A stretch of DNA of 35,186 nt from Bacteroidales bacterium (GTDB lineage: Bacteria > Bacteroidota > Bacteroidia > Bacteroidales > UBA4181), in NCBI GenBank assembly GCA_031271175.1, contig JAISWE010000114.1:1-35186 (forward strand). The letters are read 5' to 3'. The position numbers were made by a program, and so were the translations under genes. This document shows positions 1-35,186 of this stretch, one piece after another (position 1 is the stretch's first letter; each line of letters begins with the position of its first letter). The notes beneath the pieces are model-generated. The model was given only the letters and a program-made list of their open reading frames with translations. It did no database searches and had not been told where the DNA came from.

Positions 1-35
1 TCTTCCGGCTTTTCCAATGATTTATTCTTTTTCAT
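1..35 (-). CDS. 5' tip of an unidentified leftward gene (partial)
   Basis: Only 11 codons and two bases lie inside the window. Read leftward they start MKKNKSLEKPE. The start is supported by a well-formed promoter just upstream (positions 52-83), which would put the transcription start about 10 bases before the ATG at 35-33. The lysine-rich start says nothing about function, and the gene continues beyond the left edge. Confidence 0.45.
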   Translation of the reverse strand, partial: MKKNKSLEKPE

Positions 36-51
36 GAGAAAAATTTTAGGA

Positions 52-83
52 CAAAATTAGATGAAAAACTCGTGTTTTCCAAA
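52..83 (-). promoter_or_regulatory. Bacteroidetes-type promoter for the left-edge gene
   Basis: On the minus strand TTTG (83-80) is followed after 20 bases by TAATTTTG (59-52). This matches the Bacteroidetes sigma-70 consensus TTTG-N19/21-TAnnTTTG. The ATG at 35-33 follows closely. Confidence 0.6.
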
Positions 84-318
84 CGTATGAAATAAAAAAA
101 AGTTTTTTTACAGCGGAAAGATACAAAAAATGATTGTCTTAAACAGGCTTTTTTATGGCTATTTTATTGAAATATAAATAGATAGCTTTGTTTTAAGGAG
201 TGACTAATTATGGTCGTATCGCTTACAGTCATTCATCCTCTTCCAATGTACGCAAAATCGGGTTTAAGCTGCTTTTGATGTACGAACGGAGGTGGCTGCA
301 CGACTTCATTTTTATCCG

Positions 319-352
319 TTTGTGTGTAATTGGGAATTTAATGCTACCTTTG
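319..352 (+). promoter_or_regulatory. Promoter of ftsX
   Basis: TTTG at 319-322 is followed after 22 bases by TACCTTTG at 345-352, which fits the Bacteroidetes promoter pattern. The expected transcription start is near 358, so the longer reading frame opening at 292 cannot be the real start and the ATG at 373 is favoured. Of the sequence between the left-edge promoter (52-83) and this one, only a weak possible small ORF at 210-278 stands out (see findings). Confidence 0.6.
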
Positions 353-372
353 CAGTCAAACATTTCATTCTC

Positions 373-1248
373 ATGAAGGGCAAAGCATCAAGAAGCATTC
401 GCAGAAGATTAAGGAGTTCGTATGTCACCTCCATTATTAGTATTTCGTTGGTATTGTGTCTGTTAGGCACTATTGGTATTCTTTTGCTGACGGCGCACCG
501 CATCAGCAGGTATGTAAGGGAAAACGTTGGTTTTTCGGTTTTCCTGAAAGATCAGATGAAGGAAGCCGATATCTATCAGTTGCAAAAGACGTTGGATGCG
601 GCTGGGTATGTGCGTTCCACGAAGTATGTTACCAAAGAGGCCGCCGCAGAGGATTTTTCCAGAGAATACGGCGAAGATTTTATCGGTTTTTTGGGTTATA
701 ACCCTTTGCTGGCTTCCATTGACCTGAAGCTGGATGCCCGCTATGCCAACAACGACAGCATCGGGAAGATTGAGCGGCAGTTGCTGAAACATTCGGGGGT
801 AAAAGAAGTATCCTATCAACGGAGCATGATCCATGCGATCAACGATAATATGCGGAAGATAAGCCTGTTTGTTTTTGCTTTCAGTGTTTTGCTGTTGGTC
901 GTTTCCATTGCGCTCATCAATAATACCATCCGTTTGTCTGTTTATGCCCGCCGGATGTCGATCCGCACCATGCAATTAGTGGGCGCCACCAACAGGTTTA
1001 TCCGGCGTCCCTTCCTGTGGAGAAGCGTATTACATGGAATGTGCAGCGCTTTCATCGCTATGGGGATATTGATGGCAGCCCTTTACTGGATGCAGGGACA
1101 AATGGAAAACATCATCAGCGTGCATGACATGCAAATTGTCGGGAGCCTGTTTCTGATCGTATTCGTGCTGGGCGTCACCTTAAGCTGGATATCCACTTGT
1201 TTGGCCGTAAATAAATATTTGAAGATGCGAACAGACCGGCTTTATTGA
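373..1248 (+). CDS. ftsX: Cell division protein FtsX
   Basis: This is a 291-aa inner-membrane protein of the FtsX family, the ABC-type permease that pairs with FtsE and activates peptidoglycan hydrolases at the division septum. It has a basic cytoplasmic N-terminus (KGKASRSIRRRLR) and one membrane segment (about residues 17-42). A periplasmic domain of about 110 residues follows, then three more membrane segments near residues 165-190, 215-240 and 253-278. The motif SVYARRMSIRTMQLVGATNRFIRRPF after the second segment is typical of the FtsX coupling region. The start at 373 was chosen because the promoter lies at 319-352, inside the longer frame that opens at 292. ftsE is not adjacent. The stop overlaps the end of the convergent HAD gene by 7 bases. 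Confidence 0.88.
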   Translation: MKGKASRSIRRRLRSSYVTSIISISLVLCLLGTIGILLLTAHRISRYVRENVGFSVFLKDQMKEADIYQLQKTLDAAGYVRSTKYVTKEAAAEDFSREYGEDFIGFLGYNPLLASIDLKLDARYANNDSIGKIERQLLKHSGVKEVSYQRSMIHAINDNMRKISLFVFAFSVLLLVVSIALINNTIRLSVYARRMSIRTMQLVGATNRFIRRPFLWRSVLHGMCSAFIAMGILMAALYWMQGQMENIISVHDMQIVGSLFLIVFVLGVTLSWISTCLAVNKYLKMRTDRLY

Positions 1249-1862
1249 GTGAACAAATCCGGCAACCTGTCGTTTTTTGTGAAGCGACAGGCCTGAATGC
1301 CTGCACTGCGCGCTCCGGTGATATTGCGCTCCAAATCATCAATGAAAAGCGTTTCGGCAGGTTTCATGTTTTCGGATGTCAGCACGTACTGAAAAGCGTC
1401 TCTGTCGGGTTTGCGAAAACCTATTTCATGCGAATAGAAAGTACGGTCGAATAAATCCGGTAACAAGGGACTGCCTTTTTCTTTTTCCAGTTTATCCAGG
1501 TAATAATCCATGTGTATCTGATTGGTATTGCTGAACAGGTAAAGTTGGTAGCGGTCGCGCAAGCGGCGAAGCAACGCAATATTTTCATCGGGAAAATCGA
1601 GCAGCATGGCGCACCATGCGTCATCGATCTGCCGGTCGGTGAGAGGAAGGCCGGCATGGCGACGAATAGCCTCTCTGAAGGAGGCAACGGCAATCGTTCC
1701 GGTTTCCAGCCGATTGAAAATATCCGTCTGTTTCATAAGCGTGTACAGCTGGTCGAAATCGGCAACGCCCAATTCCCTGAAACGCTCCAGCGTCAGTTCG
1801 GGGTGAAGATGAATAAGCACATTGCCGAGATCAAAAATAATATTTTTAATCGGCTTGTTCAT
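1242..1862 (-). CDS. HAD-superfamily phosphatase, YihX-like
   Basis: The product is about 206 aa, predicted cytosolic. HAD motif I reads IIFDLGNVL with the nucleophile Asp at residue 11. As in the YihX/epoxide-hydrolase-like subgroup, the second Asp of DxD is replaced by Gly. Motif II is LFSNTNQIH, motif III is GFRKPDRDAF and motif IV is FIDDLERNI. The spacing and the SNTN..H and RKP motifs resemble E. coli YihX, an alpha-D-glucose-1-phosphate phosphatase, so a sugar-phosphate substrate is a reasonable inference but is not proven. The frame opens 15 codons earlier (1907). The start at 1862 (MNKPIKN) is preferred because the phosphatase fold begins immediately after it. The gene is convergent with ftsX and overlaps it tail to tail. 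Confidence 0.8.
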   Translation of the reverse strand: MNKPIKNIIFDLGNVLIHLHPELTLERFRELGVADFDQLYTLMKQTDIFNRLETGTIAVASFREAIRRHAGLPLTDRQIDDAWCAMLLDFPDENIALLRRLRDRYQLYLFSNTNQIHMDYYLDKLEKEKGSPLLPDLFDRTFYSHEIGFRKPDRDAFQYVLTSENMKPAETLFIDDLERNITGARSAGIQACRFTKNDRLPDLFTQ

Positions 1863-1926
1863 AATGTTTTGCTCTCTTAATCGGGCAATAAAAGCGGGAT
1901 GAAGCATAAATAAATTGAGACTAAAA

Positions 1927-1958
1927 TTTGCTATTTTTTCTGCAAAGATGTAACTTTG
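1927..1958 (+). promoter_or_regulatory. Promoter of the CAU tRNA gene
   Basis: TTTG at 1927-1930, 20 bases, then TAACTTTG at 1951-1958 match the Bacteroidetes consensus exactly. Transcription would begin near 1965, about 17 bases before the mature tRNA 5' end. The box also lies in a short near-palindrome, GCAAAG-N4-ACTTTGC. Confidence 0.6.
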
Positions 1959-1981
1959 CCGGGCAATTTCAAAATAAATCA

Positions 1982-2055
1982 GGTCCCTTAGCTCAGTTGG
2001 TTAGAGCACCTGACTCATAATCAGGGGGTCGTAGGATCATGCCCTACAGGGACCA
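1982..2055 (+). tRNA. tRNA with CAU anticodon (Met elongator or Ile2)
   Basis: A full cloverleaf can be drawn. The acceptor stem GGTCCCT (1982-1988) pairs with AGGGACC (2048-2054) and the discriminator is A2055. The D arm is GCTC/GAGC, the anticodon stem CCTGA/TCAGG holds loop CTCATAA with CAT at 2016-2018, and the T stem is GTAGG/CCTAC. CCA is not encoded. CAU could be elongator Met, or Ile if the C is modified to lysidine by TilS. The C4-G69 and C5-G68 pairs match those of E. coli tRNA-Ile2, while the D-loop resembles tRNA-Met, so the identity is left open. The T loop reads ATCATGC, so positions 54 and 58 are A and T instead of the near-universal T54 and A58. Confidence 0.9.
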
Positions 2056-2132
2056 CACCGAATATCAAATGCGGTCACCACTCGCGCTTGTCGGGCGAAA
2101 AACCGTGCCGCGCCTTATATTGATTATCAAAG

Positions 2133-3641
2133 ATGAAGATCAAAATCATAGATACTACCCTGCGTGACGGGGAACAAACATCCGGCGTAGCTTACACGGC
2201 AAGTGAAAAATTGCATATCTCGCGCCTGCTGCTCGAAGAAGTCAGAGTGGATTGTATTGAAGTCGCTTCTGCGCGGGTTTCGGCGGGAGAGATGGAAGCC
2301 GTGAAGCGCATCACCGAGTGGGCAAGCAGTACCGGACGATTATCGCAGGTGGAAGTGCTGGCCTTCATCGACGGCGTACAGTCCATCCAGTGGATTCGCG
2401 AAGCCGGCGCCCAAACCGTCAACCTTTTGAGCAAAGGGTCGTTGAGACATCTGACTAAACAGCTGCGCAAAACACCCGAAGAACACCTTGCCGACATTCG
2501 TGCAACCGTAGAAAAACTCATGCAACTGGGGATGACGGTCAATCTCTATCTCGAGGACTGGAGCAACGGCATGAAACATTCGAAGGATTATGTGTTTTTC
2601 ATGCTGGATCATCTGAAAAACCTGCCTTTACAACGCATCATGCTTCCCGACACACTGGGAATACTGACTCCCGAAGCAACCTTCCGTTATTGCGAAGAAG
2701 TATGCGGGCGATATTCCGGCATCTCTTTCGACTTTCACGCCCACAACGACTACGACCTTGCTGTTGCCAACTCGCTGGCAGCCGTAAAAGCCGGCATACG
2801 CGGCATCCACGCTACCGTCAACGGGCTGGGAGAGAGGGCAGGCAACACGCCGCTGGCAAGCATCGTCGCCGTGCTGAAAGACCATACGGACGCGGAAATG
2901 AAAGTGAACGAAGAGAAACTGACCATCGTCGGCAAAATGGTAGAAACCTTTTCGGGCATACGGATACCCGCCAACAAACCGGTAGTGGGCGAAAACGTCT
3001 TCACGCAGGCCAGCGGCATACATGCCGACGGCGACAACAAAGACCTCCTGTACTACAACGATTTGCTTCCCGAACGGTTCGGACGTGTCCGCAAATATGC
3101 GCTGGGAAAAACCTCCGGAAAGTCCAACATCCTCAAAAACCTCGAAGAATTGGGCATCCGTCTTGACCCGGCAGCCATGCGGCGAGTTACCGAGCGCGTC
3201 ATCGAACTGAGCGACCGCAAAGAAAACGTCACCTCCGAAGACCTGCCCTACATCATCTCGGACGTATTGCAAAGTGAAGGAACCGAACAACGGATCAAAG
3301 TACGCAATTATTCGCTCACCGTCGCCGAAGGGTTGAAATCCTCGGCCACCCTCAGCCTTGAGGTGGACGGCGTCCGCTACGAAGAAACCTCCTCCGGCGA
3401 CGGACAGTACGACGCCTTTATGAATGCCCTGCGAAAAATTTACACCCCGCTCAACCGGCTCCTGCCGAAACTTATCGACTATACGGTAACCATTCCGCCC
3501 GGAGGCAAAACGGACGCCCTGGTGGAAACAGTTATTACGTGGGAAACGGCAGACCATCGGGAATTTAAAACACGAGGCCTGGACCCGGATCAGACAATTT
3601 CAGCCATTCAAGCAACCGTAAAAATGTTAAACATTATGTAA
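2133..3641 (+). CDS. LeuA/CimA-family acyl-CoA acyltransferase, probable citramalate synthase
   Basis: This 502-aa protein belongs to the 2-isopropylmalate/citramalate/homocitrate synthase family, which condenses acetyl-CoA with a 2-oxo acid. The DRE-TIM signature starts at residue 7 (DTTLRDGEQTSG). The metal-binding FHAHNDYDLAVANSL motif lies near residue 200, followed by GLGERAGN and SGIHADG. The last ~130 residues look like the LeuA regulatory (allosteric) domain. CimA and the second LeuA-like paralogue common in Bacteroidales have this architecture. Substrate choice (pyruvate for CimA or 2-oxoisovalerate for LeuA) cannot be settled by reading. The ATG at 2133 follows directly after the tRNA region. 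The ABC exporter ATPase starts 15 bases after the stop, so the genes may share a transcript. Confidence 0.8.
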   Translation: MKIKIIDTTLRDGEQTSGVAYTASEKLHISRLLLEEVRVDCIEVASARVSAGEMEAVKRITEWASSTGRLSQVEVLAFIDGVQSIQWIREAGAQTVNLLSKGSLRHLTKQLRKTPEEHLADIRATVEKLMQLGMTVNLYLEDWSNGMKHSKDYVFFMLDHLKNLPLQRIMLPDTLGILTPEATFRYCEEVCGRYSGISFDFHAHNDYDLAVANSLAAVKAGIRGIHATVNGLGERAGNTPLASIVAVLKDHTDAEMKVNEEKLTIVGKMVETFSGIRIPANKPVVGENVFTQASGIHADGDNKDLLYYNDLLPERFGRVRKYALGKTSGKSNILKNLEELGIRLDPAAMRRVTERVIELSDRKENVTSEDLPYIISDVLQSEGTEQRIKVRNYSLTVAEGLKSSATLSLEVDGVRYEETSSGDGQYDAFMNALRKIYTPLNRLLPKLIDYTVTIPPGGKTDALVETVITWETADHREFKTRGLDPDQTISAIQATVKMLNIM

Positions 3642-3656
3642 ATCAGGCGAAGAAAG

Positions 3657-4322
3657 ATGATTAAGATACGCGACCTCAACAAAACCTATTTCGGCGCTAC
3701 GCCGCTGCATGTGCTCAAAGGCATCTGCATGGATGTGGATGAAGGCGAATTTATTGCCATCATGGGAGCATCGGGGTCGGGGAAATCCACATTACTGAAC
3801 ATTCTCGGAATTTTGGATAGCTACGACAGCGGCGAATACTGGCTGGGAGGCGTTCTTATCCGTAATTTGAGCGAAACAAAGGCGGCCGTCCTGCGCAACC
3901 GGAAAATCGGCTTTGTCTTCCAATCGTTCAACCTGATTGCTTTTAAAAATGCCATGGAAAACGTAGCGCTGCCCCTGTATTACAAAGGCGTCGGTCGCAA
4001 AAAACGGAACATGCTGGCCATGGAGTACCTGGACAAGATGGGATTGAAAAGCCATGCCGACCACCTGCCCAACGAGCTGTCCGGCGGACAGAAACAACGG
4101 GTGGCCATTGCTCGGGCTTTGATTACCCAACCGCAGATGATTCTCGCCGATGAACCGACAGGGGCGCTGGACAGCGTTACTTCGGGCGAGATGATCCGGC
4201 TGCTGAGAGAAATCAACGCCGCCAACGGCATCACCATGTTGCTGGTAACCCATGAACAGGCCGTAGCAGAGGCTACCGATCGTATAATTCATATCCGCGA
4301 CGGCGTAATCGGCGGCGATTAA
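3657..4322 (+). CDS. ABC transporter ATP-binding protein, MacB/LolD type
   Basis: The product is a 221-aa nucleotide-binding subunit. All ABC motifs are intact: Walker A GASGSGKST (residues 37-45), Q-loop Gln89 (VFQSF), signature LSGGQ (141-145), Walker B MILADE (161-166), D-loop ALD, and switch His199 in LLVTHE. The short length and the EPTGALD context are those of the MacB/LolD/FtsE group that works with FtsX-fold permeases. It sits first in a block of ATPase, permease, permease, adaptor and TolC. It therefore probably powers a mechanotransmission-type exporter that pushes substrates from the periplasm through the outer-membrane channel. The substrate is unknown. Confidence 0.9.
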   Translation: MIKIRDLNKTYFGATPLHVLKGICMDVDEGEFIAIMGASGSGKSTLLNILGILDSYDSGEYWLGGVLIRNLSETKAAVLRNRKIGFVFQSFNLIAFKNAMENVALPLYYKGVGRKKRNMLAMEYLDKMGLKSHADHLPNELSGGQKQRVAIARALITQPQMILADEPTGALDSVTSGEMIRLLREINAANGITMLLVTHEQAVAEATDRIIHIRDGVIGGD

Positions 4323-4333
4323 TAGCAACCTGT

Positions 4334-5587
4334 ATGTTCGATGCCATCAAGGAAATCATATCCACCATCAAGGAAAACAAACTCCGTACCATTTTAACGG
4401 GGTTTGCGGTAGCATGGGGCATCTTTATGCTGATTGTCCTGCTGGCCTCGGGCAATGGCTTCCGCAATGGGGTGATGGCCAACTTCAGCAGCCGGGCTGT
4501 CAATGCCGTAAGCGTGTATCCGGGATCCATGTCCATGCCCTACAAGGGATTGCCTGCGGGACGTAATATCAGGTTCGATTTCAGGGATTTCAATATGGTC
4601 AGGGATAAAATTCCCGAAGTAGCGTATCTTTCCGCAAGCATGGGTACCAACCTTACGGTTTCCTACGGCGAGGAGTACGTCTCGTTAAGGGCTAACGGCG
4701 GTACATCCGACCTTGCACACATCAACAACATCAAAATCGAGGAGGGAATGGGCAGGTTTATCAACAGGATTGACGATCAACTCAGGCGCAAAGTGATGGT
4801 GATTCATCCCGACCACCGGAAGATATTGTTCAAAGACGGGAATCCTGTGGGGAAATATCTGACGGCGGGCAACACCGTCTTTCAAGTAATTGGCGTGTAC
4901 AGCGAGTCGCAGCATTTCAACAGCAACAACCCTCCGGCATATATCCCCCTGTCCACCGCACAAACACTGTACAACAGGGGCTATGGTTTCCGTAACCTGG
5001 AATTTACCGTGCAAGGGCTGACCACGTTTGAAGAAAACGAAGCGTTCAATACAAAACTGCGCGAAAGATTCGGACAGTTGCACGGTTTCGATCCTGCCGA
5101 CCGTTCGGCGCTGTACATCTCAAATTCTGCCCAGCAGTCCATCAGAACCCAGAACATGTTCGGCATCATTAACGTCTTTCTGGTGATTGTAGGTCTGGCT
5201 TCCTTGATGGCAGGCATTGTAGGCGTAAGCAACATCATGGTGATCACGGTGAAGGAACGTACCCGCGAAATCGGCATACGGAAAGCCATCGGAGCATCGC
5301 CGGCGGCCATCCTGCGGCTGGTCATTCTCGAATCCGTCTTTGTGACTACCTGCGCCGGTTATGCAGGCATTGTACTGGGAGTAGGGCTTACCGAGCTTGC
5401 CGGTTACCTGCTTTCGCAGAGCGGCGGGGAAAAGGGCGAAACTTCCATCTTCCTGAATCCCACCGTGGACGTGAGCGCCGTGTTCCTCACCACGCTCCTG
5501 TTGATAGTGTGCGGCACCGTAGCGGGACTGGTTCCCGCGCTCAAAGCCGTAAGAGTAAAACCGATCGAAGCCATGAGAGCGGAATAA
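4334..5587 (+). CDS. MacB-like ABC permease (first of two)
   Basis: This 417-aa inner-membrane protein has MacB_PCD plus FtsX topology. One N-terminal membrane segment (about residues 19-40) precedes a periplasmic domain of about 230 residues. Three C-terminal segments follow near 277-300, 325-350 and 375-400. The conserved coupling helix reads NIMVITVKERTREIGIRKAIGASP, a hallmark of MacB-type permeases that contacts the ATPase. It begins 11 bases after the ATPase gene and is followed by a second, related permease, so the two probably form a heterodimer rather than the homodimer of E. coli MacB. There is no fused ATPase domain, unlike MacB itself. Confidence 0.87.
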   Translation: MFDAIKEIISTIKENKLRTILTGFAVAWGIFMLIVLLASGNGFRNGVMANFSSRAVNAVSVYPGSMSMPYKGLPAGRNIRFDFRDFNMVRDKIPEVAYLSASMGTNLTVSYGEEYVSLRANGGTSDLAHINNIKIEEGMGRFINRIDDQLRRKVMVIHPDHRKILFKDGNPVGKYLTAGNTVFQVIGVYSESQHFNSNNPPAYIPLSTAQTLYNRGYGFRNLEFTVQGLTTFEENEAFNTKLRERFGQLHGFDPADRSALYISNSAQQSIRTQNMFGIINVFLVIVGLASLMAGIVGVSNIMVITVKERTREIGIRKAIGASPAAILRLVILESVFVTTCAGYAGIVLGVGLTELAGYLLSQSGGEKGETSIFLNPTVDVSAVFLTTLLLIVCGTVAGLVPALKAVRVKPIEAMRAE

Positions 5588-5626
5588 CAGCGGTACGATG
5601 AAACATCCCATCAAAAACAACAGATA

Positions 5627-6868
5627 ATGTTCGACCTTGATAAATGGAAAGAAATATGGGCGACCATCACCCGGAACAGGACACGAAGCATCCTGACGGC
5701 GTTCGGCGTATCGTGGGGCTTATTCATGTTCATCCTTCTGGTAGGATTCGGCAACGGTTTCAAAAAAGGCGTCATGGACAATTTCAGCGGCATATCGCCC
5801 AATGCCTGCTTTTTCTGGACTAACCGCACCAGCGTACCTTTTGAGGGTTACCGCAAAGGCCGCCGGTGGGAGATGAACAGCAAAGACCTGACGCTCGTCC
5901 GCGAAAAGGCGCAATCGGTGAAATATATCTCGCCCATGCTCTTTTCGGGCATCAACACGGTAAGAGGCAATAAAACAGGCTCATATACGATGATGGGCGT
6001 TTTTCCCGACCAGTTCGAGATACAGAGCATGTACATCCTGCACGGCAGGCTCATCAACGATATCGACATAGCGCAATCCCGCAAGGTATGCTTTATCGGC
6101 AGGGAAGTCTATGAAACGCTTTTTTCCATGGGGGAAAACCCTGTCGGGGAAAGCATCCGCGCAGGGGGGATATACTACCGCGTGGCGGGTGTGGGAGCAC
6201 CTGTTTCGCCTGACATCTCTATCGGCAGCAATCCCCTTCAAACCGTCTATATCCCTTTTTCCACCATGAAGCATACCGGCCGCTGGGGTGATGTGGTGGA
6301 TCTGCTCGCCGTAACGACAAAAACAACATACGACGCGGAATTTACGGAACTCGAAGTAAAAGAAATCATCAAAAACAACCACAACATTGCGCCGGAAGAC
6401 AGCAAGGCGATGGGCAGTTTCAACGTAGAAAAGGAATTTAGAATGGTGGAAAACCTTTTTACGGGCATCAGCGTATTGATATGGATTGTCGGTATGGGAG
6501 CGCTGTTTTCGGGCGTCATCGGTATCAGCAACATCATGCTGGTGACGATCCGCGAACGGATGCGCGAAATAGGCATCCGCAGGGCTATAGGCGCCAAACC
6601 TTTTGCCATCATATCCCAAATATTGAGCGAAAGCTTTGTGCTTACCTCTATTGCCGGAATGGCGGGACTTCTGGCGGGCATCGGGACGCTTACCCTTGCA
6701 CAGCAAATGATAACAACCGAATCGAAAGTGGTCATCATCCCTTTCGTATCGTTCCGTCTGGCGCTTGCGGCAGTGGGGATTCTCGTCTTTTCGGGGCTGA
6801 TCGCCGGACTGATGCCCGCCCTGAAAGCGCTTCGCATCAAAGCCATCGACGCTATACGGGATGAATAG
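5627..6868 (+). CDS. MacB-like ABC permease (second of two)
   Basis: This 413-aa paralogue of the upstream permease has the same layout: an N-terminal membrane segment (ILTAFGVSWGLFMFILLVGFG), a large periplasmic domain and three C-terminal segments. Its coupling motif NIMLVTIRERMREIGIRRAIGAKP is very close to that of its neighbour. Both end in a similar motif (GLVPALKAVRVKPIEAMRAE here, versus GLMPALKALRIKAIDAIRDE). They probably arose by duplication and assemble as a heterodimer. The stop codon TAG falls inside the first unit of a heptanucleotide repeat that fills most of the gap to the adaptor gene. Confidence 0.87.
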   Translation: MFDLDKWKEIWATITRNRTRSILTAFGVSWGLFMFILLVGFGNGFKKGVMDNFSGISPNACFFWTNRTSVPFEGYRKGRRWEMNSKDLTLVREKAQSVKYISPMLFSGINTVRGNKTGSYTMMGVFPDQFEIQSMYILHGRLINDIDIAQSRKVCFIGREVYETLFSMGENPVGESIRAGGIYYRVAGVGAPVSPDISIGSNPLQTVYIPFSTMKHTGRWGDVVDLLAVTTKTTYDAEFTELEVKEIIKNNHNIAPEDSKAMGSFNVEKEFRMVENLFTGISVLIWIVGMGALFSGVIGISNIMLVTIRERMREIGIRRAIGAKPFAIISQILSESFVLTSIAGMAGLLAGIGTLTLAQQMITTESKVVIIPFVSFRLALAAVGILVFSGLIAGLMPALKALRIKAIDAIRDE

Positions 6869-6939
6869 TGAATAGTGAATAGTGAATAACGAATAGTGAA
6901 TAACGAATAGTGAATAACGAATAGTGAATAACGAATAAC
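6863..6939 (+). repeat. Heptanucleotide tandem repeat (11 units)
   Basis: Eleven consecutive 7-bp units of the form GAATAGT or GAATAAC run from 6863 to 6939. From the fourth unit they alternate almost regularly. The first unit overlaps the last codons and stop of the second permease. The adaptor ATG lies 10 bases after the array. Units of this kind can gain or lose copies by slipped-strand mispairing, which here would change only the intergenic distance. Confidence 0.9.
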
Positions 6940-6949
6940 GAAAATAGTA

Positions 6950-8068
6950 ATGAAAAAGTTTTTCAAAATTTTGGGATTGGCAGTCATAGCTGCCATTGTG
7001 CTGGGTACATTTTATATGCTTTGGAAAAAATCGCAGCCGAAAATCACAGTGTACGAGGTGTTGAAAGTAGAACGGAGAAACATTGAAATGATATCTGTTG
7101 CTACCGGCAAAGTGGAACCTCGAAACGAAGTACTGATCAAGCCCCAGATATCAGGCATTATCTCCGAACGGTGCAAGGAGGCGGGCGATCATGTCAAAGC
7201 GGGAGAAGTGATTGCCGTAGTGAAAGTTATTCCCGAGATGGCTTCGCTCAATTCTGCCGAATCGCGTGTGAGGATGGCCGAAATCAATCTCAAACAGGTA
7301 AAGACCGAATACGAACGGCAGAAAACCCTTTTTGAAAAAGGCGTCATCACCGGATCGGAAATGGACAAGGTGCGTGCCGACTATGACAAGTCGGAGGAAG
7401 AGCTGAACAACGCCCGCAACAATCTTGATATTGTGAGAGATGGCATTTCACGTAAAATGGAACAGCAAAGCAACACACAGGTACGTTCCACCATCGACGG
7501 CACAATTCTTGACATCCCCGTTAAGGTTGGCAATTCCGTGATACAGTCCAACACTTTCAACGACGGAACCACCATTGCTTCCGTAGCCAACATGAGCGAC
7601 ATGATTTTTATCGGAAAGGTGGATGAAACGGAAGTAGGCCGCGTTCATTCGGGAATGCCCATCAAACTTACCATCGGCGCGATCAACGACCGCAAGTTCG
7701 ACGCCAGCCTTGAATACATTTCCCCCAAAGGCGTTGAAATCAACGGTGCCATACAGTTTGAAATCAAAGCGGCCGCCAAAATCCCCGATACGGTGATGGT
7801 GCGGGCAGGCTACAGTGCCAATGCCGAGATTGTGCTGGCAAAAGCGGACAGCGTACTGACCGTTCCGGAAAGTACGCTCACCTTTAGCGGCGACACCACT
7901 TTCGTGCATATCCTCACCGACAGCGTCGCCGTTCCGAAAACGTTCGTCAAAAGAGCCATCCGGACAGGACTGTCCGACGGCATCAATGTAGAAGTCAAGG
8001 AAGGTGTGGAGCAGGGGATGAAAATCAGAGGCAATCCCAAAATCACACCGTCGCCGCTTAAACGATAA
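6950..8068 (+). CDS. Periplasmic adaptor (HlyD/MacA family) of the ABC exporter
   Basis: The product is 372 aa with one N-terminal membrane anchor (ILGLAVIAAIVLGTFYMLW). The first half of the lipoyl/barrel-sandwich domain follows (VATGKVEPRNEVLIKPQISGIISERCKEAGDHVKAGE in outline). A coiled-coil hairpin spans about residues 100-170 (KQVKTEYERQKTLFEKGVITGSEMDKVRADYDKSEEELNNA region). The returning lipoyl half (TIDGTILDIPVKVGNSV) and a beta-barrel domain complete the chain. It would bridge the inner-membrane MacB-like permease pair and the TolC homologue encoded next. The hairpin length is typical of MacA-type adaptors. It is separated from the permease gene by the heptanucleotide repeat but is clearly part of the same gene block. 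Confidence 0.88.
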   Translation: MKKFFKILGLAVIAAIVLGTFYMLWKKSQPKITVYEVLKVERRNIEMISVATGKVEPRNEVLIKPQISGIISERCKEAGDHVKAGEVIAVVKVIPEMASLNSAESRVRMAEINLKQVKTEYERQKTLFEKGVITGSEMDKVRADYDKSEEELNNARNNLDIVRDGISRKMEQQSNTQVRSTIDGTILDIPVKVGNSVIQSNTFNDGTTIASVANMSDMIFIGKVDETEVGRVHSGMPIKLTIGAINDRKFDASLEYISPKGVEINGAIQFEIKAAAKIPDTVMVRAGYSANAEIVLAKADSVLTVPESTLTFSGDTTFVHILTDSVAVPKTFVKRAIRTGLSDGINVEVKEGVEQGMKIRGNPKITPSPLKR

Positions 8069-8087
8069 CCCTTCCATCAACCGGATC

Positions 8088-9449
8088 ATGAAAACATCAC
8101 TCATCGGAAATATCTTCCCGGCACTCAGGCCTAAAATACTGTGCCTCATGTTTATATGGGCAAGCCACGCCGTTAAGGCACAGGACAAATGGACGCTGAG
8201 GGAATGTATCGACTATGCCGTCCAAAACAATATTGCAGTGAAGCAACAGGAACTGGCCGTTGAAAATTCCGAACTGGAACTGAACACCAGCCTCAACAGC
8301 CGCTTGCCCAGCTTGAACGCCGACGCCGGCCAGAATTTCAATTTCGGACGCTCTCCCTCCATGGCAACAGGTGTTTACGAACCCAACAGGTCGGCAAGCA
8401 CCGGTTTTTCCGTATCCTCCTCCGTGCCGATCTTCACCGGGATGCGCATCAACAACGAAATCAAAAGCAACAGGCTGAACCTGATGGCAGCCACCGAAGG
8501 ACTGGAAAAAGCCAGAGATGACCTTTCGATGAATATCGCGCTCCGTTATCTCGAAGCGCTTTTCAAAAAAGAAATACTGAAAGTGGCTGCCGAACAACTC
8601 GCGCTGACAAGCAAACAGACAGAACGCACCGAAACGATGGTGGCCTCCGAAATCGCTCCGCGTTCGCAACTGTACGATATCAAGGCTCAACTTGCAGGAG
8701 ACCGGGTCAGCCTCACCAACGCCGCCAACGACCTTGCACTGTCGCTGCTCAACCTGGCGCAACTGCTTAACCTGGAAAAAACGGAAACTTTCGATATCGT
8801 TGAGCCGGAACTGCACGACAGCATCGTATCCGGCCTGCTTCGCTCGCCCGACCGCATATATGAAACGGCGGTAGAGAACCGCCCGCACGTGAAAGAGGCC
8901 GAATACAGGCTCCGAAGCAGCGAGTTGGGCGTCAAAGTGGCGCAATCCCGCTATTGGCCTTCCATTAGTTTCGGAATGTCCTACAACAATGGCTTCAACT
9001 ATGTCTTCGATTCCGGCAACAACAATTCGGGCATCTCCCATCAGTTGAAAAACAACCAGCGGGAAGCCATCGGACTTAACATGAATATCCCTGTCTTTAA
9101 CCGTTTTCAGGTGCGCAATTCCGTGCAGGCAGCCCGTCTGAACCTGCAAAACCGTATGCTGGAACTGGAAAACATCAGGCAAAACCTGCAAAAGGAAATA
9201 CGGCAAGCCTGCCAAAGCGCTGCCGCCGCTCAAGCAAAATATGCTGCCACCGAAGAAGCCTGTAAAGCGGCCGAAGAAGCGCTTGCTTATGTCGAAGAAC
9301 GCTATAGAGTAGGAAAGGCAACAGTGTATGAATTTTCCGAAGCGCAGGCGAAACTATTCGGCGGCCGTTCGGAACAGTTGCAGGCAAAATATGAATACAT
9401 CTTCAGAATGAAAATACTGGATTTCTACATGGGAGAAAAAATCGAATAG
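8088..9449 (+). CDS. TolC-family outer-membrane efflux protein (ABC exporter)
   Basis: The product is 453 aa. A signal peptide (hydrophobic PKILCLMFIWASHAVKA, cleavage likely after VKA-Q) is followed by the first outer-membrane efflux repeat, starting WTLRECIDYAVQNNIAVKQQELAVENSE. Long alpha-helical stretches of the periplasmic tunnel and a second repeat complete it (ENRPHVKEAEYRLRSSELGVKVAQSRYWPSISF). TolC trimers form the channel through the outer membrane. It is the last gene of the exporter block and lies 20 bases after the adaptor. Its stop is 16 bases from the end of the convergent yebC. Confidence 0.87.
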   Translation: MKTSLIGNIFPALRPKILCLMFIWASHAVKAQDKWTLRECIDYAVQNNIAVKQQELAVENSELELNTSLNSRLPSLNADAGQNFNFGRSPSMATGVYEPNRSASTGFSVSSSVPIFTGMRINNEIKSNRLNLMAATEGLEKARDDLSMNIALRYLEALFKKEILKVAAEQLALTSKQTERTETMVASEIAPRSQLYDIKAQLAGDRVSLTNAANDLALSLLNLAQLLNLEKTETFDIVEPELHDSIVSGLLRSPDRIYETAVENRPHVKEAEYRLRSSELGVKVAQSRYWPSISFGMSYNNGFNYVFDSGNNNSGISHQLKNNQREAIGLNMNIPVFNRFQVRNSVQAARLNLQNRMLELENIRQNLQKEIRQACQSAAAAQAKYAATEEACKAAEEALAYVEERYRVGKATVYEFSEAQAKLFGGRSEQLQAKYEYIFRMKILDFYMGEKIE

Positions 9450-9465
9450 TTGAAAAACGGACTGT

Positions 9466-10179
9466 TCATGTTTTCACATTGTGAAAAACATTCTGAACAT
9501 CTTCGTCTTCTTCAAATTTGGCCAGCAGTTTTTCAAATTCTTCGTATTGCGCACCGTCTAATTCTTTGGTATTCAGCGGAATCCGTTCAAATTCGCAGCC
9601 AAGCAGTTCGCATCCATTGTCCTCCAAATATTTTTGCAAAGTTCCGTATGCATTGAAGTCGGCATAAATGACGATTTCGCCGTCTTCGACAAAAACCTCT
9701 TCAACGCCGTAATCGATCAGTTCCAGTTCAAATTGTTCAAGGTTAAGATTTTCTTTTTCCCTGATTTTAAAGATACATTTGCGTTCGAACATGAACTCCA
9801 CCGAACCGGATGTTCCCAGCGACCCGCCGAATTTGTTGAAATAGTTGCGAATATTGGCTACCGTACGGGTAGAATTGTCGGTTGCCGTTTCCACCATTAC
9901 CGCTATTCCGAAAGGGCCGTAGCCTTCATACACTACTTCCTTATAATCTGCCTGATCTTTCGATATAGCCCTTTTAATGGCGCGTTCTACTGTTTCTTTC
10001 GGCATACTGGCGGCTTTGCCCATCTGGAGCAGCATCCGCAGTCGCGGGTTGGCATTGGGATCAACACCTCCTGCCTTCACGGCGATGGTAATATCCTTAC
10101 CTATTTTGGTAAAGGTTTTCGCCATACTTCCCCAACGTTTCAACTTGCGTGCTTTCCGGTATTCAAACGCTCTTCCCAT
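9466..10179 (-). CDS. yebC: YebC/PmpR-family protein
   Basis: This 237-aa cytosolic protein has the family N-terminus in its Bacteroidetes form (MGRAFEYRKARKLKRWGSMAKTFTKIGKDI) rather than the proteobacterial MAGHSKW. It continues with the conserved NPRLRMLLQMGKAASMPKETVERAIKRA and the YEGYGPFGIAVMVETATDN motif. YebC proteins bind DNA or act on ribosomes; some members regulate transcription and others help translation of proline-rich stretches. Which role applies here cannot be read from sequence. It lies 13 bases downstream of the Wzz-like gene and may be co-transcribed with it. A short inverted repeat in its last codons (TTTTCAC/GTGAAAA, 9471-9487) could help terminate the convergent transcripts. 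Confidence 0.93.
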   Translation of the reverse strand: MGRAFEYRKARKLKRWGSMAKTFTKIGKDITIAVKAGGVDPNANPRLRMLLQMGKAASMPKETVERAIKRAISKDQADYKEVVYEGYGPFGIAVMVETATDNSTRTVANIRNYFNKFGGSLGTSGSVEFMFERKCIFKIREKENLNLEQFELELIDYGVEEVFVEDGEIVIYADFNAYGTLQKYLEDNGCELLGCEFERIPLNTKELDGAQYEEFEKLLAKFEEDEDVQNVFHNVKT

Positions 10180-10192
10180 TTAACAATGCGGT

Positions 10193-11185
10193 TTAATGTT
10201 TTGTTGCATCTTCTTTGATTAACAGGTATATCCTTTTTCGGTATTGCCAGAGCAACGCACAAAGCAAACCTATAATGGCGCTGATAATGCCGCATGTGTA
10301 CATGTACCAGCTCATCGTGCGATCTTCTTCGCCCAATGGCGTGAAATCCTGAATGACGGATATGGGCTGTTTGAAAAGCGCCGTATCTCTTTCGTATGCC
10401 TGCTTTTGGGAATACAGCGCCAGCATGTCGGCATGAAAAAGTTTCAGGTCGGGCTTGTTCATCAGCACAATATCCTTGAAAGCTCCCAGGCTCTGTCGAA
10501 GTTGGCCGTTTTGAAGGCTGTCGATTTTAGTCATTTCCTTTTCCAGTTCATGAATATAGCCTATTTTTTGCTGCATGCTGATCCGGTACAGGTGATGAAT
10601 ATATTCATTATTGCTCAAATAGGCCAATATCTTTTCTTTTAACTGGAAAAACATATCTTCTTCGGAAACAGATGCTTTCAGGTACACATACGATGTAAGC
10701 TTCCGCATCGTAGTGTCTCTCGGATCGTATTTTTCCGTATAATCAATAAAATCAAGTATATTATCTCGGTTGAGGTCAATTCCGTAGTAAGCTTTGAAGA
10801 AGGTGATCTTTTTGGCGCTTTCCTCGTCAAGATGCAGAAATTTGGCTAATCGCGGCGGCTTTTCCGTCAATACACTCAACAGGTTGATCTGGTCGATGAC
10901 CACGTCGCTGTTGATGCCTCCCGTTTCCGCCACCAGCAGCGACGAGTAGGTAACGGGTATGCAAAAGTACAACGTCGCTCCCAACCCTGCGCCGATCCCG
11001 GCAAATACAACCATCCACAACGATTTGCGAACAAAAAAGATGAGAATGGCAAGCAAAAAATCCTTTACGCCAATCAGAAAAGATTTAAAAACATGATACA
11101 GCCGATCACAAAATTCAAAGAGGTCGATCTCTTCGGATGGTCTTCTTTTTAATTGATTATCATTATTTTCCATTATATCCAGCAT
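10193..11185 (-). CDS. Wzz-like chain-length determinant domain protein
   Basis: This is a protein of about 330 aa with two membrane segments, near residues 52-75 (LWMVVFAGIGAGLGATLYFCIPV) and 285-305 (GIISAIIGLLCALLWQY). They flank a periplasmic, largely helical domain. This is the topology of Wzz/PCP proteins, which set O-antigen or capsule chain length. No glycosyltransferases or other polysaccharide genes are adjacent, so the role is inferred from architecture alone. The start is placed using the promoter at 11200-11231: the first ATG after it is at 11185 and a second at 11173 is equally possible. The frame opening at 11248 would start inside the promoter and is rejected. Confidence 0.72.
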   Translation of the reverse strand: MLDIMENNDNQLKRRPSEEIDLFEFCDRLYHVFKSFLIGVKDFLLAILIFFVRKSLWMVVFAGIGAGLGATLYFCIPVTYSSLLVAETGGINSDVVIDQINLLSVLTEKPPRLAKFLHLDEESAKKITFFKAYYGIDLNRDNILDFIDYTEKYDPRDTTMRKLTSYVYLKASVSEEDMFFQLKEKILAYLSNNEYIHHLYRISMQQKIGYIHELEKEMTKIDSLQNGQLRQSLGAFKDIVLMNKPDLKLFHADMLALYSQKQAYERDTALFKQPISVIQDFTPLGEEDRTMSWYMYTCGIISAIIGLLCALLWQYRKRIYLLIKEDATKH

Positions 11186-11199
11186 TATATTCAGCGAGC

Positions 11200-11231
11200 C
11201 AAAGTTAGTTTTTTTATTCGAATCACACAAA
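11200..11231 (-). promoter_or_regulatory. Promoter of the Wzz-like/yebC operon
   Basis: On the minus strand TTTG (11231-11228) is followed after 20 bases by TAACTTTG (11207-11200), an exact match to the Bacteroidetes consensus. Transcription would start near 11193, about 8 bases before the first candidate ATG. Confidence 0.65.
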
Positions 11232-11237
11232 AAATTG

Positions 11238-11245
11238 TATTTTTG
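11238..11245 (+). promoter_or_regulatory. -7 box of the esterase gene
   Basis: TATTTTTG at 11238-11245 matches TAnnTTTG. The matching -33 element is poor (a T-run near 11210-11216). It lies 16 bases before the ATG at 11262. It is immediately next to the -33 element of the divergent Wzz promoter (11228-11231), so the two polymerases would compete for the same site. Confidence 0.45.
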
Positions 11246-11261
11246 CAACGATTTAATCGGA

Positions 11262-12185
11262 ATGATGATGATAAAAAAAGGATTGGTTATCGGAATATGG
11301 TTGATAAGTAATATGGCAGTTGCTCAAGTATATGAAGAGATATTGCTGTGGCCGGACGGCGCCACGGAAAGCAACGGCATCACCGAAGCCGAAATAGTGG
11401 AGGACAATCACGTGGTAGCGAACATATCGCTTCCCAAATTGTATGTATATCATCCCGAAAAAGAGGAAAATACGGGAGTTGCCGTGATCATTTGTCCGGG
11501 CGGAGGATACCTCAGGGAAGCCATCTTCCATGAAGGGCATGATTACGCCCAATGGCTTGTTGAGAGAGGCATAACGGCTGTCGTGCTAAAATACAGATTG
11601 CCCAACGGTTATCATTTCATACCTTTGAAAGATGCACAGCGGTCGATTCGAACCGTTCGCTACAATGCGAAAAAATGGGGCGTCAATCCGTTAAAAATAG
11701 GGATATCCGGATTTTCGGCAGGCGGGCATCTGGCATCCACTGCCGGCACCCATTTCGACAAAGGCAATCCGAGATCGTACGACTTTATCGAACAGCTCAG
11801 TTGCCGTCCCGACTTTATGATTCTGTTCTATCCCGTGATAACGATGAGGGAAGCCTTTACGCACAAAGGATCGCGCACCAACCTGCTGGGCAAAGATTAC
11901 AAACCAGAACTGGAAACACTGTATTCCAACGAAGAACAGGTTTCCCAACAGACGCCCGCCACCTTTCTCGTGTTAAGCGACGATGATATCGGTGTGCTGC
12001 CACGCAACAGCGTCGAATTTTACATGGCGCTCAAACGGTTTCAAATCCCCGCATCCCTGCATATCATTCCCTCCGGAGGACACGGATGGGGCACCCACCC
12101 TTCCCACCATTGCTACCAGCAGTGGAGCGTTCCGCTGGAAAACTGGCTGAAGTACACTATTCTTCCCCTTGTTGAACAAAAATGA
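11262..12185 (+). CDS. Secreted alpha/beta-hydrolase, probable carbohydrate esterase
   Basis: The product is about 307 aa. A signal peptide (IKKGLVIGIWLISNMAVAQ) is followed by an alpha/beta-hydrolase domain of the xylan-esterase/BD-FAE type. The oxyanion-region motif VIICPGGGYL and the nucleophile elbow GFSAGGHLAS (Ser) are clear. The catalytic Asp is probably in LVLSDDDIGV and the His in GGHGWGTH. Such enzymes remove acetyl or feruloyl groups from plant polysaccharides, acting in the periplasm or outside the cell. Three in-frame ATGs (11262, 11265, 11268) follow the -7 box; the first is used. The gene is convergent with a GH43 glycosidase, which supports a carbohydrate role, but no SusC/SusD pair is nearby. 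Confidence 0.8.
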   Translation: MMMIKKGLVIGIWLISNMAVAQVYEEILLWPDGATESNGITEAEIVEDNHVVANISLPKLYVYHPEKEENTGVAVIICPGGGYLREAIFHEGHDYAQWLVERGITAVVLKYRLPNGYHFIPLKDAQRSIRTVRYNAKKWGVNPLKIGISGFSAGGHLASTAGTHFDKGNPRSYDFIEQLSCRPDFMILFYPVITMREAFTHKGSRTNLLGKDYKPELETLYSNEEQVSQQTPATFLVLSDDDIGVLPRNSVEFYMALKRFQIPASLHIIPSGGHGWGTHPSHHCYQQWSVPLENWLKYTILPLVEQK

Positions 12186-12251
12186 CCGGACACAGGTCGC
12201 CTGCCTGCCGCACAAGTTGCATTAACACCGGAGGCGCATGGTGCAAAATAA

Positions 12252-13202
12252 TCAATGGTCAATTGACAATTGAGGCGTCCGGTAATCGGGACTGATGTAA
12301 AACAGGTCTTTCCCCGTTTTTTGGTCGGGAACGAATTGCGCCGTCGTGATGTACATTTCCCGCGGATGTACGGCCTCAGCGCTCTTGTGGGCATGAAAAG
12401 CCACGCGCCACTGTCCGCTTTGGTCTTTAAAAAGACAATGATGTCCCGCGCCGAAAAGCCCTGCCGGTCGCCGCAAAAGCGGATTGGATGCATATTTTTC
12501 CCATTTGCCCGTGATGTAGTCCGCCGTAGCGACACCGATGCCGTAATCGTGGCTTCGGTAGTCATTTGCCGAATAGCTCATGTAATATATCCCTTTGTGT
12601 TTGATGACAAACGGGCCTTCGTTTACACGCGCCATGACTTTTTCCCAGTCCTGCGATACATGGATGCACAGGTGCAGCGTTTCTGCCTTGAGGGTTTTCA
12701 AATCGTCGTTCAGTTCGGCTACCCAAATAGCGTTTCCGTCGGTAAAACGGACAAAAAAGAGATATGCTTTTCCGTTGTCGTCTATGAAAAGCGAATTGTC
12801 GATGGCTTTACCGGCGATCATCGGTTCGCGGACGTCCTGCAGGAAAGGTCCCAGCGGCGAATCGCTCGTCGCCACGCAGATGTGCTCTTCTGCCGAATAA
12901 TACATGTAAAATTTACCGTTGATGAAGTACACTTCCGGCGCCCAGAAATACCGGTTGCCGTATGAGTTGTCCTTGTGAAGCGCCAGATGCGGTTCCTTTG
13001 TCCAATACTTCAAATCGTTCGAAGTATAAACTGCGATGCCGTTCGCGTCGGAAGTTCCGTAGGCATAGTAGCGGTCGCCGTCATTCAGGATATACGGATC
13101 GGCCAGAGGCACTTTTGTCGGCGGCTGCAAACGCGCTGTTGCTTTACCGGCGAGGGCGGTAAAGGCGATACATGCGAAAAGCGAAATACAGTATTTTTTC
13201 AT
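12252..13202 (-). CDS. Secreted glycoside hydrolase family 43 enzyme
   Basis: This 316-aa protein has a signal peptide (KKYCISLFACIAFTALAGKATA) and a five-bladed propeller of the GH43 type. The three expected acidic residues are visible: the general base Asp in VPLADPYIL, the pKa-modulating Asp in KAIDNSLFI and the proton donor Glu in RVNEGPFVI. Family members are mostly arabinofuranosidases or xylosidases; the exact substrate is not readable. The last codons (QLSIDH) are encoded by a CAATTG-rich simple sequence of a kind common between genes in this phylum. This suggests the original stop was lost and the tail is an extension. The gene starts 29 bases after the ribH stop and may be read from the same transcript. 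Confidence 0.85.
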   Translation of the reverse strand: MKKYCISLFACIAFTALAGKATARLQPPTKVPLADPYILNDGDRYYAYGTSDANGIAVYTSNDLKYWTKEPHLALHKDNSYGNRYFWAPEVYFINGKFYMYYSAEEHICVATSDSPLGPFLQDVREPMIAGKAIDNSLFIDDNGKAYLFFVRFTDGNAIWVAELNDDLKTLKAETLHLCIHVSQDWEKVMARVNEGPFVIKHKGIYYMSYSANDYRSHDYGIGVATADYITGKWEKYASNPLLRRPAGLFGAGHHCLFKDQSGQWRVAFHAHKSAEAVHPREMYITTAQFVPDQKTGKDLFYISPDYRTPQLSIDH

Positions 13203-13230
13203 TTCAATTATTTGTCAAAAATGAATGTTA

Positions 13231-13731
13231 TCAGGATTTTTCGCACTGTTGAAAATGCCGTTTGAGCGCGGTCATCTTGATGGCGGTAACGGCTGCTTCC
13301 ACGCCTTTGTTGCCCCATCGTCCCCCCGATCGTTCACGCGCCTGCTCTTCGTTGAGCGTGGTCAGTACGCCGAAAATGACGGGAATTTCAAAATTGACGG
13401 TTACCTGCGTCAATCCGAAGGCTACTCCCTGACAGATATAGTCGAAATGGGGCGTTTCCCCGCGTATGACGCATCCCAGACAAATTACAGCATCCACAGC
13501 GGTGTAGCCTGCCATGAATTGCGCCCCTGCGGTCAGTTCAAAACTGCCGGGAACGTAGCGCAGGACAATATCTTCTTTTGCTATGCCGTGGCGCAGCAGC
13601 GTTTCTACGGCTCCATCCCGCAGGGCAAAAGTGATTTCATCGTTCCATTCCGACACCACGATTCCTATTTTCATGCCTTCGGCCGAAGGCACTTTTTCGG
13701 GCAGATACTGCGAAAAGTCTTGCGTAGCCAT
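13231..13731 (-). CDS. ribH: 6,7-dimethyl-8-ribityllumazine synthase
   Basis: This 166-aa enzyme condenses 5-amino-6-ribitylamino-uracil with dihydroxybutanone phosphate in the penultimate step of riboflavin synthesis. Characteristic motifs are present: IVVSEWN at the substrate site, YVPGSFELT, GCVIRGETPHFDYIC with the catalytic His95, and FGVLTTLNEEQARER. The ATG overlaps the stop of the upstream TPR gene by one base (TAATG), which suggests translational coupling. No other riboflavin genes are in the window, so this is an isolated rib gene as in many Bacteroidetes. Confidence 0.95.
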   Translation of the reverse strand: MATQDFSQYLPEKVPSAEGMKIGIVVSEWNDEITFALRDGAVETLLRHGIAKEDIVLRYVPGSFELTAGAQFMAGYTAVDAVICLGCVIRGETPHFDYICQGVAFGLTQVTVNFEIPVIFGVLTTLNEEQARERSGGRWGNKGVEAAVTAIKMTALKRHFQQCEKS

Positions 13732-14441
13732 TATTGTTGCTGTTGTTCCATCTCTACGCGGGTGAGGTATTTGACGATGTTCCGGCCTTCCGTGCTGTTG
13801 GGATAATCCTTCCGGACGAGGTTGTACAGTTCGGCGGCTTCCCTGAATTTTTTCTGCTGTTCAAGCAAAATACCCGCCCTGACAAGGTAGAGTGGAGTGG
13901 TAAAATCGTTTTTCCGACGATTGGCCGCTTTTTTGTAAAAAACGACGGCTTGATCCACATCGCCCGTTTCGGCAAAGGCGTCGCCGATGCTTCCCAAAGC
14001 CGTACTGGAAAGGATCGCGTCTTTCGAACGGAATTTGCTCAGGTATGCAATGGCATCTTCATAATTGCCCAGCCGCAGAAAGCAAATGCCGGCATAATAT
14101 TTGGCCAGCTTGGCGGATGCGGTGAAAGTGTAACTGAAATTGTCGATGATTTCAATGAATCCGGGGTTATTGCCATCTCCGTCCAGCGCCAGCGTCCAGT
14201 TTTCATCGGCAAAAGCCTGCTCGGCGGGAAACATCTGTTCGGCAGCTTCCGCCGACCATTTCTCAAGGTAGTAGCGCTGAAAAGCGATGTAGAGCACAGC
14301 TACACCCAATATGAATCCCACCGTCCGGACAATCTGCTTCCGGTAGGTCTCTATGAACCGCTCGGCTCTGGTAAAGGCATGTTCTACTCCTTCTATCCGG
14401 GCTTCTATTTTTTGATTACTTATCTCTTTGTTCTTTGACAT
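13731..14441 (-). CDS. Membrane-anchored tetratricopeptide-repeat protein
   Basis: The product is 236 aa. A cytoplasmic N-terminus of about 38 residues precedes one membrane segment (RTVGFILGVAVLYIAFQRYYL). TPR-like helical pairs follow (KLAKYYAGICFLRLGNYEDAIAYLSKF, ALGSIGDAFAETGDVDQAVVFYKKAA, and a third). It ends in a run of glutamines. The layout resembles the YfgM-type periplasmic TPR proteins that associate with the Sec translocon or assist envelope proteins; that link is inference. It is translationally coupled to ribH. A promoter is visible at 14471-14501. Confidence 0.78.
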   Translation of the reverse strand: MSKNKEISNQKIEARIEGVEHAFTRAERFIETYRKQIVRTVGFILGVAVLYIAFQRYYLEKWSAEAAEQMFPAEQAFADENWTLALDGDGNNPGFIEIIDNFSYTFTASAKLAKYYAGICFLRLGNYEDAIAYLSKFRSKDAILSSTALGSIGDAFAETGDVDQAVVFYKKAANRRKNDFTTPLYLVRAGILLEQQKKFREAAELYNLVRKDYPNSTEGRNIVKYLTRVEMEQQQQ

Positions 14442-14470
14442 ACGATCTATCAGGATTTAAAATTTCGGCG

Positions 14471-14501
14471 CAAATGTATGAAAAATGATTGGAATATGAA
14501 A
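14471..14501 (-). promoter_or_regulatory. Promoter of the TPR-ribH operon
   Basis: On the minus strand TTTC (14501-14498) is followed after 19 bases by TACATTTG (14478-14471). The -7 box matches the consensus fully and the -33 box in three of four positions. It is about 30 bases from the ATG at 14441. Confidence 0.55.
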
Positions 14502-14518
14502 AAAAAATCGGTTTTAAT

Positions 14519-14707
14519 TAATACCGCGGTTTCTATTTCGCCGTTCAAATACTGAGTGACCTGAGAAAAAAGCACCCAGCCTGTATTGCTGTCCAGCCGG
14601 ACTTCGCCTTTTTGAAAGTGATACCTTAAACTTACTTGCGAAAAAACCGGAAAAACCGTCATGAAAGCGATTATCAATATACTGATTTTTACCGTAAACC
14701 GTTTCAT
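14519..14707 (-). pseudogene. Probable 5' remnant of a small secreted-protein gene
   Basis: An open frame from 14707 encodes a convincing signal peptide (KRFTVKISILIIAFMTVFPVFSQ) and about 40 residues beginning VSLRYHFQKGEVRLD. This is reminiscent of the start of Bacteroidetes DUF6263-like secreted proteins (LRY..KKGD pattern). The frame then runs into A/T-rich sequence that contains the promoter of the TPR gene and stops at 14450. It therefore looks like the 5' end of a gene whose remainder is gone. The family resemblance is from memory and weak; it could also be an expressed short peptide. Confidence 0.35.
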
Positions 14708-14807
14708 GACATGTCATATCTAAAATTGTTTATAACATTCAAAGATAGCTATTATTATTTACAATACAAAATTATCTCGCATCCAAGGCGTGTATTTCAC
14801 TTCTCCA

Positions 14808-14839
14808 TTTGTTCATTCAAAGATTTTCGCGTACCTTTG
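14808..14839 (+). promoter_or_regulatory. Promoter of mgtE
   Basis: TTTG at 14808-14811 and TACCTTTG at 14832-14839 are separated by exactly 20 bases and match the Bacteroidetes consensus fully. Transcription would begin near 14846, giving an unusually long leader of about 150 bases before mgtE. Confidence 0.65.
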
Positions 14840-14845
14840 CGAAAA

Positions 14846-14995
14846 AATCAGAGACTCTCTGACAATAGTAATCAAAATCAAAAACAATGGACGAAGGACC
14901 GTATCCTGAGCGAAGTAAGCAAGAATAACCCGTATCTGTCAAGAGTCCCAAACAGGTCTCTTTACGGAAGAATTATAATGTAAGGAGATCATATC
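14846..14995 (+). promoter_or_regulatory. Structured mgtE leader, possible Mg2+-responsive control region
   Basis: The leader holds several elements. A hairpin TCAGAG-ACT-CTCTGA lies at 14848-14862. A 13-codon ORF follows at 14887-14928. A second hairpin at 14930-14967 pairs CCGTA with TACGG and AAGAG.CC with GG.CTCTT. ATG-TAA is at 14978-14983, and AAGGAG at 14982-14987 lies 8 bases before the mgtE ATG. CCGTA also occurs inside the small ORF (14899-14903), so the downstream TACGG arm has two possible partners. Control of mgtE by this leader is inferred from the layout only. Confidence 0.4.
14887..14928 (+). CDS. Possible 13-codon leader peptide upstream of mgtE
   Basis: The ORF encodes MDEGPYPERSKQE. 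It begins with two acidic residues and has prolines at positions 5 and 7. The leader peptide MgtL of enterobacterial mgtA likewise begins with acidic residues and alternating prolines, and it senses low Mg2+ by destabilising translating ribosomes. The resemblance is in composition, not in alignable sequence. Its location between the mgtE promoter and mgtE makes it a reasonable candidate. There is no ribosome-binding site, which is normal in this phylum. Confidence 0.3.
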   Translation: MDEGPYPERSKQE

Positions 14996-16336
14996 ATGAA
15001 CGAAACCGGAATACATTTCCGCGAATTAATTGAATCCAAGAGTTGGAAAACCCTTAAACGCGAGGTCAACGAACTTGATCCTCTCCAGCTGGCCGACATC
15101 ATCGAAGAGATGTCCAAAACGGACGAAATATTTATTTTCCGTTTGCTGTTGCGCCAGCGTGCGAAAGAGACTTTTCAGTTTCTTTCGCACGACAAGCAGG
15201 AAGAAATCATCAACGGGCTGGCCGTTTACAGCAATATTGTCACCGGTCTGCTCAACGACCTTGATCCCGACGACCGTACCGCTTTCTTTGAAGAACTGCC
15301 CGGCGCCGTCAGCCAGCGGCTGGTACAGCTGCTTTCGGCCGAAGAACGCCAAATCGCCACCCGACTGCTCGGATATCCCGAAGACAGTATCGGACGTCTG
15401 ATGACGCCCGAATATGTGGCGGTAAAACCCTATTATACCGTATCGGAAGCGCTGGAACACATCCGCAGGTTCGGCCGCGATTCGGAAACGCTGAATGTCA
15501 TCTATGTGGTGGACGACAGTTGGCGCCTGATTGACGACGTCCGCATCAAGGAAATCATCCTGGCATCGCCAGAACAGAAAATCGCGGATATCAGCGACAA
15601 CCGTTTCGTATCGCTCAACGCCTTCGATGACCAGGAAGTTGCCATCCGGTATTTTCAGGATCACGACCGCGTCGCCTTGCCGGTGGTCGATATCGACAAA
15701 ACCTTGCTGGGAATCGTCACTTTCGACGACGTGATGGACGTGGTGGAAGAAGAAAACACGGAAGATTTCCACAAATTCGGCGCTTTTCAGGAAGCCATTG
15801 TCAATCCCGTCAAGGCGCGTTTTGCTTATCTCTACAGACAGCGCGTCTTCTGGCTTACCGCACTGGTATTTATGAATGTCTTTTCGGGCGCTGCCATTTC
15901 GTTTTTCGGCAACGTCATCGAACATACCGTTTCGCTGGTATTCTTCCTGCCGTTGCTCATCGGCAGCGGCGGCAATGCCGGTTCGCAATCCGCCACCCTG
16001 ATGATCCGCGCCATTGCCATTGGCGACGTCGAACTGAAAGACTGGTTTCGCCTGTTGGGCAAAGAACTGTGGGTGTCGTTTCTGCTGGGATTCACCATGG
16101 CGGCAGGCGTATCGTTGATCGCCGGATTCCGGGCGCCGGAAGTACTGCCGGTAGTAGCGCTCACCATGATACTGACCGTCATCACCGGCAGCCTGATCGG
16201 ATTGATCCTGCCCTTTATTTTTACCAAACTGAAACTCGACCCGGCAACGGCAAGCGCTCCACTCATCAGTTGCATCTCGGACATCACGGGGGTATTGATC
16301 TACTTCTCCATCGCCACCTGGATGCTGCCAATATAA
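14996..16336 (+). CDS. mgtE: Magnesium transporter MgtE
   Basis: This 446-aa inner-membrane Mg2+ channel has the full MgtE architecture. An N-terminal superhelical domain comes first (LQLADIIEEMSKTDEIFIFRLL region), then two CBS domains (GRLMTPEYVAVKPYYTVSEAL to TFDDVMDVVEEENTEDFHKFG). The connecting helix leads to five membrane segments from about residue 283. The pore motif is visible in LPLLIGSGGNAGSQSATLMIRAIA, followed by GLILPFIFTKLKLDPATASAPLISCISDITGVLIYFS. The gating CBS domains sense cytosolic Mg2+. The start is supported by an AAGGAG Shine-Dalgarno sequence 8 bases upstream, unusual in this phylum. Confidence 0.95.
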   Translation: MNETGIHFRELIESKSWKTLKREVNELDPLQLADIIEEMSKTDEIFIFRLLLRQRAKETFQFLSHDKQEEIINGLAVYSNIVTGLLNDLDPDDRTAFFEELPGAVSQRLVQLLSAEERQIATRLLGYPEDSIGRLMTPEYVAVKPYYTVSEALEHIRRFGRDSETLNVIYVVDDSWRLIDDVRIKEIILASPEQKIADISDNRFVSLNAFDDQEVAIRYFQDHDRVALPVVDIDKTLLGIVTFDDVMDVVEEENTEDFHKFGAFQEAIVNPVKARFAYLYRQRVFWLTALVFMNVFSGAAISFFGNVIEHTVSLVFFLPLLIGSGGNAGSQSATLMIRAIAIGDVELKDWFRLLGKELWVSFLLGFTMAAGVSLIAGFRAPEVLPVVALTMILTVITGSLIGLILPFIFTKLKLDPATASAPLISCISDITGVLIYFSIATWMLPI

Positions 16337-16348
16337 ACAATCATTATT

Positions 16349-16377
16349 AAACCCTAACTCCGCAAAAGTGAGGGTTT
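16349..16377 (+). terminator. Possible terminator hairpin after mgtE
   Basis: AAACCCT (16349-16355) pairs with AGGGTTT (16371-16377), with an inner ACT/AGT helix, and is followed by TCATTTT. It lies 13 bases after the mgtE stop and is formed mostly by the left end of the MITE-like element. Confidence 0.4.
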
Positions 16378-16415
16378 CATTTTCTATAAAACGTTAACAC
16401 TTAAGCTATTACATC

Positions 16416-16453
16416 GATTTTATAGACTACCTAATTAGGTAGTCTATAAAATC
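16416..16453. repeat. Perfect 38-bp palindrome, zero spacer
   Basis: The left half GATTTTATAGACTACCTAA is followed directly by its exact reverse complement. As RNA in either direction it would form a long hairpin, so it may act as a two-way terminator between the convergent genes. It sits at the precise centre of the MITE-like element. Confidence 0.9.
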
Positions 16454-16528
16454 CGACATACTTTTGTTTACTAAACTATTACAACCATAGACGGGGTAAA
16501 TATGACGGAGTTAGGGATTAAACCGGTT

Positions 16529-17950
16529 TTATAGTTTTCCGGCTGCTTTCAGGTAGTACGTTTCATGGTAGCGTTGGCTGGTTCCGGCGTTGATGAGATT
16601 TACGCACGCTTGTTGCCATACGGTTTGTGCTTCCAGATAACCGGCAAGCGTTTCCATGCCTGCTTCATACTGGTCGCGGCTCACCTTCATGTTTTCTTCG
16701 GCCTGTTCGAACGACTTCCGCATCAGTTCCGTTTCCAGCGCCGCTTCATCGCATTTGTTGATGGCCTGCATAAGGTCGAGTTTCATTTGTTCGCCGGCAT
16801 CGTCAAGTTGTATCTCCATGATCTTCCGTTCCGCCTCTGCCGAACGAATTTTATTCCGTCCTTCGCCCCAGTGGAACAATGGTACTTCGACCGACACAAC
16901 GGCGGAAAGGGACAGCTTGTTCAACAGGGGACTGCCGTTGAGTTTCAAACCGTACACATAGCCGTAGTTGGCCATAATCCCGGCCTGAGGAAGAAAATCG
17001 CTCCGGATCAGGCTTATTTCCTCCTGTTTCAATTCATTTTTTTTCAAAAGAATGGCATATTCGGGACGTTCCGTATGTCCGGCCGCACGATCGATACCGA
17101 CAGCAGAGGAAAATTCGAGGGAATCGGCGGCCACGACAGGCGTAACAAGGCTGATACCCATGATGCGACAGAGATTCATTCGCGAGAGGCGAACGCCGTT
17201 TTCCGCTTTTCGCAACTGCAATTCGGCCTCATTCACTTTTACCTGTACTTTCAGTACGTCGTTGCGGGGTTTCAGGCCTTCATCAAAGGCATCCTGCACG
17301 TTGCGCAGAAGTTCGGTCACTACTTTGCGGTAAACTTCCGCCAATTTCACCATTTCGACGGTTTTTACAAAAGTCCAGTAGGCTTCATCGGTCATGACAA
17401 TGATTTCGGCGCGGGTTAACTGTCGATTCAGGCCGGCTATTTCATTTCCTATCAGCGACATTTTGCGGGCAGACCGTATCTTTCCGCCCATGTAAACAGG
17501 CTGTTCGGCGCGGATGCCGACCATATAGGAGCCGTTGAGTTTCAACGAGATGTCCATGTCGGGAAAATAGGCGTATTCCTTGAATACCGGAGTGCCATCC
17601 GTATTGTACACGGGCGTTCCGTCGGGGAGCGTCAACAGGTTGGGGGTCAGTTCTCCGGTGGCAAGGTCGGGAACAAAAGTCGGCAGGTAATTGCCCGCAA
17701 GTGTTTTGTTCATCTCCGTGTGGGAATACAGGTAGCTCCCCGACAATGAGAATTTCGGAAAATAATTCGCTTTGAAGGCTTTGGCATCATGTGCTGTTTT
17801 CTCGAAAGTCAGCGAAGCGACGGCAATCGCCCTGTTGTGTTCCAACGCTGTTGCCCGACACTGTTCGAGCGTCATTTTCTGCTGTTGCGCTCTTGCACAG
17901 AGAGAGATAAGGGCAAGTAAAACACAAGAGAGACTTTTTCCTGTTGTCAT
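16529..17950 (-). CDS. TolC-family outer-membrane efflux protein (RND system)
   Basis: The product is 473 aa. It has a signal peptide (SLSCVLLALISLCARAQ) and the first efflux repeat (KMTLEQCRATALEHNRAIAVASLTFEKT). Aromatic beta-strand segments and a second helical repeat ending in AEENMKVSRDQYEAGMETLAGYLEAQ complete it. It is the last gene of a three-gene RND operon, 11 bases after the pump gene, and would supply the outer-membrane exit channel. It is clearly a different paralogue from the TolC protein of the ABC system at 8088-9449. Confidence 0.88.
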   Translation of the reverse strand: MTTGKSLSCVLLALISLCARAQQQKMTLEQCRATALEHNRAIAVASLTFEKTAHDAKAFKANYFPKFSLSGSYLYSHTEMNKTLAGNYLPTFVPDLATGELTPNLLTLPDGTPVYNTDGTPVFKEYAYFPDMDISLKLNGSYMVGIRAEQPVYMGGKIRSARKMSLIGNEIAGLNRQLTRAEIIVMTDEAYWTFVKTVEMVKLAEVYRKVVTELLRNVQDAFDEGLKPRNDVLKVQVKVNEAELQLRKAENGVRLSRMNLCRIMGISLVTPVVAADSLEFSSAVGIDRAAGHTERPEYAILLKKNELKQEEISLIRSDFLPQAGIMANYGYVYGLKLNGSPLLNKLSLSAVVSVEVPLFHWGEGRNKIRSAEAERKIMEIQLDDAGEQMKLDLMQAINKCDEAALETELMRKSFEQAEENMKVSRDQYEAGMETLAGYLEAQTVWQQACVNLINAGTSQRYHETYYLKAAGKL

Positions 17951-17961
17951 GAGAATGATTT

Positions 17962-20900
17962 TTAGCGTTTAACCTTGATGTTGAAAAAGACGGCGTAGAG
18001 GATGGGAACGAACAGCAGGGTGATGAGCGTGCCGAACAGCAGGCCGCCCATGATGGTTACCGATCCCGAACCGAACAGGTCGTCGGTAATCAGGGGTAAC
18101 ATGCCGAGGATAGTGGTCAGCGAAGCCATCATCACCGGCCGGAAACGGCTCGACGAACTGTCGAGCAGGGCTTTCATCGGCTCTACTCCCTGCAATATCT
18201 GCAAATTGATTTCATCCATTAGGACGATGCCGTTCTTCACCATCATGCCGATCAGTCCCAGTACGCCTACGATGGCCACAAAGCCAAACGCCTTGCCCGA
18301 TAAAAGCATGGCAACCGTTACGCCCACCATGATGAGAGGAATGCAGCAGAAGATAATCAGCGGTTTTTTGTAGTCCTTGAACAGCATGATGAGAATGGTA
18401 ATGATCAGGATGATTCCCAGCGGGAGGTTTTTGAACAGGTAACGGGTAGCTGTCGAACTTGCCCTGTATTCGCCTTCCCACTGAAAGGAATAACCTTTGG
18501 GCAAGGGTATCCGTTCAATCTCCTCACGGATTTTCTGGCGGGCATCTTCGGCGCTTACGCCGAAGACGGGATTGCATTGCGCCCGCATGGAACGCTGGCC
18601 GTTGAAACGTACCACTACCGGATCTTCCCATACCACCCTGACGCCTTTGGACGCCTGACTCAAGGGAATGGTGCGGAGAAGGGATTCCAGCAGTTCTTCT
18701 TCGCCTACAGCGCCCGTCATTAGTCCCTGTATGGTTTGCCGGTCAATTTTGTCTAACGGAGGTAGCAGGTTGAATACCGGTATGTTGTCAAGGTTTTCGA
18801 TAGGCTGACCGTTTTTGTCCACACATTTGAAATAGATATTCATCGGGGTGTTGCCGTCGTAGAAAACGCTTACCGGAATGCCTCCCGCCGCAGCAAGTAA
18901 CGACAGCCCCACATCCTGCCTGCTCAGTCCGATATTGCGGGCTACCGGCTGGTTATATTCCACCGTGAGCGTTGGCGTTTGGGCTTCCCAATTAGAGTTG
19001 ACAAGAAAAATATCGGGGCAGTTGTGCATGATTTCCTGCGCTTGGACGGTAAGTTGCCGGAGTATTACAGGGTCGGGGCCGTTGAATTGCGCCTCAATAG
19101 GATATTTTTTGTACATGAGATTGTAACGTTTCAACCGTACATAGGCGTCGGGGCAGGTCTTGGTGAGGTGCGCCTGTATTTCCGCCATGCCGGTTTCCAG
19201 TTTTTCGGGCGATACGAAATCGACGATCAGTTCGCCGTAGGAAAGCGACGGTTCGGCAATGCTGCGCACCAGGTTATAGCGGCTGGGAGTGCCTCCTACC
19301 GACGCAGTAACATGCGTTATATCGGGACGCGCCAGCAGGTAATCCTCAATGCCGCACAAGTCCTGTTTCACACGCGCACTGTTCACTCCTTCCGGAAGTT
19401 TGTATTCGATGTACAACTGGTTATAACTCATGTCGGGGAAGAAGCCCTGCGGCAGCATCCGGTAAGCGAAGCCGCTGAGCACGACCAAAACGGCGGCTAC
19501 GGCAATGGATACGCTCTTGTGTTTCAAACCCCATGTTAACATGCCGCGCAATATTTTGTAGGGACGGGAGTCGAAAAGCGGTTTTTGCTCCTGCGAATGG
19601 TTTTTCAGCAGAAAATTTGCATGGATAGGCACCTGCGTCAGTGCAAGCAGCCAGCTCAACAGCAGCGAAACAGCCAGTACGATGAAAAGGTCTCTGACGT
19701 ATATGCCGGCAGTGTCGGGCGAAAGAAAAATCGGCAGGAAGGCAAGGATGGCGATCAGGGTGGCCGCCAGCAAAGGAATGGCTGTTTTGCGGCCTATGGC
19801 TGTGAGGGCTTCGGAACGGGGTTTTCCTCGTTTCAGATCGACCAGGATGCCGTCGATAATGACAATGGCGTTGTCCACCAGCATGCCCATGGCAAGAATA
19901 AAGGCGCCGAGCGAAACGCGCTGAAGCGTCCCGTCAAAGACGTTTAATATCAGAAAAGATCCGATAACCACAATTACAAGGCTGAAACCGATAATGACCC
20001 CGCTGCGAAATCCCATCGTCAGCATCAGGATGAATATGACAATGGCTACGGATTCAACGAGGTTCAGCATGAAGGTGCCCAATGCTTCATTGACACGTTC
20101 GGGCTGGAAGAAGATTTTGTGCAGTTCCATCCCGACGGGAAGGCGGTTTTGCTGCAATCGGGATATCTTTTTTTCCACCTGCCTGCCCAGTTTGGTGATG
20201 TCTGTACCGCTGAGCGCCGCAATGGAAATGCCCAGAGCGGGCAGGCGGTCGTAACGCAGTTCGTTGCGAACAGGTTCTTCCGTCTGCGTTTGTATTTCGG
20301 CTATGTCGCGAAGGCGCAACTGGTCGTTTTCATGCCCTTGCAGCAAGAGGTTTCCGATGTCTTCCACCGTTCTGTAGCGGTCGTCCACCGTCACCCTGAG
20401 CCGTTGCAGGCCGCTTTCGTAATAACCCGAATACATGGTACTGTTCTGTCCGCTCAGCGTGGACAGCACTTCTGCCGGATGAACGCCCAGATGAGCCATC
20501 CGGTTCTCATACAGTTTTATTTCGATGCACTTTTTCCGTTCTCCGTAGATATTCACACGCGAAATGCCTTCAATCGTCATCAGTTCGCGCTGTATCAGCT
20601 GTGCATAACTGCTCATTTCCCTGTCGGAAAATCCGTCCGAGGTGAGGGCGTAGAACATTCCGTACACATCGCCGAAATCATCCATCACCACGGAAACGCC
20701 TGCTCCTTCCGGCAGTTTGCCTTGGACATCGTTCACCTTGCGCCGCAGCATGTCCCAGTACTGTTCCACTGCTCCGTTGGGCACAAGCGTTGCCAGTTCC
20801 ACCGTAATGATCGACACGTCATTCATGGAGCGGCTTTGCACGTCGCCGAGGTCCTTCATGGTGCGGATATTCTTTTCCAATACATCGGTCACTTCCAGTT

Positions 20901-21081
20901 CCACCTGATGCGCCGACGCTCCGGGGTATGGCGTCACTACCAGCGCCTGTTTCACTTTCAATTCCGGGTCTTCCAGTTTGCTCATGTCGTAAAAGGCGTA
21001 TGCTCCGCCCATCAACATCACCACAATCAGGAAATAAACCAGTTTGCGGTTGTTCAACGCCCATTTTCCCACATCCATCAT
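17962..21081 (-). CDS. RND-family efflux pump, inner-membrane transporter
   Basis: The product is about 1039 aa, the usual length for AcrB/CusA-type pumps. It has an N-terminal membrane segment (KLVYFLIVVMLMGGAYAFY), a first porter domain (YPGASAHQVELEVTDVLE) and membrane segments 2-6. These include the proton-relay motif GMLVDNAIVIIDGILVDLKRGKPR with its essential acidic residues. A second porter domain and the final bundle follow, the latter with the related motif GLIGMMVKNGIVLMDEINLQ. The start is set at 21081, where ATGATG overlaps the TGA of the adaptor gene, so translation is coupled. The frame opens 67 codons further upstream inside the adaptor gene and that extension is not credible. 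The substrate is unknown. Confidence 0.92.
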   Translation of the reverse strand: MMDVGKWALNNRKLVYFLIVVMLMGGAYAFYDMSKLEDPELKVKQALVVTPYPGASAHQVELEVTDVLEKNIRTMKDLGDVQSRSMNDVSIITVELATLVPNGAVEQYWDMLRRKVNDVQGKLPEGAGVSVVMDDFGDVYGMFYALTSDGFSDREMSSYAQLIQRELMTIEGISRVNIYGERKKCIEIKLYENRMAHLGVHPAEVLSTLSGQNSTMYSGYYESGLQRLRVTVDDRYRTVEDIGNLLLQGHENDQLRLRDIAEIQTQTEEPVRNELRYDRLPALGISIAALSGTDITKLGRQVEKKISRLQQNRLPVGMELHKIFFQPERVNEALGTFMLNLVESVAIVIFILMLTMGFRSGVIIGFSLVIVVIGSFLILNVFDGTLQRVSLGAFILAMGMLVDNAIVIIDGILVDLKRGKPRSEALTAIGRKTAIPLLAATLIAILAFLPIFLSPDTAGIYVRDLFIVLAVSLLLSWLLALTQVPIHANFLLKNHSQEQKPLFDSRPYKILRGMLTWGLKHKSVSIAVAAVLVVLSGFAYRMLPQGFFPDMSYNQLYIEYKLPEGVNSARVKQDLCGIEDYLLARPDITHVTASVGGTPSRYNLVRSIAEPSLSYGELIVDFVSPEKLETGMAEIQAHLTKTCPDAYVRLKRYNLMYKKYPIEAQFNGPDPVILRQLTVQAQEIMHNCPDIFLVNSNWEAQTPTLTVEYNQPVARNIGLSRQDVGLSLLAAAGGIPVSVFYDGNTPMNIYFKCVDKNGQPIENLDNIPVFNLLPPLDKIDRQTIQGLMTGAVGEEELLESLLRTIPLSQASKGVRVVWEDPVVVRFNGQRSMRAQCNPVFGVSAEDARQKIREEIERIPLPKGYSFQWEGEYRASSTATRYLFKNLPLGIILIITILIMLFKDYKKPLIIFCCIPLIMVGVTVAMLLSGKAFGFVAIVGVLGLIGMMVKNGIVLMDEINLQILQGVEPMKALLDSSSSRFRPVMMASLTTILGMLPLITDDLFGSGSVTIMGGLLFGTLITLLFVPILYAVFFNIKVKR

Positions 21082-22136
21082 AACTCTCCCCCTATGTTGG
21101 TAGATGACGGCGGCGGCAGCGGGGCTACTTTGTCTCCCTGTTGCAGCGAATGGACGCCTGCCGATACCACCAGTTCGCCTGCCTGCAATCCTTCGGATAT
21201 GATGACGGTTCCGTCGGTAAGTATTTCCCGCAATTTGACTGTGCGGGAACAGATGGTTCCGGTTTCCGCATCGTACACCCATACGGCGCTTTCTCCGCTT
21301 TCTCCGAACAGCGCCGTTATCGGAACAGCCGTCATACCGGTTTCATCCGTTTTGTAATGAATGGTCACCATTGTCGACATTCCCGGCGCAGGCAACTCCC
21401 CGCCGGTGTCGCGTATCTTCAGCCGCATGGCATACAACTGGTTGAGGTTGGCTTTCCGCGTAACGCCGATGAGATCCAGCGGAAACGACTTGCCGGGATA
21501 AAAGTCTATGGCACAGTCGAATGATTCGAACCGGCTGCGCCGAATAAAATCGCCTGCCGGAATATTGATTTCTACTTCGGACGAACCGGAATAAATCATG
21601 GAAATTACAGGCATTCCGGCGCCTATTGTTTCGTTGGTGTGAAACAGTTTTTTCTGCACGAACCCGTCAAAGGGAGCAAGGAGTCGGGTATCGGCCAGCG
21701 CGTTTTTGTGCGCGTCGTATTTGGCGGTTATCTGGTGAAGCCCATACACTGCCTTGTCGTAATCGTTGGGGGTTGCACTGCCTTTGTTGTAGAGCGCCAT
21801 TACCCTGTCTGCCTCGGCTTTAACACGGTAATATTCCGCTTCGGTTGCCGAGAGCTGTACGTGATAGTCGCGCGGGTCTATTTCGGCAAGCACCTGCCCT
21901 TTTTTAACGTAAGCGCCCTCCGCCACCGCTATTTTTTGAATCGTGCCCGACACCTTAAATGCAAGATCGACATCGTATGATGCCCGTACTTTCCCTGGAA
22001 AAACGGCCTGTTGCTGCCTGTTGACGGCATAAACCGTATCCGTTTTGACGGTACGAATCTCCGCAACGGGTGTCGGCTGTCGAATACAGGCGTACAGGGA
22101 AAAAACAGCCGCAATGATAATCCGTATGTTTTTCAT
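21078..22136 (-). CDS. RND efflux periplasmic adaptor lipoprotein
   Basis: This 352-aa membrane-fusion protein has a lipoprotein signal with Cys17 after FSLYA. The lipoyl half-motif VSGTIQKIAVAEGAYVKKGQVLAEIDPRDY is followed by a short helical hairpin. The return half (LLAPFDGFVQKKLFHTNETIGAGMPVISM) and barrel domains end the chain (MTAVPITALFGESGESAVWVYD). It links the RND pump to TolC. It is the first gene of the operon and has its own promoter (22172-22202). No TetR or other local regulator gene is adjacent. Confidence 0.9.
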   Translation of the reverse strand: MKNIRIIIAAVFSLYACIRQPTPVAEIRTVKTDTVYAVNRQQQAVFPGKVRASYDVDLAFKVSGTIQKIAVAEGAYVKKGQVLAEIDPRDYHVQLSATEAEYYRVKAEADRVMALYNKGSATPNDYDKAVYGLHQITAKYDAHKNALADTRLLAPFDGFVQKKLFHTNETIGAGMPVISMIYSGSSEVEINIPAGDFIRRSRFESFDCAIDFYPGKSFPLDLIGVTRKANLNQLYAMRLKIRDTGGELPAPGMSTMVTIHYKTDETGMTAVPITALFGESGESAVWVYDAETGTICSRTVKLREILTDGTVIISEGLQAGELVVSAGVHSLQQGDKVAPLPPPSSTNIGGEL

Positions 22137-22171
22137 AAAAACTTCTTTTAAATACCAGAATTAGGATAACG

Positions 22172-22202
22172 CAAAGTTAGGATTTTTCCGGTGAAAATGA
22201 AA
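22172..22202 (-). promoter_or_regulatory. Promoter of the RND efflux operon
   Basis: On the minus strand TTTC (22202-22199), 19 bases, then TAACTTTG (22179-22172). The ATG follows 36 bases after the -7 box. Confidence 0.55.
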
Positions 22203-22235
22203 AAGACGGAAAAAAATATTACAGGGTCGTGATTT

Positions 22236-23270
22236 TTACGGTGCGGGAAAAATGCACTCTCTGCAAATCCCCGATAATACTTTTACCCACTCATCGCTTT
22301 CATTCAGCGCCGACACACGCTCGAATCCCTGTCCTCCGAGCGCCAGAAAACGCCGCCGGTTTTCAATATCCAATTCGACTTTCGTTTCCAGACAGTCGGA
22401 AACAAAGGAAAGGGCTGCTACCAGTACTTTCCTTCCTTTTGCGGCCAATTCATCCAGCACGCGGTCGGTATAGGGTTGTATCCACCCTTTGCTGAGGCGT
22501 GACTGGAACGATACTGTGTACCGATGGGGCTGCAAGCCTGTCAGTTCAGCCACACGGTCGGCAAAAGCATAGCAGTTGGCCCTGTAACAGGAGGCAGGAA
22601 GCCGGAAAAAGTCTTCACCGGCAGCAGGCGCCGGACAGCTACAGGATAAACCATCCTGCGCCGCCCTGCAAGCTGCGGGCAGATGGCTGAGCGGCAAACC
22701 GTGGAAGGCAAAAACAACGTTGTCATACTGTTCGGGATGATGCAAAGCGATTTGTCGGCTCCAGAGTTGCATAAACGGCGGATAAAACTGGAAATGTCTT
22801 ACGATATCCCATTGCGCCGAATGGCGCTGGCGGGCATGTTCTTCGCGTACCTTGTCCTCGATGGTACCTACCGTTGACAAGGTATATTGCGGAAAGAGAG
22901 GCACTACCGTCACTCTGTCGTAGCGCCGTTTTTCCATCTCAGCCATTACGCCGGCAATATCCGGATGACCGTAGCGCATGGCCGTCCACACTTCCGCCTC
23001 TTCGCCCAGCTGCTCCTGTAGCTTGATGCGTAAGGCTTCCATGTGATAGCGCAAAGGTGACCCTTGCTCCGTCCACAGTTGCCGGTATGCCTTTGCCGAT
23101 TTCGGCGCCCTGAGAGGAACAATGCACCCCTTGACCAGCAAATGGCGACGAAAACGGGGGAGGGTAATCACATGCGGATCGGTCAGGTAGTCGGTGATGA
23201 ACTTTTTCACGTCCGCAACGTCCGGACTGTCCGGAGTACCGATATTAACCAGCAGAATCGCTTTTTTCAC
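22236..23270 (-). CDS. hemH: Ferrochelatase
   Basis: This 344-aa enzyme inserts Fe2+ into protoporphyrin IX, the last step of haem synthesis. The start is typical (KKAILLVNIGTPDSPDVADVKKFITDYL). The metal-binding His190 is in VVFAFHGLPLSHL, and the conserved SFQSRL..GWIQPYTD motif is present. Glu295 lies in FVSDCLETKVELDIE. A cysteine-rich insertion (residues 201-233, ending ASCYRANC) is a form often seen in bacterial ferrochelatases. It begins 30 bases after the dnaX stop and is probably on the same transcript. The window holds no other haem gene. Confidence 0.94.
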   Translation of the reverse strand: MKKAILLVNIGTPDSPDVADVKKFITDYLTDPHVITLPRFRRHLLVKGCIVPLRAPKSAKAYRQLWTEQGSPLRYHMEALRIKLQEQLGEEAEVWTAMRYGHPDIAGVMAEMEKRRYDRVTVVPLFPQYTLSTVGTIEDKVREEHARQRHSAQWDIVRHFQFYPPFMQLWSRQIALHHPEQYDNVVFAFHGLPLSHLPAACRAAQDGLSCSCPAPAAGEDFFRLPASCYRANCYAFADRVAELTGLQPHRYTVSFQSRLSKGWIQPYTDRVLDELAAKGRKVLVAALSFVSDCLETKVELDIENRRRFLALGGQGFERVSALNESDEWVKVLSGICRECIFPAP

Positions 23271-23300
23271 TTAATATTTGATAAAAGTCTCATGTTTAAA

Positions 23301-24953
23301 TTATTCGAAATCAAGCATTAGTTTTTGTTTGAAAGTGAGCAACAACGGATTTTTCTTGCTCATTTGCGCAAATTTTTCTTCGGCGGTATAGGCTTTGGGA
23401 GCATCCCGTTTTTCAGCCAGTATGAGCAATATTTCCACTTGATGGTTATTCAGTTTTCCGCGAAGATAATCTGTCAGAACGGAATGGATTTTTTGAAACG
23501 CTTCCTGCTGAAAGATATTGTTGACGGTGAAATTTACTTTTGTATCTTGCGCCAGTTGCGGCGTACTGTTTGTCAGCAGACTGTAATTCTGTTTTTCTGT
23601 TCTGTTCATTTCGGCAAACGACAACCATGCTTCCGTCAATGCCTCCTGCGTTACCGGTTTTGTCGGCATGTTTTCGGTGGTTTGCTCGTTTTGCGGAAGT
23701 GTTACATTTTTTTGCACAGGCGGCGGCTGGGACGAAAGGGCTTCTTTAATGGAAACGGAAGGAATTTCGTTGTGCGGCGGAGTTTTGGGGATTGTCTTCA
23801 CAACCGGCTTGACCGGCGTTATGCTTGTTTCAGGGTCGTCAGATTTTTTTTTTTCAATTCCGATTTCACATAACCGGAACAGGGTAATTTGAACATGCAG
23901 GCACTGGTCTTTGCTGGTTTTGTAGCCCACGTCGCACGTACTGTAGTAGTTCAGCGCGTCGAACAGGAAACCGGTGCCGCACCGTGCGGCTTGTTCGCGA
24001 TAGCGCTCGCGGATATTGTCGCCCACGTCGAGCAGCGACAGTGTAATGGGATCCTTGCACACCAGCAAATCACGAAAATGGGAACCCAGCCCCGCAATAA
24101 AATTGTGTCCGTCGAAACCTTTGTCCCGTATTTCATTAAAAATGACCAGCGCTGCGCCAATGTTATGATCCAGAAAAGCGTCGGTAAGTTTGAAATAGTA
24201 TTCGTAATCCAGTACATTTAGATTTTCGATGACACTTTGATAGGAGATTTGGTTGCCGCAGTAACTCACGATCTGGTCGAAGATGGAAAGTGCATCGCGC
24301 ATGCCTCCTTCGGCTTTTTGTGCAATAATGTGCAGTCCGTCGGATTCGTAAGCAATACCTTCCTTGTCGGAAATCTGCCGCAGGTATCCGACAATGTCTT
24401 CGGTGCGGATGCGGCTGAAATCAAAAATCTGGCAGCGCGACAGGATGGTGGGAATGATTTTGTGCTTTTCGGTAGTAGCGAGAATGAAAATGGCGTGGGC
24501 GGGCGGCTCTTCCAGCGTCTTCAGGAAAGCGTTGAAAGCCGACGACGACAGCATGTGCACTTCGTCTATGATATAGATGCTGTATTTTCCAAGTTGCGGC
24601 GGGATGCGCACCTTGTCAATCAGGCTGCGGATGTCTTCCACCGAATTGTTGGAGGCGGCGTCCAGTTCAAAGATATTGTACGACCTCGATTCTCTGAATG
24701 CACTACAGGATTCGCATTGATCACAAGGCTCGATATTTTCCGTGCGGTTCAGGCAATTGAGCGTTTTGGCCAAAATCCTGGCACAAGTAGTTTTGCCTAC
24801 GCCACGAGGCCCGCAAAACAGGTATGCCTGCGCAAGATGCTGATGCCTGATGGCATTTTTGAGCGTGCCGGTTATCGTGGCCTGTCCTACTACCGTGTCA
24901 AAGGTAGCCGGCCGGTATTTCCGCGCAGAAACAATAAATTGACTTTCACTCAA
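23301..24953 (-). CDS. dnaX: DNA polymerase III subunit gamma/tau
   Basis: This 550-aa clamp-loader ATPase has Walker A GPRGVGKTT (residues 48-56), a zinc site from Cys67, 77, 80 and 83, Walker B IIDEVHML and sensor ATTEKHK. Domain III ends near residue 366. A proline-rich linker and a C-terminal domain follow, as expected for tau. The zero-frame codons 367-370 are GAA AAA AAA AAA, an A11 tract (23854-23844). A one-base backward slip or one added A makes the next codons ATC TGA, giving a 371-aa product that ends exactly at the domain III boundary, the size of a gamma subunit. Confidence 0.95.
   Translation of the reverse strand: MSESQFIVSARKYRPATFDTVVGQATITGTLKNAIRHQHLAQAYLFCGPRGVGKTTCARILAKTLNCLNRTENIEPCDQCESCSAFRESRSYNIFELDAASNNSVEDIRSLIDKVRIPPQLGKYSIYIIDEVHMLSSSAFNAFLKTLEEPPAHAIFILATTEKHKIIPTILSRCQIFDFSRIRTEDIVGYLRQISDKEGIAYESDGLHIIAQKAEGGMRDALSIFDQIVSYCGNQISYQSVIENLNVLDYEYYFKLTDAFLDHNIGAALVIFNEIRDKGFDGHNFIAGLGSHFRDLLVCKDPITLSLLDVGDNIRERYREQAARCGTGFLFDALNYYSTCDVGYKTSKDQCLHVQITLFRLCEIGIEKKKSDDPETSITPVKPVVKTIPKTPPHNEIPSVSIKEALSSQPPPVQKNVTLPQNEQTTENMPTKPVTQEALTEAWLSFAEMNRTEKQNYSLLTNSTPQLAQDTKVNFTVNNIFQQEAFQKIHSVLTDYLRGKLNNHQVEILLILAEKRDAPKAYTAEEKFAQMSKKNPLLLTFKQKLMLDFE
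23844..23854 (-). promoter_or_regulatory. A11 slippage tract within dnaX
   Basis: Eleven consecutive A residues on the coding strand encode part of Glu367 and Lys368-370. Polymerase slippage or -1 ribosomal frameshifting here gives an immediate stop. A small CCGG-TCAAG-CCGG hairpin (23816-23804) lies about 27 bases downstream. Use of the tract is inferred. Confidence 0.5.
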
Positions 24954-25000
24954 TGAATTATTCTTTATTAACAGATTTTACCATCTTCATTTTTCAGATG

Positions 25001-25008
25001 CAAAAGTA
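25001..25008 (-). promoter_or_regulatory. -7 box upstream of dnaX
   Basis: TACTTTTG on the minus strand (25008-25001) matches TAnnTTTG. No convincing -33 box is seen at the right distance. It is 48 bases before the dnaX ATG. Confidence 0.4.
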
Positions 25009-25090
25009 ATAATTTTATTCAAGAAACAAGCCGAAAAAATTTCATGGGAAAAACAATAACGGGTGTACGATAAAATTCCCTGTAACTTGG

Positions 25091-25460
25091 TGGTTAAAAA
25101 AATAGAACCACAAAGGGCACAAAGTCACACAAAGTAAATACAAAAAGAAAACCACAAAGGTTTGTCAAAAGAAACTTCGTGTTACTTCGTGTACTTCGTG
25201 GTTAAAAAAAATAGAACCACAAAGGACACAAAGTCACACAAAGTAAATACAAAAATAAAACCACAAAGGTTTGTCAAAAGAAACTTCGTGTTACTTCGTG
25301 TACTTCGTGGTTAAAAAAATAAAACCACAAAGGTTTGGTCAAAAAAACTTCGTGAAACTTCGTGTACTTCGTGGTTAAAAAAAATAGAACCACAAAGGGC
25401 ACAAAGTCACACAAAGTAAATACAAAAAAACTTTGTGAAACTTCGTGGTTAAAAAATAAA
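25091..25460. repeat. Imperfect ~108-bp repeat array built of CACAAAG/CTTCGTG motifs
   Basis: A unit of about 108 bp begins TGGTTAAAAAAAATAGAACC at 25091 and 25199, and recurs in shortened forms from 25308 and 25372. Within each unit a run of CACAAAG-type motifs is followed by an inverted run of CTTCGTG-type motifs (for example ACTTCGTGTACTTCGTGGTT). Minus-strand RNA could therefore fold into long hairpins using G-U pairs. A short frame through it on the minus strand (NHEVHEVTRSFF) is a by-product. It fills most of the 640-bp gap between dnaX and the T9SS protein gene. Confidence 0.85.
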
Positions 25461-25504
25461 ACCACACCGTAGCGAACGGTACGCACGGTGGTGTGAGAGG
25501 TCGG

Positions 25505-25552
25505 AAAACGAAAGTAGGAAGAAAACTGCTTCGCTTTCTTCCTACTCGTTTT
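25505..25552 (-). terminator. Rho-independent terminator of the giant T9SS gene
   Basis: On the minus strand AAAACG-AGTAGGAAGAAA (25552-25535) pairs with TTTCTTCCTACT (25524-25513) and then CGTTTT (25510-25505), with a two-base bulge. The loop has 10 bases. It begins 43 bases after the stop at 25595. Confidence 0.65.
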
Positions 25553-25594
25553 GGAACAGGGATAGGATCACCTGTTCATTCATCACCCACTACA

Positions 25595-28500
25595 TTATTG
25601 TTTTACCGCTTTTATGGTTTTGCTTTTCCCGTCTTTTTCCAGTCGGAAGAAGTACAGTCCGTTCGGTAAATCTTCCGTGCGGATGGTTTCATCCGGCGAG
25701 GTGATTTTTTGGCTGTGTACCGTCAGGCCGGATGCCGAGAACACTTTCAGGGTACAGCCTTCCGCGCCGGTGAGGTGGAGTTCGCCTGTGAACGGGTTCG
25801 GGTAGAGTGCAATGTCCTTTTGCAGGCGGTCTTCCACGCCGGTGAGGCCTACCGTTACCGTGGCGGAGCCTGTCTTCGTGGCGTCGAAGACGGATGTCGC
25901 CGTGACGGTGAGGATGGTGGCTGTCTCATTGTCGCCTAACCTGAGCAGGCCCGACGCATTAATGGTAGTGCCTGTCGAACTGTTGCCCGACACGCTCCAG
26001 CTTACCGCTTCCGATGCGCCGCCTATAGCTACCACATTGGCGGTGAACTGCTTTGTTTCGCTTTTTTCGAGGTTCACGGAGGCAGGAGTGACCGTTACGG
26101 CGATTATTTCAGGCGACAGCGGAGCTGTAACGCTCACCGTCGCTATGCCGTATTTCGTGTTGTTGACGGTGGACGTAGCCCTTACGGTGAGCGTGGTTGC
26201 CGTTTCATCGGAGGCTACCGTCAGCAGGCCGGTGGCGCTGATGCTGGTGCTTGGCGAGTTTTTGCCCGTGATGCTCCAGTTTACCGTTTGCGCGGCGCCG
26301 CCCGTCACGGCTACGTTAACGACAAACTGGTGCGTGGCGCCTTTCTCTATAGTGGCGAGAGAGGGCGTTACCTGCACGCTGACCACAGTGGGCGTTACCG
26401 GCGTGCTGGTGACCGTTACCGTTGCCTCGCCGTATTTCCCCGTGTTGACGGCGGAAGTAGCCCTTACGGTGAGCGTGGTTGCCGTTTCATCGGAGGCCAC
26501 CGTCAGCAGGCCGGAGGCGTTGATAGAGGTGCCGGCGGATTGCTTGCCCGAGACGCTCCAGCTTACCGCTTCCGATGCGCCGCCCGTGACCGTTACGTTG
26601 GGGATGAATTGCTGCGTGGTGCCTTTCTGTACGCTGACGGGATGAGGCGTTACTGCTACGTTCAACACTTCGGGAGTAGAGGGTATCGCGACCGTTGCCT
26701 CGCCGTATTTCGTGTTGTCGAAAGTGGAAGTAGCCCTTACGGTAAGCGTGCTTGCCGTTTCGTTGGAGGCTACCACCAGCAGGCCTGATGCGCTGATGGC
26801 GGTGCCGGCGGATTGCTTGCCCGAGACGCTCCAGCTTACCGTTTGCGCAGCGTCGCCTGCCGCTGTCACAGTGGCGCTGAACTGCCGCGTGTCGCCCTTT
26901 TGCAGGTTGACGGTGGCGGGCGTTACCGAAATGTTCAGTATTTCGGGCGTCACCGGAGGCTCGGCGCGGGTGACGGCAATGTTATAAATGAGTTGCGTCC
27001 CGTCTTCGGCGATGACCGTTACCGGGAACAGGTTGCCGGAGCCTACGTTCAGCGCATACTGGCCTGTGCCGTTGACCGTCGCCGACGTATGGGCGGCTGT
27101 GGCCGCAATGGTGATGCCGTCCGTCGAGTGGGGTACGCTGACGGTATAAGCTGTAACGGCGGCGGAGAACGACGGCGCGAGGCTGCCCGGAGCAGCCGAC
27201 AGGGCGCTCAGCGTGGCGTTGCCGTTGGCACTGACTCCCGCGCGGTGAACGTTAAGATGATAGGTCTTGTTGCCTGCGCCGGTTGTCACCGTGACGGAAA
27301 GGGTATTATTCCCCACGGTAAGGCTTTGAGCGCCCGTTTGACCCGAAATGGCTGCTCCGGTAAGCGCTTCGGCCACAACGGTAACGGAGCTTGCGCTGTT
27401 CGGTACGTTCACGGAGTAAGTGTCCGTTTGTGGGCTGAATGTCGGCGACAGCGGGTAGTTGAGTACGGAAAGCGCCGTGAGCGCTGCCGCCTGATGCTGG
27501 CTGACGCTCCATGTGTAGGAGTATTCGTAGTTTGCCGAGGCTGTCCACTGGATGTAATAAGCGGCGCCTGCCGTGGCCGTGAAAGTGAGGCTGCCCATAC
27601 CTGAGGCTACCGGCGTATTGCTTTCGCAGCCTGTCCATAGCGAGAGCAACTGCCCTGTCGGGGCGGCAATGTCGTACTGTCCTGCCGAAGGCGCGGTGAA
27701 GACGTACCACAGCGCGCTCCCCGCCGTGTGCGTGTTGCTGACCTGCACGCCTGCCGTTACCGTTGTGGCGTTGTCGCAAAAACGGTTGTCGCTGACTTCG
27801 CGCACCTGCCAAATACATTCGTAATCGGCGCTTGCCATATAGCTTCCTTGAAACCGGATATAATATTCGCCCGGCTCGTTCGCCTGAAAAAGCACTGAGG
27901 TGGAACCGTATGCAACATTCGACAGATCACCGCAGGTTCCGGAAAATATTTCAAAATAGGTGGTGGTCGCATAATTGCTGCTGCTGCTGGAAATTTCATA
28001 GATTTTTCCCTGCTGCGGGGTAAAGCGGTACCAGCGCATGACGCCGCTGTTGAGGATGGAATGAACCGGCGTGCCGGCGTTGACCGACGCTGCAAACGCG
28101 CACAACTGATTGTCGGGCACCGTTTCCGTGACCGTCCAGGTGATGTTGCCGCTGCTTGAAACGTATCCTTCCCATCCGAAGTAGATGAGGGCGTTTTCGC
28201 CTGCTACCGTTTCCTTTTGATGATAGTGTCCACTGTTGCAGTTGCTGCTGAACTGAGAGGACAGGTTCCCGCAGGGGCTGGAATAATAGAGCTCAGTGTC
28301 GAAGGAGGCGCCGCCGCAGTCGCTGATCTCGTATGCTTTTCCTGCTTCGCCGAAAAAGGAGAACCAGCGGATTTCCCCGTTCGCTACGGTGGTGGTGACG
28401 GAGGTGTTCAGCGGCGCCAATGCTGCGGTGGAGCATATCGTATTGCCCGTGACGGGCGTTCTGCTGACGCTCCATTCCGTAGTGCCGCCGTAATAATTCT

Positions 28501-31048
28501 CATACCGGATATAGCAGGTTTGGGCGGAGGATACGGAAAAGAGGAGCGGATCGCCGTCGTAGCCATACCCAAGTTGGTTCGCATTGCTGCCGCAGCCGTC
28601 GAACACGAAGTAGCTTGTGGGGGAGGAAGTGATAGTATGCGTGAGCGTGTAGAGGTATCCGGGCTCTGCCGTCAGGCTGTACCATTGAGAATTGGGCGGC
28701 GCCGTCTGTATGGCGGCGTCGAGCGCAACCGGTATTGCCGTTGTGCAGTCGATGCCGGGGGCGGCTTCCAGTAAGGCAAATGCGTTAATCCCTTCGGCGT
28801 TGAAACGGAGGTAAGCCGTTCCGCTTTGAGCGGCATGGTAGGCCAGTTCACTCACTCCTTCGCTCCCGGATACGGAGGCTACGGGGCTGCTCTGGTTGCA
28901 GGCCGTATAAACCGCCGCATCCATGTGCTCAAGTTTGTAGATGATGTAACTTTCCCCCGCAGTGGCGGCAAACTTGTACCAGAGCGGCTGCCCCGCCGGC
29001 GCAATAGCGGAATGAGTGACGTCCGGGTCCATGAAGTCTGCTGCTGCCGTTACCGTTTCCGCTGCTGCGCAGGAGGTGTTGGTCTGCACGGGCGGCGTAT
29101 ATGCTTCGACGCGCCAGTCGATCTCGGCATTTGCCTCCCCTTCCCACTCGACATAGTGGTAGCCGGAGGTTTCGGCGATAAAGAGATAGCTGGTATCCGA
29201 AAGGCTGAAGCCTGTAGAGGAATCCTGGCAGTCCTCATACACAGATGGATTTGCATAGTTTGTATTCGACTCGTACAAGATCCGGTAGGCAACGCCCGCG
29301 GCGACGGGGAATTTATACCATACGGTTCCGTAAGAGGAAGAAGTGAGTATTTCCGTTTGTATGTCAGTGCCGAGGGCGGCAGTTATTGCGCCTGCACAGA
29401 CCTTCGTGCTGATGCCGAGGTCGTTGACCTGCCAGTTGACGGAAGGGTTGGTGGGATATGAAGAAGGGCCATACAGCCAAATGATGTATTCGCCGTATTC
29501 TTGTGCGGTGAAGGTCAAACCGGCGGACAGGAAATCCTCACTAATGTAATATCCGAAACAGCTTGTCTGCACCACCGCTCTAACCTCGAAGTCATTGGCG
29601 ACAGCCGGTATTTCATAGGAGTGGCCGGCTTCCACCACCAGCCGGTAATAGCTTTGCGGGATGACATACTGGTTGAATTGGTTAAGTTCCGGCGTAAGGA
29701 TGTTTACCTGCCCTGCGGTAACGGCTCTTGCGGCTTCGCAGGTGGTGTTGGGCACGTCGGCGGCGGCAACCTCGCGAATCTTCCATGTCACGTTACCTCC
29801 GGCATAATTAGTGTATCGGATGAGCGCTGCTCCGTTGCCTGTCGCCCTGAACCATACCGTACCGTCGCTGCTGCCGGCAATGTACTGCTCTTCGCAGTCG
29901 GCGAATACTGTAATGGCGCTGTTGTTGTCGCCCTCCACGGCATACCATTTCCCTGCCTGCACGTTGACGCTGTACCACAGAGACCGACTGTTCGCATGGT
30001 CGGCAGTAACGGGAGTGTTCAGCGTAACCGCTTCGGCATAGGCGCATACGCGGTTGTCGGTGATGGCCGTCACGCTCCAGTCGGTGGACCCGGAGTTGGC
30101 ATAGAAGCGGATGTAATAATCCTGCGTAGTCGGCGCGGTGAAGAAGAGCTGTTCGTAATCGGAGCGGAAGGGGTAGCTATCGCCGCAGGAAGCATACATG
30201 TAGAAGTTACAACTGCTGCCGGCTATTCCGTAGCTTTCGCCTGCGGTGGCCGCCAATTTGTACCAGCGGTTTTCTCCGGTGACGGCAGTAACAGGAGTGT
30301 TCAGCGTAACCGCTTCGGCATAGGCGCATACGCGGTTGTCGGTGATGGCCGTCACGCTCCAGTCGGTGGACCCGTAGTAGCCATAGAAGCGGATGTAATA
30401 ATCCTGCGTAGCCGGCGCGGTGAAGACGAGCTGGTCATAACCGGAGCTGAAGGGGTAGCTGCTGCAGGAAGCATACACATCGAAGTAGCAACTGCTGCTG
30501 CCGGCTATTCCGTAGCTTTCGCCTGCGGTGGCCGCCAATTTGTACCAGCGGTATTCTTCGGTGACGGCAGTAACAGGAGTGTTCAGTGCAACTGCTTCGG
30601 CATAGGCGCATACGCGGTTGTCGGTCACTTCGGTCAATGTCCAGTCAAAACTGCCGGTGCCGGAGTTGCCCATGTAGCGTCTCCACTGGATATAATACGT
30701 TCCGTTCGAACCGGCGGTAAAGGCAAGATATGTAGCGTAAACGTAACCGGAAACGCATCCATCGTCGTTATAAGCAAAACTGCCTCCATCCGATTCATAA
30801 TAGATAGACACTTCGGTATCCAGGGAGGCGTTGCCGCAGTTGCTGACAACGTAGCTACTGCCTGCTACTCCGGTGAAGGAGAACCACTGCTCGGCGCCGT
30901 CGGTAAGGATTTGCGCCTGCGGCATAGTGCCGTCAACGGCTACGGCGACTGCTTCATTTCGTGTGGCGCCGCCCTGTGCCTGCGCCGTCATTTGCCATCC
31001 CCATAGGAACAGCGTTGTACATAATAAAAAAGCGTTTACATTTTTCAT
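25595..31048 (-). CDS. Giant T9SS-sorted surface protein with 11 PPC-like repeats, two cadherin-like and four Big-type domains
   Basis: The product is 1817 aa. A signal peptide (about residues 1-24, ending TAQAQ) is followed by about eleven repeats of 95-115 residues up to about residue 1186. Each repeat has the pattern N..CA.A..V...V....WY.F.A..G..Y.I, a second Cys near the middle and a YYI.W strand near the end, resembling the PPC beta-sandwich. Two cadherin-like beta-sandwich domains (PF12733 type) span about 1187-1367 and four Big-type Ig-like domains 1368-1737. A Por sorting domain follows at 1738-1817 (LYPNPFTGELHL to GLYFFRLEKDGKSKTIK). No catalytic motif was found; adhesion or matrix function is a guess. 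Repeats 2, 3 and 4 share a 282-bp DNA period, so part of the gene was duplicated recently. Confidence 0.88.
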   Translation of the reverse strand: MKNVNAFLLCTTLFLWGWQMTAQAQGGATRNEAVAVAVDGTMPQAQILTDGAEQWFSFTGVAGSSYVVSNCGNASLDTEVSIYYESDGGSFAYNDDGCVSGYVYATYLAFTAGSNGTYYIQWRRYMGNSGTGSFDWTLTEVTDNRVCAYAEAVALNTPVTAVTEEYRWYKLAATAGESYGIAGSSSCYFDVYASCSSYPFSSGYDQLVFTAPATQDYYIRFYGYYGSTDWSVTAITDNRVCAYAEAVTLNTPVTAVTGENRWYKLAATAGESYGIAGSSCNFYMYASCGDSYPFRSDYEQLFFTAPTTQDYYIRFYANSGSTDWSVTAITDNRVCAYAEAVTLNTPVTADHANSRSLWYSVNVQAGKWYAVEGDNNSAITVFADCEEQYIAGSSDGTVWFRATGNGAALIRYTNYAGGNVTWKIREVAAADVPNTTCEAARAVTAGQVNILTPELNQFNQYVIPQSYYRLVVEAGHSYEIPAVANDFEVRAVVQTSCFGYYISEDFLSAGLTFTAQEYGEYIIWLYGPSSYPTNPSVNWQVNDLGISTKVCAGAITAALGTDIQTEILTSSSYGTVWYKFPVAAGVAYRILYESNTNYANPSVYEDCQDSSTGFSLSDTSYLFIAETSGYHYVEWEGEANAEIDWRVEAYTPPVQTNTSCAAAETVTAAADFMDPDVTHSAIAPAGQPLWYKFAATAGESYIIYKLEHMDAAVYTACNQSSPVASVSGSEGVSELAYHAAQSGTAYLRFNAEGINAFALLEAAPGIDCTTAIPVALDAAIQTAPPNSQWYSLTAEPGYLYTLTHTITSSPTSYFVFDGCGSNANQLGYGYDGDPLLFSVSSAQTCYIRYENYYGGTTEWSVSRTPVTGNTICSTAALAPLNTSVTTTVANGEIRWFSFFGEAGKAYEISDCGGASFDTELYYSSPCGNLSSQFSSNCNSGHYHQKETVAGENALIYFGWEGYVSSSGNITWTVTETVPDNQLCAFAASVNAGTPVHSILNSGVMRWYRFTPQQGKIYEISSSSSNYATTTYFEIFSGTCGDLSNVAYGSTSVLFQANEPGEYYIRFQGSYMASADYECIWQVREVSDNRFCDNATTVTAGVQVSNTHTAGSALWYVFTAPSAGQYDIAAPTGQLLSLWTGCESNTPVASGMGSLTFTATAGAAYYIQWTASANYEYSYTWSVSQHQAAALTALSVLNYPLSPTFSPQTDTYSVNVPNSASSVTVVAEALTGAAISGQTGAQSLTVGNNTLSVTVTTGAGNKTYHLNVHRAGVSANGNATLSALSAAPGSLAPSFSAAVTAYTVSVPHSTDGITIAATAAHTSATVNGTGQYALNVGSGNLFPVTVIAEDGTQLIYNIAVTRAEPPVTPEILNISVTPATVNLQKGDTRQFSATVTAAGDAAQTVSWSVSGKQSAGTAISASGLLVVASNETASTLTVRATSTFDNTKYGEATVAIPSTPEVLNVAVTPHPVSVQKGTTQQFIPNVTVTGGASEAVSWSVSGKQSAGTSINASGLLTVASDETATTLTVRATSAVNTGKYGEATVTVTSTPVTPTVVSVQVTPSLATIEKGATHQFVVNVAVTGGAAQTVNWSITGKNSPSTSISATGLLTVASDETATTLTVRATSTVNNTKYGIATVSVTAPLSPEIIAVTVTPASVNLEKSETKQFTANVVAIGGASEAVSWSVSGNSSTGTTINASGLLRLGDNETATILTVTATSVFDATKTGSATVTVGLTGVEDRLQKDIALYPNPFTGELHLTGAEGCTLKVFSASGLTVHSQKITSPDETIRTEDLPNGLYFFRLEKDGKSKTIKAVKQ

Positions 31049-31066
31049 GATATTTGAATTTAAAAT

Positions 31067-31453
31067 TTAAAAATTAAGATTTAAGAATTTTTTGTTACTA
31101 ATGTGATGCGAAATAAATAAGGTATAAAGCTTGCCTGAAGGCAACCGTTGAATAACCGGCGGTCGCTGCCTGCTAACACAGGCCAAAATCCTGTCTTTCA
31201 GTACTTTCTTTCTTACATCATGTCCCTGTCGGGATACCGGAGAGACGGTTATATCCTGTTTATTTGCGAAATCGAGGGAATTTTCCCGAAAAAACTTTCG
31301 CCCGCTGGCGACACCGTCGTCGCCGATTCGGGAGAATGACATAAAGCCGCGCCGCAACAAGGCTTCCGGGAAACGCACTCCCGAATCCCCTGTGTCTGTC
31401 GCGGCGCCGTTGAAGGTATCCGCGCTATCGCCTGCTATTTTTATGCCTTTCAT
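31067..31453 (-). other. Leader region of the T9SS gene with an unexplained 128-codon frame
   Basis: Upstream of the T9SS gene an open frame runs from ATG 31453 (MKGIKIAGDSADTFNGA) to 31067, just 19 bases before the start at 31048. It has a possible -7 box TATTTTTG at 31497-31490 but no recognisable domain, signal or hydrophobic core. The DNA is rich in short inverted repeats, such as GGCGAC-N6-GTCGCC (31307-31324) and TTGCC-N4-GGCAA near 31133-31146. It may be a structured untranslated leader rather than a gene. I do not recognise it. Confidence 0.25.
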
Positions 31454-31594
31454 GACTGAATGATAAAAAATCGTTATAAAAAATGATGACAAAAATAACA
31501 ATTATTTTGATATGATATCCCTGTCATGTAAAAAATATGAATTTTTTTTCTTATTTTTTCGCTGTAAAAAAAACTTTTTTTTTCATTTCATGCG

Positions 31595-31626
31595 CTTGGA
31601 AAACCGATGTTTTTTATCTAATTTTG
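31595..31626 (+). promoter_or_regulatory. Promoter left with the purB remnant
   Basis: CTTG at 31595-31598, 20 bases, then TAATTTTG at 31619-31626, a full match in the -7 box. Transcription would start near 31633, 20 bases before the remnant's ATG (31653), and could continue into the sulfatase gene. Confidence 0.5.
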
Positions 31627-31649
31627 TCAGTGCAAAAAAAACGCTTTTC

Positions 31650-31751
31650 ATGATGCAAAAAAAGCTATTCAAACTTCAAGTGACTGCCATTTCACCCGTT
31701 GATGGCAGGTGTCGCAGCAAGACGATTGCTTTGGCGGGTTATTGTTCGGAA
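31650..31751 (+). pseudogene. purB: 5' remnant of adenylosuccinate lyase gene (purB)
   Basis: The frame starting MMQKKLFKLQVTAISPVDGR continues CRSKTIALAGYCSE. This matches the N-terminus of PurB as remembered (TAISPVDGRYRSKT.AL..YFSE; E. coli has TAVSPVDGRYGDKVSALRGIFSE). Two conserved aromatic positions are changed to Cys (Y to C, F to C). After about 30 matching residues similarity stops at 31751, and the frame runs on without further PurB features to 31874. Only the promoter and the first 7% of the gene remain, so it cannot make an active enzyme. A functional purB is presumably elsewhere. Confidence 0.6.
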
Positions 31752-31889
31752 CCGGATAAAAGCCCAACGCGAAAGGATATTGGGATGCTCCTGTCACGGA
31801 CGTCTGCGGGAGGCGGAAATGAAAAAATATGGCGAAACACGCTGCCCGAGCATCAAGATACCATCAAACCATAAAAAATAAGCACCGAT

Positions 31890-33539
31890 ATGAAAACAGG
31901 AAAACCATTATTTTGGGCGGCCTTTTTGACCGGTACGGCTGCATGCAGTTGCGAGTCGCCTCAAAAACAGCTGAACATCGTCCACATCATGACCGACGAT
32001 CATTCGTTCCAGACCATCAGCGCCTACGGGCATCCCATCTCCAGACTGGCGCCGACGCCCAACATCGACCGGCTGGCGGCAGAAGGGGTACTGTTCCGCA
32101 GGGCTTTTGTCGAGAACTCGCTATCCACCCCCAGCCGTGCCTGCCTGATGACCGGCCTGTACAGCCATCAGAATGGCCAAAGGCGCTTGGGCAAAGGCAT
32201 CGACACAACAAAAGTCTTTATCTCCGAACTGCTGCGGGAGCGGGGCTACCAAACCGCTGTTGTCGGAAAATGGCACATGCAGTGCGAACCGAAAGGTTTC
32301 GACTTCTACAAAGTGCTGGCAGGACAGGGAGATTATTACAATCCGGCCTTCAAATCGAAGACATCCGAGGGAAAGTACATCCGGGAAGAAGGCTATGCTA
32401 CCGCACTGATTACCGACCATGCCATCGAATTTCTCGAAAATCGCGATCCCGACAAACCCTTCAGCCTGTTTGTACACCACAAGGCGCCGCACCGCAACTG
32501 GATGCCCGAAGGGAAATATCTGGAGCTGTATGAAGAGGTGGACTTTCCGCTGCCGGAGACCTTTAACGACAATTACGATACCCGTTGCGACGCTGCCCGT
32601 TCGCAGGAAATGTCCGTTGCCAGGGACATGACGCTGATTACCGACTTGAAAGTAGCCGAATGGGTGAGTGCCAATTGGGAAGACAGCGCCGCCCTTTGGA
32701 AGGAAAAGGGCTTGAAACAGGGACAGATAGCACAACGACTCACGCGAGAACAACTCGAAGCCTGGAACTGGCATCGTGCGCTCAGCCGTTTGACCCCCGA
32801 ACAGTATGAGGCATGGAACAAAGGATATGCCGAAAAAAACAAAACGTTCATGGAACAAAATCTAAAGGGAGAAGCGCTGGCAAAATGGAAATACCAGCGC
32901 TACCTGAAGGATTACCTGCGTTGCATCAAAACGATTGACGACGAAGTCGGACGGTTGCTCCAATACCTCGAAACCCACGGACTGCTGGAGAATACCCTCA
33001 TTGTATATACCTCCGATCAGGGATTTTACATGGGCGAACACGGCTGGTTCGACAAACGTTTCATGTATGAAGAATCGTTTCGCACGCCGCTCATCGTCAG
33101 GCATCCGGCGAAGGATGCTTTTCGCGGTATGGAAAGCAGTGCGTTGGTGCAAAACATCGACTATTCCGTTACTTATCTCGACGTTGCCGGCATCGAAAAA
33201 CCCGCCGGATGGAACGGCCTGTCACTGCTTCCGCTGCTGAACGGACTCACGCCGGCCGACTGGCGCAAAGACCTGTACTACCATTATTACGACTATCCGG
33301 CCGTACATCAGGTCAGACGACACGACGGCGTACGCGACGACCGCTACAAACTGATCCATTTCTACGGCAAGGGCGAAGGCAAAGACCATGACATTAACTG
33401 TAACGAGTTGTACGACCTGCAAGAGGATCCCCACGAGTTATACAATCTTTACGGACAATTCGAATATAAAGACGTCCAGGAACGCCTGCAAAAACGGTTG
33501 GAAGAATACAGATCCGATTTGAAAACCGATGAATATTAG
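31890..33539 (+). CDS. Secreted sulfatase, Ser-type formylglycine motif
   Basis: The product is 549 aa. The N-terminal export signal contains Cys19 and Cys21, so it may be a lipoprotein, although the lipobox is imperfect (TAAC). The sulfatase domain begins NIVHIMTDDHSF with metal ligands Asp36-Asp37. The active-site motif is S79-T-P-S-R83, so Ser79 should be oxidised to formylglycine by an anaerobic maturase (anSME), not by the aerobic Cys enzyme. The second metal region reads YTSDQGFYMGEHGWFDKRFMYEES. Family members in Bacteroidetes desulfate host or algal glycans. No maturase, SusC/D or other glycan genes adjoin it. It starts about 140 bases after the purB remnant and may use that promoter. 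Confidence 0.9.
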   Translation: MKTGKPLFWAAFLTGTAACSCESPQKQLNIVHIMTDDHSFQTISAYGHPISRLAPTPNIDRLAAEGVLFRRAFVENSLSTPSRACLMTGLYSHQNGQRRLGKGIDTTKVFISELLRERGYQTAVVGKWHMQCEPKGFDFYKVLAGQGDYYNPAFKSKTSEGKYIREEGYATALITDHAIEFLENRDPDKPFSLFVHHKAPHRNWMPEGKYLELYEEVDFPLPETFNDNYDTRCDAARSQEMSVARDMTLITDLKVAEWVSANWEDSAALWKEKGLKQGQIAQRLTREQLEAWNWHRALSRLTPEQYEAWNKGYAEKNKTFMEQNLKGEALAKWKYQRYLKDYLRCIKTIDDEVGRLLQYLETHGLLENTLIVYTSDQGFYMGEHGWFDKRFMYEESFRTPLIVRHPAKDAFRGMESSALVQNIDYSVTYLDVAGIEKPAGWNGLSLLPLLNGLTPADWRKDLYYHYYDYPAVHQVRRHDGVRDDRYKLIHFYGKGEGKDHDINCNELYDLQEDPHELYNLYGQFEYKDVQERLQKRLEEYRSDLKTDEY

Positions 33540-33685
33540 ACATCCTGAAAAGCAAGCGCTGTTTCATGGGCTTCGTCGGAAGGGCAAATCTCATCCTGTC
33601 TTCCAAAGACATGTCCGACGGGAAAAGACAGTGGAACAGGATGTTCAAGCGGATAAAATGATTCGCCGATAAAACGGGCGACATA

Positions 33686-34498
33686 CTATTGAAAAACAAC
33701 TTTTTCCGACCGGACATGCCAGTCGAAGAAAATGGCGGCGAAACGGTCGAACAGTTCCGGTGCGTCGCTGGTCTGGAAGATGCGTTTTCCGCTTTTTCCA
33801 AGGGTTTGTTCTATTTCCGGATGTCGTTGGAGGTAGTTGTACAGGCTTTCGGTAACGATGCGTCCCTGCTCGACGATACGGATATGCGCCGGAGTGAAAC
33901 GCCTGATTTTTTCCGACAGCAGGGGGTAATGGGTACAAGCCAGCACGATGGTGTCGATTTCGGCGCTTTGTCGCAACAGCCTGTCGATGTGCTGCCTGAC
34001 GAAATAGTCTGCGCCCCCCTGCCGGTGTTCTCCGCATTCCACCAGTGGCACCCACATGGGACAAGCTTCTTGAAAAACGCGCAAGTGAGGATGGAATTTG
34101 GCGATTTCCATCAGGTAGGATTCCGACTGTACGGTGCCGATAGTTCCCAGAATGCCTACGTGTCCGGTGCGGGTATGTTCCCCGATGGCTTCCACGCTGG
34201 GTCTGATGACGCCCAATACCCGACGTTTCGGATCGATGGAGGGGAGATCGTGCTGCTGTATGTTGCGCAAAGCCTTGGCGGATGCCGTATTGCAAGCGAT
34301 AACTACCAGCCGGCAACCCTGCCCGAACAGATACCGCACACATTGCCGCGTATAGCGGTAAACGGTGTCAAACGATCGCGAGCCGTAAGGTGTACGTGCA
34401 TTATCGCCCAGATAGCAATAATCATATTCGGGCAACCGATGGATCATCTCCTTTAAGACGGTCAGTCCTCCGTAGCCCGAATCAAAAACTCCAATCAT
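33686..34498 (-). CDS. murI: Glutamate racemase
   Basis: This 270-aa cytosolic enzyme interconverts L- and D-glutamate to supply D-Glu for peptidoglycan. The first motif is IGVFDSGYGGLTVLKEM. Catalytic Cys69 lies in VVIACNTASA and Cys188 in IVLACTHYPLL with His190 adjacent. GDNARTPYGSRS is the substrate loop. The gene ends convergent with the sulfatase; the 146 bases between them show no gene that I can support. It starts 18 bases after the DksA-like gene. Confidence 0.94.
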   Translation of the reverse strand: MIGVFDSGYGGLTVLKEMIHRLPEYDYCYLGDNARTPYGSRSFDTVYRYTRQCVRYLFGQGCRLVVIACNTASAKALRNIQQHDLPSIDPKRRVLGVIRPSVEAIGEHTRTGHVGILGTIGTVQSESYLMEIAKFHPHLRVFQEACPMWVPLVECGEHRQGGADYFVRQHIDRLLRQSAEIDTIVLACTHYPLLSEKIRRFTPAHIRIVEQGRIVTESLYNYLQRHPEIEQTLGKSGKRIFQTSDAPELFDRFAAIFFDWHVRSEKVVFQ

Positions 34499-34516
34499 CG
34501 GAAGCTGTTCATTTGC

Positions 34517-34903
34517 CTATAGCGCTTTTCCTTCTTCATTCTTGGCTTCGATGCTCAATGTAGCATGGGGAACGGCTCTAAGGCGTTCCTTCGGTATCAG
34601 TTGCCCCGTTTCCCTGCAAATACCGTAGGTCTTGTTTTCGACCCGTACCAATGCAGCCTGCAAATGCTGGATAAACTTCGACTGCCTTTGCGCCAGCCTG
34701 CCGGCTTCCTCTTTCGAAAGCGTGGCTGCTCCTTCTTCCAGTACCTTGAAGGTAGGGGAGGTATCTTCCGTATCATTGCCGTTGCTGTTGGTAATGATGC
34801 CTTTCAGCAGGTCATAGTCTCGCCTGGCTGTTTCCAGCTTTTCCAGAATGAGTTCTCTGAATTCATCCAGTTCGACGTCGGAATATCTTATCTTTTCACT
34901 CAT
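34517..34903 (-). CDS. TraR/DksA-family regulator lacking most zinc cysteines
   Basis: This 128-aa protein has a long N-terminal coiled coil (ELDEFRELILEKLETARRDYDLLKGII, and LAQRQSKFIQHLQAALVRVE). The DksA C-terminal signature YGICRETGQLIPKERLRAVPHATLSIEAK follows. Only one of the four zinc-binding Cys of the canonical finger remains, which is usual for the Bacteroidetes members of this family as I recall them. DksA proteins bind the RNA polymerase secondary channel and modify transcription, often with ppGpp. Whether this short form keeps the acidic tip function cannot be read. Confidence 0.85.
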   Translation of the reverse strand: MSEKIRYSDVELDEFRELILEKLETARRDYDLLKGIITNSNGNDTEDTSPTFKVLEEGAATLSKEEAGRLAQRQSKFIQHLQAALVRVENKTYGICRETGQLIPKERLRAVPHATLSIEAKNEEGKAL

Positions 34904-35060
34904 GGTATTTCAAATATTTGTGTCGAAATCAATCAAATCCTGATGTTTTCAGCACTTTTTTATTTTCGACAAACGATTTATTGCTTGTATAAACAGAAAA
35001 AAGGACAAATTATTGTGGAAAACCGAAAATCCTCCGTCGCCGGTTCGGGGGGTAGCGCCG

Positions 35061-35186
35061 TCAAAAGGTGAAGTTCCATGTAACAGCCGGCACGAACGAG
35101 AAAAGATAGACGGCTTCAGCGTAGGTTTTATCTCGGTTGTCATCTTCCTGTCTGAACATGATAGTCCACGGGTTATGTCGTCCGTA
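35061..35186 (-). CDS. C-terminal end of an outer-membrane beta-barrel protein, probably TonB-dependent receptor (partial)
   Basis: The last 41 codons of a leftward gene are present, entering from the right edge. The sequence begins YGRHNPWTIMFRQEDDN and ends VPAVTWNFTF. Alternating aromatic beta-strands and a terminal Phe are the recognition signal for outer-membrane insertion by BamA. The YGR.NPW...FR pattern resembles the end of Bacteroidetes TonB-linked receptors. Family assignment rests on this short piece only. The 157 bases between its stop and the DksA-like gene show no gene. Confidence 0.6.
   Translation of the reverse strand, partial: YGRHNPWTIMFRQEDDNRDKTYAEAVYLFSFVPAVTWNFTF

Follow-up and report, generated by a model that had tools for sequence, protein, structure and literature searches.

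The Mg2+ transporter gene mgtE of this Bacteroidales genome, found in a window of 35,186 nucleotides (the whole stretch of DNA that was analyzed), is preceded by a leader that probably acts as a translational attenuator, in which an acidic mini-ORF is translated to sense Mg2+. Judged from sequence comparison, we put the probability of this reading at roughly 0.75. Comparison with related leaders shows peptide-level selection at the start of the mini-ORF, mutually exclusive and covarying helices, a stop codon beside the first helix arm, and an exclusive link to Mg2+ transporters. Bacteroidota are a major phylum of the gut and the environment, and to our knowledge the control of their Mg2+ uptake has not been described. 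The sequence-only reading of this DNA likewise knew of no such case in Bacteroidetes, and no Bacteroidota leader of this kind turned up in a search of open-access papers.

The mgtE leader and its mini-ORF

The regulated gene (14,996–16,336, + strand) starts with an ATG at 14,996 and encodes a 446-residue Mg2+ transporter with Pfam MgtE, MgtE_N and CBS domains, which passes the TIGR00400 profile with 392.2 bits against a cut-off of 232.75. The source genome is a 2.93-Mb Bacteroidales metagenome assembly, 80% complete, and the nearest named relative for MgtE is a Bacteroidales MAG whose protein is 93% identical. Upstream on the same strand lies a predicted promoter (14,808–14,839) composed of TTTG (14,808–14,811), a 20-nt spacer and TACCTTTG (14,832–14,839), which fits the Bacteroidetes-type consensus TTTG / TAnnTTTG as quoted in PMC7366714, and transcription is expected to start near 14,845. 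Of 65 relatives, 56 have the TAnnTTTG element no more than 110 nt 5' of the mini-ORF, as compared to 5.2 expected from shuffles. With a promoter ending at 14,839 and the start codon at 14,996, the roughly 150-nt leader with its own promoter that had been proposed from the sequence alone holds up. Directly after the expected transcription start, a short hairpin (14,850–14,862) was observed, which recurs in the genus with differing sequences (L003–L006) and in the window and L003 can alternatively pair with the arm designated A below. Convergent with mgtE, an RND efflux set (OEP, ACR_tran and HlyD-type) occupies 16,529–22,136 on the - strand, and 25,595–31,048 (- strand) encodes a 1817-residue protein that combines cadherin-like and Ig-like domains with a Por secretion tail.

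The mini-ORF MDEGPYPERSKQE (14,887–14,928, + strand; 13 codons) was compared over 93 non-redundant mgtE leaders taken from the window's genus and order. A mini-ORF of the pattern M[DEK][DE]x[PS], starting 135–75 nt 5' of mgtE, was present in 65 of the 93 and missing from the other 28. Three control intervals each yielded the pattern in 0 of 92 leaders, and dinucleotide shuffles did so in 0.09% of cases, which places the acidic, proline-containing 13-codon ORF picked out in the sequence-only reading far above chance and its first residues among the conserved features of related mgtE leaders. Some leaders lacking the motif have other acidic or proline-containing starts (MPEN..., MPER... and MGEKPH... 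in L092, L095 and L065), which are perhaps drifted variants of the mini-ORF.

In the window, the Asp2-Glu3 acid pair and Pro5-Tyr6 are the conserved residues, and the tail is free in sequence and length; mini-ORF length varies widely between leaders. Residue 5 is proline in 63 of 65 and residue 6 tyrosine in 51 of 65, with codon 5 spelled as CCG (27), CCT (25), CCC (10) or CCA (1). Entropies at bases 1, 2 and 3 over the 65 leaders were 0.58, 0 and 1.06 bits for codon 2, 0, 0 and 1.28 bits for codon 3, and 0.20, 0 and 1.56 bits for codon 5. These codons thus vary mostly at the third base, indicating selection on the amino acids as opposed to an RNA motif. On this comparative evidence, the mini-ORF is real and is selected at the peptide level.

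Mutually exclusive helices and the terminating ribosome

Three arms follow the mini-ORF stop on the + strand: A (segment 2; UCUGUCAAGAGUCC, 14,935–14,948), B (segment 3; GGUCUCUUUACGGA, 14,955–14,968) and C (segment 4; UGUAAGGAGAUC, 14,979–14,990), the last of which contains the mgtE Shine-Dalgarno sequence. Their consensus sequences, 5' to 3', are UCUGUAAGG, CCUUACAGA and UGUAAGGAG, respectively. Arm A mimics the Shine-Dalgarno stretch of C, and B can therefore pair with either one. In the window, B pairs with A over 14,955–14,968 or, alternatively, with C over 14,955–14,966, forming 12 bp that hide the Shine-Dalgarno sequence. Over the 65 leaders, 91.2% of cells in the A:B helix were paired, 8 of its 10 pairs had changed on both sides, and its covariation was 0.299 (0.225 ± 0.010 in shuffles). 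The corresponding values for B:C were 84.6%, 8 of 12 pairs, and 0.277 (0.208 ± 0.011 in shuffles). Kinship among the leaders inflates these shuffle comparisons, and the stronger evidence comes from the double changes and from control helices in slid registers, which were at most 61% paired. The hairpin covariation looked for among relatives is therefore present as compensatory changes in both helices, and A:B and B:C are shown by this comparison to be two mutually exclusive, conserved, covarying helices. Folding energy of the whole leader was ordinary (z = -0.91 versus shuffles) and was dropped as evidence in favor of the comparative support.

The competition postulated in the sequence-only reading thus exists, but between different arms. 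That reading had two CCGTA copies competing for a single TACGG, and these motifs are indeed present in the window (14,899–14,903 and 14,930–14,934; 14,963–14,967). Across relatives, however, 22 of 65 mini-ORFs contain CCGTA and 8 of 65 leaders contain TACGG, and the window itself is the only 1 of 65 to have both, a match that may be due to chance; these motifs were rejected as switch arms. One way to view the downstream CCGTA copy is as a different register of the conserved A:B helix. A leader scan revealed no U-tract or terminator-like site on the + strand, and a role for the downstream hairpin as a transcription terminator was accordingly rejected. No Rfam family, M-box (ykoK) included, matched the leader at its gathering score; the best match at E ≤ 10 was PK-repBA, with 12.7 bits where 45 are needed.

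A fourth element, segment 1, lies within the mini-ORF. Codons 3–6 formed more stable duplexes with the 3' side of A from their own leader (mean -9.66 kcal/mol) than with permuted partners (-8.14 ± 0.25 kcal/mol; 0 of 20,000 permutations, 65 leaders), whereas a comparison segment, codons 7–10, was matched in 632 of 20,000. In leaders 75–85% identical with segments differing on both sides, cross-pairing was 1.1 kcal/mol worse than own pairing. Full five-base 1:2 helices, counted strictly, numbered only 22, as compared to 14.5 ± 2.0 in permutations, one of which gave 23. The case for 1:2 pairing accordingly lies in the energy test, and the related sequences compared are not independent of one another. 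Over the family, segment 1 thus appears to co-vary with A, giving the order 1:2 / 2:3 / 3:4. In the window the pairing is weak, with segment 1 GGAC (14,896–14,899; codons 4–5) able to form only 4 bp with GUCC at 14,945–14,948.

The position of the stop codon ties the mini-ORF to the helices. Measured from the first base of the stop, arm A begins at offsets of -4 to +9 nt (median 3, 65 leaders), and a terminating ribosome would therefore cover all or part of A. When leaders were folded only up to the end of B, as in a nascent RNA, with ribosome footprints masked, the mean probability of A:B was 0.72 with no ribosome, rose to 0.90 when a ribosome sat at codon 3 and fell to 0.03 when it sat at the stop. 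The window gave 0.85, 0.83 and 0.40, the last value remaining higher because its arm A begins 9 nt after the first stop base. In equilibrium folds of the full leader, B:C dominated in all states (mean 0.71 and window 0.86 with the ribosome at codon 3), so that in the model the ON state needs kinetic, co-transcriptional trapping of A:B. Masking at equilibrium barely moved the switch of the window, and the states were better resolved in the nascent-chain version.

These features suggest how the leader might work. When Mg2+ is ample, ribosomes would read MDEGPYP... through to the stop beside arm A, and the terminating ribosome would cover A, leaving B to pair with C and hide the mgtE ribosome-binding site (OFF). 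At low Mg2+, by contrast, ribosomes would be destabilized or slowed at the early acidic (and proline) codons and never reach A; the uncovered A could then pair at once with newly transcribed B, freeing C so that MgtE is made (ON). We infer here that Mg2+ is the signal, that ribosome destabilization on acidic codons is the sensor, that the output is translational, and that low Mg2+ is the ON state.

One leader design before several transporter families

Genomes were searched with a covariance model trained on the 65 mgtE leaders; because the number of candidates scored in each genome was capped, its matches speak to specificity, not completeness. At E ≤ 0.01, the search of 393 genomes from the order yielded 39 sites, and a phylum sample added two more in one genome; the window's own genome contained one site at E < 1. 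All 41 sites at E ≤ 0.01 directly precede Mg2+ transporters: 20 MgtE, 18 CorA (PF01544), two operons in which the gene for an NRAMP-family protein comes after one for an MgtE_N/CBS/PRC protein, and one MgtA ATPase (TIGR01524, 1222 bits). MgtA was rejected as a general carrier of the leader (1 of 7 loci only), as were distant MgtE paralogues (25–32% identity), which lack an MDEGP-type mini-ORF.

An acid-pair mini-ORF precedes CorA in 18 of 22 close cases (proteins at least 53% identical) and 16 of 20 more distant ones, as compared to 0.2–0.5% of shuffles. The distant CorA leaders mostly have MDDYH... starts and A, B and C sequences of their own; among these (L199, L205, L210, L212, L202, L211 and others) an MDDYH[PAS] start often comes without proline. 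In the phylum-wide sample, 7 of 27 CorA leaders have MDDYY-like starts, the MDDYY start being used in L221–L232. MDEGP-like starts were found at all six distinct NRAMP-operon loci (L183, L184, L027, L029, L030 and L031). Across transporter families the arms differ freely in primary sequence while the acidic start and layout stay; in the peptide only the acid pair at residues 2–4 is constant, which favors acidic-codon destabilization over proline sensing.

The same leader design thus precedes four unrelated families of Mg2+ transporter in Bacteroidales and some neighboring groups. Its cultured carriers include Parabacteroides sp. PF5-9 (L048), Seramator thermalis (L105) and Perlabentimonas gracilis (L055). 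CorA leaders (L142, L146 and L153; compare the MgtE leaders L143 and L145) score up to 93 bits with the model built from MgtE leaders only, and in no sampled genome was the leader found before both MgtE and CorA. Together these observations suggest that one transporter gene replaced another behind a leader that persisted. In a genome of another class (G780), two corA copies each have a leader of their own (L171 and L172). At one locus (L183:378–2926), the same leader precedes a PRC/MgtE_N/CBS and NRAMP operon, which hints that the NRAMP-family protein of this operon carries Mg2+. On balance we favor a widespread class of translational attenuators in Bacteroidota that respond to Mg2+ through ribosome instability on an acid pair at residues 2–4; this class would serve at least four non-homologous families (MgtE, CorA, MgtA and MgtE_N/CBS-NRAMP) and would have been kept while the transporter was exchanged. 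If true, Mg2+ sensing by ribosome survival on acidic codons is not solely enterobacterial and appears in a distant phylum, either by convergence or from an old origin. The sequence signature, in which an M-acid-acid mini-ORF is followed first by a repeat of the Shine-Dalgarno stretch and next by the complement of that stretch, would point to Mg2+ transporters, including the NRAMP-type operon, which has no otherwise evident substrate.

Rival readings and related systems

The same attenuator could instead respond to slow decoding of proline or tyrosine codons, through tRNA charging or EF-P. The near-constant Pro5 and frequent Tyr6 of the mgtE leaders fit this, as does the overlap of segment 1 with their codons, an arrangement known from amino-acid attenuators, and a response of Salmonella mgtP to charged tRNA-Pro has been described (PMC8092293). 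Yet in distant CorA leaders the acid pair persists where proline is not fixed (MDDYHS, MDDYYS), the NRAMP operons have MDEGPA or MDEGPD without tyrosine, and none of the 41 model sites precedes an amino-acid gene, leaving decoding of these residues an improbable signal. Attenuation of transcription as in mgtL, with incomplete translation preventing Rho-dependent termination in the leader, would explain the similar peptide start and is how enterobacterial mgtA and corA are controlled (PMC11552253). Against it stand the conserved B:C helix, which covers the Shine-Dalgarno sequence, and a leader whose + strand showed no U-tract terminator; we consider it decidedly improbable.

It is also very unlikely that the RNA itself binds Mg2+ and so shifts A:B versus B:C, with the mini-ORF tuning only basal expression. 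Mg2+ riboswitches are known (M-box/ykoK) and both folds are plausible here, but no Rfam family matched, the arms vary freely between transporter families as the acidic start and layout stay constant, and peptide-level selection would be left unexplained. A chance mini-ORF in an ordinary structured 5' UTR would agree with a leader that folds no better than its shuffles; the mini-ORF, helix, covariance-model and codon statistics exclude it, and we assign it a negligible chance.

The sequence-only reading took MgtL as its model. Its central proposal, an acidic, proline-containing mini-ORF and attenuator before a Bacteroidota Mg2+ transporter, is strongly supported by comparison, but the arms differ from those it named, and by analogy the nearest precedent seems to be Salmonella mgtQ, which acts on translation by sequestering the ribosome-binding site. 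Like the leaders described here, MgtL has acidic and proline residues at the start of its peptide, and its full translation represses a Mg2+ transporter. MgtL acts on mgtA through Rho-dependent transcription termination (Gall 2016 and Chadani 2017, as cited in PMC11552253), whereas here the competing helices would hide a Shine-Dalgarno sequence. EttA relieves acidic pausing in MgtL (PMC11282234). The CorL leader shares a uORF and alternative structures before corA, with uORF translation inverse to corA expression, but it is Rho-dependent, has a UUG start and contains fewer acidic and proline residues (PMC11552253). The order 1:2 / 2:3 / 3:4 with sensing codons in segment 1 recalls trp-type attenuators; unlike in those, the output is a ribosome-binding site rather than a terminator, and the signal is putatively a cation rather than an amino acid.

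The mgtQ-mgtB attenuator (Choi et al. 2021) was tested by mutation, including its acidic codons, stems 1:2 and 3:4 versus 2:3, the ribosome-binding site within 3:4, and L31 dependence, L31 countering the effect of acidic codons on the ribosome in enterobacteria (PMC8092293). Neither L31 nor CorA was found in the 80% complete assembly of the window's own genome. Shared with mgtQ are a very short ORF with early Asp/Glu (conserved here at the peptide level), alternative stems 2:3 and 3:4 with the ribosome-binding site inside 3:4, a proline codon in segment 1, a Mg2+ transporter as target and, presumably, translational control. This likeness is one of logic; no sequence homology was found and no descent is claimed. 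In contrast, mgtQ lies between two genes of one enterobacterial operon, while the Bacteroidota element is a 5' leader common to four transporter families, with an arm A that duplicates the Shine-Dalgarno stretch. Mutation of the mgtQ start codon lowers mgtB in Salmonella (PMC8092293), but the Bacteroidota nascent fold favors A:B even without a ribosome, and the outcome of such a mutation may differ here.
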